Source: Acidilobaceae archaeon (GTDB lineage: Archaea; Thermoproteota; Thermoprotei_A; Sulfolobales; Acidilobaceae). From it: DNA of 45,385 nucleotides. Location of the stretch: the NCBI GenBank assembly GCA_027080775.1, contig JALWPV010000072.1, positions 1 to 45,385 on the forward strand. Reading direction: 5' to 3'. The notes below the pieces were generated by a model. It was not told the origin of the DNA. It did not search any database and was given only the letters and a program-made list of their open reading frames with translations. Positions 1-45,385 of the stretch are shown one piece after another (within the stretch, counting starts at the first letter, position 1; the number at the start of each line of letters is the position of its first letter). Position numbers and translations under genes: made by a program.

Positions 1-834
1 GGCGCGGAGCTCACGGAGCTGGGGGTGGAGGTTCTCAACGCCTTCAGGAGGGCCTACCAGAGGATACACGGCGCCCCCCCAAGCCCTCCCCGCGCCGCAG
101 GGAGGCCTGGGGAGCGGGCGGTGCTCGTCTATGCCGGCAGTAATGACCCCCTGCTCCAGAGGATCCTGGGCCTCCTAGGCGATAGGGGGGTGAAGGTGGA
201 GGCCCACTGGCTGGGCTCCCTCCAGGGGCTCGCGAGCGTCCTCCTAGGCGACGCTGACGTGGCCGGCGTCCACGTCGTGGATCCCGTGACCGGCGAGTAC
301 AATAAGACCCTCCTGGGGGGAGTGGCAGGGGCCGCCCACCTAGCCATGGTCAGGGGCTACAGGAGGAGGATAGGCCTCGTCTCCAGGAGGCCGGTCAGCG
401 TGGAGGAGGCGCTTCAGGGACTCCTGGAGGGTAGGCTCACAGTAGTCAACAGGCCCAAGGGCTCGGGGTCTAGGGTGCTCCTCGAGAGGCTGCTGTCCGA
501 GGCCGCTGGGCTGGGCTGGCCCCCCGACGAGGGCCTACTGGAGGCCAGAGTCAAGGGCTGGGGCCGCGTCGCGGCGACTCACACGGAGGTAGTGGAGGCC
601 GTAGCCAGGGGGGAGGCCGATGTAGGCGTGGCGGTCGAGGCCGCGGCCTCCACGCTGGGCCTCCATTTCACTCCACTAGCCTGGGAGTGGTTTGACTTCC
701 TTCTCGCGACACGCAGGAATCCGGCGGCACTCTCGCAGTTCATCGAGGTACTATGCTCCGATGAGGCAAGATTCATAGCAAGGGGGTTGAGGGGTTATGA
801 GTACTCTATCGAAAGCTGCGAAAGGATCCTCTAA
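1..834 (+). CDS. ModE-like regulator with periplasmic-binding-protein-type sensor domain (5' end cut by window)
   Basis: The reading frame is open from base 1, so the gene starts upstream of the window; 277 residues are visible. The first residues (GAELTELGVEVL) match the end of the winged-helix domain of ModE-type regulators, where an 'LT..G..ll' segment follows the wing. The rest (about residues 45-270) looks like a PBP-like effector domain (LysR-substrate/PF12727 type): it has the segment VNRPKGSGSRVLLERLL, then ATHTEVVEAVARGEADVGV, typical of domains that bind molybdate, tungstate or a pterin precursor. It sits just upstream of, and codirectional with, the tungstate transporter, so it is inferred to control that operon through the palindrome at 904-921. 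The family assignment is firm; the ligand is inferred. Confidence 0.75.
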   Translation, partial: GAELTELGVEVLNAFRRAYQRIHGAPPSPPRAAGRPGERAVLVYAGSNDPLLQRILGLLGDRGVKVEAHWLGSLQGLASVLLGDADVAGVHVVDPVTGEYNKTLLGGVAGAAHLAMVRGYRRRIGLVSRRPVSVEEALQGLLEGRLTVVNRPKGSGSRVLLERLLSEAAGLGWPPDEGLLEARVKGWGRVAATHTEVVEAVARGEADVGVAVEAAASTLGLHFTPLAWEWFDFLLATRRNPAALSQFIEVLCSDEARFIARGLRGYEYSIESCERIL

Positions 835-865
835 GATGGAGGGCATAGCGGCGGTTAGGTGGGGT

Positions 866-928
866 TAGTATTAAATTCGAACGCGGATCTCGGCATTTAC
901 CCGTTATCCGATAGCGGATAATTAGTTC
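866..928 (+). promoter_or_regulatory. wtpA promoter and palindromic operator
   Basis: A TATA box (AGTATTAAATTC, 867-878) lies about 25-30 bases before the expected transcription start near 897-900. A perfect inverted repeat, TTATCCG-ATAG-CGGATAA (904-921), follows it at the expected start of the transcript, 8 bases before the ATG at 929. A repressor bound here would block transcription. The adjacent ModE-like regulator is the natural candidate, but that is inference. Confidence 0.6.
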
Positions 929-2011
929 ATGTGCTTAAGCAGGTCACCAAGGTGCCCCTGTTTGGAGAGGCGGGTATGGGCGGCGGTTATTCTAGTTCTT
1001 CTCGTAATCGCCGCATCGGCGCTCTACTACACATCTAGGCACGGATCAAGTACTAGGACTGAACAAGCGCGTACTGGTGAGGTGGTTGTCTGCACGGCTG
1101 GCAGTATGGCCCTACCGCTTAAGGACATTATGGGCGGCTTCACGAATGAAACGGGGATTAAGGTTCTGCTGAAGCCTAAGGGGAGCGTCGAACTCATAAG
1201 AGAGTTCATAGGCTTGAAGAGCAGGTGCGACGTCATAGTGGTAGCCGACTACAGGCTCATACCCATGATGCTCTACCCCAACTACACGAGGTGGTACGCG
1301 GTCTTCGCCTCGAACGAGATCGTGGTGGCGTGGGGCAACCACACGAGGTCCCCCGGTGGGCTCCGGGAGATACTGGCTCAGTGGATCCGGGGGGAGGCGA
1401 GCTATGGGTTCAGCGATCCCAACAGGGATCCCTGCGGCTACAGGGCGGTAGGCGCCATAGCCCTCCTCTCGCTGGAGGAGCATAACTACTCCATACTGGA
1501 GGATCTAGTAGTGAAGAGGATCCCCGGCTCCCACTACGAGGCGGGGCCGAATGGCACCGTGGAAGTCTACATACCCGCCTCCTACACCCCCAGGCCCCCC
1601 CTCGTTATTAGGCCCAAGAGCATAGAGCTGCTCTCCCTCCTCGAGAGCGGGGAGCTGGACTACGCCATACTCTACAGGAGCGAGGCCGTGGAGCATCACC
1701 TCCATTATGTACCTCTTCCTCCGGGGGCCAATCTCGGTGACCCACACCTCGCGGGGGCCTACTCCAGGGTTGTTGTTCACATACTCGTAGGCACGCCGTC
1801 GGAGAAGGCGATAACTATGGCGCTGATAGCCTACGGCTTGACCATCCCCTCCAACGCCCCCAACGAGGAGGGCGCCCTACTCTTCGTGAAATACCTACTA
1901 CAGCACCTCCCCCAGCTGGAGGAATACGGCTTCAAGCCCCTCTCACCCCCGATAGGCTACGGGAAAATCCCAGCCGGGCTGGAGGGGCTCCTCAGTGGCG
2001 GCGGCAGCTAG
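929..2011 (+). CDS. wtpA: Tungstate/molybdate ABC transporter, substrate-binding lipoprotein-like subunit
   Basis: Extracellular solute-binding subunit that captures tungstate or molybdate oxyanion and delivers it to the permease. It is 360 aa with an N-terminal membrane segment at about residues 15-33 (VWAAVILVLLVIAASALYY). The mature part starts with the family hallmarks: TAGSMALPLKDIM, KPKGSVELIR, the DVIVVADYRLIPMML stretch and WYAVFASNEIVVAW. These match archaeal WtpA and distinguish it from bacterial ModA. The ATG at 929 lies 50 bases after a TATA box and a palindrome. Its end overlaps the permease gene by 17 bases, so the operon is wtpA-wtpB-wtpC. A tungsten enzyme (GAPOR) is encoded at 31-33 kb, which favours tungstate as the ligand. 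Wtp is preferred to Mod for this reason, though specificity cannot be read from the sequence. Confidence 0.85.
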   Translation: MCLSRSPRCPCLERRVWAAVILVLLVIAASALYYTSRHGSSTRTEQARTGEVVVCTAGSMALPLKDIMGGFTNETGIKVLLKPKGSVELIREFIGLKSRCDVIVVADYRLIPMMLYPNYTRWYAVFASNEIVVAWGNHTRSPGGLREILAQWIRGEASYGFSDPNRDPCGYRAVGAIALLSLEEHNYSILEDLVVKRIPGSHYEAGPNGTVEVYIPASYTPRPPLVIRPKSIELLSLLESGELDYAILYRSEAVEHHLHYVPLPPGANLGDPHLAGAYSRVVVHILVGTPSEKAITMALIAYGLTIPSNAPNEEGALLFVKYLLQHLPQLEEYGFKPLSPPIGYGKIPAGLEGLLSGGGS

Positions 2012-2792
2012 GGGGCTCGTTGAGCGCGGCCTGCTGCTATTTTCGGCTCTGGCATCGTTTTTCGTGCTCCTCCTAGTCCTGCCACTGGTGGCCCTATACG
2101 CTGGCGTGAAGCCGGGCGTCCTCGGGGCCATGCTCTCCTCGCCCGAGATGCGGGAAGAGATATTGGGGGGCTTCAGGGTAGCCCTCCTCGCCTCCCTGAT
2201 AGCCGTGGGGATCCTCCTAGCCCTCGGCGTCCCCACGGCATACGTTCTGGCGCGCTACGACTTCCCCGGGAAGAGGGTGGTGGAGGGGGTCATAGACATA
2301 CCACTGGCGCTCCCCCACGTCGTGGCCGGCGTCATGCTGCTGGAGGCCTACGGCTCGTGGGGCCTTGCGGGCCCCCTGCTCAGGAGGGTAGGCCTGGTAA
2401 TCGAGGATCACCTGGCGGGCGTGGTGGCGGTGATGGCTTTCGTCTCGGCCCCCCTGCTCGTTGACACCGTCAAGGTCGGCTTCCAGTCAATACCAGAGAG
2501 CCTCAGCGCCGTCGCCCGCACCCTTGGGGCCTCGAGGCTGCGAGCATTCCGCGACATAGAGCTCCCCCTGGCGGCTAGGAGCATAGCGGCGGGCTCCCTC
2601 CTAGCCTGGGCCCGGGGGCTGAGCGAGGTGGGGGCCCTCCTGGTCGTAGCGTACTACCCCAAGACGGTTAACATACTCATACTAGAGTATCTCAGCATAT
2701 ACGGTCTCCCCTACGCTGTCACCCTAGCGGCGGTCTACGCCACGCTGACCCTGGGGATATTCGCCGCCCTGAGGGTGGTGACACGCTCTTGA
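1995..2792 (+). CDS. wtpB: Tungstate/molybdate ABC transporter permease
   Basis: Membrane subunit of the oxyanion importer, 265 aa, with about five to six hydrophobic helices beginning LLLFSALASFFVLLLVLPLV. The cytoplasmic coupling (EAA) loop is visible as ARTLGASRLRAFRDIELP near residue 175-192, the site that docks on the ATPase. The GTG start at 1995 lies inside the end of wtpA, and the TGA stop overlaps the TTG start of the ATPase gene, so the three genes are translationally coupled. The length is normal for ModB/WtpB permeases. Confidence 0.87.
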   Translation: MAAAARGLVERGLLLFSALASFFVLLLVLPLVALYAGVKPGVLGAMLSSPEMREEILGGFRVALLASLIAVGILLALGVPTAYVLARYDFPGKRVVEGVIDIPLALPHVVAGVMLLEAYGSWGLAGPLLRRVGLVIEDHLAGVVAVMAFVSAPLLVDTVKVGFQSIPESLSAVARTLGASRLRAFRDIELPLAARSIAAGSLLAWARGLSEVGALLVVAYYPKTVNILILEYLSIYGLPYAVTLAAVYATLTLGIFAALRVVTRS

Positions 2793-3514
2793 TCGAGGTC
2801 GAGGACCTCGTCGTCAGGCTCCCAGGCTTCACGCTCGAGGTCCCCCACCTGGAGGTGGGGGAGGGAGAATACCTGGTGGTGCTGGGGCCGAGCGGCGTCG
2901 GCAAGACGCTCCTACTCCACGCCATAGCAGGCCTGGTCGCGCCGGCCCGGGGGAGGATAGTGATCGGGCGCCGCGATGTGACCAGGGAGCCGCCGGAGAG
3001 GCGTGGGGTAGCCCTGGTCCCCCAGGACTACGCCCTATTCCCCCACATGAGCGTCCTAGACAATATAGCGTATGGCCTCAGGGTCAGGGGCATCCCCCGC
3101 TGGGAGGCCTATGGGAGGGCTAGGGCTTACGCCGAGGCCCTGGGCATAGCGCACCTACTCCACAGGAGGCCGGGGAGCCTGAGCGGGGGCGAGAAGCAGA
3201 GGGTGGCCCTAGCGAGGGCCCTAGCCGTGGAGCCGAGGATCCTGCTACTCGATGAGCCCCTAGCTAGCCTCGACCCCCAGGCCCGGGCCCGCGGCAGAGG
3301 CCTCCTCAGGGAGATCCACGAGTCGCGCGGGGTGACGGTAGTCCACGTCTCCCACAACATAGTAGACGCCGCGACGCTGGCCACCAGGGTGGCGTACATG
3401 AACGGCGGCAGGCTCGAGTGCACCTGCACCACCAGGGGCTTCCTGGAGAGCCCCTACGCCGAGCCCTACCTCGAGGAGCTGCGGCCCCTGGCCGGCCTGC
3501 TCGGGGGGCGCTAG
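2789..3514 (+). CDS. wtpC: Tungstate/molybdate ABC transporter ATP-binding subunit
   Basis: ATPase that drives the importer, 241 aa. It has Walker A GPSGVGKT (about residue 34), the Q-loop in VPQDYALFP, the ABC signature LSGGEKQRVALARA, Walker B ILLLDEPLASLD and the switch histidine in VVHVSHN. It starts at a TTG that overlaps the permease stop (TTGA). It lacks the long C-terminal TOBE/MOP extension of bacterial ModC, being essentially a nucleotide-binding domain plus a short tail, so oxyanion feedback through that domain seems absent. The 3' end overlaps the convergent gene by 4 bases. Confidence 0.87.
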   Translation: MIEVEDLVVRLPGFTLEVPHLEVGEGEYLVVLGPSGVGKTLLLHAIAGLVAPARGRIVIGRRDVTREPPERRGVALVPQDYALFPHMSVLDNIAYGLRVRGIPRWEAYGRARAYAEALGIAHLLHRRPGSLSGGEKQRVALARALAVEPRILLLDEPLASLDPQARARGRGLLREIHESRGVTVVHVSHNIVDAATLATRVAYMNGGRLECTCTTRGFLESPYAEPYLEELRPLAGLLGGR

Positions 3515-4278
3515 CCGAGCCTCTCGGCGGCGACCCTAGCCCTCTGCCTCTCAACCATCTCCTCATGCTCCACATCTCCTATGGGCCCGGCCAGCCGCCT
3601 TGAGAGGCTGGCCACGACCTCCTCGTGGCCGTAGATTATAACCTCGTCGCCGGGGAGTATGACCTCGTCCGGCCCCGGCGCTCCTATGTACCTGATGCTC
3701 CCGTCCTCCCCCCTCCTGTATATGCCGAGGACTATGGCTCCCTCATCCTTGAGCCTCAGCTCCCTCAGCCTCCTGCCTGCCAGCCAGCTCCCCGGGGAGA
3801 CCTGGAAGCTCGAGACTATGTAGCCGTGGCCGACTCCCAGCAGGCTCTCGTAGTCGACGACCCTGATCGAGGTGAACCTGTCGAGGGCCCAGTCAATGAC
3901 CCTGCCGAGGAGCCTGTCAACGGTCTTGCTGCTGGCGAAGACGTAGAGGAGGAGGAGCCCCAGGGAGAGGACCCCGAGCCTCGCGAGGGCGCCCCTACTG
4001 GTCTGGCCTATGAAGGTCAGTATGAGGGCCGCCATGGAGCTGGTGAGCCCCGCGCTACCCAGTAGTATGAGTATCCTGATTATCCTCCTCCTAACCGGGT
4101 GGTTGACGACGTACTCCGACTCGCTCGTAGTGAAGCCCGCCCCCGAGAAGGCGCTCTGGGCCTGGAAGCTTGCCACGTCCCTAGAGAGCCCCGTACGCAT
4201 CAAAGCCTTAGTGGCAATCTTGTTCACGACAATGCTAAACAGGATTATCAGGAGGAGCGTCGCCAGGGGCGTCCACAA
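3511..4278 (-). CDS. Membrane protein with TrkA-C (RCK-C) domain
   Basis: Predicted 255-aa integral membrane protein. It has a hydrophobic N-terminal third (WTPLATLLLIILFSIVV, then two or three helices to about residue 140) with the conserved loop SGAGFTTSESEYVVNHPVRR. A soluble C-terminal TrkA-C domain follows (SSFQVSPGSWLAGRRLREL... PGDEVIIYG), the fold that senses nucleotides or cations in K+ transport systems. The whole architecture matches a widespread uncharacterised family of TrkA-C membrane proteins. An ATG in the same frame exists at 4311, but the TTG at 4278 is chosen: GGGAGGGTG lies 8 bases before it, and the TATA palindrome GGATATATCC (4317-4326) would place the transcript start near 4295, downstream of the ATG. 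Ion transport is inferred. Confidence 0.7.
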   Translation of the reverse strand: MWTPLATLLLIILFSIVVNKIATKALMRTGLSRDVASFQAQSAFSGAGFTTSESEYVVNHPVRRRIIRILILLGSAGLTSSMAALILTFIGQTSRGALARLGVLSLGLLLLYVFASSKTVDRLLGRVIDWALDRFTSIRVVDYESLLGVGHGYIVSSFQVSPGSWLAGRRLRELRLKDEGAIVLGIYRRGEDGSIRYIGAPGPDEVILPGDEVIIYGHEEVVASLSRRLAGPIGDVEHEEMVERQRARVAAERLG

Positions 4279-4316
4279 GCCAGTGGCACCCTCCCGGGGT
4301 CGCCAACGCATCCAGG

Positions 4317-4326
4317 GGATATATCC
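4317..4326. promoter_or_regulatory. Palindromic TATA element between divergent genes
   Basis: GGATATATCC reads the same on both strands. It sits 39 bases upstream of the TrkA-C gene start (4278) and about 115 bases before the MNT gene start (4441), so it could serve as TATA box for either or both. Confidence 0.45.
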
Positions 4327-4440
4327 ACGATAGCAGCCCCATGGCCCCCGGCTGTCACGCTGTCCTCCTGCCGTGGAGGCGCCAGTAGTGGCCCCCCGTT
4401 ATTACGGTCCAGCGCTAACCTCCGGCTGGGGCTCGAGAGC

Positions 4441-4848
4441 GTGCCCGGTGGCTGCACAGCGTTACTCGAGGCCGTGAGGAGGGTTGCCGGGGAGCGCCTG
4501 CCTAGGAGGCGCGGGTCTTACATTGTAGTGTTTGGGAGCGTCGCTGAGGGTAGGTGTGGGCCTCTCAGTGATGTGGATATCGCCGTTAAGGGGCTTAGCC
4601 TCGGGGAGGCCTCGGAGCTAGCTGAGGCCGTGGAGGCCGCCACTGGGAGGAGAGTGGATGTGGTGATCCTGGAACACGCGGGCCTCCCCCTACGCTACGA
4701 AGCCCTCGGCCGCGGGGTCCTAGTGGCTGGTGATAGGGAGGCGTTCACCCTCGACAGATGGCTCGCCATAGTCGAGTGGCTCGACTTTAGGGATGCATAC
4801 GAGCACATGCATAACGCCTACCTCAAGAGGATCCTCAGACGGCCCTAG
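4441..4848 (+). CDS. mntA: MNT-domain nucleotidyltransferase, antitoxin of a HepT/MntA module
   Basis: A minimal nucleotidyltransferase of 135 aa. The active-site motif is complete: FGSVAEGRCGPLSDVDIAV gives GS-X10-D-V-D, with a further Asp on a later strand (RVDVVILE). In MntA/HepT systems this protein neutralises the HepT RNase by transferring AMP to its tyrosine. The GTG at 4441 is the first in-frame start after the upstream promoter region. The frame stays open farther upstream, but that part is antisense to the neighbouring gene and does not resemble the family. The HepT gene begins 6 bases after its stop, as usual for this module. Confidence 0.78.
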   Translation: MPGGCTALLEAVRRVAGERLPRRRGSYIVVFGSVAEGRCGPLSDVDIAVKGLSLGEASELAEAVEAATGRRVDVVILEHAGLPLRYEALGRGVLVAGDREAFTLDRWLAIVEWLDFRDAYEHMHNAYLKRILRRP

Positions 4849-4854
4849 AGAAGG

Positions 4855-5290
4855 GTGCCCCCAGGATTGAGGCCTGGAGTATCAAGGAGGCTCGACAGGG
4901 TTCTCGCGGCTCTCCGCAGGCTCGACAGGTTATCATCCATGGGCCTCGGCGAGATAGAGGAGAGGGACCTGCTCCCACTGCTAGAGCGCGAGGTCGAGGT
5001 CGTGATTCAGGGCCTCCTCGACCTGCTCCTATATCATATCCTCCTCCGGCTGGGCTCCCCCCTCCAGCTACTCAGAGATAGGCCACATACTGGCAAGGCA
5101 TGGAGTCCTCCCCAAGGCGGAGGGGGAGAGGCTCTCCCGCATGGCCAGGCTGAGGGACATAGTGGTCCACGCTTACCCCGACATAGACTACGCGATGCTC
5201 CACGGCTACGCTGCACAGCTACGCCTCGACGCGAGGAGGATCCTCGAATACATGCTATCATATATGAGGGAGAGGGGCATCGACCCGTAA
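4855..5290 (+). pseudogene. hepT: HepT-like toxin (HEPN RNase), frameshifted in a C-run
   Basis: HEPN-domain toxin partner of the preceding antitoxin gene. The N-terminal half (RRLDRVLAALRRLDRL ... LLPLLEREVEVVIQGLLDLLLYHI) is read in one frame up to about base 5060. The C-terminal half continues one frame over: SSYSEIGHILARHGVLPK, then the RNase motif RDIVVHAY (R-X4-H-X-Y), ending at the TAA at 5288-5290. The frames join at a run of six C (5057-5062); five C would give a continuous protein of about 144 aa with LGSPSSYSEIG at the join. The catalytic motif is intact, so this may be an assembly error, a recent inactivation or slippage. Start at GTG 4855, or TTG 4867. Confidence 0.7.
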
Positions 5291-5317
5291 TCCCCAGGCC
5301 CTGGGGGTTGGGGTGTT

Positions 5318-6556
5318 GTGGCCAGGGCACTCTTCCTGCCGTCACACGTTGGGCTGGGCCACGTCGCCCGGGATGTGGTAATAGCTGGGCTCCTCCGCGG
5401 GCTCGAGCCCCGGGTCTCTATTGAGTGGTGCACTGCCGAGCCGGCGCTGGGGTTCCTCGAGAAGCTGGGGAAGAGGGTCGCCCCTGGCTGCGCGGGCCTG
5501 GAGAGCTTCTCGCAGCCCATAGAGGACCTCTACAATGGGAGGGTGAGAGGCCTCAGGGACCTAGCCTCGAGCCTCTCGATCCTCAAGAGGAACTATGAGG
5601 TGATCTCCGGGCTCCTCGAGGGCTACGACCTCGTGTTCGCCGATGAGTTCTGGGAGGTAGTCTACTCCGTGCCAGACGAGGTACGCAGGGGGATAGTATT
5701 CGCGACTGACATAGTCTACAAGCCCTACACGCTCAGGCCCCTCGACTCCCTCCTCAGCCTAGTCCTGAACAGGTACTTCAAGAGGGTCCTAGCCAGGTAC
5801 AGGGAGCTGATCTACCTCAACGACCCCGACATGCTGGGCAGGGCCCGCTGGTACCCCCTCGTGGGCGGGAGGGTCGCCGGGTGGCTAGAGCGCAACGCCT
5901 ACACAGCAGGCCTGGCGACAAGCTACCCGCCCGGCGGCCTCCCGAGCGCCGGCGAGGCGAGGCGCAGGCTGGGCCTCAGCGGCGACGAGGCACTCGTGGT
6001 GGTAACGGTCGGTGGCACCTCGGCCTCCAGCAGGGAGATGCTAGACTGCATAGACAGGGCCTCCCACGCCGTAGCAGAGGCGGTCAGGGAGGCCACGGGG
6101 GCGAGCCCCAGGATCCTGGCGCTACCGGGCCCCAGGACCCCCTGGAGGCCCTCCAGCCCCCTAGTCGAGGTGCCAAGCGACCCCGCCCCAGCAGGGCTCC
6201 GGGACTACTACGCTGCAGCGAGCCTCTTCATAGCCAGGTCAGGCCGCACCACCACGGCCGACCTACTCTGCGCCGGGATCCCCGGGGTCCTCATACCGAT
6301 CCCCGGCCACTTCGAGCAGGAGGAGATAGCGCGCCACATGAACCGCAGGCACGGCTACCCAGTCCTCGACCAGGAGAGCTGCACCCCCGAAAGGCTAGCC
6401 TCGGCGGTGCGGGCCGCCCTCAGCAAGAGGCCCAGGCCTCCCCGGGGCCTCTGCCTGGGGGCCTCGAGGACGGCTGCGAGGCTCGCGGAGCTTCTCAGAG
6501 CCCCTACGCTCCGCCCTCCTAACGGCGGTGGCGGCGTAGGCGGCGCTGGCCAGTAG
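5318..6556 (+). CDS. Glycosyltransferase of the MurG/GT28-like superfamily
   Basis: Predicted two-domain GT-B glycosyltransferase, 412 aa. The N-terminal loop SHVGLGHVARDV fits the G-X-G-H-X-X-R acceptor-side motif. The donor-binding half has VVVTVGGTSASS, then RSGRTTTADLLCAGIPGVLIPIPGHFEQEE, which is the nucleotide-sugar site of the UDP-sugar (GT1/GT28) families. It probably makes a glycolipid or a glycan for surface proteins; acceptor and sugar are unknown. GTG start at 5318, 28 bases after the HepT stop. The recognisable domain ends near LAELL (about base 6499); the last 19 residues are low-complexity and overlap the 3' end of the convergent transporter gene. Confidence 0.75.
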   Translation: MARALFLPSHVGLGHVARDVVIAGLLRGLEPRVSIEWCTAEPALGFLEKLGKRVAPGCAGLESFSQPIEDLYNGRVRGLRDLASSLSILKRNYEVISGLLEGYDLVFADEFWEVVYSVPDEVRRGIVFATDIVYKPYTLRPLDSLLSLVLNRYFKRVLARYRELIYLNDPDMLGRARWYPLVGGRVAGWLERNAYTAGLATSYPPGGLPSAGEARRRLGLSGDEALVVVTVGGTSASSREMLDCIDRASHAVAEAVREATGASPRILALPGPRTPWRPSSPLVEVPSDPAPAGLRDYYAAASLFIARSGRTTTADLLCAGIPGVLIPIPGHFEQEEIARHMNRRHGYPVLDQESCTPERLASAVRAALSKRPRPPRGLCLGASRTAARLAELLRAPTLRPPNGGGGVGGAGQ

Positions 6557-7660
6557 CAGGGCGGCTGAGGCCTCTAAGGGGGCAGCGGGGGCTATGTGGT
6601 CGTATAGGAGCCCCCCGATGTAGGGCCCCGGCGCCCCGGCTAGGCCCCTCACGCTGTTAGCTAGGGAGTAGGCCTCCCCCAGCCTCTCGCGGGGGGTTAT
6701 CCTCGCTATCAACGCGCTATACGATGGCACCCACACCGAGATGCTCGCACCCACCGCCGCCAGGGCCAGGGCGGCCCCCGTGAAGCTCGAGGCAGAGGCG
6801 AGCCCCAGGGCCCCCGTTGCCCCGAGGACCTCGCTCGCGGCGACCCACATCCACGCGCCCCCGCGATCAACCGCCCTCCCCGCAAGGGGTAGGAGCCCCG
6901 TGTTCGTGGCCCCCATCAGGCTCATGAGCACGCCCACCTCGGCCTTCGTGAACCCCCTCTTGTAGAGGTACGCCGATAGCGTTGGAGCCCAGAAGGTCCA
7001 CGAGAACCTGTCAAGCGCGACGAAGACCAGGACGCTGGCCAGGCTCCGGGAGGGCCTGAGCGCCGCCCTATACGCCTCTGCTAGGCTGCCCCGGGGCCTC
7101 AGGCCCTCCTCGCCCGGAGGCCTCACGGAGAGGGCGGCGAACGCCGCGAGCCCCGCTGCCGCCAGGCCGGCCACTATGAGGAAGGACGCCCTGAAGCCCA
7201 GGGCCTCGGCCGAGTAGCCGGCGGCCGCCGGCCCCACTAGGCGCGAGGCGCTGAAGGCCATAGAGGTGAGGCCCACGTAGTACCCGAACCTCGAGGACTC
7301 AACGCTCCTCGCTAGGAACGCTGTCCTGGCGGGCTGGCCCACCAGGAAGGATGCTAGGAAGAGGGCGTAGGAGACGGCGAGCAAGGCGAGGCTCCTGGTA
7401 TAGGCGGGTAGGAGGGGGGCCACGACTAGGAGGGACCCCGCTATTACGACGACAACCCTGCTCCCGAGGGCGTCTATGGCGTAGCCGCTGCCAGGCAACA
7501 CCAGGCTGACCGCGAGCCCCGCCAGGGCGGCTGCGCCTCCTATCAAGCTCATGCTATATCCTATGCTGGCCATGTACATCGGCAGGAGGGCCATGAAGCC
7601 CCCAACCGCGGCGCCCCTCAAAGCGTTGAACGCCGCCAGCGCCGCCACGTTCCTGTTCAA
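6395..7660 (-). CDS. Major facilitator superfamily transporter
   Basis: A 421-aa protein with about twelve hydrophobic helices and the typical MFS pattern: helix 1 FNALRGAAVGGFMALLPMYM, the loop-2/3 region (GSGYAIDALGSRVVVV) and a second-half counterpart (PLAGRAVDRGGAWMW). The substrate is unknown; drug or sugar export are common roles. It starts at TTG 7660. The last 40 or so residues are Arg/Pro/Gly-rich and lie antisense to the end of the glycosyltransferase gene (162-base overlap), so only about the first 380 residues are family-like. Confidence 0.8.
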   Translation of the reverse strand: MNRNVAALAAFNALRGAAVGGFMALLPMYMASIGYSMSLIGGAAALAGLAVSLVLPGSGYAIDALGSRVVVVIAGSLLVVAPLLPAYTRSLALLAVSYALFLASFLVGQPARTAFLARSVESSRFGYYVGLTSMAFSASRLVGPAAAGYSAEALGFRASFLIVAGLAAAGLAAFAALSVRPPGEEGLRPRGSLAEAYRAALRPSRSLASVLVFVALDRFSWTFWAPTLSAYLYKRGFTKAEVGVLMSLMGATNTGLLPLAGRAVDRGGAWMWVAASEVLGATGALGLASASSFTGAALALAAVGASISVWVPSYSALIARITPRERLGEAYSLANSVRGLAGAPGPYIGGLLYDHIAPAAPLEASAALLLASAAYAATAVRRAERRGSEKLREPRSRPRGPQAEAPGRPGPLAEGGPHRRG

Positions 7661-7794
7661 GGCGCCTCCAGCCGCCCCCAGGAGGGATGCACGGGCTATT
7701 AGGCCGAGCCGCTGAGGGCACTGGCCTGGGGGATGGAGTGGGAGCAGCTCCTGCTAGGGCCTGCCCCAGGCCCCGGGGCCCCCGCGGGCATGGT

Positions 7795-8286
7795 GTGGCC
7801 CTGATCCTCCCCTGCAACGGGTGCGTGAGGCTTGGGGACTACATGTTATGCGATGGCTGGAGGAGGGTGTGGCGCTACGTCTGGGATCTTGTACTGGCCG
7901 GGGCGGTGGACTTAGCGGCGGTTGATAGCTGCAAGCCTGGCCTAGTCTACTGGGGCCAGGAGGCCTCCCTCTCGTGGTGCGACCTGAGCCCGCGGTGGGA
8001 CTACTATAGAAGGAGGCCGTGGAGGCTCGAGGCGCTCGAGAGGGCCCTCGAGGCTAATCTACTCGAGTTCTCCACGCGCCATAGGGCGATAGTCTACTAC
8101 GTGGACGTCAAGGCCTACAGGCTCGCCCTCGAGGCGGCCTCAAGGCCTCTGAGGGCCCGTGGCTACCCCATAGTGGACGCTGGCCCCCACCCGGCGACCG
8201 CCCTCGGGTTCAGGAGCAGGGCTAACCTCGCAAGGCTCCGCTCCGTGCTCGCGGGTCTAGCGTCCACGGCGCCTCCCACCCTATAG
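7795..8286 (+). CDS. DUF5591-like protein (archaeosine synthase central-domain relative), tentative
   Basis: A 163-aa protein starting at GTG 7795 with ALILPCNGCVRLGDYM. The opening 'hhhPC' strand, a helix (WRRVWRYVWDLVL), a strand with loop (VDLAAVDSCKPGLVYWG), an aromatic stretch (WDYYRRRPW) and a late strand (AIVYYVDVKAY) follow the order of the DUF5591 domain of archaeosine synthase ArcS and its DUF6884 relatives. Identity is low, so this is a fold-level guess. The following gene, 41 bases downstream on the same strand, is TGT-like; ArcS itself carries a TGT-like domain fused to DUF5591. Longer in-frame starts exist (7687), but that extension is Pro/Gly/Arg-rich and antisense to nothing useful. 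Confidence 0.45.
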   Translation: MALILPCNGCVRLGDYMLCDGWRRVWRYVWDLVLAGAVDLAAVDSCKPGLVYWGQEASLSWCDLSPRWDYYRRRPWRLEALERALEANLLEFSTRHRAIVYYVDVKAYRLALEAASRPLRARGYPIVDAGPHPATALGFRSRANLARLRSVLAGLASTAPPTL

Positions 8287-8327
8287 TCGAGTTCCTCAGA
8301 CGCGGAAGGCCCGGGGGGCTCAGGGGG

Positions 8328-9113
8328 TTGGTCAGGGTCTTCCTGGTGCTACCCGACGTCAGCGAGGCTAAGTGCAGGGCGATATGCCTCGCCGGGCCCC
8401 TCGACGTGCTGGTCTCATATACGACCCTGAAGTGGAAGCCCTCCACCCTAGCGAGGCTCCTAGCCCTGAGGCGCCGTGGGTGCCTCTCGAGCGTCATGCT
8501 GGATAGCGGGGCTTACCACCTGGCCAGGCTCGGGGCTAGAGTGGACCCCAGGGAGTACGCCGCTGACTCCCGCAGCGGCCTGGGCCCCGCCTGGGACCTC
8601 GTCGTGGCACCCGACGTCCCCGGGGATCCAGAGGCCACGTTGGAGAGGACCCTCGAATTCATCCAGTCCTACGGTGCACCCTTCCTCCCAGTCGCCCAGC
8701 CCCCACCGGGCCCTGCGGATCCGCGCAGGCACGCCCTCGAGGCGGAGAGGCTAGTCTCCCGGGGGCTCCTCGAGTGGTCGCCGAGGCTGCCGGGCGGTAG
8801 GAGGCTCCTAGGCCTCGGGGGCCTCGACGGGCCCCGCAGGAGGGTTTCCTACATAGCCGGCCTCTTGGAGGAAGTCGAATCCAGACTCGGCGGCGTCTCG
8901 CTCCACCTATTCGGCGTGGGCGCCAGGATCCTAGCAGGCCTCGCCAGGAGGGGCCTCCTGGGCCTAGTCTATAGCGTCGACTCAAGCGGGTGGCTCGCCG
9001 AGATAAGGTTCAGGAGGCGCACCCACTACAGGGCCCCAGGGGTGGTTGAGGCGAACGCGGCCGCCATGAAGGGGTACCTGGCCAGGCTAGCGAGGGTCCT
9101 GGGGGGCGGCTAG
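8328..9113 (+). CDS. TGT-superfamily protein, DpdA/archaeal-TGT-like TIM barrel
   Basis: 261 aa, about half the length of archaeal tRNA-guanine transglycosylase, comprising only the barrel. TGT-like landmarks appear in order: MLDSGAYHL (compare the substrate-binding DSGGFQ), VAPDVPGDPEATLERTLEFI, LPVAQ, LLGLGGL, HLFGVGA and YSVDSSGW (position of the nucleophile-bearing strand). No C-terminal PUA domain is present. Members of this superfamily exchange guanine for 7-deazapurines in tRNA, or in DNA (DpdA). Which applies here cannot be told from sequence. TTG start at 8328 preceded by a G-rich stretch; it forms a unit with the DUF5591-like gene upstream. Its stop overlaps the convergent ATPase gene by 4 bases. 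Confidence 0.6.
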   Translation: MVRVFLVLPDVSEAKCRAICLAGPLDVLVSYTTLKWKPSTLARLLALRRRGCLSSVMLDSGAYHLARLGARVDPREYAADSRSGLGPAWDLVVAPDVPGDPEATLERTLEFIQSYGAPFLPVAQPPPGPADPRRHALEAERLVSRGLLEWSPRLPGGRRLLGLGGLDGPRRRVSYIAGLLEEVESRLGGVSLHLFGVGARILAGLARRGLLGLVYSVDSSGWLAEIRFRRRTHYRAPGVVEANAAAMKGYLARLARVLGGG

Positions 9114-10768
9114 TGCCTGGCCTCGAGGCCCGGGAGCCTGTTTACGGCGAAGGCCACATCGAGGGCCCGGGCCTCCCCGAGCCCTGGGCCGGGCTCCCCG
9201 CCGAGGAGGCCCCGGAACCCCCCGCTGGCCAGGGAGGCCTCGATCTGCCCGAGCCACTCCCCGAGGCTCTTCCCAACGGCTCCCCCCAGGCGCCTCGAGA
9301 GGACTGCTAGGATCGTGTTGAACTGGCTCTCCTCCACCAGGTGGGGATCAAGCCTGAGGTCCACGCTCGCAGGCAGCCCCCGGGCCTCCAGCCTGCCAGC
9401 CCTCAGCTTGGCCTTCTCCAGCTTGGGCACCTTTACTATCCTGCGGGGCCTGGGGGGCCTGTACTCGGCCACGGGCGGCTCCACCCCGTGGATCCCAGCT
9501 AGCCTCTTAGCCTCGCCGGTAGCGTCCCTGGCCCTATAGCCCTCCATGACTATCACTGTATCGGCCACGGCGAGGAGTGGGAGGCTCCCACTCGACACTA
9601 TGACCAGTGAGACCCCCCGCTCCGCGAGGCTCCTCGCGAGGCTCGCCAGGGGGGTCACCGTGTGCCACCTCGTGAGAGCCTCCGCCCTCTCGTCGCTGTA
9701 GAGTATGTTGGTCGCCGCCGTGTCCTCGTCGAGCAGGAGGAGCCTCGCACCGGCCTCGACGGCCTCCTGTATGGAGGCGGCAGTGCTCGTAGCCCCGCTC
9801 GCATCGCTCGTCGAGAAGCACCCCGTGTCAGCCCCGCTAGGGAGGTCGTGGATCATGGGACTAACATCCACGCACGAGACGAACCTGCCGTCCTCGGCCC
9901 TCACATACATGGCCTCCCTCACGCTGACAACCCTCTCCCTGCCATCGCCCGGCACGTGGTCCCACACACCAGAGGCTAGGGCCTCGAGGAGCGTGCTCTT
10001 ACCGTGGAAGGCGCTCCCCGCTATAACGGTGACGCCCCTCCTGACGCCCATGCCGCTAACAGGCTCGCCCCGGGGCCCCTCAAGCTCCACCCTAAGGCTC
10101 GGGGGGCTCTCGAAGGGCACGGCCCCCGGGAGGGGTTCCTCGCATCCCCCACACCTCCTAGGCAACACGGAGCCGTCTCCCACGAAGGCGACCAGCCCCC
10201 GGCCCCCGAGTTGGGAGCGGAGCGCCTCCTGGAGCCTCCAGGCGTAGACGTGCTCCTCAAGCTCCCCCCGATGCCTCTCCGTGTCGTCTAGGGCCTCTAG
10301 GATGGCCCTCGGGAGCCTCTCAAGCAGCAGCTCCCGGGCGGCGCCGCCAAGGATCCTCCTACCACGGCTCGGCAGCCCAACCCACACCCTGAAGACGACC
10401 CTATCCCCGAGGACCTCCACGGCGCTCCTCCTGATGATCACGGGCCCAGGCCTGGGCACCCCGAGGAAGCCGCTGTGGCCCTCCCCCATCCGGGTGGAGA
10501 GCCTCTTGAGGTGCAGCCACAGCCTCCTATACAGCCAATCAGCAAGGGGCACCGGGTACCCGAGGAGCTCGGGGGGCAAGCGCCCGGCGGGGGCCTCCAC
10601 CACGGCCACGCTCGGCGGGGCGAAGGGGTCCCCCTGAACCCTCGAGAGCCTGACCCCCAGGATCCCGGCCCTGGAGCAGGCGGATAGGAGGTCCCTGTAG
10701 GCCTTGTAGCCCCTACCATCGATCCTGCGTAGCACGCTCTCGATGCTCTCCCTACACCTACCCGGCAA
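9110..10768 (-). CDS. Predicted ATPase of the ABC class (COG3044/PF09818)
   Basis: 552 aa, the usual size for this family. The N-terminal region (to about residue 240) precedes the P-loop segment GSAFHGKSTLLEAL. Family-specific blocks follow: WDHVPGDGRERVVS, RAEDGR, VDVSPMIHDLPSGADT, FSTSDASGATSTAASI (signature-like) and LLLLDEDTAATN (Walker B). The function of COG3044 proteins is not established; they act alone and have no membrane partner. TTG start at 10768. A near-palindrome containing CATTAATG about 40 bases upstream (10798-10818) may hold its own TATA box. Family assignment is firm, biological role unknown. Confidence 0.85.
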   Translation of the reverse strand: MPGRCRESIESVLRRIDGRGYKAYRDLLSACSRAGILGVRLSRVQGDPFAPPSVAVVEAPAGRLPPELLGYPVPLADWLYRRLWLHLKRLSTRMGEGHSGFLGVPRPGPVIIRRSAVEVLGDRVVFRVWVGLPSRGRRILGGAARELLLERLPRAILEALDDTERHRGELEEHVYAWRLQEALRSQLGGRGLVAFVGDGSVLPRRCGGCEEPLPGAVPFESPPSLRVELEGPRGEPVSGMGVRRGVTVIAGSAFHGKSTLLEALASGVWDHVPGDGRERVVSVREAMYVRAEDGRFVSCVDVSPMIHDLPSGADTGCFSTSDASGATSTAASIQEAVEAGARLLLLDEDTAATNILYSDERAEALTRWHTVTPLASLARSLAERGVSLVIVSSGSLPLLAVADTVIVMEGYRARDATGEAKRLAGIHGVEPPVAEYRPPRPRRIVKVPKLEKAKLRAGRLEARGLPASVDLRLDPHLVEESQFNTILAVLSRRLGGAVGKSLGEWLGQIEASLASGGFRGLLGGEPGPGLGEARALDVAFAVNRLPGLEARH

Positions 10769-10797
10769 TAGAGCGCCCTACAGCCGCGGCGCCGGGG

Positions 10798-10818
10798 GTG
10801 AGGGCATTAATGCCTCAC
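10798..10818 (-). promoter_or_regulatory. Near-palindromic promoter element before the ABC-class ATPase
   Basis: GTGAGG-GCATTAATGC-CTCAC is an inverted repeat with one unpaired base; its core GGCATTAATGCC is a perfect palindrome that includes a TATA-like CATTAATG. It overlaps the stop codon of the upstream surface-protein gene and lies 30-50 bases before the ATPase start. Confidence 0.4.
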
Positions 10819-13307
10819 GACACAGAGCCGAACCGCAGGATATTCCAGGCCCTCAGCGCGGAGTAGACTATCTCCTCCACTATAGTCCTGGGAGGAGCCC
10901 CCACGCCGCCCGTGACGTTCCAGGCGACCTCTATCGGGTTGAGTATTATCGTGCCATTAACGAATACGCCGTTATCGTAGACCCTCAGGGCTACATCGCC
11001 GAATAGCGTCGGGCTGGAGGAGTTGTCGGCGTAGAAGGTTGCGTCCCACATGACTACATCACTCCAGTTAACGCCACTAGACGCCAGTATCTTGACGGCC
11101 TGGCTGAAGTTCAACACGTTGTAGAGGTAGAAGGCATAGTTCTCGGCTCTAGCCTCCAACCCAGCGGGCGTTATGGAGAGGTTGAAGGGCCCGTTGACTA
11201 TGGCGGCGTAGCCGCCCTCATAGGTCTGCATGTCGAGGCTGGAGAGGTTGCCGTAGGGCCAAACCCAGACCCAGTGGTACTCCGCAATGTAGTAGCGCAA
11301 CACCGAGTCGTCAACGCCGCAGGAGCCTAGGACGTCGCCTATGCTAGTGTTGCCCTGGAGCCACAGTATGATAGCGTACTTAGGCGGGCTTTCAGTATTG
11401 AACAGCAGGTTACACAGGGTGGTGGTGTTAGTTATAACGGTGTAGCCCGTAACCCCGGCGTAACCCAACTCGTCCTTGACAAGGCTCAGCATGGTCTCGA
11501 GAGCGTCAACCTTAGCCTCAGTTATATTAGAGATGTTATACTCGCTTGCATAACCGACAGCATTGATACCATTGATAAGGGATGCATCCGGTATAGCAAC
11601 AATATAGACCGGCGGGCTCTCCTTAAACAATGGATTTAACACTCCATATTCAACTATCATATGCTCAAGTGCAAAGGCGAAGTCTTTATAGCATTCATAT
11701 CCATAACCATCCCAATCTCTGTAATTATCGTAGAACATCAATCCAACCCTATAAACACCATTGCGCTCGACAGGGAACAACGCTTCAACATGATACTGCT
11801 TCGGCTTTTCATTCGTATACGAGAAATCTTTCTCATCATAAACTATCCACCGATTGATTTTCTTATCATACTTCCATACGACAAGAGAAAATATTCGTAG
11901 ATGCCTGAAGGTGGAGGGACAGCTGGGAGGATAGAATATTATAAATGGCCCCCACCGGGTGTAATAGGAGATGGCAGTGTCAGTCCAATAATAGTTTATC
12001 TTTGCATCTACACGTATAAAGTCCACACCACTTATGTCGCGTGCTATCATGTATGTCCATACTAGTGCATCGGTTAGATTGTTCCCGTCACCATCTGCAT
12101 CTAAAGTAATAGGTTCCGTTATAGTTGGGCCGTTGAGTAAGCTAGTAAATACTAGCTCCTTAATCCCGTTTCCATCGAAGTCCAATTCCCTTATGGAGCC
12201 AGTGGTGTTATAAAGTATATAAGGTTTTTTACACGTAATATTATATAATTGATTTCCCGATGAATCCAATATAAGCACTTGAAATGCATAGCCGCTAAAA
12301 TATGTAGTATTTTGAGCGTCATATGTTCCAACGTAGCCGTGAACCTCTATGGTATCTCCACTACCTACGGTAATATATAGGCTGGTGAGATCAGTAAAGA
12401 CATTACCTGAGATGTTCCAGGTGCAGTAGAGGTTATATGACCTGCTATCTACCTCGACCTCTATGCTCTCGTCGGGTACAATCTTAAGGTAATAAAGACC
12501 TGGATACTTGGGGTCGTTATAAATAAATGACTCTTTAAAGTTAAAGGCGCTAGGACTGCCTGTCAGATCTTCACTTACTATTCTCAGTGGTGGTGTCCAG
12601 GCGTAGGCTTCGCCTTCCTTCATTAGGGCGTTGTAGCCTATGAGTTTGAAGCCGCTTTGGGTGATGTAGATGCCTCTGGGTATTGAGTAGGCTCCGGCGC
12701 CTCCGCCGCCCCCGCCTGGGGCTGAGAGGAGGGTGCCGCTGTAGCCCCCGCCGGATATTGGGTGAAGGATTCCGTCGCTTGACTCGACTCGTACGACTAG
12801 GTTGGCTGCTACTGGCATTATGTTTGTCTTGTTGAATACTACGACTAGGACGTCGCCGGGTTGTAGTACTATGGGCTGCCCCCTGGGCACGGGTGTGCCT
12901 ATGTAGCCTTCTTGGAGGTTGGGGTTGAGGTACATCTCGGCTATGATGGTGGTGGTATTTGGCATGCCGTGGGAGAGGTCTACTATGGCGTAGACGCTAT
13001 GGCTTGCAACATCTATTAGGTAGAGCTTGTCCAGCTTGACAGGCACAGTGCCCGTGTTGTTGATGAAGGCGCCGGGGATCCAGCCCAGCTCCTGGTATAT
13101 GCGGGAGTAGGGGTTAACGGGTCCAATACTAAGCTTCTCGTCGTACCTGAACATGCGCTGTTCTAGCTGGAGCCTCTGGGCTGTTAGGCTCCTCTCGGCG
13201 TTGTAGTAGGAGTTGAGTATTATGGGTACTGCGAACATGAATATGAGTGTGAGTACTATGAGCCCGCCTATGATCTCGGCTTGTCCCCTCCGCTTTCTCC
13301 TGGGCGT
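10815..13307 (-). CDS. Very large pilin/archaellin-like surface protein with class III signal peptide (non-standard start)
   Basis: The first conventional start in this frame is ATG 13238 (807 aa), but the 23 codons before it encode PRRKRRG-QAEIIGGLIVLTLIF. This is a textbook class III signal peptide, cleaved by prepilin peptidase after KRRG, with the hydrophobic core running on into MFAVPIIL. The real start must therefore lie upstream; ACG at 13307, 7 bases after GAGGGGGG, is the best placed codon and gives 830 aa. The mature protein has many N-X-S/T sites, a Gly-rich linker (APGGGGGGAGA), Ca2+-loop-like segments (DFDGNGIKE, DADGDGNN), and no recognised enzymatic domain. Bases 11520-12560 are markedly AT-rich. 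Probably a pilus-tip or adhesin-type surface protein. Stop at 10815, just before the ATPase gene. Confidence 0.65.
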   Translation of the reverse strand, partial: TPRRKRRGQAEIIGGLIVLTLIFMFAVPIILNSYYNAERSLTAQRLQLEQRMFRYDEKLSIGPVNPYSRIYQELGWIPGAFINNTGTVPVKLDKLYLIDVASHSVYAIVDLSHGMPNTTTIIAEMYLNPNLQEGYIGTPVPRGQPIVLQPGDVLVVVFNKTNIMPVAANLVVRVESSDGILHPISGGGYSGTLLSAPGGGGGGAGAYSIPRGIYITQSGFKLIGYNALMKEGEAYAWTPPLRIVSEDLTGSPSAFNFKESFIYNDPKYPGLYYLKIVPDESIEVEVDSRSYNLYCTWNISGNVFTDLTSLYITVGSGDTIEVHGYVGTYDAQNTTYFSGYAFQVLILDSSGNQLYNITCKKPYILYNTTGSIRELDFDGNGIKELVFTSLLNGPTITEPITLDADGDGNNLTDALVWTYMIARDISGVDFIRVDAKINYYWTDTAISYYTRWGPFIIFYPPSCPSTFRHLRIFSLVVWKYDKKINRWIVYDEKDFSYTNEKPKQYHVEALFPVERNGVYRVGLMFYDNYRDWDGYGYECYKDFAFALEHMIVEYGVLNPLFKESPPVYIVAIPDASLINGINAVGYASEYNISNITEAKVDALETMLSLVKDELGYAGVTGYTVITNTTTLCNLLFNTESPPKYAIILWLQGNTSIGDVLGSCGVDDSVLRYYIAEYHWVWVWPYGNLSSLDMQTYEGGYAAIVNGPFNLSITPAGLEARAENYAFYLYNVLNFSQAVKILASSGVNWSDVVMWDATFYADNSSSPTLFGDVALRVYDNGVFVNGTIILNPIEVAWNVTGGVGAPPRTIVEEIVYSALRAWNILRFGSVS

Positions 13308-13371
13308 GGCGCGGCCCCCCTCTGGTTGCTTGTGGTGGGGGGTCTTAGGGTTTGCCTCCTGCTTGGGGTGG

Positions 13372-13824
13372 TTATTGGTGCTCGGGGTATACTATGGCGT
13401 TTATCATTGCTAGCCTGCCCTTTATGCCGTGCTGGCGTAGCTTCTCCTCTATTAGCCTTGCTATCTCCTCGTCGTATATGTCTATTATCTCGGCTGACCT
13501 GGGGTGGAGGACGTTTATGTGGGGTTTAACGTCTACCTCCACCCTGGTCTCGCCCTCCCAGGAGAAGAGGCGTATTAGGCCCAGCTTCTCCAGGGTGAGT
13601 AGGAAGGAGTAGAGCGTTGAGGTGCTTATCGTTGGCATCTCGGCTTTGACGGCCTCTAGCAGCTCCTTGAATGATGGGTGCCTCTTGTACCTCCTCTCGA
13701 GTATCTCGAGTATCTTGAGCCTCTGGGGGGTGAGCTTGTAGCCGTTCCTCCTGAGGGCCTCGGCCGCCCTAGCGGCCCAGCCCCTGCCTGCCTCCTCCTG
13801 GCTTGTATGCATTTCTAGTGGCAC
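13372..13824 (-). CDS. Fur-family transcriptional regulator with degenerate metal sites
   Basis: 150 aa from GTG 13824 (146 from ATG 13812). The winged helix is clear: ALRRNGYKLTPQRLKILEIL, HPSFKELLEAV, TISTSTLYSFLLTLEKLGLI. The dimerisation domain begins TRVEVDVKPHINVLHP where Fur/PerR proteins have the metal ligands HDHFIC; here only one or two histidines remain. The CxxC zinc site is missing altogether (no cysteine in the protein). It may be a metal-independent or differently sensing regulator. It lies 64 bases upstream of the giant pilin-like gene in the same direction and divergent from the second pilin-like gene, so it may control both. Confidence 0.72.
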   Translation of the reverse strand: MPLEMHTSQEEAGRGWAARAAEALRRNGYKLTPQRLKILEILERRYKRHPSFKELLEAVKAEMPTISTSTLYSFLLTLEKLGLIRLFSWEGETRVEVDVKPHINVLHPRSAEIIDIYDEEIARLIEEKLRQHGIKGRLAMINAIVYPEHQ

Positions 13825-13854
13825 CTCGCTTCCACGTAGAAGGCTGGCGCTTCC

Positions 13855-13912
13855 AGCCCTTATATTCGTGTGTTACGACTTGTACCGGTGACTGGGGGCT
13901 ATGCATAAATCT
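13855..13912 (+). promoter_or_regulatory. Promoter region for the pilin-like gene
   Basis: CTTATATT near 13859-13866 and a second AT-rich element, GCATAAAT, near 13904-13911 are the only TATA-like sequences between the Fur gene and the downstream pilin-like gene. Confidence 0.35.
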
Positions 13913-13946
13913 ACCCGCTTCCCTCGCCGTGTTGGGGCCGTTTGGT

Positions 13947-14753
13947 TTGCCTATACTCGCAGGGGCCTCCAGGCGCTGGAGGGCGGGGCAGGCCTCAGCT
14001 ATAAGCGTGGCCATACTCACCGCCGCCGTCCTAGCCCTCGGCTTGGCCTTGTACGGCTACTTCGCGGGCCACGCTAGGGCGGCCCAGCTCCAGCAGGCCC
14101 TCGTGAGCGCTTACGGCGACTACTCCCGGGCCCTTACAATACACGTGGAGGCCTCGTACATTAACACCTCCACTCCAACGCCCACCGCCTGCTACGTGGT
14201 CTCGATCAACAACGTCGCCGGGGCACCCGTGAGGGCCTACCTAACAATTCTACCCGCCGCCCAAGGCCCTCAGGGTGTGCCGATCCTCGACCCCGCGATC
14301 TCGAGGATCCCCCTGGACACCACGCAGACGCCCCCGAAGCTCACCGCGCTCCCCTACTACATAGAGGACGTCAACGGGGACGGTGTGCTAGATGTAGTAG
14401 GCTCCGGGGGCAGGGTGGTGCCGGGCAACCCCTGGCTGCCCAGCTGCGACGAGATATACTACAGCACCACCTACCAGATCGAGGCCCTCCAGCCAGAGTA
14501 CGCGCCAGCCAACGAGATAGAGCTCGGCCTATCCGGCCTGAGCCTAGCAGGACTAGCCCAGTCAAAGCTAGGCGTGACCCTCAACGAGACGCCAGTCTGG
14601 GGCTTCACACTGCAACCCGGGGGCAAGCTTAGCCTATTCATCTACGTGGAACTCGCAGGCAACCCCCAGAGCCTCAGCCTCGCCTCCCTCATGAGCTTCA
14701 ATGGGAGGTACTACGTGGTAACGCTTACCAACCTCCCCGTCACCCAGGGCTAA
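13947..14753 (+). CDS. Type IV pilin-like secreted protein with class III signal peptide
   Basis: About 268 aa. The N-terminus has SRRWRAG-QASAISVAILTAAVLALGLALYG: a basic stretch, a Gly cleavage point and a hydrophobic helix, as in archaeal prepilins. The mature part has a Ca2+-loop-like DVNGDGVLD and a β-rich C-terminus. TTG 13947 is chosen because it leaves a short leader before the basic residues; GTG 13929 and TTG 13932 are alternatives. Farther upstream starts would overlap the divergent Fur gene and precede the TATA box. Shares the N-terminal logic of the large protein at 10815-13307 and probably belongs to the same surface structure. Function otherwise unknown. Confidence 0.6.
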   Translation: MPILAGASRRWRAGQASAISVAILTAAVLALGLALYGYFAGHARAAQLQQALVSAYGDYSRALTIHVEASYINTSTPTPTACYVVSINNVAGAPVRAYLTILPAAQGPQGVPILDPAISRIPLDTTQTPPKLTALPYYIEDVNGDGVLDVVGSGGRVVPGNPWLPSCDEIYYSTTYQIEALQPEYAPANEIELGLSGLSLAGLAQSKLGVTLNETPVWGFTLQPGGKLSLFIYVELAGNPQSLSLASLMSFNGRYYVVTLTNLPVTQG

Positions 14754-14849
14754 CCGCCCCGGGCCTGTGGGGAGGGGTGGCAACGCCGAGCCCCCCAGGG
14801 CGTTGGGGGCTATGGGGATCCCTAGTGTGGCCGAGGCCCCTCCTGCCCG

Positions 14850-15452
14850 TTACTTGTAGAGTATGGCCTCGGCCCTCCTGTCTACGGCGTGAATTGGGGG
14901 TAGCTTCGATATGGTGGGGGCCGTGACGGTTATCACTATGGCGTGCTCGTCTGGCAGGTAGTCCCACTGGGCCTCCTGCTTCGAGGCTATGGGGGGCTCT
15001 ATGCCCTCCTCTAGGTAGTAGTAGACCTCCATCGTGGCCCCCTTGGGGGTCCAGTAGATCCTGAGGCGGTCGGCCATGAGGTCGCTGCCCTCGAGGGCGT
15101 AGAACTCCATCTCTATCGCCGGCGTGTCGGGGTCGAACTCTATCATCTCGAGCTCGAAGCGGCCGCTGGCGTGGAGCCTCCTGAGGACGGGCTCCACGAG
15201 GCCCCTCCACGCCTCGACCCCGTAGTATACTAGCTCCTCGAAGATGCTGACGGCCTTGTGCTCCTTCCTCACCCTGAGCTTGTCGGCCCACTCCCCGATG
15301 AGGCCCCTATAATCCGCTATCACGTCCAGCACTATCGAGGCAAGCTCCTCCCTCGACACCCCGAGCCTCCCAGCGAGCTCGCCGAGGGCCTCGGCGTCGC
15401 CGGGTTCGAGGCTCGCGCACACCTTCGCCTTACCGGCTTCCTCGCCCGCCAA
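14850..15452 (-). CDS. Conserved-looking protein of unknown function
   Basis: 200 aa from TTG 15452. The N-terminal 45 residues (ASLEPGDAEALGELAGRLGVSREELASIVLDVI) resemble a short helical DNA- or protein-binding module. The remainder is a mixed α/β domain with several paired strands (RFELEMIEFD, AIEMEFYAL, MEVYYYLEEG, AIVITVTAP). No enzyme motif was recognised. A TATA-like CTTATAG on the minus strand lies near 15491-15497, in a divergent promoter region shared with S26e. Confidence 0.6.
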   Translation of the reverse strand: MAGEEAGKAKVCASLEPGDAEALGELAGRLGVSREELASIVLDVIADYRGLIGEWADKLRVRKEHKAVSIFEELVYYGVEAWRGLVEPVLRRLHASGRFELEMIEFDPDTPAIEMEFYALEGSDLMADRLRIYWTPKGATMEVYYYLEEGIEPPIASKQEAQWDYLPDEHAIVITVTAPTISKLPPIHAVDRRAEAILYK

Positions 15453-15490
15453 TGAATGGGCACCCCGAGGGGGCTCGTGGCCCTCGACTC

Positions 15491-15550
15491 CTATAAGCCC
15501 GCCCCCGCGGCTCCCAAGGATTTAAACCCTCCACCCCACTGGGAGCTTGA
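15491..15550. promoter_or_regulatory. Divergent promoters: unknown gene (minus) and rps26e (plus)
   Basis: On the plus strand GATTTAAA (15519-15526) lies about 45 bases before the S26e start. On the minus strand GGGCTTATAG (15490-15499) lies about 40 bases before the divergent gene. Confidence 0.5.
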
Positions 15551-15568
15551 GTGGGGTGTCATATCCGG

Positions 15569-15859
15569 ATGCCCAAGAAGAGGCAGAACAGGGGCAGGCA
15601 CAAGGGGGCCAAGGGCAGGACGCGCCTGATACAGTGCGACAACTGCGGCAAGCTCGTCCCGGAGGACAAGGCCATCTGCGTCACTAGGATGTACAGCCCC
15701 GTCGACCCACAGCTGGCTAGGGAGCTAGAGAAGAAGGGAGCCATAATAATGAGGTACCCGGTAACGAAGTGCTACTGCATAAACTGCGCCATACACTACG
15801 GCCTAGTGAAGATAAGGAGCCGCGAGGAGAGGAAGCCGAAGCCCAAGATACAGCTCTAG
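15569..15859 (+). CDS. rps26e: 30S ribosomal protein S26e
   Basis: 96 aa, a eukaryotic-type small-subunit protein found in Crenarchaeota. It has a basic N-terminus (PKKRQNRGRHKG), two zinc-binding cysteine pairs (CDNC and CYCINC), and the conserved block AICVTRMYSPVDP. ATG 15569 is chosen over in-frame GTG 15551 because PKKRQNRG is the family N-terminus. In the ribosome it sits near the mRNA exit channel. It has its own strong promoter and no operon partner on the same strand. Confidence 0.93.
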   Translation: MPKKRQNRGRHKGAKGRTRLIQCDNCGKLVPEDKAICVTRMYSPVDPQLARELEKKGAIIMRYPVTKCYCINCAIHYGLVKIRSREERKPKPKIQL

Positions 15860-15883
15860 CCCTAGGCCCCGGGTTGCTGCAGG

Positions 15884-16399
15884 TTATTCTATAATAACCA
15901 GCCTGTCGCCGCCCCTCCTCTTCGCGGCCCTCAGGGCCCTCCAGGCCATCCTCCGCGTTGGGGTGCCGTAGTAGGCCTCCCTCCTAGTGGAGGCGGGCCT
16001 CCCCGTCACGGGGCCCCAGACGGCCGCTATAGTCAGGGTCACGCCGGCCTCCCTCTTCACGGTCTCCCTTATCTCCTCGAGGTCGCGGGCCAGCTCACCC
16101 GGCTTTACTAGCGGAAACTCTAGGATCGCCTCCTCGGTGCCCCTATCCCAGTCGAGCCCGTAGACTACTACGCCCCTCCACCTCCTGGCCAGGCCCTCTA
16201 CGAGGCTCGAGAGGAGCCCGGTGGCCTCGTTGGGGCTCCACCTGCTCCAACCCCTCCTCTCGACCTCCTCCTCGAACCTATCCAGGTCCAGCGCGACCAC
16301 GGTGCCCTCCACGACCCACAAGCCGGGCTGTGCCCCGCCCCTGACACCCGCCTCCACGGCGTCCCCGGCTGACGACCGGGGCCTCGGGCGGGCTCTCAT
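15884..16399 (-). CDS. Unknown protein resembling a minimal GGDEF/cyclase-type palm domain
   Basis: 171 aa. After about 30 low-complexity residues comes a βαββα-like order: VVALDLDRFEEEVERRGW (compare the metal-binding first strand DiDhFK of GGDEF domains), a helix (EATGLLSSLVEGLARRW), VVVYGLDWDRGTEEAILEFP, a helix, then LTIAAVWGPVTG and a closing MAWRALRAAKRRGGDRLVII, close to the 'AL..AK..GRNRVV' end of GGDEF proteins. The GGDEF signature itself is replaced by YGLDWDRGT. The resemblance is by eye and could be convergent. ATG 16399 is used; the TTG/GTG codons before VVEGTVVAL (about 16312-16330) may be the true start. Confidence 0.5.
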   Translation of the reverse strand: MRARPRPRSSAGDAVEAGVRGGAQPGLWVVEGTVVALDLDRFEEEVERRGWSRWSPNEATGLLSSLVEGLARRWRGVVVYGLDWDRGTEEAILEFPLVKPGELARDLEEIRETVKREAGVTLTIAAVWGPVTGRPASTRREAYYGTPTRRMAWRALRAAKRRGGDRLVIIE

Positions 16400-16455
16400 A
16401 GCGGGGCCCGAGTCGGGGAGGGCCTCGGGGCCTGATAGGTTTTCGCCTCGCCTCC

Positions 16456-16505
16456 ACGCATTTAACTAGCCCCGGCACCCCCCGGCCCCGGGAGGGCGTG
16501 GGGCC
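16456..16505 (+). promoter_or_regulatory. atpD promoter and ribosome-binding site
   Basis: GCATTTAAC (16458-16466) is a TATA box about 40 bases before the TTG start of atpD. GGGAGGGCGTGGGG immediately upstream of the TTG gives a Shine-Dalgarno sequence and supports that start. Confidence 0.5.
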
Positions 16506-17162
16506 TTGGCCGTTGACCCGAGGAAGGTGCTGCCGACAAAGATCAACCTGATCAGGCTGCGCCGCGAGTACCTCATGATCAAGAGGATCAGGGGCGTGAT
16601 GGAGGAGAAGAGGGAGGTGCTCCTCCACTACATTAAGAGTGCCGCGGAGGAGTATAACAGGTACCAGGAGGAGGTGTTCAAGACCATAGGCGAGGTCTTC
16701 ACGAACTACTACCTCGGGGTCGCTGCCGAGGGCGCCGAGAGGGTGAGGCTCTACGCCGAGTCGGCCCCCGAGAGCCTCGACGTGGATGTCGGGACTAGGA
16801 TACTGTTCGCCGTGAGGACCCCTACCTTCAACCTAGACAGGTCCAGCCTCGCAACGCCAGCCCTACCCGGGGGAGCCCACCCGAGGCTCTCACTGGCCTA
16901 CAGGCAGGCTCGTGACCTGCTCCCCAAGCTCCTAAAGCTGCTGGAGTACGATGAGAGCATAAGGCTCCTCATAGAGGAGCTGAGGGAGACCCAGAGGCTA
17001 ATAAACGCAATGGACTACGTGATACTCCCGAGCTACGAGAACGCCATGAAGTTCATACGCTCCGTCCTCGAGGAGAGGATGAGAGAGGACTTTATGAGGC
17101 TTAAGATGTTGAAGAGGAAGTTCGAGCAGAGGGCCGAGGCCGAGGCGGCCGCTAGGGGGTGA
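16506..17162 (+). CDS. atpD: A-type (V-type) ATP synthase subunit D
   Basis: Central-stalk subunit of the archaeal ATP synthase, coupling rotation of the membrane ring to ATP synthesis. 218 aa, normal length. The N-terminus [20 protein letters not shown], a long helical hairpin and the C-terminal coil ([23 protein letters not shown]) are diagnostic of subunit D. TTG start supported by the upstream G-rich ribosome-binding site. No other A-ATPase gene is adjacent, so the operon is dispersed, as in several crenarchaea. Confidence 0.93.
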
Positions 17163-17403
17163 CGAGCCCTATAATCAAGAGGACCCACGCCGCTACGAAG
17201 AGCGCTGTCAGCAGCCCCTTGGGGGTGGCGTTCCATATCCTCCTAGCCAGCCTCACGCTGACTATCGCTAGGCCAGCCGCGGCGAAGACTGCTAGCAGTA
17301 TGATCCCCGCCATAGCCGCGACATAGCCGACGTCTACGTGGGCGTGGAACCTGACGCTGCTCATTATGGCGTTGGCCGCCGATGCGAGGTCTGATAGAGT
17401 CAA
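17152..17403 (-). CDS. Small two-helix membrane protein
   Basis: 83 aa with two hydrophobic segments ([24 protein letters not shown] and [18 protein letters not shown]) separated by a basic loop (RLARRIW), and a short polar N-terminus. No family was recognised. Its 3' end overlaps atpD by 11 bases on the opposite strand. Confidence 0.5.
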
Positions 17404-17499
17404 GTCACCCCTTCACCCCCACTATACCCTGGGAGCCCAGGGGACTTGCGGGGGGCTACCGGGTGTCGCCCCCGTAACACTCGAGGGCGCGCCGGTGAG

Positions 17500-17642
17500 G
17501 AGGGTTAAAAGCGCCGAGCCCCACGGCGATGAGGTGGGCCAGGACAGCCGAGGCGCCCCAGGGGGCGGTGAGGACCCCGGACCCCTCGACCCGCGCGGGG
17601 ATGGAGTGACACGAGCGTGCCGAGCCCCACGTTGCCCTGGGG
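17500..17642 (+). promoter_or_regulatory. Promoter with possible leaderless upstream ORF
   Basis: GGTTAAAAGC (17503-17512) is a TATA box whose expected start (about 17529-17532) coincides with an ATG at 17529. That ATG opens a 26-codon reading frame ending in TGA at 17607-17609, in the same frame as the gene at 17643. The 240 bases between 17404 and 17642 hold nothing else recognisable. Confidence 0.35.
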
Positions 17643-18167
17643 GTGGGAGCGCTGAGGCCCCTCTATGGCCAGGGGTTCTTCCACGTGTGCTGGGGCGTCA
17701 TATGGTACACTATAGTCTTCGACTACGAGGACGTCGAGGGCGAGTACTGGGGGATCCTCAGGGGCGGCGACCCGAGGGCCGAGGCCGAGGAGCTGGGGGC
17801 TCGGATGCAGGGTTTCCTGGATGAGGAGAGGATGCTTATCAACGGCGAGGAGGTGAGGGCTGTGGTGGACTACGTCTACATCGACGTTAGAGGGGAGAGG
17901 GAGAGGTCCACCGCGGTCTTCCAGGTCAGGATCCCCTACAGGCCCAGGAGGGGCCGCAACGTCTACGAGGACTACTACGAGCCCGAGAGGGCGGAGTACC
18001 CCTACACGGTCACCTGGATCCTACCGCCATGCGGCAGGATCCTCAGCTACGAGATGCCGGGCCACGCCACCCTGGGCGGCGGGGGCAGGGTCCTCGAGGT
18101 CAGAGTCTCCCCGGGGGAGGTTCCACCGGGTTACGAGAGCCTAGTATTCGATCTCAGCGAGTGCTGA
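17643..18167 (+). CDS. Protein of unknown function
   Basis: 174 aa from GTG 17643, preceded by GGGGGTGG. Composition is coding-like and rich in strands: FFHVCWGVIWYTIVFDYEDVEGEYWGIL, then VRAVVDYVYIDVRGERERSTAVFQVRIPY, YTVTWILPPCGRILSYE and a C-terminal VLEVRVSPGEVPPGYES. No catalytic motif or known family was recognised. Ends 27 bases inside the 3' end of the convergent gene. Confidence 0.55.
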   Translation: MGALRPLYGQGFFHVCWGVIWYTIVFDYEDVEGEYWGILRGGDPRAEAEELGARMQGFLDEERMLINGEEVRAVVDYVYIDVRGERERSTAVFQVRIPYRPRRGRNVYEDYYEPERAEYPYTVTWILPPCGRILSYEMPGHATLGGGGRVLEVRVSPGEVPPGYESLVFDLSEC

Positions 18168-18521
18168 GGCCCCCGCCGCCCATGGAGCCCCCGGGAGGAC
18201 GCCCCCCGCCAGCGACTCGAGGCCCGAGAGCACGGCCCTCTCGAGCCTCTCGGCCGCGAGCCTCCTGACCCTGTAGACCTGCTGCCAGGGTAGGCCGCTC
18301 CAGCGGAGGAGCCTCTCCAGGCTCTCGAGCCTCTCCAGGGTGGCCCGCGTGGGTCTACCAGCGGCTAGCTCGCTCGCGAGGAGGTCGAGGAGCGTCGAGG
18401 CGAGCCTGAGGAGGCCCGCCTTCCGGGGGTACTCCCTAGCGTAGGAGGAGGCGAGCCTCCTATACTTCCCCGCGAGCTCCTCCGCCATCAGCGAGACCGC
18501 CAGGTCCCCATTGTGGCTCAC
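18141..18521 (-). CDS. Small helical protein of unknown function
   Basis: About 126 aa, nearly all helix: ELAGKYRRLASSYAREYPRKAGLLRLASTLLDLLASEL, then ATLERLESLERLLR, with a Gly/Ala-rich tail. Start GTG 18521 is preceded by a GGCGGGGG stretch; ATG 18489 is an alternative. The longer frame to 18608 begins in Pro/Arg-rich sequence and would overlap the promoter of the divergent PPC-domain gene. No family recognised. Confidence 0.5.
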   Translation of the reverse strand: MSHNGDLAVSLMAEELAGKYRRLASSYAREYPRKAGLLRLASTLLDLLASELAAGRPTRATLERLESLERLLRWSGLPWQQVYRVRRLAAERLERAVLSGLESLAGGVLPGAPWAAGASALAEIEY

Positions 18522-18642
18522 AGCGCAGCCCCCGCCTCGAGGGTGTGGGCCTCGCCGTGTAGGGCCTGGGAGGGGTTGTATTACCCGGGTAGCTACACAC
18601 CCTATCACCCGGGCCCCGACCCCCAGGCGGAGGTGTCTAGGC

Positions 18643-19092
18643 GTGGCGGAGGGAGGTGGCTACGCAGCCCTATACCAGGGCAGGCTCTACTTCCTCAAGG
18701 CCCCCCAGGGATCCTCGCCCCATAGCGCCGTCGAGGCGCTACTCGGGTCCCAGGGGATAAGGGCGGCGTGGATCTGGGGCATAGGGGGCCTCAGGTGGGC
18801 GCGCCTCGGAGTCTTCAGCCCGGAGGAGGGCCGCTACTACACGGAGGACGTCGAGGCCGAGCCCGGCAGGGTGTTGGAGGTGCTGAGCATAGGGGGCAAT
18901 AGCATCCTAGGCCCGGATGGGGCCTACCACACGCACCTCCACGCTGTGGTAGCCAAGGGCCCCGGCAGGGTCTACGCTGGCCACCTCGTGGACGCCAGGG
19001 TCGACCCCTTCCTGGAACTCTTCATCGTGGAGCTTGTGGGGGACATCGAGAGGATGGGGGACCTGCTCTCCCACAGGTGGGCCAAGGGCTGA
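18643..19092 (+). CDS. PPC-domain (DUF296) protein
   Basis: 149 aa, a single PPC/PCC domain. The hallmark is VLSIGGNSILGPDGAYHTHLHAVVAKGPGRVYAGHLVDA: the β-strand followed by H-x-H-L-H-A and the GRVYGGHL-type block, then LELFIVEL. These proteins form trimers. In plants the domain accompanies AT-hooks, while free-standing prokaryotic forms have no settled role. GTG 18643 is chosen because GGAGGTG lies 8 bases upstream; longer frames begin in non-coding-like sequence. The stop is 53 bases before glutamine synthetase. Confidence 0.78.
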   Translation: MAEGGGYAALYQGRLYFLKAPQGSSPHSAVEALLGSQGIRAAWIWGIGGLRWARLGVFSPEEGRYYTEDVEAEPGRVLEVLSIGGNSILGPDGAYHTHLHAVVAKGPGRVYAGHLVDARVDPFLELFIVELVGDIERMGDLLSHRWAKG

Positions 19093-19104
19093 AGGCGCTA
19101 CCCC

Positions 19105-19145
19105 CCTTTTATACCCCCCCGCAGCCGCTGGCCCCGGGCTCTAGG
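19105..19145 (+). promoter_or_regulatory. glnA promoter
   Basis: CTTTTATAC (19106-19114) is a good TATA box; its expected start near 19137 leaves a leader of about 9 bases before GTG 19146. It excludes the in-frame start at 19077. Confidence 0.55.
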
Positions 19146-20531
19146 GTGGGCGGCGAGGAGGCTTCCCTGGCCCTCGAGAGGCTCGACCAGCTCCAGGCCC
19201 GGTGGGTTGACCTCCAGTTCCTAGACCTCGCAGGCGTGCTCCGCAGGGTCACCGTGTCGAGGAGGCTCATAGACGAGGGCGTCATGAGGGAGGGGATAGG
19301 GAAGCTCGACGGCAGCAGCGTTAAGGGGTTCGTGGAGATAAACGAGAGCGACCTGAGGCTCAAGCCCATACCCGGGACCCTCGCCCTCCTGCCGTGGGGC
19401 GAGGGCGTCGCGAGGTTCCTATGCACGATCCACAGGGCCGACGGCTCGAGGTTCGAGAGGGACCCCAGGCTCCCCCTCGAGGCGGCGGTCGAGGCCCTCG
19501 GAGCCGAGGGCTACACGGCCCTCATGAGCTTCGAGCTCGAGTTCTTCGTGTTCGACGACTTCGAGGCGAGAGCCTCCTCCTATGAGAGCTATGTGAGGAT
19601 AGAGACCCTCGAGCCAGACATGGGGGTGGCCAGGAAGGAGGCCTACTACGTCTCACAGCACGCCGACTCGACCTACGAGTACGCCCTACGGCTAGCCGAG
19701 GTGCTGGAGGGCAACTTCGCCGTGCCCGTGGAGGTCTTCCACCACGAGGTCGCCTCAGGCGGCCAGATGGAGGTCAACTTCCAGGCCTCGGACCCGCTCA
19801 CGGCCGCCGATAGGCTCGCTACCATAAAGTACGCCGCCAGGAACGTCGCGGTCGAGCAGGGGAGGGTGGCGGTCTTCCTCCCGAAGCCCATACCCGACGA
19901 CAACGGGAGCGGGCTCCACACCCACATAAGCCTCTGGAGGGGTGGCTCGAACGCCTTCTACGACCCCGACGACCCCTACGCCGAGCTGAGCCAGACGGCC
20001 AGGTACTTCATAGGCGGCCTCCTCGAGCACGCGAGGGCCCTCGCGGCGTTCACGAACCCGACAGTGAACAGCTACAGGAGGCTCATACCGGGCTACGAGG
20101 CCCCCGTCTACCTCGTCTGGAGCAAGGCCAACAGGAGCGCCGCCGTGAGGGTGCCCTTCTACAGGCGGGGGGAGCCCCATAGGAGGAGGATAGAGTACAG
20201 GCCCCCCGACCCCACAGTGAACCCCTACCTCGCCGCTGCTGCTATGCTATTGGCTGGCTTCGACGGCGTGAAGAGGAAGATAGACCCGGGCGACCCCGTG
20301 GACGAGAACGTCTACAGGATGACCCCGGAGAGGAGGAGGGCCCTCGGCGTGAGGGAGCTGCCCAGGAGCCTCGAGGAGGCCCTAGACGAGCTGGAGTCGG
20401 ACTCCGAGTGGCTGAGGCCCGCCTTCCCCAAGAGCCTCATAGAGGCCTACATAGACCTCAAGCGCGGCGAGTCTAGGACCCTAGCGGCCTACGCCAGCGC
20501 CGCCGAGATGCTGTACTACCTCAACTACTAG
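19146..20531 (+). CDS. glnA: Glutamine synthetase, type I
   Basis: Makes glutamine from glutamate, ammonia and ATP; the main ammonia-assimilating step. 461 aa. The N-terminal β-grasp domain (ARWVDLQFLDLAGVLRRVTV) is followed by the catalytic domain with ELEFFVFD (metal-ligand Glu), GGQMEVNFQ, HTHISLW (ATP/metal His), NSYRRLIPGYEAPVYLVW and RRIEYRPPDPTVNPYLAAAAML. The 25-residue insertion and adenylylation tyrosine motif of the GSI-beta group are not evident, consistent with archaeal GSI-alpha. The GTG at 19146 is chosen from the TATA position. It converges with IMP dehydrogenase, overlapping by 4 bases. Confidence 0.93.
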   Translation: MGGEEASLALERLDQLQARWVDLQFLDLAGVLRRVTVSRRLIDEGVMREGIGKLDGSSVKGFVEINESDLRLKPIPGTLALLPWGEGVARFLCTIHRADGSRFERDPRLPLEAAVEALGAEGYTALMSFELEFFVFDDFEARASSYESYVRIETLEPDMGVARKEAYYVSQHADSTYEYALRLAEVLEGNFAVPVEVFHHEVASGGQMEVNFQASDPLTAADRLATIKYAARNVAVEQGRVAVFLPKPIPDDNGSGLHTHISLWRGGSNAFYDPDDPYAELSQTARYFIGGLLEHARALAAFTNPTVNSYRRLIPGYEAPVYLVWSKANRSAAVRVPFYRRGEPHRRRIEYRPPDPTVNPYLAAAAMLLAGFDGVKRKIDPGDPVDENVYRMTPERRRALGVRELPRSLEEALDELESDSEWLRPAFPKSLIEAYIDLKRGESRTLAAYASAAEMLYYLNY

Positions 20532-21832
20532 CCCAGTATAACGTCGTGGGGCCTTATCTCGGCCCGGCCCGACGCCGTGACCCTAGCCAGCCTCCCTTTC
20601 TCCCAGGCCTCCCTCACGCTCGAGGCGCCAGCATAGCCCAGGGCGGCCTGGAGGCCAGCGGCCATCTCCGCCACGACTCCGAGGGCGCTGCCCCTGTACG
20701 GCACGAGGCCCTCCACCCCCTCCTCTATCGCCTTACTGGGCTTGGAGTACCTGTCAGCGGCGTACCTCGCAGCCATCGCGCCCCTCGAGGCCATCCCCCT
20801 GTAGGGCTTGTAGAGCCTCCCGCCCACGCTCACCTTGGGGGCGAGGGCCTCCTCCGTGCCGGCGAAGATCCTGCCGCCCATCACGGCCGAGGCACCCGCT
20901 ATCAACGCCTTGGCGGCGTCGCCCGGGTTCCTTATGCCCCCATCAGCGACGATGGGCACCCTGCCGTGGAGGCCCAGCTCCTCGAGGGCGCTCCTGGCGT
21001 TGAGTACCGCCTGCAGGGTCGGCACGGAGGCCCCGGCGACCTCTCCGGTGAGGCATATGCTGCCGCTCGAGATGCCGACCCTCAGGCCAGCCACGCCCTC
21101 CGCTATGGAGAGCGTGTCGAGCACCCCCTCCCTCGTCCCCAGGTTGCCGGCCACGACTTCCGCTGAGACCTCCCTCACGAGCCTCGCTAGGCTGTGGAGG
21201 GCCTCCCGGTTGTGGAGGTGCGCCACGTCAACGACGAGGACATCCACTCCAGCCTCGTCGAGGGCCTTCGCCCTCCCTACGTCGAAGGGGCTCACGGCGG
21301 CGGCGACGGCCAGCCGCCCGTAGTCGTCCAGCGTGGGCTCCGGCCTGACGGTCTCGTAGAGCACCCTGAGCGCCTCGGCCTTCCCGGCCCAGTAGCCCGC
21401 GTCGACCCCCCTCCTGAGGTAGACGCCCCTTATCACGCCCCCGTCAACCACGACGGCGGCTCCAGCCCCGGCCTCCTCGAGCCTCATCTCGAGAGAGGCC
21501 AGGGGCTCCCCGGGGCCAGCCTTGGGGATCTCGGCCCAGATGCTCGGCGACTCATTCTTCACCCTCCTAACCTCGGCTACCTGCTCGTCGACGCTCATGT
21601 TGCGGTGTATGACGCCTATAGCCCCAGCCCTCGCCAGGAGAGCGGCGAGCCTCCAGCCCGTAACGGTATCCATGGGCGCGGAAGCCACGGGCACCGCGAG
21701 CCTCCTGCCAGCGCTCAGCCTCCCCGAGATATCCACGGAGGAGGGCTCGACACTAGCGAGGCCAGGCACTACCACGACGTCGTCGAACGATAGGAACTCC
21801 CCGACAACAGGGCTCCCAGGCAACCCCAGCAA
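20528..21832 (-). CDS. guaB: IMP dehydrogenase (reduced CBS region, unusual active-site loop)
   Basis: Oxidises IMP to XMP, the first step to GMP. 434 aa, shorter than the usual 480-490: between barrel strands 2 and 3 only about 60 residues (EIPKAGPGEPLASL ... AEALRVLYETV) replace the two CBS domains. Present are FLSFDDVVVVPG, ASAPMDTVTG, the substrate strand DVLVVDVAHLH, GGIRNPGDAAKALIAGA, YRGMASRGAM and the flap with catalytic Arg-Tyr (AADRY) followed by EEGVEGLVPYRG. The catalytic cysteine loop reads GSICLTGEVAG instead of GSICTTR: the Cys and second Thr remain, the Arg is lost. Starts at TTG 21832, directly after a 7-bp inverted repeat. Confidence 0.82.
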   Translation of the reverse strand: MLGLPGSPVVGEFLSFDDVVVVPGLASVEPSSVDISGRLSAGRRLAVPVASAPMDTVTGWRLAALLARAGAIGVIHRNMSVDEQVAEVRRVKNESPSIWAEIPKAGPGEPLASLEMRLEEAGAGAAVVVDGGVIRGVYLRRGVDAGYWAGKAEALRVLYETVRPEPTLDDYGRLAVAAAVSPFDVGRAKALDEAGVDVLVVDVAHLHNREALHSLARLVREVSAEVVAGNLGTREGVLDTLSIAEGVAGLRVGISSGSICLTGEVAGASVPTLQAVLNARSALEELGLHGRVPIVADGGIRNPGDAAKALIAGASAVMGGRIFAGTEEALAPKVSVGGRLYKPYRGMASRGAMAARYAADRYSKPSKAIEEGVEGLVPYRGSALGVVAEMAAGLQAALGYAGASSVREAWEKGRLARVTASGRAEIRPHDVILG

Positions 21833-21833
21833 C

Positions 21834-21872
21834 CCCTGCGAGCCGCAGGGCCCGAACCGGGCTTAATGGGCG
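21834..21872 (-). promoter_or_regulatory. guaB promoter and start-proximal inverted repeat
   Basis: CCCTGCG-AGC-CGCAGGG (21834-21850) is a perfect 7-bp inverted repeat touching the TTG start of guaB. A TATA-like CATTAAGC lies on the minus strand near 21864-21872. The repeat could be an operator or an mRNA hairpin covering the start. Confidence 0.4.
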
Positions 21873-21958
21873 TGGGCCGCTCGGCCCCGCGCGGTCACCC
21901 CATCAGCCGTGAAGGCCTAGGACCTGCTTAGCAGCCCCACCGCGGCCCACGCCCCCGG

Positions 21959-22273
21959 CTACTTCGGGAGGGGGGCTTTGAGTATGTAGATTACGGCCTT
22001 GCCGCGGGGCATCTCCCGGGCGGCCTCGAGGGCCGCCTTACCGCTCAGCGCCTCCCCGGGCCTTATGAGGGCCGCAGCCGCCTTCCCATCGTATAGTAGT
22101 AGTCGTAGCTCACCGGTTTTACTCTTCATTACCGCCAGAACGGGGGCCCCCCTCTCGCTGGCCTCAAGGGCCCTAGAGGCGAGCTCGTCCACGCCTACAG
22201 GTGCGGCCTCGATCTTGGACTGGGTGCGCAGCTTGAGCCTCATAAACCAAGTCTTGTCAGCCGCGAGCCTCAC
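21959..22273 (-). CDS. Small protein of unknown function
   Basis: About 104 aa. The C-terminal part reads well as a small α/β domain: GVDELASRALEASERGAPVLAVMKSKTGELRLLLYDGKAAAALIRP, then AALEAAREMPRGKAVIYILKAP. GTG 22273 is used and ATG 22243 is an alternative; the frame stays open to 22486, but that stretch looks non-coding. A minus-strand TATA-like element (GCTTATAGTG, near 22410) supports a start downstream of about 22385. No family recognised. Confidence 0.45.
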   Translation of the reverse strand: MRLAADKTWFMRLKLRTQSKIEAAPVGVDELASRALEASERGAPVLAVMKSKTGELRLLLYDGKAAAALIRPGEALSGKAALEAAREMPRGKAVIYILKAPLPK

Positions 22274-22535
22274 ACTCAGCCTCGAGTCGAGCCTGCTGGC
22301 CAGGCGGTCCGAGCCTCTGTCTCCCTCGAGTGAGGAGTCATGCTGCAGAGGTCTCCCGGTGAATCCTGGGTGAGGAGACCATCGTGGGGGCCCGCCATGC
22401 TTGAGAGCCCTCACTATAAGCGTCTCTCGGCTCGTTACCGTCGCTCTGGTCCTGGCCATCGGGTTTCTGGCTGGTCCAGCGTACATTATTACAGCCCCGG
22501 GTGCTCGCCGTCCGGGTACCTCTAGAATGTGTGAA

Positions 22536-22637
22536 CCTTTAAATAGGTGTGGCTACGCTCGCCTCTGGAACCATGAGGCCCTCTGGAGCCCACGCGTGGC
22601 TGTTTGCATCCTAGGAATTCGGTGGGTGTGGTTTTTA
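22536..22637 (+). ncRNA. Candidate small RNA: TATA box to T-run
   Basis: CCTTTAAATAGG (22536-22547) is one of the best TATA boxes in the window, but no gene follows on the plus strand. About 70 bases downstream of the expected start (near 22565) is a T-run (GGTTTTTATG, 22630-22639). The stretch between has a repeated CCTCTGGA but no clear box C/D or H/ACA signature. The TATA box is nearly symmetric, so it could instead serve the minus-strand gene. Confidence 0.3.
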
Positions 22638-22643
22638 TGTGTG

Positions 22644-23606
22644 CTACGGGATCAGGTATTCAATGGCCGTCTTCGGCAGGGCCGCCCTGGCTAGGAAGTC
22701 CCACAGCCTCTTGGCCTCGTCTCTGGGGGGCTCCTCTAACAGCCTGTAGTGCTTGACCGTCTTCTCGACCTCGGGAGCTGGTATGCCCGTGAGCCTCGAG
22801 TACGCCCCGGGATCCCAGGCCCCCCTCCTAGCGTCTGATACGCTCTCCTCCATGGCCCTGGCTATCCTCGCGTAGAGGGGCTCGAGGCTGCGGTGGGCGC
22901 CTAGCACGCAGCATACTGGCAGGCCGCAGTCCTCGACCTCGAAGCCCAGCCTGGAGGCCCTCGAGGCGTAGGGCTCCCATAGGGCGGCGGCCCGTACCCT
23001 CCCCGACTTGAGTAGCGCTAGTATCTCGTCCCCGCTCGAGGCGTACACCCGGGGGCCTGGTAGCCCCCGGAGCTCGGCGCATAACTCCATGCTGGACGAC
23101 ATCGTGGTGGCGTGGCCTCGCCCGCCCGTGGGGTTCCAGGCTATGAAGGCCCCGCCCCCGCTCCCCCCTCCTATGATGTGTACTATGCCGCCGCTGACCC
23201 TATGGGCCAGTACAAGCGTCGTGAGGGGGGCCATCGCGAGGTGGACCCTACCAGCAGCTAGGTCCATCGCCAGGCGCCTAGCCTCGTCGTATACGTGTAT
23301 GGAGACGTCGTAGAAGAGATCCCTCAGCCTCCTCGCGAGGCCCAAGATGTAGGGGTACTCGCTCGCCCTCAGGATGCCTATTCTAACTATAGGGGGAGGA
23401 CTCTTGGGAGCATTCGCTTCTACTATCAGTGCTCCGCCAACCCTCCGGGCGCTAAGGAGTCCGGCGCCTGCAAGCCTCCTGATCCTCTTCCACAGCGCTC
23501 CCTTGCTGAGACCCAGGGTTCTAGCTAGCTCGGAGAGCGTGGTGGGACCCAACTCCTGTAGGGTTTCCATTATCTCGGCGTCGAGCCTGTCCGGCCCATA
23601 GTCCAC
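22644..23606 (-). CDS. Winged-helix regulator fused to NMT1/TauA-like substrate-binding domain
   Basis: 320 aa. The N-terminal winged helix (residues 1-65: LDAEIMETLQELGPTTLSELARTLGLSKGALWKRIRRLAGAGLL) is joined to a periplasmic-binding-like domain (VRIGILRASEYPYILGLARRL ... AAGRVHLAMAPLTTLVLA ... IIGGGSGGGAFIAWNP ... LKSGRVRAAALWEPYASRA) of the sort found in nitrate/sulfonate/thiamine-precursor binding proteins. There is no signal peptide, so it acts in the cytoplasm as a ligand-sensing transcription factor. It is divergent from a symporter operon, with a palindrome between them, and is inferred to sense the transported solute. Confidence 0.75.
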   Translation of the reverse strand: MDYGPDRLDAEIMETLQELGPTTLSELARTLGLSKGALWKRIRRLAGAGLLSARRVGGALIVEANAPKSPPPIVRIGILRASEYPYILGLARRLRDLFYDVSIHVYDEARRLAMDLAAGRVHLAMAPLTTLVLAHRVSGGIVHIIGGGSGGGAFIAWNPTGGRGHATTMSSSMELCAELRGLPGPRVYASSGDEILALLKSGRVRAAALWEPYASRASRLGFEVEDCGLPVCCVLGAHRSLEPLYARIARAMEESVSDARRGAWDPGAYSRLTGIPAPEVEKTVKHYRLLEEPPRDEAKRLWDFLARAALPKTAIEYLIP

Positions 23607-23635
23607 CGTTGGCCCCCGGGTCTCGTGGCGCGCAA

Positions 23636-23679
23636 GGCCTTAAATGTTCGAGAACAGTCGTTCCCGAAGGTGGTAGTCG
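23636..23679 (+). promoter_or_regulatory. Symporter promoter with 9-bp palindromic operator
   Basis: TATA-like CCTTAAATG (23638-23646) is followed directly by TTCGAGAAC-AGTC-GTTCCCGAA (23647-23668), an inverted repeat with one mismatch. It covers the region between TATA box and transcription start, ideal for repression by the divergent winged-helix protein. Confidence 0.6.
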
Positions 23680-23868
23680 ATGGGGGCCCAGAGGGCCGAG
23701 AGGCTGGCCGCATTGCTTGGAGCCGTGTTGGTGCCACTCACACTGGCCCCCTATCCTCTTGGCCTCGAGGGCTGGGTCCTCCTCGATTACTGGCTCGCAC
23801 TGGCTGTCGCCTCCTATGCCACGGCCTGGCTCGTAACTCGGGTGTGGAGCGGTGAGCGTGAGGCTTGA
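23680..23868 (+). CDS. Small membrane partner of the Na+/solute symporter
   Basis: 62 aa with two hydrophobic helices (LAALLGAVLVPLTLAPYPLGL; YWLALAVASYATAWLVTRVW). It overlaps the symporter gene by 17 bases. DUF3311-type small membrane proteins commonly precede symporters of the SSS family, and this resembles them in size and position. Start ATG 23680, close after the operator. Confidence 0.6.
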   Translation: MGAQRAERLAALLGAVLVPLTLAPYPLGLEGWVLLDYWLALAVASYATAWLVTRVWSGEREA

Positions 23869-25315
23869 GGCATCCCTAATAGTGCTGGCAAGCTACCTTC
23901 TCCTGGGCACGCTGCTGGCCATCTGGACTAGGAGGTACCTCTCCCCCAGGTGGACAGCCAGGGAGTACTACGTGGCCGGGGGCAGGATGGGCGGTTTCCT
24001 AGCGGCCATGACCTACGCGGCCACCACCTACAGCGCCTTCATGATAGTGGGGCTAGTGGGCTTCTCCTACTTCACGGGGGTGGGAGCCGCTGGCTTCGAG
24101 TTATCCTACTTTATCGCTACCATGGCGTTACTCGCCTGGCTCGCTAGGAGGGTCTGGAGGCTCTCTAGGAGCAGGAGGTGGGTGACGCCCAGTGGGATGC
24201 TGGCTGACATCTATGGCAGCAGATCCCTCGGAGCATTTATCACCGCCCTATATCTAGTAGCACTTATACCCTACGCTGCAGGCCAGCTTAAAGGCATAGG
24301 CGAGGCACTCGCTGGCTTGGCACCTCGGGGTCACAGCCCCACCTATTATGAAGCCGGCGTGATTCTGGCCCTCGTCGTCATGCTAGCCTGGAGCCTCGTG
24401 GCCGGCATGTGGAGTGTAGCCGTTACAGACGCTCTTCAGGGGCTCCTGATGATTGCTGCGGCTGCTGGGCTCCTAGGCTGGGTTTATGCTAAGGTCGTAC
24501 CCGTAGCTGGTTGGGCAGCAATCACGAGGGCCCTGAGTTCCGAAGGGCTCCTAAGCCTGGAGCCCCACTGGCCGGCGGCGAGGTTCGTAGCATTTGTAAC
24601 GCCCTGGGTTTTCTTCGCCGTCACCAACCCCCAAGTGGTTCAGAGGCTCTATGTCGCCAGGGATGAGGGAGCGCTTAGACTCATGGTTAGGGGTTTCGGG
24701 TTCTTTGGGATACTATACACGATCCTTGTGATCCTCGCGGGCCTGCTTACAAGGGCTGGCGCCGCGCTGGGCCTTATACCGGTGGAGCCGGGGGGCATAG
24801 ATGAGGTGACGCCAAGCCTTATGGAGCTAATGCATCCGGCCCTCGCAGCCATAGTGTTCACTAGCATAGTAGCAGCGGCGGTCTCCACGGCCGATAGCAT
24901 ACTCCTAACCATAGCCGGCACTAGCGAGAGGGATCTTGTACCGGGCCGTGAGTCTCCCCTGCGGGGACTAGCTGCCGCCATCATCGTAGCCATCGCTATG
25001 GCCGCTGTCGCCTGGCTGAGAGTTAGTTACATAGTGGCGCTCGCGGTAACATCGAGCGTCCTCTTACTACCCCTAGCGCCGCCCACCATAGCTTCTCTGG
25101 CGACCGGCAGGAGACTGCCCTCCTGGGTGGCCTGGGGGAGCCTACTGGCGGGCACGGCTGTGAATGCCGCCTTTATAGTAGTGGGGGGACCCAAGGGCCC
25201 CCTAGCTGGGTCCCTCCACGGCATCCCAGCGCCTCTCATAGTTCTACTCGCCTCGAGTCTACCACTAGTATTACCTGGAGCCCTCAGAGGGTCTCCCCTG
25301 GAAGGGGGATGCTAG
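23852..25315 (+). CDS. Sodium:solute symporter (SSS family)
   Basis: 487 aa with 12-13 hydrophobic helices. Family features: REYYVAGGRMGGFLAAMTYAATTYSAFMIVG (SSS helix 1-2 region with the Na+-site small residues), PYAAGQLKGIGEAL, and the core AIVFTSIVAAAVSTADSILLTIAGT, which is the conserved 'S..ST.DS.l' Na2 site. The substrate is unknown; pantothenate, proline, sugars and organic acids are all known in the family. GTG start at 23852, coupled to the small membrane partner, under the palindromic operator at 23647-23668. Confidence 0.88.
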   Translation: MSVRLEASLIVLASYLLLGTLLAIWTRRYLSPRWTAREYYVAGGRMGGFLAAMTYAATTYSAFMIVGLVGFSYFTGVGAAGFELSYFIATMALLAWLARRVWRLSRSRRWVTPSGMLADIYGSRSLGAFITALYLVALIPYAAGQLKGIGEALAGLAPRGHSPTYYEAGVILALVVMLAWSLVAGMWSVAVTDALQGLLMIAAAAGLLGWVYAKVVPVAGWAAITRALSSEGLLSLEPHWPAARFVAFVTPWVFFAVTNPQVVQRLYVARDEGALRLMVRGFGFFGILYTILVILAGLLTRAGAALGLIPVEPGGIDEVTPSLMELMHPALAAIVFTSIVAAAVSTADSILLTIAGTSERDLVPGRESPLRGLAAAIIVAIAMAAVAWLRVSYIVALAVTSSVLLLPLAPPTIASLATGRRLPSWVAWGSLLAGTAVNAAFIVVGGPKGPLAGSLHGIPAPLIVLLASSLPLVLPGALRGSPLEGGC

Positions 25316-25371
25316 GACTTGAGGGCCCCAGAGGGCGCGGGCTCTCGAGCGCGTGGGGGTTCCAGGGCTCC

Positions 25372-25421
25372 GGGTCTATATGAGCCCCTGAAAAGCGGGA
25401 GTCCTTGGGGGTGCTCCCGGG
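25372..25421 (+). promoter_or_regulatory. Promoter of the TGS GTPase gene
   Basis: GTCTATATGA (25374-25383) is a TATA box about 45 bases before the TTG start at 25422. Confidence 0.45.
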
Positions 25422-26591
25422 TTGCCCGCTAACCTGCCGCCAGAGGCTAAGGCCAAGCTGGCTAAGTACAGCGACGCTAGGACTCCTGAGGAGAAGTTGA
25501 GGGCCCTAGAGGAGTTCATCAGCGCCGTCCCCAAGCACAAGGGGACCGAGAACCTCCTGCTCTGGGCCCGTAGGCGCATGGCGGAGCTGCGGGAGGAGAT
25601 AGAGGAGAGGAAGAGGAGGAGGGTCGGCGGGGGCCCCCGGATATTCGTTGAGAAGCAGGGCGCCGCGCAGGTCGTCATCCTGGGCCCGCCGAACTCGGGT
25701 AAGAGCAGCCTGCTTGCAGCACTGACCCGGGCGAAGCCCGAGGTGGCCCCGTGGCCCTTCACGACTCAGAGGCCCCTACCGGGTATGCTCCACTACGAGG
25801 ACATACAGTTCCAGCTCGTCGATACTCCCCCATTGATCCTGGACGACCCGGATAACAGCGTGAACAGCAGGGTCCTCGGCCTCGCCAGGAACGCTGACGC
25901 CCTCCTACTAGTCGTGGGCCTCGACGAGGAGAACCCAGCCTCCGCCCTCAGGAGGCTCCTAGCGCTCCTCGAGGATAGGGGGATCTACATAACCAGGACC
26001 CGGGGCCTCGTGAGGATAATCAAGAGCAGGGAGGTCAACGGCATAAGGGTGAGGGGCTCGGGGAGGCTGGTAGGCTTCACCGAGGACGACCTCAGGAGGT
26101 TCCTAGCCGAGTACAGGGTCTACAACGCGATAGTCGAGATCGAGGGAGACGTCACGCTCGACGACGTGGAGGCAGCCCTCTACAAGACCCTGACCTACAA
26201 GCCGGCGGTGATACTACTCAACAAGGCCGACGCCCCGGGCGCGAGGGAGAGGGCCCATAAGGCCTTGAGGGCCGCCCCACCCGACGTGCCAGTCCTAGCT
26301 GTATCAGCACTCACCCGGGAGGGCCTCGACGGCCTGGGGAGGATCCTCTTCGAGAGGCTGGGCATCATTAGGGTCTACACTAAGCAGCCCAACAAGGAGC
26401 CGGACCCCGAGCCGCTCATACTACCCAGGGGCTCCACCGTGCTCGACGCCGCCAGGAGGATCCACTCGAGGCTCGCCAAGCACTTCAGGTACGCCAAGAT
26501 CTGGGGGCCTAGCGCCAAGTACCCTGGCCAGAGGGTTGGGGGCGACCACGTACTAGAGGATGGCGATATAGTTGAGATACACGCCTCCTAG
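25422..26591 (+). CDS. DRG/Obg-related GTPase with TGS domain
   Basis: 389 aa. An N-terminal helical region (KLRALEEFISAVPKHKGTENLLLWARRRMAELREEIEERKRRR) is followed by the G domain: G1 GPPNSGKSS, G2 region PFTTQRPLPGM, G3 DTPP (usually DxPG), G4 NKAD and G5 SAL. The C-terminal TGS domain ends with the usual VLEDGDIVEIHA. This is the archaeal DRG family, thought to act on ribosomes or tRNA binding. The DTPP variant of G3 replaces the switch-II glycine with proline, which may alter hydrolysis. TTG start at 25422. Confidence 0.87.
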   Translation: MPANLPPEAKAKLAKYSDARTPEEKLRALEEFISAVPKHKGTENLLLWARRRMAELREEIEERKRRRVGGGPRIFVEKQGAAQVVILGPPNSGKSSLLAALTRAKPEVAPWPFTTQRPLPGMLHYEDIQFQLVDTPPLILDDPDNSVNSRVLGLARNADALLLVVGLDEENPASALRRLLALLEDRGIYITRTRGLVRIIKSREVNGIRVRGSGRLVGFTEDDLRRFLAEYRVYNAIVEIEGDVTLDDVEAALYKTLTYKPAVILLNKADAPGARERAHKALRAAPPDVPVLAVSALTREGLDGLGRILFERLGIIRVYTKQPNKEPDPEPLILPRGSTVLDAARRIHSRLAKHFRYAKIWGPSAKYPGQRVGGDHVLEDGDIVEIHAS

Positions 26592-26656
26592 GAGCCCCCG
26601 TATGACCCAGGGTTAAAGCCGGGGGACCCCCTCATCAGGTAACGGGTGGGTTCCTC

Positions 26657-27631
26657 GTGCACAAAGCCCTCAGGGGCCCCTTCACCGGGGCGCCCACTAG
26701 CAGGGCCGAGCTGGTGGAGAGGGCCTCGAGGCTCCTGGGCCTCGTGGGCCGCACCCCGGTTAGGTGCTCGAGGCTCGGCCCCGTGGAGTTATGCGTTAAA
26801 CTGGAGTACTCGAACCCCACGGGTAGCCACAAGGATAGGATAGCCGTTTACATGCTCAGGGGCCTAGCCGAGGAGGGCGCCCTGGAGCCGGGGGGCTGTG
26901 TGGCCGAGATTAGCAGCGGGAACACGGCAACCTCCGTGGCGTGGGCCTCGAGGCTCCTCGGGCTGAGGGCCGTGCTATACGTTGAGAGGAGGGTGTCTCC
27001 CCTCAAGAAGTCCATGATAAGGGCCTTCGGGGGCGAGGTAGTCGAGATAGGCGACGAGCCCGAGGAGAGGGAGAGGGCGGTGGAGGACATGGAGAGGAGG
27101 GGGTGCGTCTACCTCAACCAGTCCGGGAACGAGTACAACTGGAGGGCCCACTACGAGACGAGTGGCCCCGAGATCCTGGGCCAGCTCCACTGGGACCTCG
27201 ACGCCTTCGTCATGGGCGCTGGCACGGGGGGCACCATAACTGGAGTGGGGGAGAGGCTCAAGGAGGCCCTGGGCAGCGTGCTCGTAGTCGCCGTCACCCC
27301 GAGGGCCTCAGCGCTGGCCGGGGGCCCCGGGGGCGATGTGATCGAGGGCCTGGCCTCCACCAGGATCCCTAGCCTCCTCGAGAGGCACCGCCGGGCCGTG
27401 GATAGGGTCATAGAGGTCTCAGAGGCGGAGGCAGTTGAGGGCGTCAAGGCCCTCCTGAGGCTCACCGGCATAGCAGCCGGTCCCTCGACGGGGGCGGCCC
27501 TCGTGGGCGTGCTCAGGCTCGTGGAGGAGGGGGCCCTGGATAGGGGTGTGAGGGCCGTCATACTGGCGGCGGACCACGCCTCCAGGTACCCCTGGCTCTT
27601 AGAAGCCCTAGCTGGTGGTGCCGGGCCTTGA
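26657..27631 (+). CDS. PLP-dependent cysteine synthase / threonine synthase-like enzyme
   Basis: 324 aa, fold-type II PLP enzyme. The PLP lysine is in NPTGSHKDR; the substrate-carboxylate loop is SSGNTATSVA; the phosphate-binding glycine loop is GTGGTITG. These patterns match the cysteine synthase/cystathionine β-synthase group, making cysteine from O-acetyl- or O-phosphoserine and sulfide. The loop SGNTA in place of the usual SGNTG is a mild deviation. GTG start at 26657. Its stop overlaps the start of the CARF-PIN gene by 4 bases, so the two are co-transcribed. Confidence 0.8.
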   Translation: MHKALRGPFTGAPTSRAELVERASRLLGLVGRTPVRCSRLGPVELCVKLEYSNPTGSHKDRIAVYMLRGLAEEGALEPGGCVAEISSGNTATSVAWASRLLGLRAVLYVERRVSPLKKSMIRAFGGEVVEIGDEPEERERAVEDMERRGCVYLNQSGNEYNWRAHYETSGPEILGQLHWDLDAFVMGAGTGGTITGVGERLKEALGSVLVVAVTPRASALAGGPGGDVIEGLASTRIPSLLERHRRAVDRVIEVSEAEAVEGVKALLRLTGIAAGPSTGAALVGVLRLVEEGALDRGVRAVILAADHASRYPWLLEALAGGAGP

Positions 27632-29130
27632 AGGCCGTCGTGCCCCTGGGGGCCGACCCGAGCTCCCCCCTCGCAGCCCTCTCGGCCCTCTACAGGGTCT
27701 GGGAGGAGTACGATGTGGACTCCCTGCTACTACTCGCCACAACCGACGCCCCCAGCGGGGTCCTCGAGGCCGTTGAGGCTGAGGCCTCGGAGAGGCTCGG
27801 GCTCCGAGTCGGCGTGGAGAGGGTTGACGCTGGAGTCGAGGGCCTCGGCGATGGGGGTGACAGGCTGACCTCGGAGGTGGAGGGCCTCCTCTCCAGCGAG
27901 TGCGGGGACGGCCTCGTGGTCGTGGTCTCACCCGCCGGTAGGAGGCTGGCGGCGGCCCTAGCCCTCGCCGGCGCCAGGCTCACGGAGTGCCCCGTAGACG
28001 TTGCCCACCTCCACTTCTACTTCGGCCCCTGGACGGGCCTCCCATACCCCTACACCCCCCGCAGGCTCGAGCCACTAGTAGTCATGCACAGGGGCCTACC
28101 AGGGGAGCGGGGGGCCGCCAGGAGGGGCGAGGCCCCCGGGAGGGCTAGGAGGCTCTTCGACGCCCACTGCAGGCTACCCACGGGAGCAGAGCTACCCCCA
28201 CTCAGGTGCGCCGTTGGGGAGACGGCCAGGATCCTCAACGACTCCCCCGGCTCCACGCTCCTCCTACCAGGCAAGAGGAGGTGCGGCAGGCTACTCGTCG
28301 GGATCGGCGGCCGGAGCCTCGGAGCCGCCGACCTCTGCAGTGAGAGGGACGCTGCGAGACTCGCCGGGGGCATAGCGGCGTTCCTCAACGAGTTAGCCGA
28401 GGGCGCCTCCCCCATAAGGGAGGCCGAGCGCCTCCGCCAGTCCCTAGCATGGACGGGCCTTGCTCACCTCGAGGCCCACACGCCGCCCAGGGCCCCCAGG
28501 GCCTACAGGGGGCCCTTCCATGGCGTGGCCTCCTCGGGGGCCCCGGTGATCGTGGACACCACCCTGATCTACTATGGGGTCCACCGGTACGCCTGGGAGG
28601 GCGGGAGGATCCTGGTGCCGGAGTGCGCGGTCGTCGAGGTCCACTCGAGCTGGGCTGAGGCCGCTAAGAGGGGGAGGCTCGAGAGCGGCCGCGACGCCGC
28701 GGCCGCCCAGGCCTACATGGGCCTGGCGGACCTCCTGGGGGCGGGGGCCTCCATAATACCGGCGCCGGCTGGCAAGTGCGATGTGTCCATACCGAAGGCT
28801 GAGCCGGTCATACTCGACAACTCCTACATAGCAACCGCCGACGACGGCGCCTACAGGTACTGGGTGAGCCACCCGGCGAGCAGGCTCGCGACGCCGCTCA
28901 AGGTGAGCTTCGACCCCTACAAGGCCTCAAGGCAGGAGGTGGACCCCACGAGGGATCCCCGCGGCCTCTCGAGGCTATACTACGCCCTAACCCAGGCGCT
29001 CGTGCTCCTGGCACTCCTCGACAGGAACGGCCTCGTGGAGGGGCTAGAGCTTGAAATAGAGAACCCCGACGGCTCGACTAGGAGCGTGAGGATCCCCGCG
29101 GGATCCCTCCAGAGCAGGCTCTACGCCTAG
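27628..29130 (+). CDS. Predicted CARF-domain protein with C-terminal PIN-like nuclease
   Basis: 500 aa. Residues 1 to about 155 look like a CARF (CRISPR-associated Rossmann fold) domain: opening strand KAVVPLGADPSSPLAAL, the DSLLLLATTDAP strand, and VVVVSPAGRRLAAALALAG, where CARF proteins have the ligand-binding 'TGGTK' loop, followed by AHLHFYFG and LEPLVVMH. About residues 305-440 read like a PIN nuclease: PVIVDTTLIYYG (first Asp, about residue 310), LVPECAVVEVHS (Glu) and PVILDNSYIATADDG (later Asp pair). The central 140 residues are unassigned. CARF domains bind cyclic oligoadenylates; PIN domains cut RNA. No CRISPR array or cas gene is nearby. Coupled to the cysteine-synthase gene. Confidence 0.55.
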   Translation: MKAVVPLGADPSSPLAALSALYRVWEEYDVDSLLLLATTDAPSGVLEAVEAEASERLGLRVGVERVDAGVEGLGDGGDRLTSEVEGLLSSECGDGLVVVVSPAGRRLAAALALAGARLTECPVDVAHLHFYFGPWTGLPYPYTPRRLEPLVVMHRGLPGERGAARRGEAPGRARRLFDAHCRLPTGAELPPLRCAVGETARILNDSPGSTLLLPGKRRCGRLLVGIGGRSLGAADLCSERDAARLAGGIAAFLNELAEGASPIREAERLRQSLAWTGLAHLEAHTPPRAPRAYRGPFHGVASSGAPVIVDTTLIYYGVHRYAWEGGRILVPECAVVEVHSSWAEAAKRGRLESGRDAAAAQAYMGLADLLGAGASIIPAPAGKCDVSIPKAEPVILDNSYIATADDGAYRYWVSHPASRLATPLKVSFDPYKASRQEVDPTRDPRGLSRLYYALTQALVLLALLDRNGLVEGLELEIENPDGSTRSVRIPAGSLQSRLYA

Positions 29131-29148
29131 GAGCCCTTCTTATCCCCC

Positions 29149-29877
29149 GTGGGCCGCGCCCCGGCGCGTGGGTTGAGGGTCTTGACCAGCGTGCCGGGCA
29201 GGCTCGGAGAGGCCCTTGAGAGGAGGGGGAGGCTCCTCCAGGTCGCCCTAGACTACACCAGCCTCGGCGACGCCTTCGGGCTCGCCATGCGCCTCCCCAG
29301 GGTGGAGGGCGTGATCCTGGAGGCTGGCACGCCCCTCATAAAGTCCGCCGGGATGGAGGCCGTGAGGATCCTCAGGGCCCTCCCCGGGGCCCACCTGGTG
29401 GCGGCTGACACCAAGACAGTGGACACCGGAGCTCTGGAGGTGGGCCTCGCAGCCGATGCCGGGGCCGATATAGCGACGGTGCTGGCCCTAGCCCCTAGGG
29501 AGACTATAGAGGAGGCCCTCAGGGAGGCGGAGAGGAGGGGGGTGGCACTCTACGCCGACATGATAGGCTCCCAGGACCCAGTCAGCCTCGCCTCGAGGCT
29601 CCGCGAGATAGGGGTCCACGTGGCGCTCCTACACATAGGGATAGACGTCCAGAGGCGGCTAGGCATAACCGCGGGCCAGGTCACCCAGCTCGTCGAGAGG
29701 GTAGCCAAGGCCTTCCAGGGCCCCGTGGCGGTTGCGGGAGGCGTGAAGCCCGGGGAGGCCCGGAGGCTGGCCGAGGCTGGGGCGTCCATCGTGATCATAG
29801 GCGGCGCAATAACCAAAGCCGCCGACCCGGGGGCCGCGGCGGCTGAGGCCCTGAGGGGCCTCGGGCTAGGCTTGTAG
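29149..29877 (+). CDS. 3-hexulose-6-phosphate synthase
   Basis: 242 aa, OMP-decarboxylase superfamily. The family landmarks are LQVALDYTSLGDAF, EAGTPLIKSAGMEAV, VAADTKTVDTGALEVGLAADAGADI (catalytic D-x-K-x-x-D), HIGIDVQ and VAGGVKPGEARRL with VIIGGAITKA. In archaea lacking the oxidative pentose phosphate pathway, this enzyme runs in reverse to supply ribulose 5-phosphate and formaldehyde. The partner isomerase (PHI) is not adjacent. GTG 29149 is used; TTG 29173 or 29182 would remove a basic N-terminal extension. Confidence 0.87.
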   Translation: MGRAPARGLRVLTSVPGRLGEALERRGRLLQVALDYTSLGDAFGLAMRLPRVEGVILEAGTPLIKSAGMEAVRILRALPGAHLVAADTKTVDTGALEVGLAADAGADIATVLALAPRETIEEALREAERRGVALYADMIGSQDPVSLASRLREIGVHVALLHIGIDVQRRLGITAGQVTQLVERVAKAFQGPVAVAGGVKPGEARRLAEAGASIVIIGGAITKAADPGAAAAEALRGLGLGL

Positions 29878-31188
29878 GGCCTCCCTCGCCAGCCTCGCTA
29901 GTAGCCTCCTAGCAGTGGGATCCCCGAGTTCGAGCGCCAGCCCCTTGAGGAGGGCCTCCCCCAGGATCCTCAGGGGGTCGCCCCCGCTGCTGGCGGCCTC
30001 CTCCGCCTCCTCTAGGGCCCTCCTGACGATGGACTCCAGGCTCGGCGGCCCCTCCGGTGGGGCGGCCTCCTCGGCTAGGTCCTCCGCTATCCCCCTTAGT
30101 GCATCGCGGTCCCCTATCTCCACGTCGTCATATACTATTATCCCGTTTGACTCCAGGTCGGCGCGCACCTCCCTCGGAACGGGGGCCCTGGAGACGAGGT
30201 AGAACCTCTCCGGCTTGAATGTCTCCTTGTAGAGTAGTAGGAGCCTGTGCTCCCTCACCCTGAGGCTCCTAGCCCTGCCCTCGGCGAAGTCCTCGACCCT
30301 CCTCCTCTCGACGCCCAGTATGTCGGCCAGCCCCTCCTCCAGGCCCCTCAGCCACCTCTCCCTCCACTCCGTCGCCCTCATGGGCTTCGCGAAGGGCCCC
30401 CTCAGGTCCCTGGCCCTCTCGTACCAGTCGGGCAGCTCCTTGCACTCGATTATAGTGTGGGGCCTGATTATCGGTGGGTCCCTGTCGGGTGCCGCTATGT
30501 CGAGCACCCTACCCGGGTAGACGAGCATGTCCGGCCTTAGCACGGTGTAGAGCCTCCAGCTCCTGGCGAGGTCGCCCGTGTCCTCCCAGCCTATGGGCCT
30601 GGGGGCCTCGAGGAAGAAGCTGAGCTCTCCCCGCGAAAGCCTGACTATAGCATTGGGCGGTATACTGCCGCTCCTCTGCCTCCCACTCCTCTCGAGCAGT
30701 ATAACCCCCGTCTCGGGGTAGATAAGCCGGCCCCCCATGGAGCCTAGGTGCCCCAGGATCGCGGCTAGAACCCAGTCCTGGTATATGCTCCTCAGGTTAG
30801 TCCTCAGGCTGGTCCTGACGGCGGCGGAGCCCCTCCTGATTACTTCCTCCTCCCCTATCCTACCCCTCGCCAGGTCGAAGACGTAGTTGAAAAGCTTCTT
30901 CCTGAGGTGGGCCCTCGGATCCCCCAGGAAGCTCCTCAGCTCCCTCGAGTAGCTCCACCCGCGGGCCCCGAGGAGCCTCGATGCCCTCCTCAACTCGACG
31001 ACGAGCACCTCAGCCCAGGCCCTGGCCCTCTCGACCTCGCCGCGCCCAACGGCTAGATCGACTATCCTGTCGCGGATGCGCTCGAAAAGCTCCTCAGCCT
31101 CCCTAGAGGAGAAGACAAGGTGTATCCCGTCAGCGCGGACGAGCCCCCGGAGCCTGGCCACAAGCTCGCCGAGGCCCTCCTCAGCCAA
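29866..31188 (-). CDS. Predicted PD-(D/E)XK nuclease-like protein
   Basis: 440 aa. The central segment contains RPDMLVYPGRVLDIAAPDRD, then PHTIIECKELPDWYERAR: an Asp at the end of one strand and E-x-K on the next, the PD-(D/E)XK core. The N-terminal 200 residues are mostly helical and the C-terminal 110 residues are acidic and helical (EAEEAASSGGDPLRILGEALLKG). No restriction, Holliday-junction or transposon family could be assigned. TTG 31188 start, directly adjoining a perfect 10-bp palindrome, with a tandem 8-bp repeat farther upstream. It converges on the hexulose-phosphate synthase, with the CARF-PIN gene next to that. Confidence 0.5.
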   Translation of the reverse strand: MAEEGLGELVARLRGLVRADGIHLVFSSREAEELFERIRDRIVDLAVGRGEVERARAWAEVLVVELRRASRLLGARGWSYSRELRSFLGDPRAHLRKKLFNYVFDLARGRIGEEEVIRRGSAAVRTSLRTNLRSIYQDWVLAAILGHLGSMGGRLIYPETGVILLERSGRQRSGSIPPNAIVRLSRGELSFFLEAPRPIGWEDTGDLARSWRLYTVLRPDMLVYPGRVLDIAAPDRDPPIIRPHTIIECKELPDWYERARDLRGPFAKPMRATEWRERWLRGLEEGLADILGVERRRVEDFAEGRARSLRVREHRLLLLYKETFKPERFYLVSRAPVPREVRADLESNGIIVYDDVEIGDRDALRGIAEDLAEEAAPPEGPPSLESIVRRALEEAEEAASSGGDPLRILGEALLKGLALELGDPTARRLLARLAREALQA

Positions 31189-31236
31189 GCACTCCCCCAG
31201 GGGAGTGCTGGGGCGCTAAGGGTATTACGGTATTAC
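31188..31236 (-). promoter_or_regulatory. Palindrome and tandem repeat upstream of the nuclease-like gene
   Basis: AGCACTCCCC-CA-GGGGAGTGCT (31188-31209) is a perfect 10-bp inverted repeat that ends on the TTG start codon. GGTATTAC occurs twice in tandem (31221-31228 and 31229-31236); read on the minus strand, GTAATACC-GTAATACC may hold the TATA element. Together these look like a tightly controlled promoter or a start-codon-masking hairpin. Confidence 0.5.
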
Positions 31237-31271
31237 CACCCAGCCATGGCGCCCCGCGGGGGAGGCTAAGC

Positions 31272-33188
31272 CTAGGCGGCCTCGAGGAGCCTCTCGACCT
31301 CCCGGTGGAAGCGTCTCCACCACTCGAGTATGCTACCGGGATCCTCGGCCATGCGCTCAGCCCAGGGGGATATGCGTAGCTCAGCCGCTATCGTCGAGAC
31401 TATGTCCATTGTCTTCCTGGACTCCCATGGGACGGGTGGGGCGCCGGCCCTCTTCCTATACTCGGCTATAAGCCTGTACATCCTGCGAGCGTTGGCCACG
31501 GGGTCGACGGTGTAGCCTAGGGCCTCGTAGGCCTTGTCTATGACCTTCTCGAGCCAGCCCCTGTGGAACCTGCAGAACCCGGCGTTGTCAACCGCGTACT
31601 CGAGGGCGGCCCTCTGGAGGCTGGTCCTGGCGTAGTCCTCAGGCTCCTGGAATGTGGGGGAGTAGTTCGTCCAGTACCTCCCCAGTAGGTAGAGTGGCGC
31701 CACCATTCCCGGGGTCCAGTAGAGGTTGGGGGTCATGTACCACCTCCGGGGCCCGAAGGCGGCGTAGACGGCCTCATCCCTGGCGTGGCCCACGCCCTCC
31801 TCCTCGAGCCTCGCTGCGGCGGCCCTGAGGCCCTCGGAGCCGGCGAGCCTCGCCGGCTCTAGGCCTGCGTAGTCCTTGGGGGGCTCGGGGTGGTAGGCTG
31901 CGAGTAGGAGGCCCTCCGCTATCTCGGCGTGGGCCTCGCTGTAGGCTGGGTCGTACTCGTCGGGGCTCATGACGGGCCTGGAGGGGGCGCCTATCCTGCT
32001 TGGGTCGAGCTTGCCCCTGCTGGCTAGGTCGAGGAGCCACGCTATGGCGTGCCCGGCCTCTATGGCGTCGACGCCCAGGGCGTCCGCGTGCTCGACGAGC
32101 CTCTTGGCGTGGTCGAGCTTGAAGACCCCGATGAGGGGGCCCATGGCGTGGAATGGCTCGTAGTCAACCTTGACTCCCCGGTATATCTTCTTGCAGGCCA
32201 CCGGGCAGGGCTCGCCGCACGTGAGCCACTTCCCCGACGGGTTACCGGTGAACACCTCCTCCTGGAAGGGCCTCCAGAAGCCCTCCATCAGGGCTGCGTG
32301 GAGCCTCAGCCTCACGGTGAGGCCGTGGTATATCGTGTTGAACGCCAGCATTGGTATGAGCTCCCTGTAGTGCACGTAGTTCACCCCGAAGGTCCCCCCG
32401 GTGCCGAGCTTCTCGTCGAACCTGTACTTCCTCGTCACGCCAAGCACCGCCTTGGGGTAGGGGGCCCCCAGCCTCTCCTCTACGGCCCTCGCCACCGCCT
32501 CGTAGACGCCGCCCCTAGCGGGGGCGGCCCTGCCCCCCACAGCTAGGGCGACTATGTTGTGGGCCCTGTAGAGGACGCTCCCCACGCCGCCCCTACTAGC
32601 GCCGTCCACGACCCTCCAGTCGTGCTCCCAGCTCTCAAGGCTCCCCGCGTGGCTTGCAGCGGCGGCCGGGCCCACGACGGCCACCCGCAGGGCCTGGCTG
32701 GAGGAGGCGGAGCGCGCCAGGGCCTCGGCCCTCTCCTGGAGCGCCCTGGCCCCGTAGACGCCGTCTCCCCGGGGCCTCCAGAGGCTCCATAGGCCCTCAA
32801 CGCCTAGGAGGCGCACCCTGAGCCCGCCGTCCCCGGGGGATTCGACTAGGAGTAGCGAGGGCTCGAGCGCCCTGCCCTCTATGACTATGGCGTCGACGCC
32901 GCTCCTAGCCCATACCCAGGCGGCGCCGCCCATGGTGCTGGCGTGGAGTGCCCCGGTGACGGGGCTCTTGAAGACAGCTACGACCCTGTGGGACCCGAAG
33001 AGTCTTGAGTGGGTGAAGGGGCCCCAGCCTATGACTACGGCGTTCCTCTCACTGTAGGGGTCGTGCATGTAGCTCGAGTACCTCTCCATGTGGAGCCTCA
33101 CGCCGAGGTCGAGTGGGCCGAGGATGTCGGCGTCGAACTCCTCCAGGCCCCAGTCGCCCCTGGCGGCGTCAACCACTACGGCCCTCAA
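31272..33188 (-). CDS. gor: Tungsten-containing glyceraldehyde-3-phosphate:ferredoxin oxidoreductase (GAPOR)
   Basis: Oxidises glyceraldehyde 3-phosphate to 3-phosphoglycerate with ferredoxin, the key step of archaeal modified glycolysis. 638 aa, a member of the aldehyde:ferredoxin oxidoreductase family with bis-pterin tungsten and a 4Fe-4S cluster. Segments resemble Pyrococcus GAPOR as I recall it: WGPFTHSRLFGSHRVVAVF, STMGGAAWVW, YRAHNIVALAVGG, TGGTFGVNY, the cluster motif CGEPCPVAC (C-x3-C-x3-C), YEPFHAMGPLIG, LYWTPGMVAPLYLLGRYWTNY and NAGFCRFHRGW. TTG start at 33188; a TATA-like CTATAAGC lies about 40 bases upstream. The tungstate importer at 0.9-3.5 kb fits its metal need. Assignment within the AOR family is likely but should be confirmed by phylogeny. 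Confidence 0.85.
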   Translation of the reverse strand: MRAVVVDAARGDWGLEEFDADILGPLDLGVRLHMERYSSYMHDPYSERNAVVIGWGPFTHSRLFGSHRVVAVFKSPVTGALHASTMGGAAWVWARSGVDAIVIEGRALEPSLLLVESPGDGGLRVRLLGVEGLWSLWRPRGDGVYGARALQERAEALARSASSSQALRVAVVGPAAAASHAGSLESWEHDWRVVDGASRGGVGSVLYRAHNIVALAVGGRAAPARGGVYEAVARAVEERLGAPYPKAVLGVTRKYRFDEKLGTGGTFGVNYVHYRELIPMLAFNTIYHGLTVRLRLHAALMEGFWRPFQEEVFTGNPSGKWLTCGEPCPVACKKIYRGVKVDYEPFHAMGPLIGVFKLDHAKRLVEHADALGVDAIEAGHAIAWLLDLASRGKLDPSRIGAPSRPVMSPDEYDPAYSEAHAEIAEGLLLAAYHPEPPKDYAGLEPARLAGSEGLRAAAARLEEEGVGHARDEAVYAAFGPRRWYMTPNLYWTPGMVAPLYLLGRYWTNYSPTFQEPEDYARTSLQRAALEYAVDNAGFCRFHRGWLEKVIDKAYEALGYTVDPVANARRMYRLIAEYRKRAGAPPVPWESRKTMDIVSTIAAELRISPWAERMAEDPGSILEWWRRFHREVERLLEAA

Positions 33189-33213
33189 CGCCCCAGCCCC
33201 CAGTCGCCCCTGG
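33148..33213. repeat. 16-bp exact direct repeat across the GAPOR start
   Basis: CCCCAGTCGCCCCTGG occurs at 33148-33163 (inside codons 9-14 of GAPOR) and again at 33198-33213 (just upstream of its TTG start), 50 bases apart. Origin by local duplication or a paired protein-binding site are both possible. Confidence 0.5.
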
Positions 33214-33222
33214 GGCCGCTCC

Positions 33223-33290
33223 CGCTTATAGGGGGCCCGAAGGCGTTGTAGCGCACCCGTTTATATCCCCGCGGCCCCCTATGTAATCGG
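33223..33290. promoter_or_regulatory. Divergent promoters of GAPOR and CBS-domain genes
   Basis: On the plus strand GTTTATATCC (33259-33268) sits about 27 bases before the GTG at 33291, so the CBS mRNA is probably leaderless. On the minus strand CCCTATAAGC (about 33223-33232) serves GAPOR. Confidence 0.55.
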
Positions 33291-33683
33291 GTGTGGCCAT
33301 TGCTTGTCAGGGAGGTGATCAGTAGGAGGCTGGTGACGGCCTCCACGGGGGACACGGTCAAGGTGGCCGTTGACCTGATGGCCTCCAACAGGGTTGGGAG
33401 CGTCCTCGTGCTGGAGTCGGGCAGGCTCGCGGGCATATTCACGGAGAGGGACCTGGTCAACCACCTCCACAGGGGCGGCGGCCTCGACGACAAGCTGGGC
33501 GACGTCATGACGAGGAACCCGATAACAGTCAGGGAGGATGAGAGCCTCTGGAAGGCCGTCATGCTGATGGTGGAGCACGGCATAAGGCACCTGCCCGTGG
33601 TAAACGCTGAGGGCGACCTAGTGGGGGTGCTGAGCATCAGGGACGCCCTGAGGGCCCTGGTGGCCTCCAGCCAGGTCCCCTAG
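33291..33683 (+). CDS. Two-CBS-domain protein
   Basis: 130 aa, a CBS pair and nothing else: VREVISRRLVTASTGDTVKVAVDLMASNRVGSVLVLESGRLAGIFTERDL, then LGDVMTRNPITVREDESLWKAVMLMVEHGIRHLPVV and GVLSIRDAL. Such proteins bind adenosine nucleotides or related ligands and regulate partners. The GTG start coincides with the expected transcription start after the TATA box (leaderless). A paralogue is encoded at 44781-45212. Partner unknown. Confidence 0.88.
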   Translation: MWPLLVREVISRRLVTASTGDTVKVAVDLMASNRVGSVLVLESGRLAGIFTERDLVNHLHRGGGLDDKLGDVMTRNPITVREDESLWKAVMLMVEHGIRHLPVVNAEGDLVGVLSIRDALRALVASSQVP

Positions 33684-33720
33684 CCAGCCAGGCCTGTAGT
33701 GGGTGTACACTTGAGGGTGA

Positions 33721-34794
33721 ATGGAAAGGTTGAGCGGGACACCCAGTGGAGCGGGGAGCGTGCCCGCCTCGCTCCCCGACCTAGTGAGGGAGTACCCCCG
33801 GGTCCTAGTCTACGGGGCCGGGGGCGGCGGGGACGCAGTGGGGGCGGCCTACATGTACTCAAAGATCAAGAGGCTGGGCGGCGAGCCCCTGCTGGCCGCC
33901 CTAGTCTGGGAGAGGCACCCCCTGGATCCCTACCCCGGCCCCATACCGCTCGAGGCCCTCATCGAGGCCGAGCCCCTGGGCTGGAGCCTCGCCAGGGTCA
34001 CGGGGGGCACCAGGGCAATCAGGCCCCACGGGGAGGTCTGGCCCCAGATAGCGAGGGTGGCCCACTCCCTAGGCGTGGAGGCCTATGCCGTCGACGCCAG
34101 CAAGGGCGGCGAGGGGGTCCTAGAGGCCCTGAGGACTGCGGTAAGGGAGCTGGGGGCCCAGGCCGTCGTGGGGGTCGACATAGGGGGAGACATACTAGCC
34201 CTGGGATGCGAGGAGGACCTATGGAGCCCCCTGGCGGATGCGATGAGCCTCTACGCCCTAGCCAACACCGGGGTTCCCACGCTGCTGGCGGTTCACGCTC
34301 CAGGGGCTGATGGCGAGCTGCCGCCAGAGGAGGTGCTGCGCTACATCTCGATACTAGCCGGGAGGGGGGGCCTCGTGGGGGCCACGGGCCTCGAGAGGGC
34401 TGACCTCCCAGTCCTCGAGGGGGCCCTGGAGCACGCAGTCAGCGAGGCCAGCAGGATCCCCTACGAGGCCTTCCAGGGCCGGTGGGGCGAGGTCGCCATC
34501 AGGGGTGGCACGAGGAGGGTAATGGTGACCCCTCTGCAGGTCGTGACGTTCCTCCTAGACCCCCGTGTCGCCTATGAGTGGAGCCCCCTCGCTAGAGCAG
34601 TAGCTGGCACGAGGGGCGTGGCGAGGGCTAGGGAGAGGCTCAACGAGTTGTGCGTCTACACCGAGCTGGACCTCGAGCTAGACCTCTCGAGGGCGCGCGA
34701 GACGGGCTCCCAGGCCGACCCGGTGGAGCTTAGGAGGCTTGGCAGGGAGAGGCTGAGACGCCTCGGCTGCAGGCCCGTGGAGTGCCCCTCCTAG
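33721..34794 (+). CDS. DUF1152 family protein
   Basis: 357 aa. The family signature VLVYGAGGGGDAVGAAYMYSKIKRLGG is near residue 28-55, followed by a large Rossmann-like domain: ALVWERHPLDPYPGPIPLEAL, VVGVDIGGDILALG and YTELDLELDLSRAR. DUF1152 proteins occur in archaea and some bacteria; their function is not known, though the glycine-rich first loop suggests nucleotide binding. ATG 33721; GTG 33762 would trim a poorly conserved N-terminus. Confidence 0.75.
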   Translation: MERLSGTPSGAGSVPASLPDLVREYPRVLVYGAGGGGDAVGAAYMYSKIKRLGGEPLLAALVWERHPLDPYPGPIPLEALIEAEPLGWSLARVTGGTRAIRPHGEVWPQIARVAHSLGVEAYAVDASKGGEGVLEALRTAVRELGAQAVVGVDIGGDILALGCEEDLWSPLADAMSLYALANTGVPTLLAVHAPGADGELPPEEVLRYISILAGRGGLVGATGLERADLPVLEGALEHAVSEASRIPYEAFQGRWGEVAIRGGTRRVMVTPLQVVTFLLDPRVAYEWSPLARAVAGTRGVARARERLNELCVYTELDLELDLSRARETGSQADPVELRRLGRERLRRLGCRPVECPS

Positions 34795-35141
34795 GCCTCG
34801 CCCTCCAGGCCGACGGTGGCCGCGGTCCTCCTCCTCATCTCCTCGACTATGTCCTCTAGCATCTCTATCCTCTCGAGCACGTACTTGAAGTACTCCTCCA
34901 TCTCCTTATACCTGCCCTCGAGGAGCATGCTCTTAACCCTAAGCTCCCTCTCCAGCCTCTCAACCCTCTCCGCCAGAGCCCTGACCTGGGGGGCCTCCCT
35001 AGCGGCTGGCGAGAGGGAGCCGCTGAGGCCCTGGTTTATGTAGAGTTTAACCAGGTCTGTAACCTGTATCCCCAGCTCGGCGGCCCTTTCCTTCAGCTTC
35101 CTGTAGACCTGCTCTGGCAGTGAGAGGTGCACTGTGGGCAA
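34791..35141 (-). CDS. Ribbon-helix-helix protein with coiled-coil tail
   Basis: 116 aa. The N-terminus is a ribbon-helix-helix fold (TVHLSLPEQVYRKLKERAAELGIQVTDLVKLYINQGL). After a short linker, residues 55-110 form a heptad-like coiled coil (VRALAERVERLERELRVKSML ... VLERIEMLEDIVEEMRRR). Probably a DNA-binding dimer whose tail adds higher oligomerisation. It is divergent from a second ribbon-helix-helix gene with palindromes in the shared promoter region, which suggests autoregulation. Confidence 0.7.
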   Translation of the reverse strand: MPTVHLSLPEQVYRKLKERAAELGIQVTDLVKLYINQGLSGSLSPAAREAPQVRALAERVERLERELRVKSMLLEGRYKEMEEYFKYVLERIEMLEDIVEEMRRRTAATVGLEGEA

Positions 35142-35153
35142 TCTGTCTCCCCG

Positions 35154-35282
35154 TTACAAGAGTAAGACTGGCAGAGCCTTATAAGCCTATTCCTCTCTCA
35201 GTACTCTCCCTACAAGAGTCCTCTAGAGGGAGCGCTCGGGGGAGGCGATAAACCTCTGGGCAGTACACTCTGGGTATTACCG
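35154..35282. promoter_or_regulatory. Shared intergenic regulatory region of two ribbon-helix-helix genes
   Basis: Contains a symmetric TATA box CTTATAAG (about 35178-35185, serving the minus-strand gene), a perfect palindrome CCTCTAGAGG (35220-35229), TACAAGAGT twice (about 35154-35162 and 35211-35219), ACTCT-7-AGAGT overlapping the second copy, and a plus-strand TATA-like GATAAACC (about 35247-35254). Ribbon-helix-helix proteins bind short tandem or inverted sites, so these are candidate operators. Confidence 0.45.
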
Positions 35283-35320
35283 GGTTCCACGCTCCAGGAG
35301 TGCTGATGGGTGAGTGAGAC

Positions 35321-35491
35321 ATGAGGGTTGTGAGCTTCAAGGTCGAGGAGGACCTGCTGCGCATGCTGGAGGAGTACGCGCGCATGAGGGGGATGCCGAA
35401 GAGCGAGGTGATCAGGAGGGCCCTGAGGAGGTTCCTCGAGCAGAGCGACCTGAGGCCAGTGGTGACGAGGAGGATGAGGGTGTACGCTTAG
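35321..35491 (+). CDS. Short ribbon-helix-helix (CopG/MetJ-type) DNA-binding protein
   Basis: 56 aa. A classic small RHH protein: strand RVVSFKVEEDLL, helix A RMLEEYARMRG and helix B SEVIRRALRRFLE, with a basic tail. ATG 35321 is preceded by GGGTGAGTGA, a good ribosome-binding site. Such proteins act as antitoxins or autorepressors, but no toxin gene is adjacent; the next gene is ribonucleotide reductase, 90 bases downstream. Confidence 0.8.
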   Translation: MRVVSFKVEEDLLRMLEEYARMRGMPKSEVIRRALRRFLEQSDLRPVVTRRMRVYA

Positions 35492-35534
35492 TGCCATGGG
35501 ATTCCGGGGTGGTGCCTGTGCGTATGCATGGTTA

Positions 35535-35581
35535 CGTTTATCCTGTAATCCTCTGGGATATCGTGTGTGGAGGGGGTGTCC
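35535..35581 (+). promoter_or_regulatory. Promoter and ribosome-binding site of ribonucleotide reductase
   Basis: TATA-like CGTTTATCC (35535-35543) and GGAGGGGGT, 5 bases before ATG 35582. The latter decides the start over the in-frame GTG at 35567. Confidence 0.5.
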
Positions 35582-38500
35582 ATGCCTAGGGTTGAGGTGC
35601 TGAAGAGGGACGGGAGGAGGGAGAGGTTCCTGCCGGCCAAGCTCTACGAGGGCATAAGACTCGCCGTCGAGGGCGCGGGCCTCCCAGTCGAGGAGGCTAA
35701 GAGGCTATTCGAGGCGGTCAAGGCCGAGATACTAGAGGAGGCCAGCGAGACCGGGCAGCCCGTGCCGACCGCCAGGATAGCGGATAGGGTCGAGAGGCTG
35801 ATGGTGGAGTGGGGCCTCAGGAACCCGCTGTGGTTCGAGGCGGCCAAGCGCTTCGAGCTAGCAAGGATCTACAATGACGTCTACGGCAAGGGGGCCTGGG
35901 ACGGCTTCGACGAGGCCGACCTCAGGCTCACCTTCAACGCGATAAAGGTCCTCGAGGCCCGCTACCTCCAGAAGGACCCCGAGACGTGGAGGTTCAAGGA
36001 GACCCCCCAGATGATGTTCAGGAGGGTCGCCCGCTTCCTAGCAGGGGTTGAGAGGCGCTACGGGAAGAGCGAGGAGGAGGTGAAGAGGTGGGAGGAGGAG
36101 TTCTACAGGATCATGAGTGAGCTGAGGTTCATACCTAACAGCCCCACGCTCATGAACTCCGAGACGGAGCTGGGCATACTCTCAGCCTGCTTCGTCGTGC
36201 CCGTCAGGGACAGCATAGTAACGCCCGACGGGGAGGGGATCCTCGACGCCGTTAGGGCGCAGGCCGTGATATTCCAGCACGGCGGCGGCGTCGGCTTCGA
36301 CTTCAGCGAGATCAGGCCGGCGAACGATGTAGTCCTCACCAGCGGGGGCCTCGCGAGCGGGCCCCTCAGCTTCATGAGGCTCTTCGACCTCAACACGGAG
36401 GTCATTAAGCAGGGCGGCAGGAGGCGCGGCGCTAACATGGGTATAATGCACGTGTGGCATGCCGACGTGGAGGACTTCATCAGGGCCAAGACGGGCGAGC
36501 TAAAGGACGTCAACCTGCAGAACTTCAACATAAGCGTGGGGATATACGACGAGTTCATGAGGAGGGTCCTCGAGGGGGGCGAGTGGCCCCTAGTCAACCC
36601 CAGGAAGACGGACCTGACAGGCAGGAGGGACAGCAGGTACTACGCCATGGTCAGGGCGAGGCACTATATGAGCGAGGAGTGGGTCCAGGAGTACATAGTG
36701 AGGGAGCTGGAGGAGCACGGTGGGAGCATAGCCCTAGACGAGACGACCCTACTCACATTCGACGAGGCCCTTGCCATCGCCGAGGCCGAGGGCGCCATAG
36801 TCAAGAAGGTGAACGCCCGCGACCTATTCGAGCGCATAGTCCACGGCGCGTGGGACAGCGGCGACCCAGGCATAATATTCATAGACGAGATCAACAGGCG
36901 CCACCCAATATGGTATATTGGAAAAATAAATTCAACAAACCCGTGTGTGAGCGGTGACACCAGGATACTAACGCCGGAGGGTTGGAAGACTGCCAGGGAG
37001 GTCTTCGAGGAGGCCCGCAGAAACGGTGTCGTACGCGGTGTCGCAGTAGACGACGACGTGCTAGGCGAGGGCGGCGAGCCTGTGGCCTACAAGACGAGGC
37101 TGCTCACGGTCGTTGGTAAGGAGGAGATCTACAGGACCGTGTGGGGCGACACCCTCGAGCTAGTTGTACCCAAGGCGGTCGATGCGTGGGTGTGGCACGT
37201 CGGCAGGAAGCCAGCGCTCAAGGTGAAGACCAAGGAGGGCTATGAGATAACTGTCACGCACGAGCACAAGTTCCTGACGCCCGAGGGCTGGAAGGAGGCC
37301 GAGAAGCTAAGGCCGGGCGATAAGATAAGCTTGGCGAGGCTGCACCCAGCCTTCGAGGCCTACGAGGGCTCCGTGGACCTAGACGAGGACGTGGCCTTCG
37401 CCCTAGGCTGGCTCATAGGTGACGGCACCTTCAACGAGCACTATGCGGCCTGGTTCTTCTCGGGCCACGACAAGGCGGCTGAAGAGAGGGTCAGGAGGGG
37501 CATAGAGAAGCTCGGGGGCAACCCCCTATCGCACACCTACGTGCTCAGCGAGTCCGAGCATAAGATCCAGTACAATAGGGGCACCAGGGTCTACAAGAGC
37601 GTCCTAGAGCTACTAGGCTCCACACTCGCCAGAAGCCGGGAGAGGAGGCTGCCCGAGATAGCGTGGAAGCTCACACCCAGAGCCCTAGCGGCCTTCCTGA
37701 GGGGGCTCTTCACGGCCGACGGCTATGTAGACTCCGATAAGGCGATCCGGCTCACCAGCGCCAGCTTAGACCTCTTGAAGGAGGTCCAGGTGCTCCTGAC
37801 AACGTTTGGAATATACTCGACTATCTACGAGCGGCCCTACGAGAGCGAGTTCCGCTACACAACAAAGGACGGAGAGGAGAGGGTGTACCACGCCAGCGGC
37901 TACTACGAGCTAGTCATTAAAGGCTACAGTAGGAGGCTCTTCAAGGAACTAATCGGATTTGAGAGTATAGAGAAGCTCGAGAAGCTCAGCCTAGCCAAGA
38001 CAAAGAGGGACTCCGTCTGGGCGACCGTGGAGGAAGTAGTAGACGTGGGCGAAGTTGACTTCTATGACTTCACTGTACCGCTGTACCACAACTACATAGC
38101 CAACGGCCTGGTGAACCACAACTGCGGTGAGGAGCCTTTACTGCCGTGGGAGAGCTGTAACCTGGGTAGTATTAATCTTGAGAGGTACGTGGTCGATACT
38201 GGTGAGGGGCCTAGTGTTGACTGGGAGGGGCTGGCTAGGGATGTCAGGGTTGCTGTGAGGCTCATGGATAATGTGATTGATGCCTCACGCTACCCCCTGC
38301 CGCAGCTGGGTGAGGCCGCTAGGAGGGCTAGGAAGATAGGCCTCGGAGTGATGGGTTGGGCCCGCATGCTGATACGCCTCGGCATACCCTACGATAGCCC
38401 CGACGCCGTCTACCTGGCGTGGGCGGTGGCTGAGTGGATAGCGTGGAACGCCTACATGGAGAGTGTGAGGCTAGCCGGGGAGAAGGGGGCCTTCCCCGCC

Positions 38501-39481
38501 TGGGATCCGGAGCGGTACAGGTGGATCTTCGAGACCCTCCCGTTCAGGGAGCCCGGCGAGATGCTTAGGCTCGTGGAGGCCGAGACGGGGAGGAGGGGCT
38601 ACTACGCGCCGCCTAGCGAGAGGGTGAGGCGCATACTCGCAGCGAGGCCCCCGGTTGACTGGGGTGAGGTCAAGAGGGCCGCTATGAGGGTGGGTCTCCG
38701 CAACGCCGCGCTGCTGAGCATAGCACCCACTGGGAGCATTAGCATTATAGGCGGTGCCAGCGCCAGTATAGAGCCCCTCTTCGCCCTAGCCTACGTGAGG
38801 CAGGTGAGCGTCGGCACGTTCCTCGAGGTAGACCCGCTATTCATAGAGGAGCTGAGGAGGCTCGAGATAGACGAGCCCGAGGTCATAGAGGCCATAGCGG
38901 AGACGGGCAGCGTGGCCCACCTCAAGTGGATACCCAGGAGGCTCCGCCGCCTCTACAGGACGGCCCACGACATAGACCCCGAGTGGCACCTACTCCACCA
39001 GGCCGCATGGCAGGCCTGGGTCGACGCAGCGGTCAGCAAGACAGTCAACCTACGCCACGACGAGCCCCCCGAGACGGTCTGGAGGGTCTACATGCTGGCC
39101 TGGAAGCTACACGTGAAGGGCACCACGGTCTACAGGGACCGCAGCAAGAGCCAGCAGGTCATATACTTCGGCGTCAAGAAGGAGAAGGAGGAGAAGCGGG
39201 AGAAGGAGGCCCCCAAGCCCTCCGAGGCTCCTACGGCCGAGAGGGCCCCCCGCGAGGAGGAGCCCAGCGAGGGCGAGGAGGAGCTGAAGCCCGTGCTCGT
39301 CATAGAACCCGCCAGCCCGCCCTCCGAGGCCCCGCAGCCAAGCACAGCCGCGGAGGCCGCGGGGGAGGCGCACAGGATGGCCCCGACACGCTCGAGGGTC
39401 AGGCTGGGGAGCGGCAAGATAAAGGAGCTAGTGGCCGTGGCCGCGGAGTATGCTGGGGGATGCCCCACCTGCGATATCTAG
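35582..39481 (+). CDS. nrdJ: Class II (adenosylcobalamin-dependent) ribonucleoside-diphosphate reductase with intein
   Basis: Reduces ribonucleotides to deoxyribonucleotides. 1299 aa precursor; extein 906 aa after removal of a 393-aa intein at residues 455-847. N-terminal ATP-cone ([25 protein letters not shown]), then the barrel: SACFVV (disulfide Cys), [23 protein letters not shown], the split active-site motif [23 protein letters not shown]. The C-terminal part has a long Lys/Glu-Pro-rich linker and ends GGCPTCDI, the redox-shuttle CxxC. No small-subunit gene and no glycyl-radical motif are present, which fits class II. ATG 35582 follows GGAGGGGGT. Codons on either side of the intein are more AT-rich than the rest. 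Confidence 0.92.
36944..38122 (+). mobile_element. Intein with LAGLIDADG homing endonuclease in nrdJ
   Basis: 393 codons in frame, starting with Cys ([14 protein letters not shown], splicing block A) and ending NGLVNHN before the extein Cys (blocks [19 protein letters not shown]). Block B is [14 protein letters not shown]. Two LAGLIDADG motifs are visible ([11 protein letters not shown] and [12 protein letters not shown]), so the endonuclease looks complete. The insertion is exactly before the catalytic-loop cysteine of NPCGE, so the enzyme is inactive until splicing. This insertion point is known in other ribonucleotide reductases. Confidence 0.93.
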
Positions 39482-39607
39482 CCAGTCATCTTCCCTGTTT
39501 TCTCTAGCTCATAATCCCAGCTAGCTCCGGGGCCTCCAAGCGATCCCCTATAGTGCCTCGTGGCTCTAGAGGGGGCCGAGAAAGAGGGGGAGGGTTCCGG
39601 GGAGGAG

Positions 39608-39988
39608 TCACTTTTTCCTTAGTAGTAGTGCGCCCTCAGCTATCACTAGGGCGGCCAGTACTACTATGGTTGCGGTCGTGGCGTATCCCACGGTCTTCTT
39701 CACGCTCTTGATCTCGCTGGATAGGGCGGCGCTGGTCTTGTTGAGGTTGGTGTTGCTCTTGTGTATCTCCGTTATTATGAGGCTCTGCCCGGCCTTGACC
39801 TCCTCTCCCAGGGAGCGTATGCTGGCGTTCAGGGCCAAGTAGGAGCTGCTTATGGTGGTTGAGACATCGCGGTCGAGCCTGTCTATCCTGCTCATGAGGG
39901 ACTGGTACTGCGCCTGGCTTGCCTCTGAGAGCTTGCCGATCACCGTGTTCGCGACTTCCCTGCTCGTGTTGGCTAGAGCCTTCTCCAC
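39608..39988 (-). CDS. Stand-alone coiled-coil stalk with C-terminal membrane anchor
   Basis: 126 aa. Residues 1-95 are a coiled coil rich in Ser/Thr/Asn (VIGKLSEASQAQYQSLMSRIDRLDRDV ... LNKTSAALSSEIKSVKKTV), followed by one membrane helix (ATIVVLAALVIAEGALLL) and RKK. It closely mirrors the last part of the neighbouring C25 protease in layout, ending LLLRKK versus LLLTRK. No signal peptide is visible. It has its own TATA-like GCATTTACC near 40021-40030 and begins at GTG 39988, so it may be a true gene, not debris. Confidence 0.6.
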   Translation of the reverse strand: MEKALANTSREVANTVIGKLSEASQAQYQSLMSRIDRLDRDVSTTISSSYLALNASIRSLGEEVKAGQSLIITEIHKSNTNLNKTSAALSSEIKSVKKTVGYATTATIVVLAALVIAEGALLLRKK

Positions 39989-40089
39989 GTAATCTAGGTG
40001 TTAGTACGCGCTTACTAGCAGGGTAAATGCAATCCCCAGCTATCCGGGCCATGCGTGTGAAGAAATGAGGAGTTAGGAAAGCTCCGGGG

Positions 40090-43000
40090 CTACTTGCGGG
40101 TGAGGAGGAGGCCCGAGACTGCCGCGGCGATGAATGCTAGGGTCGCGGCCGCTATCGAGGCCGCCTCCGCTGCTGTGGCCTTCTGCTTGGCCTGCTCGGC
40201 GGTGGCTGAGAGGCTGGCTAGGCTGTTGGTTGCGTTGTCCACCTTGCCGCTGAGGCCCTGGAGGCCGGTGTTGAGGCCTTGTATGAGCCTGGTTATGTTG
40301 AGGTAGAGCGTGCCTATGGAGGTCTTGACCTCCGCCACCCCATCCTCGACCTTAACTATGCGGCCCTCTATGTCGCCTAGCTTGGTCTTGATTATTATTG
40401 TCTGGTTGCCCAGTATCTCTACCCCCCTGAGTATGCTTGTAACGTTTGACTGTAGCAGGGCCAGCCTGGAGTTGGCCTCCTCGACGCCTTCTAGGGTGTT
40501 GTTGAGCGTGCCGCTCATAGCGGCCAGCTTTTCGGCGGCGACCCTGTAGTCGCTTATGAGTGTGGGGAGGCCGTTGTAGGCCTCACCTATGGCGTCTATG
40601 ACTACTACGGCGTAGCCGCTGGCCTTCAGGGTGGCGTTCTCGTAGCTGGCCGCTATGGTGACCGTGTAGACCCCGGGCTCAGGGGCCTTGAAGCGGAGCA
40701 CGTAGGAGCCCCCGCCGCCCTCGAGGGTCGCCTGGGCTCTGTAGCCGCTGGGGCCTGTTACCGTGGCGTTCACGCCGCTGGGCGGCACGGGCAGGGGCTC
40801 GCCGTGGTAGAGCGTCACTATCGGGATCTCGACCTCGCCGGGCTCCACTATCGCCGGGGCCCCGACCACGATGCTGATGGAGTCCCTACTATAGACGCTC
40901 AGGGTGGCTGAGAGTAGCGCTGCCAGGGGCCCGCTCTGCGTGGCCCGGATCGGCGGGTAGCCGTAGCCCGTGCTGGGGTAGACTGTGACCTCGTAGGTGC
41001 CCGGCGCCAGGTAGGGTAGGGCGGCGCTCCAGTTCACGTAGCCCTCCTCCACGGGCACGTCTGCGGCGAATGGGCGGCCTGCAACGTAGAGGGTGACCCT
41101 CTGGGCGTTGAGGAGGTCGAGCCCGTAGGCCTCAACCACCAGGAGGCCCCCGGCCACCTGGCTCTCGGGGGCGACGTGGACTCCTAGGGCGCCGTAGATG
41201 AACCTGTAGAGGCCGCGGCCCTCGGCGTAGAACTCGTCTAGCAGCAGCCCCGAGGCGATGCGGCCCGTCGGGTATGTGAGTGTCACATTGCCCCTGGTGT
41301 AGAAGGTGAGGGAGCCGGTGCCTATCCTCTCGTAGCCCGCCAGGTCGCCGTAGCTCATGTAGATCCTATACGTGTACTCGCTATAGTTCCCCGGCATCGC
41401 CGCTACGGCGAGCGTCGCGTTCCCGGGCACCCCGTAGACGGGCATGGAGCCGCTCGCCATCGGCAGGGTCTGGGCCTCGGTTAGGTTCAGGAGCAGCCTG
41501 TAGCCCCTAGCCTCGACCCCGAGTATCCTCGCTGTGGGGGGCTCCAGCGTGGGTAGCCTGGGCAGCACTATGGCGGGGTCGCCGAGTAGGGTGGCCTTGA
41601 GGACCTCGGAGAGGGCTATCACGCTACCTATCGTTGAAACATTCTGGTATAGGGTTAGGGCCTCGGCGGCGTAGCTCGCCAGGCCCTGGGCGAACACCTC
41701 GCCGAGCGTCGCCCCCCGGGGGCCTAGCTCGTTGTAGGCTTTCAGGATCTCCTCGTGCAGGAGCGTTGCACCATAGTAGTCCGCTAGCAGGGTGCCCTCC
41801 CTAACCGTGTAGAGCCCGTGGGGCCCGAAGAGCTCCGCGGCGATCCTAGCGGAGCCGAGGTAGGCCACGCCGCCCGCGGGTGATAGCAGCACGGCCTCGC
41901 CTAGGCTCGGGGGCTTGAACCACTGGGAGGGAGGCACGAGGGCCTCGTCCCACGCGGCGTCCATGCAGGCCACGCTGCTAACAATAGGCACCGAGGGGTT
42001 GTAGTGCATCCTCAGCAGCTCCGTGGCGTTCACCAGCACCTCGAACCTATAGGAGACCCCGGGGCCCCCGCTCTCGCTTACCACTAGGTCACCCAGGCTG
42101 TTGCCGTTGCCGTGGGCTATGGCGAAGTACCAGAGCGCCCCGGCCTCGCCGGCTAGGATCCTGGCGACGCTCCTGTTATCGTAGTTGCCGAGGGTCCTGG
42201 CGAGTAGCTCGACGTAGAAGTTGCTCGTGCTGTTCCGGTACGTGATTGTGGCTAGGGCTGTCTCGCCGAACATCTCGGGTGTCAGGAACGGGTAGCCACC
42301 GCTCATGTAGAGCTTCCCGCTCCTGTAGGCCGTGGTGTTGTACCACGCCGCCAGCTTCTGGACGTAGGCCTCGACCTCGCCGGGGTTGGAGAAGGGTATT
42401 CTGCCAACGTAGATGTTAGGTGCTAGGTCGTAGTCGGGGCTGGCGTAGAAGAAGTCCGTCGGTATCCACGAGTTGTACGGGTCCATGAGGTGGATGGGGT
42501 AGGCGAAGTAGTAGCTCGGGGGCACCGTGGCGGCGTCCCCCACTATCACGAGGTGGCTGTACTCGCCGGCGTGCTCCCGGAGGAACTCTATTATCTTGAG
42601 TGAGAGGTTGAAGTCATACGCCTGGGTGAGCCTCACGTAGACGGGGTCGACGTAGGGCGGGTTGGCGAAGCCCGGGTAGGGCGGCGGCTCCGCGGGCTTG
42701 TACGTCTTGTTTATGTATTCTACTGTTACTATGGAGACGTTGTAGCCGAGCTTCTCGTATAGGCCCACGAGGCCCTGGACGGCAGCGAGGAGCCTCTGGG
42801 AGGTGAGCACCAGCACGCTCCTCCCGGGGGCCCTCGTGGGTACGGGGCTCTGGTAGGACACTACAACCGAGGCCCTATCAACCACGACCAGGGTACCCGT
42901 GGCTGGGTCGTAGTTGACGGGGTAGAACCTGACAACTATCAGGGTCTTCCCGCCTAGCCCGTGCCACACGCTATAGCCAACAAGCCTCCCAGGGTAGAAG

Positions 43001-43524
43001 GAGTCGCTCGAGTATATCCTGGGGTCGGGCTTGTAGACCAGCCCCCCAGCCCCAGGGGCTCCGGGCTTGTAGTAGAGGGGCTCGGGCACCGGCGCGACAG
43101 GCTCATGGGTGACGCTCACGTGGAAGGAGTACACGCGAACACCCACCGAGACCCCGCTCGCCGGCACGTAGCCGTCGACAGTGATCACCTTAACCAGCAC
43201 GGGAAGCCCCGGGGCACCAGGTACCGTAACGTAGCTCTTCTCCCACCCGCCACTAGCCGGGTAGTAGTCTACCACAACATAACTGGAGCCGGGTAGCCTC
43301 GACGCTACAGCCCTGCCCCCCAGGGCCAGCAGCTCCCCAGCAGGCCCAGCACTCCCAGGCTCGGGCACCTTGATCCCCATGCCCCTCAGCAGCGAGGAGT
43401 AGTCCTGGGAAGCCAGGGCACCCACGCCATAGAGCACCAGGGGGGCAACCATTAGCAGCGAGGCGGCAACCGCCAGCAGGATCCTCAACCGCCCACCACT
43501 CAAGGAGCCAGACACGACTCGCAC
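40090..43524 (-). CDS. Membrane-anchored C25 (gingipain-like) cysteine protease on a coiled-coil stalk
   Basis: 1144 aa surface protein. Signal peptide at residues 12-36 (LRILLAVAASLLMVAPLVLYG). The C25 domain spans about 230-680: HLVIVGDAATVPPSYYF, PDYDLAPNIYVGRIPFSN, catalytic His in YFAIAHGNGNS (His471) and Cys in SSVACMDAAWDE (Cys520), then GGVAYLGSARIA and LLGDPAIVLPRLP. β-sandwich/Ig-like repeats follow (to about 960). A coiled coil comes next (about 985-1110, LASLSATAEQAKQKATAAEAA) and a C-terminal helix with TRK anchor. Numerous N-x-S/T sites. The arrangement recalls stalk-borne proteases of hyperthermophile S-layers, though those are subtilisin-like. TATA-like CTATTATAG lies about 40 bases upstream. 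Confidence 0.82.
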   Translation of the reverse strand: MRVVSGSLSGGRLRILLAVAASLLMVAPLVLYGVGALASQDYSSLLRGMGIKVPEPGSAGPAGELLALGGRAVASRLPGSSYVVVDYYPASGGWEKSYVTVPGAPGLPVLVKVITVDGYVPASGVSVGVRVYSFHVSVTHEPVAPVPEPLYYKPGAPGAGGLVYKPDPRIYSSDSFYPGRLVGYSVWHGLGGKTLIVVRFYPVNYDPATGTLVVVDRASVVVSYQSPVPTRAPGRSVLVLTSQRLLAAVQGLVGLYEKLGYNVSIVTVEYINKTYKPAEPPPYPGFANPPYVDPVYVRLTQAYDFNLSLKIIEFLREHAGEYSHLVIVGDAATVPPSYYFAYPIHLMDPYNSWIPTDFFYASPDYDLAPNIYVGRIPFSNPGEVEAYVQKLAAWYNTTAYRSGKLYMSGGYPFLTPEMFGETALATITYRNSTSNFYVELLARTLGNYDNRSVARILAGEAGALWYFAIAHGNGNSLGDLVVSESGGPGVSYRFEVLVNATELLRMHYNPSVPIVSSVACMDAAWDEALVPPSQWFKPPSLGEAVLLSPAGGVAYLGSARIAAELFGPHGLYTVREGTLLADYYGATLLHEEILKAYNELGPRGATLGEVFAQGLASYAAEALTLYQNVSTIGSVIALSEVLKATLLGDPAIVLPRLPTLEPPTARILGVEARGYRLLLNLTEAQTLPMASGSMPVYGVPGNATLAVAAMPGNYSEYTYRIYMSYGDLAGYERIGTGSLTFYTRGNVTLTYPTGRIASGLLLDEFYAEGRGLYRFIYGALGVHVAPESQVAGGLLVVEAYGLDLLNAQRVTLYVAGRPFAADVPVEEGYVNWSAALPYLAPGTYEVTVYPSTGYGYPPIRATQSGPLAALLSATLSVYSRDSISIVVGAPAIVEPGEVEIPIVTLYHGEPLPVPPSGVNATVTGPSGYRAQATLEGGGGSYVLRFKAPEPGVYTVTIAASYENATLKASGYAVVVIDAIGEAYNGLPTLISDYRVAAEKLAAMSGTLNNTLEGVEEANSRLALLQSNVTSILRGVEILGNQTIIIKTKLGDIEGRIVKVEDGVAEVKTSIGTLYLNITRLIQGLNTGLQGLSGKVDNATNSLASLSATAEQAKQKATAAEAASIAAATLAFIAAAVSGLLLTRK

Positions 43525-43559
43525 CCCAACCCTTGAGGGTCAGGCTCAGCCCCCCGGGC

Positions 43560-43572
43560 CTCCTATAATAGT
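43560..43572 (-). promoter_or_regulatory. TATA box of the C25 protease gene
   Basis: On the minus strand CTATTATAGG (about 43561-43571) lies about 40 bases before the start at 43524. Upstream, 43573-43850 contains no gene; tandem AACTATACAT-like repeats near 43686-43711 are AT-rich and unexplained. Confidence 0.4.
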
Positions 43573-43854
43573 CGAGGCCCCACAACCTCCCGTTCGAAGC
43601 CTACGAACAATAACCTCTAGAAAGAGAATCGCGCGTCTCCACCTGCCACTAATGCGATAACCCATACAGAGCCTATGATGTCTTGTTTAGCAATAACTAT
43701 ACATAAACTATACATACAACGCATGACTAAGCCCTGCGGCCAGGATTGCCAGGGACATCCCGCTGTTGAGTCTAGCGGCATGCGTGTGCGGCTTCAAGCC
43801 TTAGTACCCGAGAATGGTAAGGGAGAAAGCCCCCAAGGAAGGATAGCTGCTGTG

Positions 43855-43944
43855 GGGGCGGCGGGTCAGCGTGCCAACCGCAGGCCATCGGGCCCCTGGC
43901 CCGAGGCCCTCGGCCTATGGGGTGTTCATCACCCCCGCCGCCCC
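43855..43944 (-). ncRNA. Candidate box C/D-type (K-turn) small RNA
   Basis: Read on the minus strand: GGGGCGGCGGG, then box C GTGATGA (43926-43932), 56 bases, box D CTGA (43866-43869), then CCCGCCGCCCC. The flanks pair perfectly over 11 bp, so boxes C and D are brought together exactly as in a K-turn for L7Ae. Inside are two small hairpins (CCGAGG-GC-CTCGG type and GGGCC-AGG-GGCCC) and a possible degenerate D' (CCGA) and C' (CGATGG). Spacing is a little longer than usual for archaeal C/D guides and the terminal stem is longer than usual. It lies in a 525-base gap with no convincing protein gene. Confidence 0.55.
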
Positions 43945-43945
43945 A

Positions 43946-44051
43946 GTACTCTAGTATGGTCTTTAGTCCAACTTAAGCCTTACTCCAGTCCTAGTGATTG
44001 TATAGCTTATTATATACAGAGACTAGAGTACAGACATGCGGGTGCGGGGGC
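43946..44051 (+). promoter_or_regulatory. Promoter of the AbrB-like gene, flanked by a 10-bp inverted repeat
   Basis: TATA box CTTATTATATA (44006-44016), expected start near 44038, gene start GTG 44052. GTACTCTAGT (43946-43955) is repeated inverted as ACTAGAGTAC (44022-44031), the second arm lying between TATA box and start. Candidate operator pair. Confidence 0.5.
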
Positions 44052-44234
44052 GTGGAGTTGCGGAAGACGGTGAAGCTTAGGATACAAAGGGGGAAGCACG
44101 GGCAGGCGATAAGCTACACAGTAACACTACCCAAGGACTATGTTGAAGCCCTCGGCTGGGAGCCCGGGGAAAAACTCGAGGTAGCCTTGGACACGGAGAA
44201 GCGGGAGATCAGGATACGGCGGCCCGCCCCCTAA
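44052..44234 (+). CDS. AbrB/MazE-type (SpoVT-AbrB) DNA-binding protein
   Basis: 60 aa, a single swapped-hairpin domain: KLRIQRGKHGQAISYTVTLPKDYVEALGWEPGEKLEVALDTEKREIRIRRP. The 'TLPK..V..LGW.pGd.l.v' pattern is diagnostic. Acts as a dimeric DNA-binding regulator; in archaea many are antitoxins or autoregulators. GTG 44052 is chosen because it follows the TATA box by the right distance and has G-rich sequence upstream; the longer frame from 43998 would start before the TATA box. Confidence 0.8.
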   Translation: MELRKTVKLRIQRGKHGQAISYTVTLPKDYVEALGWEPGEKLEVALDTEKREIRIRRPAP

Positions 44235-44445
44235 CCTCTCCGACCAGCCCCCTGACCCGCTGTTTCTCACCTAGCGGTCCCAGGCTGGACTCCTTTCCTA
44301 GGGGCGTCTTCGCTATCAGGTGCTTCTCCCCACTCCACTTGAACCTGTAGCCTTCAGCCTGGGAGACGCTATAGCAGACGCCGCAGAGCATGCAATAGGA
44401 TCGCCGGGTCTCTACCGCAGTCTTCCATGTCTTCATCTTCACCAA
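44209..44445 (-). CDS. Small cysteine-containing protein of unknown function
   Basis: 78 aa from GTG 44445, preceded by GAGGAG, 6 bases upstream. Contains a C-x2-C-x2-C cluster (SYCMLCGVCYSV, residues 17-28) that could bind metal, a basic middle and no recognised domain. Its end overlaps the AbrB gene by 26 bases. Doubtful but the ribosome-binding site is good. Confidence 0.4.
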   Translation of the reverse strand: MVKMKTWKTAVETRRSYCMLCGVCYSVSQAEGYRFKWSGEKHLIAKTPLGKESSLGPLGEKQRVRGLVGEVRGRAAVS

Positions 44446-44504
44446 GCTCCTCGATTTGATACTAGATACCGGAGAGGAAGAGGCTGAAGAGCGGGGAAGA
44501 GCGT

Positions 44505-44729
44505 GTGTACATCTACCTCGTCAAGGTGGTATGCAGGGGCGGCGGGTGCCGCGAGCACTCGATCGGGAACGTAGAGGAGATAGAGAGGATAATCGCGGAG
44601 TACAAGAGGAAACACCCCAGACCATATAGGAATCTGGGGTATGGGGGCTGTGGCCCAGTGGTGGCGCCGCGGGCGGGATTTGAACCCGCGCGGGGTCTCC
44701 CCCACCGGCTTAGCAGGCCGGCGCCCTGA
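44505..44729 (+). CDS. Small protein of unknown function ending inside the tRNA-Ser gene (antisense)
   Basis: 74 aa from GTG 44505, preceded by GGGGAAGAG. Residues 1-48 look coding-like (YIYLVKVVCRGGGCREHSIGNVEEIERIIAEYKRKH), with two Cys. The tail (APRAGFEPARGLPHRLSRPA) is simply the antisense reading of the tRNA, a familiar artefact, so the true 3' end is uncertain. Confidence 0.35.
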   Translation: MYIYLVKVVCRGGGCREHSIGNVEEIERIIAEYKRKHPRPYRNLGYGGCGPVVAPRAGFEPARGLPHRLSRPAP

Positions 44730-44749
44730 CCAGGCTAGGCGACCGCGGC
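44662..44749 (-). tRNA. tRNA-Ser (GCU), CCA encoded
   Basis: Minus strand. The acceptor stem GCCGCGG pairs with CCGCGGC, followed by discriminator G and an encoded CCA (44662-44664). The anticodon arm is CCGGC-CTGCTAA-GCCGG, giving anticodon GCU (serine AGC/AGU codons). The long variable arm GGGG-AGA-CCCC marks a class II tRNA, as expected for Ser. The T arm is GCGGG-TTCAAAT-CCCGC. No intron. TATA-like CACTTAAAGC about 35 bases upstream (near 44779-44788) overlaps the stop codon of the CBS gene. Confidence 0.93.
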
Positions 44750-44780
44750 GCTCCAGCGGGGGGGTTGTGGGTGGGGGGCT

Positions 44781-45212
44781 TTAAGTGGTGCGGTTGTCCG
44801 CGTGTTGGCTGAGGCACTCTACGAGGTGGCGTAGTAGGTCGGTCTGGGTTATGATCCCTAGGGGCCTGCCGTCCTCGTCCACCACGGGTATGTGCCTGAC
44901 TCCGGTCTCCCTCATGCGCTCCGCTATGGCTCCGAGCGTCTCGTCCCTCGAGGCGGTTACCACGTTAATGCTCATCACGTCGCCCACCCTGGGGTTCCTC
45001 GCGGCGAGGCCCGTGGCCAGGAGCCTGAGCACGTCCCTCGAGGTCAGGATCCCCGCGACCCGGCCTTCCCCGTCGAGCACTATCACGCTCCCCACGCCAG
45101 CCTCGTACATGACCCTGGCGGCGCTCCAGAGCCTCTCCCCGACGCCAACGGTTATCGGCGGCGTCGACATCGCAACGTAGACCGGGTCGCCGAGGCAGCC
45201 GGGCCCACCCAT
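44781..45212 (-). CDS. Two-CBS-domain protein
   Basis: 143 aa: first CBS STPPITVGVGERLWSAARVMYEAGVGSVIVLDGEGRVAGILTSRDVL, second VGDVMSINVVTASRDETLGAIAERMRETGVRHIPVVDEDGRPLGIITQTDLL. A paralogue of the CBS protein at 33291-33683. ATG 45212 is chosen: the longer frame to 45305 has a Pro/Gly/Ala-rich N-terminus lying inside the SRP RNA region. The tRNA-Ser gene follows on the same strand, its promoter overlapping this stop codon. Ligand and partner unknown. Confidence 0.85.
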   Translation of the reverse strand: MGGPGCLGDPVYVAMSTPPITVGVGERLWSAARVMYEAGVGSVIVLDGEGRVAGILTSRDVLRLLATGLAARNPRVGDVMSINVVTASRDETLGAIAERMRETGVRHIPVVDEDGRPLGIITQTDLLRHLVECLSQHADNRTT

Positions 45213-45224
45213 GGAGCGGCGCAC

Positions 45225-45385
45225 CACCGCAACGAGGCGCGCGGCCCCCGCCCCAGGCCCGGGGGCCGGCACCGGCGCGGAGCCCCCGGCAGGCTCACCC
45301 CGCACCCCCGCGAACGCCGCGCGGCCGGGGGCCAGGTTGCTCCCTTCCGGGCCTGGCCAGGTTCCCCCGGCTAAGGCGGTGCACA
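45225..45385 (-). ncRNA. Signal recognition particle 7S RNA (partial, 5' end beyond window)
   Basis: On the minus strand the region 45334-45360 contains CCCGGAAGGGAGCAACC within a hairpin (GGCCAGG...), the GGAA tetraloop and the asymmetric-loop sequences of helix 8, the SRP54-binding site of SRP RNA. Upstream of it, TGTGCACCGCC at the window edge suits helix 6 for SRP19. The GC-rich stretch after it would be the 3' strand of helix 5. The 3' end is estimated from typical length, not seen; it should stop before the CBS start at 45212. Confidence 0.75.

Follow-up and report, generated by a model that had tools for sequence, protein, structure and literature searches.

A CARF-PIN protein encoded apart from cas genes in an Acidilobaceae archaeon as a probable in trans effector of the type III-B system of its host

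Two CARF families fused to PIN domains were reported in 2014 (PMC4012209), and PADLOC models are available for CARF_m3-CARF_PIN (PDLC01984/PDLC01983), for CARF_m12-CARF_PIN (PDLC01979) and for a CARF_PIN group of the Sulfolobaceae (PDLC01068). A homologue of the latter group (by phmmer), SiRe_0806 from Sulfolobus islandicus, has been deposited in the PDB as a PIN domain-containing protein, both in complex with cA4 (9jxx) and free of it (9jxw); publications on this protein or on the biochemistry of CARF-PIN proteins were not found in our open-access literature search. Csx1 and Csm6 (CARF-HEPN) likewise join a CARF sensor to an RNase effector of type III CRISPR, but their nuclease is a HEPN domain, whereas that of the protein described here is a PIN domain. 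Outside type III CRISPR, a CARF-like sensor is found in RtcR, which differs in being a transcription factor and whose CARF binds tRNA fragments with a 2',3'-cyclic phosphate (PMC7790460). In addition, many Csa3-encoding genomes are apparently devoid of Cas10, a puzzle already on record (PMC8699464), and statistical arguments have led to the proposal that effectors act in trans for type III loci that are cyclase-positive and effector-less (PMC11229360).

The window analyzed here (a whole stretch of 45,385 nucleotides from an Acidilobaceae archaeon) encodes a 500-aa protein that we assign, from its sequence, to the known CARF_m3 family as an intact CARF-PIN effector (Table 1). Indeed, PADLOC model PDLC01984 (CARF_m3-CARF_PIN) matches residues 1-469 of 500 with an E-value of 5.5e-92 (profile positions 1-413 of 433), and this coverage means that the family is already catalogued; Pfam and NCBIfam searches of the protein returned no family, and the PADLOC profile search returned no match to PDLC01068. 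The protein shares with the CARF_m3 family the full-length profile match, the order of CARF domain, central region and PIN domain, the signature and the acids, but it is 38% identical to the Aeropyrum-like members (the best model matches) and its gene lies among metabolic genes. All motifs and predicted catalytic acids are present in the window copy.

Table 1. Features of the CARF-PIN gene and its immediate neighbors in the window
Feature	Position	Strand	Evidence
PLP-dependent cysteine-synthase-like (cysK-like) gene	26657..27631	+	context; 4-nt overlap with CARF-PIN
CARF-PIN gene, 500 aa, TTG start	27628..29130	+	PADLOC PDLC01984 over residues 1-469
CARF (Rossmann-like sensor) domain, residues 1-160	27628..28107	+	AlphaFold model, Foldseek to CARF proteins
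CARF ligand-pocket motif (predicted) LVVVVSPAGRRLAAALA, residues 96-112	27913..27963	+	aligned to canonical TGGTK motif
Family signature HFYFGPWxGLxYPYTPRxLEP, residues 128-150	28009..28077	+	alignment conservation
Central region, residues 161-300, with PLRCAVGETARILN motif	28108..28527	+	family alignment, AlphaFold model
PIN nuclease domain, residues 301-470	28528..29037	+	alignment, PIN-only model and fold matches
D310 codon (predicted catalytic acid; invariant)	28555..28557	+	family and PIN alignments
E337 codon (predicted catalytic acid; no variation in the PIN alignment)	28636..28638	+	
D385 codon (predicted catalytic acid; D or E among relatives)	28780..28782	+	read from family alignment
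D405 codon (predicted catalytic acid; no variation in the PIN alignment)	28840..28842	+	
OMPdecase/HUMPS family (3-hexulose-6-phosphate synthase-like) gene	29149..29877	+	context; follows CARF-PIN in same genus too

The AlphaFold2 model of the full protein (mean pLDDT 92.5, pTM 0.93), built on a family alignment of 30 sequences, found its best PDB matches with Foldseek in the SiRe_0806 chains (E about 1e-7; whole-chain TM 0.47/0.55). Next in rank were the ring nucleases Sis0455 and Sso2081, Csm6, Cam1 and Cad1. The window protein and SiRe_0806 thus have the same overall architecture by structure comparison, a similar CARF motif and the same PIN acids. In contrast, no PDB sequence was matched by the window protein, the family profile or two other CARF proteins, SiRe_0806 being reached only from a protein of the PDLC01068 type, which is also the model that its relatives match; the link is therefore at the level of the fold. 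An earlier note made from the DNA alone had read a Rossmann-like CARF N-terminus and a PIN-like C-terminus, and both folds, with no other fold for either half, were recovered by structure prediction: the former is backed by the PADLOC profile and by the matches to SiRe_0806, Sis0455, Sso2081, Csm6 and Cam1, and the latter folds as PIN when modelled alone. CARF_m12-CARF_PIN proteins are also CARF fused to PIN in related archaea, but they are about 550 aa long and mainly their PIN half resembles the window protein. Note that the ~550-aa proteins of one family (f3), first counted as weak members, were left out of our statistics; the four that were tested proved to be CARF_m12-CARF_PIN instead.

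Concerning the sensor, the segment VVVVSPAGRRLAAALALAG, which the same note had called CARF-style, corresponds to the CARF motif, given its alignment with the canonical LTGGTKAMAG of a Saccharolobus-type CARF-PIN (hhalign probability 97.8) and, when compared by eye, its match to DITPGRKYMA of SiRe_0806. The motif reads S-P/S-A-G/S-R in most family members (S/T-x-A/G-S/G-R is also given for most relatives), and in the window protein it is SPAGRR instead of TGGTK, so that the ligand could differ. Downstream of this motif, residues F130, W135, G137, Y140, P141 and P144 of the signature are at least 90% conserved in the family alignment. The central region of 140 residues, previously left unassigned, is present as described, but it is not unique to the window protein; it is found across the family with a conserved PLRC-x-VAELARxLN motif (residues about 161-300) and belongs to the family's architecture, with no separate fold assigned to it. 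As a separate observation, the CARF-PIN pair of genomes G059 (L038:565-2097) and G058 (L039:1423-2955) sits on a very long branch and has its CARF motif replaced (VALPHSWVILSRF) with the PIN acids kept, a sequence pattern in which the ligand may have been lost or changed.

The four acidic positions that had been noticed in the PIN-like half are D310, E337, D385 and D405. Across the alignment of 28 PIN domains, D310, P331, E337, T403 and D405 are invariant (positions converted from fragment numbering), and the acids are accordingly not lost among orthologues. The PIN half modelled alone (pLDDT 89) matched PIN proteins including PAE2754, PAE0151 and SSO1118, which we take to be of the PIN/VapC type.

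No CRISPR array and no recognizable cas gene was seen in the window. The earlier remark that no CRISPR locus is in view therefore holds for the window, but does not extend to the genome (1.78 Mb, 99.9% complete), where the whole-genome cas10 search found a Cas10 with a GGDD motif on another contig. This 27.5-kb contig (C16, the CARF-PIN gene being on C72) carries Cas2-Cas1-Cas4, two CRISPR arrays, a CARF7-type protein, Cmr3, Cas10, Cmr6, Cmr1, Cmr5 and Cmr4, which make up a complete type III-B (Cmr) locus and its arrays; on a third contig (C13) lies a type I-A locus. The Cas10 is 1153 aa long, with an HD domain near the N-terminus and the GGDD cyclase motif at residue 876, and a nuclease effector was not recognized among the ORFs of the III-B contig. 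A source of cyclic oligoadenylate (cOA) thus exists in the source genome, and the CARF-PIN protein could, in trans, take the place of an effector that is not recognized locally. These results support the option, already raised in the earlier note, that the protein serves a distant type III system.

Consequently, we consider it likely that the window protein is a cOA-activated RNase acting in trans for the III-B system of its host. We infer that the III-B complex would recognize invader RNA, upon which its Cas10 would make cOA, most likely cA4; this diffusible messenger would bind a presumed CARF dimer through the S-P-A-G-R-R motif and the FYFGPW..YPYTPR loop, and the bound dimer would switch on the putative PIN active site (D310/E337/D385/D405), which would then cut RNA and slow both cell and virus. 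The CARF7 protein of the III-B locus, a probable ring nuclease, would in turn degrade the messenger and end the response. Binding of cOA by the window protein is suggested by the similarity of its model to SiRe_0806, which was solved with cA4. A III-B locus with no effector recognized nearby would hence find a plausible RNase in the window protein, an illustration of how effectors may be shared in trans.

The distribution of the CARF_m3-CARF_PIN family, which is spread across Thermoproteota, is consistent with this role. In one genome (G303, L108), the CARF-PIN gene adjoins Cas10, a CARF7 gene and a CRISPR array, and in another (G171, L063) it overlaps a CARF7 gene. More generally, CARF-PIN lies at most 20 kb from Cas10 in 5 of the 15 closed genomes with both (0.5 expected, P about 1e-4), and Cas10 was found in 21/29 near-complete carriers compared to 39/93 non-carriers (OR 3.6, p 0.005, phylogenetic non-independence being ignored). 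Both the linkage and the Cas10 enrichment in relatives tie the family to type III, and a gene that is unlinked to cas genes, as in the window, is common in this family and not exceptional. In addition, two CARF proteins of 574 aa (G182, L100:4531-6252) and 568 aa (G174, L101:5005-6708), located some 10-25 kb from Cas10, match several CARF and CARF_PIN models weakly and possibly form an undescribed CARF-PIN subfamily.

CARF-PIN copies broken into two or three frames were also observed (L053:9001-10564 in G174, L086:1462-2968 in G323 and L089:847-2514 in G124), which suggests repeated decay. One could therefore ask whether the window protein is itself a decaying relic, that is, a CARF effector left over after rearrangement of a type III locus and now out of signalling, as would fit these split frames, an N-terminal break in G051 and the loss of the CARF motif in the two related genomes G058 and G059. 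We regard this as very improbable for the window copy, which is intact in all motifs and predicted catalytic acids, retains its syntenic position in the sister genome and has, relative to that genome, a dN/dS of 0.26-0.38, which is close to, or a little higher than, the 0.23-0.25 of the metabolic genes on either side.

A further question is raised by the carriers in which, by family and protein searches, Cas10 and RAMP genes were not detected (8 of the 29 near-complete ones, two of them, G026 and G027, closed), since Cas10-derived cOA may then not fully explain the family. Between G026 and G027, the CARF-PIN gene has a dN/dS of 0.106 at dS 0.81 (neighbor genes 0.02-0.17) and is under purifying selection. 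G026 also encodes Csa3 regulators, in two type I-A loci. In G133, the CARF-PIN gene lies within a type I-A locus, next to cas5a/cas7a/cas8a and with csa3 about 1.3 kb away (the Csa3 family search being noisy from generic HTH matches, only matches above the curated cut-off were used). Together with the precedents of RtcR and of the Csa3 genomes mentioned above, these observations would fit a reading in which Cas10 is not the source of the nucleotide or RNA signal that the CARF domain senses, candidates being cOA from another synthase or RNA ends (e.g., tRNA fragments), and the PIN domain cuts RNA; the signal would perhaps be shared with the type I-A Csa3 CARF regulators, and the protein of a Cas10-bearing host may respond to both signals. 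For the window protein we find this improbable, as the source genome has an intact Cas10 and needs no other signal. Furthermore, the absence of Cas10 is scattered over the CARF-PIN tree (7-8 state changes), as expected if type III was repeatedly lost and the effector retained; dN/dS averages in the time before Cas10 loss; Cas10 might sit on a plasmid missing from the assemblies; and no alternative synthase was identified, CD-NTase and mCpol lying outside the scope of the search. The other nucleotide signal envisaged earlier is thus dispensable in the source genome, but is a real question in the near-complete relatives.

For the family as a whole, an answer to a non-Cas10 signal, as proposed from the intact gene kept in several near-complete genomes with no detectable type III, is a tentative and rather doubtful hypothesis. 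If true, it would imply a new nucleotide messenger or synthase, which may also serve Csa3. The closed genomes among these carriers widen the open Csa3 question (CARF sensing in genomes lacking type III), so far one about a regulator, to include a nuclease, and they single out organisms from which the CARF ligand could be fished out.

In the immediate surroundings of the gene, the TTGA at the CARF-PIN start shares 4 nt with the end of the PLP enzyme gene upstream, including its stop codon. As an alternative to the effector role, this overlap and the same-strand order could speak for a metabolic role linked, via translational coupling, to the cysK-like and HUMPS genes on either side. The order GTPase, cysK-like, CARF-PIN and HUMPS is indeed kept in a same-genus genome (over two contigs, L003 and L006), but the gap between cysK and CARF-PIN is there about 1.4 kb: the adjacency is kept and the overlap lost, so that the overlap behind the coupling pointed out earlier is real in the window but not conserved. 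In other genera, the neighbors are unrelated (gcvPA/gcvPB-like genes, ABC transporter genes, CRISPR arrays and a type I-A locus). Given the gap in the sister genome and the different contexts elsewhere, the overlap is no evidence of shared function; a functional tie to these neighbors was rejected, and a metabolic role, largely refuted by the varying neighborhoods, is hardly credible.

On the other side of the HUMPS gene, a 440-aa protein (window 29866-31188, minus strand) shows an apparent PD-(D/E)xK-like motif (RPHTIIECKE) and was matched by neither Pfam, NCBIfam nor PADLOC. In G202, a CARF-PIN gene of another subfamily has a homologue of it as its neighbor, but the protein was rejected as a CARF-PIN partner because it is widespread (conserved in 86/229 genomes of the class) and located elsewhere in the other genomes compared. 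Elsewhere in the window, an 807-aa protein that has no Pfam match (10818-13238, minus strand) lies in a low-GC patch (0.47-0.49 versus about 0.65), a ribonucleotide reductase large subunit of 1304 aa (35567-39478, plus strand) contains an intein with a LAGLIDADG domain at about residues 528-852, and a 1144-aa Peptidase C25 family protein with a C25 propeptide is encoded, in an archaeon, at 40093-43524 (minus strand).

Follow-up and report, generated by a model that had tools for sequence, protein, structure and literature searches.

The window analysed here, a stretch of 45,385 nucleotides from an Acidilobaceae-type archaeon, contains a gap at 43525-44051 with a peptidase C25 gene on one side and a MazE-type gene on the other. 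On the minus strand of this gap, 11 perfect base pairs surround a box C and a box D in exact kink-turn register (Table 1). From the arm GGGGCGGCGGG the sequence runs through GGU and GATGA to a D' guide of 12 nt and CCGA; next come a hairpin and a degenerate C', then a D guide of 12 nt, CTGA and finally the arm CCCGCCGCCCC. Read against the consensus of archaeal promoters, a TATA-like sequence lies upstream, and across 17 loci there is a weak AT peak at -35 to -31.

Table 1 Predicted features of the RNA locus and the evidence for each
Feature	Position	Strand	Evidence
Divergent MazE/AbrB-type gene	44052-44234	+	Pfam PF04014, E 3.9e-08; tblastn: neighbour kept in G002, G072, G032
TATA-like CTTAAGTT, 22 nt before ACTGGGG	43970-43977	-	TTTATTAA in G072 orthologue, equal spacing
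Whole RNA (predicted C/D-family sRNA, extended form)	43855-43944	-	Sequence; fold z -5.1; 97% in G002, 83% over 88 nt in G014
5' arm of terminal stem, GGGGCGGCGGG	43934-43944	-	11 contiguous bp; outer pairs of relatives; covariation
3-nt kink-turn bulge, GGU	43931-43933	-	Sequence and register comparison
Box C, GTGATGA	43926-43932	-	Sequence; GU of box C overlaps bulge
12-nt D' guide, ACACCCCATAGG	43914-43925	-	Without convincing rRNA target
Box D', CCGA	43910-43913	-	CTGA in most extended relatives
Hairpin GGGCCTC/GGGGCCC, then GAT	43887-43909	-	Fold and covariation; with GA of D' gives GA/GAU internal loop
Degenerate box C', ATGGCCT, canonical 12 nt from D	43882-43888	-	Comparison with L017 (GTGATGT in short relative sharing D guide)
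D guide, GCGGTTGGCACG	43870-43881	-	Pairing with 16S GTGTCAGCCGC and 23S GTGTCGGCCGC
Box D, CTGA	43866-43869	-	Sequence
3' arm of terminal stem, CCCGCCGCCCC	43855-43865	-	Sequence; 11-bp register

The initial annotation had described the two boxes as lying between exactly complementary arms on the minus strand, and the arms are found exactly at the two ends of the element. It had also placed the boxes directly against the stem. This holds for box D, but on the box C side a further G stands between the 11-nt arm and GTGATGA and completes the GGU bulge of the kink-turn. Under kink-turn pairing rules, a 3-nt bulge allows 11 contiguous bp, whereas a 2-nt bulge allows 3 bp and a 4-nt bulge 2 bp. 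The combination of TGATGA, CTGA and a Watson-Crick stem in this register occurs at a single place in the window, the 11-bp one; in 200 first-order Markov copies of it, four stems reached 4-5 bp and no stem reached 6 bp. A chance origin of the stem and boxes, already judged very unlikely by the initial annotation, was rejected because none of the 200 copies held even a 6-bp version.

Predicted folding gives -64.0 kcal/mol (z -5.1) for the minus strand and -60.1 (z -4.2) for the plus strand. As both strands are stable, folding alone is insufficient for a strand call, and the strand was assigned from the boxes and the relatives. The spacing is 12 nt from C to D', and before D it is 12 nt with ATGGCCT as C' or 15 nt with GATGG as C'. 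Both the guides of about 12 nt and, by sequence and register, the box C/box D terminal K-turn of a C/D sRNA are present.

A 132-aa ORF (43675-44073, plus strand) spans the gap. In G002, a genome of the same genus, an earlier stop occurs and a matching start is absent; because the frame is not kept there, we rejected the ORF as a coding gene and consider it probably not a gene. Elsewhere in the window, the ribonucleotide reductase large-chain gene (35567-39481, plus strand) contains an intein with a LAGLIDADG domain.

Relatives and the orthologous locus

In the sister species G002 the element is 97% conserved together with its flanks. A strict stem-and-box pattern (28 fixed bases) retrieved eight stretches of the GTDB species set, all from Acidilobaceae or Desulfurococcales MAGs. 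The stem pattern GGCGGG-2..4-GATG-28..58-CTGACCCGCC, searched in 214 genomes across the order, gave 18 matches in 13 genomes, and a reversed-pattern control gave none. Over these 18 loci, 74 of 90 cells are paired at the outer five stem positions, which the pattern left unfixed. When the near-duplicate G002 row is removed the figure is 69 of 85, whereas 2000 arm swaps averaged 52.9 and never exceeded 66. Conservation of the stem and boxes in relatives, on which the initial annotation had staked its candidate, is borne out by G002, by a G014 RNA (83% over 88 nt) and by these outer pairs.

The interior is short at 11 of the 18 loci; an exact CTGA stands as D' at the expected place in seven of these, and CTGG or a weaker box in the other four. 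Many same-stem relatives are ordinary C/D sRNAs. Six strict C/D pattern matches in the window's own genome (G000), some of them possibly fortuitous, pair over 1-6 bp at their termini when read with a 3-nt bulge, so the long stem is a mark of the pattern set and not of all C/D candidates. No Rfam 15 family matched at the gathering cut-off, the best being a sub-threshold sR10 (10.8 bits compared with a cut-off of 45).

In G072, a member of another genus, the divergent MazE gene (61% over 59 aa) and the 11-bp stem both recur on one contig. The downstream flank has 71% identity to that of the window over 79 nt, and the interior is a canonical sRNA (C, 12 nt, D', a short spacer, C', 12 nt, D). The MazE gene of G032 (64% over 55 aa) also adjoins a short C/D sRNA, and a MazE-type gene lies beside the RNA in four genomes. 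Since G072 and G032 have the MazE gene next to a short C/D sRNA, the window locus is, on these comparisons, an old C/D sRNA locus. Because the orthologous G072 locus, with the same stem, is a textbook C/D box sRNA, we assign the predicted RNA to the C/D family by descent and not to an unrelated class of K-turn RNAs. The initial annotation had proposed a K-turn RNA atypical for a plain guide; its terminal stem proves real and conserved, but its suggestion of another K-turn RNA outside the C/D class is not supported, given the G072 orthologue, whose identical stem, boxes, downstream flank and neighbour gene belong to an ordinary C/D sRNA.

At the MazE locus the interior is short and canonical in G072 and G032 and extended in the window and G002. 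The closest match to the extended interior of the window is the G014 RNA mentioned above, and the window flanks gave no match to the flanks of that RNA. The simplest reading is an exchange of the interior at the MazE locus; alternatively, a hairpin may have been gained and convergence followed.

Other MazE-type genes were also seen near related RNAs. On G002:C74 (L118, 224-549), a second MazE-type gene (57% to that of the window) adjoins a degenerate extended RNA, and the gene downstream of the extended RNA, on its strand, is AbrB/MazE-like in G000:C59 (L135) and in G064:C53 (L136). A second long K-turn RNA subtype, alike in two genera, occurs at G000:C60:2098-2177 and G064:C74:630-708, with GGGCTGACTGGGCC before box D.

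The extended interior and its linkage to element genes

Five members served to build model R1, with which 48 genomes of the family were searched. We count 14 extended loci (the window, G002:C97, G014:C10 at 36525 and 38600, G014:C33, G022:C154:878, G022:C72, G065:C46, G000:C59, G066:C14, G064:C53, G011:C51, G002:C74 and G001:C3), omitting weaker R1 matches and the G000:C60 subtype. G002:C74 and G001:C3 are degenerate; these two and the near-duplicate G002:C97 were left out of the alignment, which holds the remaining 11.

In these 11 RNAs, 93.6% of cells are paired over the terminal stem, the hairpin and the D'-C' pairs. Double changes occur in 5 pairs, whereas shuffles average 1.3 and 1 of 500 reaches 5, and the covariation score is 0.211 compared with 0.141 (reached by none of 500 shuffles; at most 0.099 for a slid alignment), in a test that is not wholly independent because the counted structure was trimmed from the RNAalifold structure. 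On the same alignment RNAalifold gave 21 pairs, nine with double changes, but its covariation term was close to zero. Taken by themselves, the five closest extended copies show no significant covariation and are uninformative. Covariation in related genomes, the other refuting test set by the initial annotation, came out positive over the 11 extended RNAs.

All 11 aligned RNAs retain box D and the terminal K-turn elements. Where the second base of D' faces its C' partner, five RNAs have U-G, four C-G and two U-A, and this variation favours a helix over K-turn pairing at C'/D'. With a D' of CCGA, a degenerate C' and covariation that favours a GA/GAU-loop hairpin, the D'/C' side is predicted to form neither a K-turn nor a K-loop, and for this reason the RNA was not filed as a plain guide. 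Long D'-C' spacers, some of them hairpin-bearing, occur in other families too among the matches listed (e.g., G115 and G116), so a hairpin by itself does not set the clade apart. In the C/D sRNAs at G115:C194 and G116:C138, which belong to another family, the long D'-C' hairpin is accompanied by a distance of 16 nt from GATG to box D, like that of the extended form.

Copies stand beside mobile-element genes in four genomes (G014, G022, G000 and G064). On G014:C10, an archaeal integrase (PF16795; phrog_5127, E 2.3e-71) is found together with a HerA/VirB4-like ATPase and T2SSF- and T2SSE-like proteins; the VirB4-like gene has RNAs on both sides, some 38 and 156 nt away, and two further R1 matches lie farther along the contig. 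An RNA is 39 nt from a VirB4 relative (54% identity) on G014:C33, and RNAs are about 37 and 163-172 nt from VirB4 on G022:C154, where the second is of the short form. On contig G000:C59, from the same genome as the window, a VirB4 relative lies at the contig end, and some 115 nt separate its start from an extended RNA. Counting any element protein in the fetched stretch as linkage, 7 of the 14 extended loci are linked; the unlinked ones are the window, G002:C97, G065:C46, G066:C14, G011:C51, G002:C74 and G001:C3. The number linked may be too low, because several of the unlinked loci are on short contigs or short fetched stretches. VirB4 relatives were found in 5 of the 48 genomes, and R1 gave no match next to the VirB4 fragments in G016 and G017, nor 3' of VirB4 on G000:C10. 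The 13 proteins of the mobile element gave no match in the 45-kb window at E 1e-3. Viral spread of the RNA was rejected, as 15 IMG/VR pattern matches are chance-like, with 0-3 of 5 outer pairs each, and the plasmids and phages searched gave no match.

The D' guide of G022:C154:878 is that of G014:C10:38600 except for the first base, and its hairpin and D guide are of the other type (G014:C10:36525 and G014:C33). A short G010 RNA shares the window's 12-nt D guide but carries a different D' guide. Such varying combinations of stem, guides and hairpin suggest module shuffling. The extended interior is common to the VirB4-element RNAs, by exchange or by descent; the linkage is seen on the contigs, and the direction of transfer we infer.

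Guides and possible ribosomal RNA targets

Positions 2-12 upstream of box D form 11 of 11 pairs with 16S GTGTCAGCCGC, two of them G-U, at what we take, from its place in 16S, to be the 530 loop. Of 500 shuffled guides, six equal this fit anywhere in the roughly 830 nt of 16S available before the contig ends. The same positions form 11 of 11 pairs, three of them G-U, with 23S GTGTCGGCCGC, 30 nt before what is presumably the sarcin-ricin motif, and this site fits nearly as well. At the presumed 16S methylation site the window guide pairs G-U. Changed D guides in G014:C10:38600 and G022:C72 keep full 11/11 pairing with both sites. Among 15 D guides, the 530 loop is matched with 0 mismatches by four (the window, G014:C10b, G022:C72 and G010), with 1 by the G030/G065 guide, with 2 by four guides and with 3 by that of G072; five have their best 16S site elsewhere.

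None of six D' guides gave a mismatch-free 11-position match to rRNA. Exact complements of the D guide, allowing one mismatch, occur at 18 places in its own genome and at 24 in the control, so mRNA targets are not readable from this search. Predicted methylation sites are many in helix 18 of other archaea, according to PMC4644070. The 23S rRNA gene of the window's genome (G000:C9:24601-29781, L035) is 5181 bases long compared with 2987 in the model, with apparent introns of about 2.2 kb.

Proposed mechanism and alternatives

We consider it likely that the locus encodes a variant box C/D-family sRNA that acts as follows. Transcription would start at or just before the stem, and the 11-bp terminal stem, as read from the sequence, would bring box C and box D together. 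L7Ae would bind the kink-turn and recruit Nop5 and fibrillarin, for which a gene is present in the genome, as is an RNA ligase family gene. The D guide would pair with the 530 loop and possibly with the 23S site near the sarcin-ricin loop, directing 2'-O-methylation of the U opposite the fifth guide base (the U in 16S GTGTCAGCC and in 23S GTGTCGGCC). The RNA is probably of the guide type, for ribosome modification. Its D'-C' side would be a GA/GAU-loop hairpin in place of a normal K-loop, with a D' half that is probably weak or inactive, and the degenerate state of C'/D' speaks against full activity at two sites. Stability at high temperature is a probable benefit of the long GC stem, which would probably also make the RNA well suited to circularisation by an RNA ligase like that encoded in this genome.

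Like archaeal box C/D sRNAs, the RNA has box C, box D, 12-nt guides and a terminal K-turn, and its orthologous locus holds a canonical member; it differs in the 11-bp GC terminal stem, the D'-C' hairpin and the degenerate C'. PMC8413462 describes the C'/D' pair of archaeal guides as essential for function, whereas the pair is degenerate here. Circular C/D sRNAs made by the archaeal RNA ligase Rnl provide a parallel in their terminal stem: according to PMC9014305, three or more terminal pairs are possible in 21 of 24 circular C/D sRNAs of T. kodakarensis, and 16 of 17 non-circular ones have two or less. Fluidity of guide modules as such is already published; in Dennis et al. (2015, PMC4644070), guides with their boxes were apparently recombined or mobilised between C/D sRNA genes in Methanopyrus and Ignicoccus. 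Guide modules appear exchanged between sRNA genes in both cases, but in the present set the exchanged parts sit between the arms of a long shared terminal stem, and genes of an integrative element adjoin several copies. No report of mobile, plasmid-borne or virus-borne archaeal C/D sRNAs came up in searches of open-licence literature. Tentatively, and as a rather doubtful extension, we suggest that C/D-type guides aimed at the host ribosome form part of the own cargo of a conjugation-type integrative element in hyperthermophilic archaea, with RNAs moving between element and chromosome and the shared GC stem serving as a frame for guide exchange.

An RNA of C/D descent might instead have lost methylation guiding and act as an rRNA chaperone or antisense RNA, perhaps on an element or host mRNA. 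The degenerate C'/D' with its GA/GAU internal loop, the orphan D' guide and the VirB4-element linkage of 7 of the 14 extended loci would fit this, but the D guide holds its 11/11 match to the 530 loop through changes in three genomes and the terminal K-turn elements and box D persist in all 11 aligned members, and we regard such a loss as unlikely. That the element is a DNA-level palindrome or recombination site of a mobile element, with boxes by chance, is very improbable: the inverted repeat is strong on both strands, the stem is shared while the interior changes, and element genes adjoin several copies, but same-stem relatives carry D' and C' boxes outside the search pattern, the orthologous locus is a canonical C/D sRNA and the promoter-like sequence keeps one spacing. 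Scarcely credible are a cis-acting K-turn element of the MazE-type gene, which adjoins the RNA in four genomes but is divergent, so that the RNA is outside its leader, and an H/ACA RNA, rejected because the ACA that follows the stem in the window (43851-43853) is absent in G072, L046 and L010, the K-turn is terminal and not inside the upper stem as the H/ACA layout has it, and Rfam gives no H/ACA match.

As a predicted C/D-family guide, the RNA in its hairpin form offers a natural way to ask whether one kink-turn is enough for an archaeal guide to function. Copies adjoin element genes in four genomes and a related copy occupies a conserved chromosomal C/D sRNA locus; the several relatives next to mobile-element genes may show how such RNAs spread.
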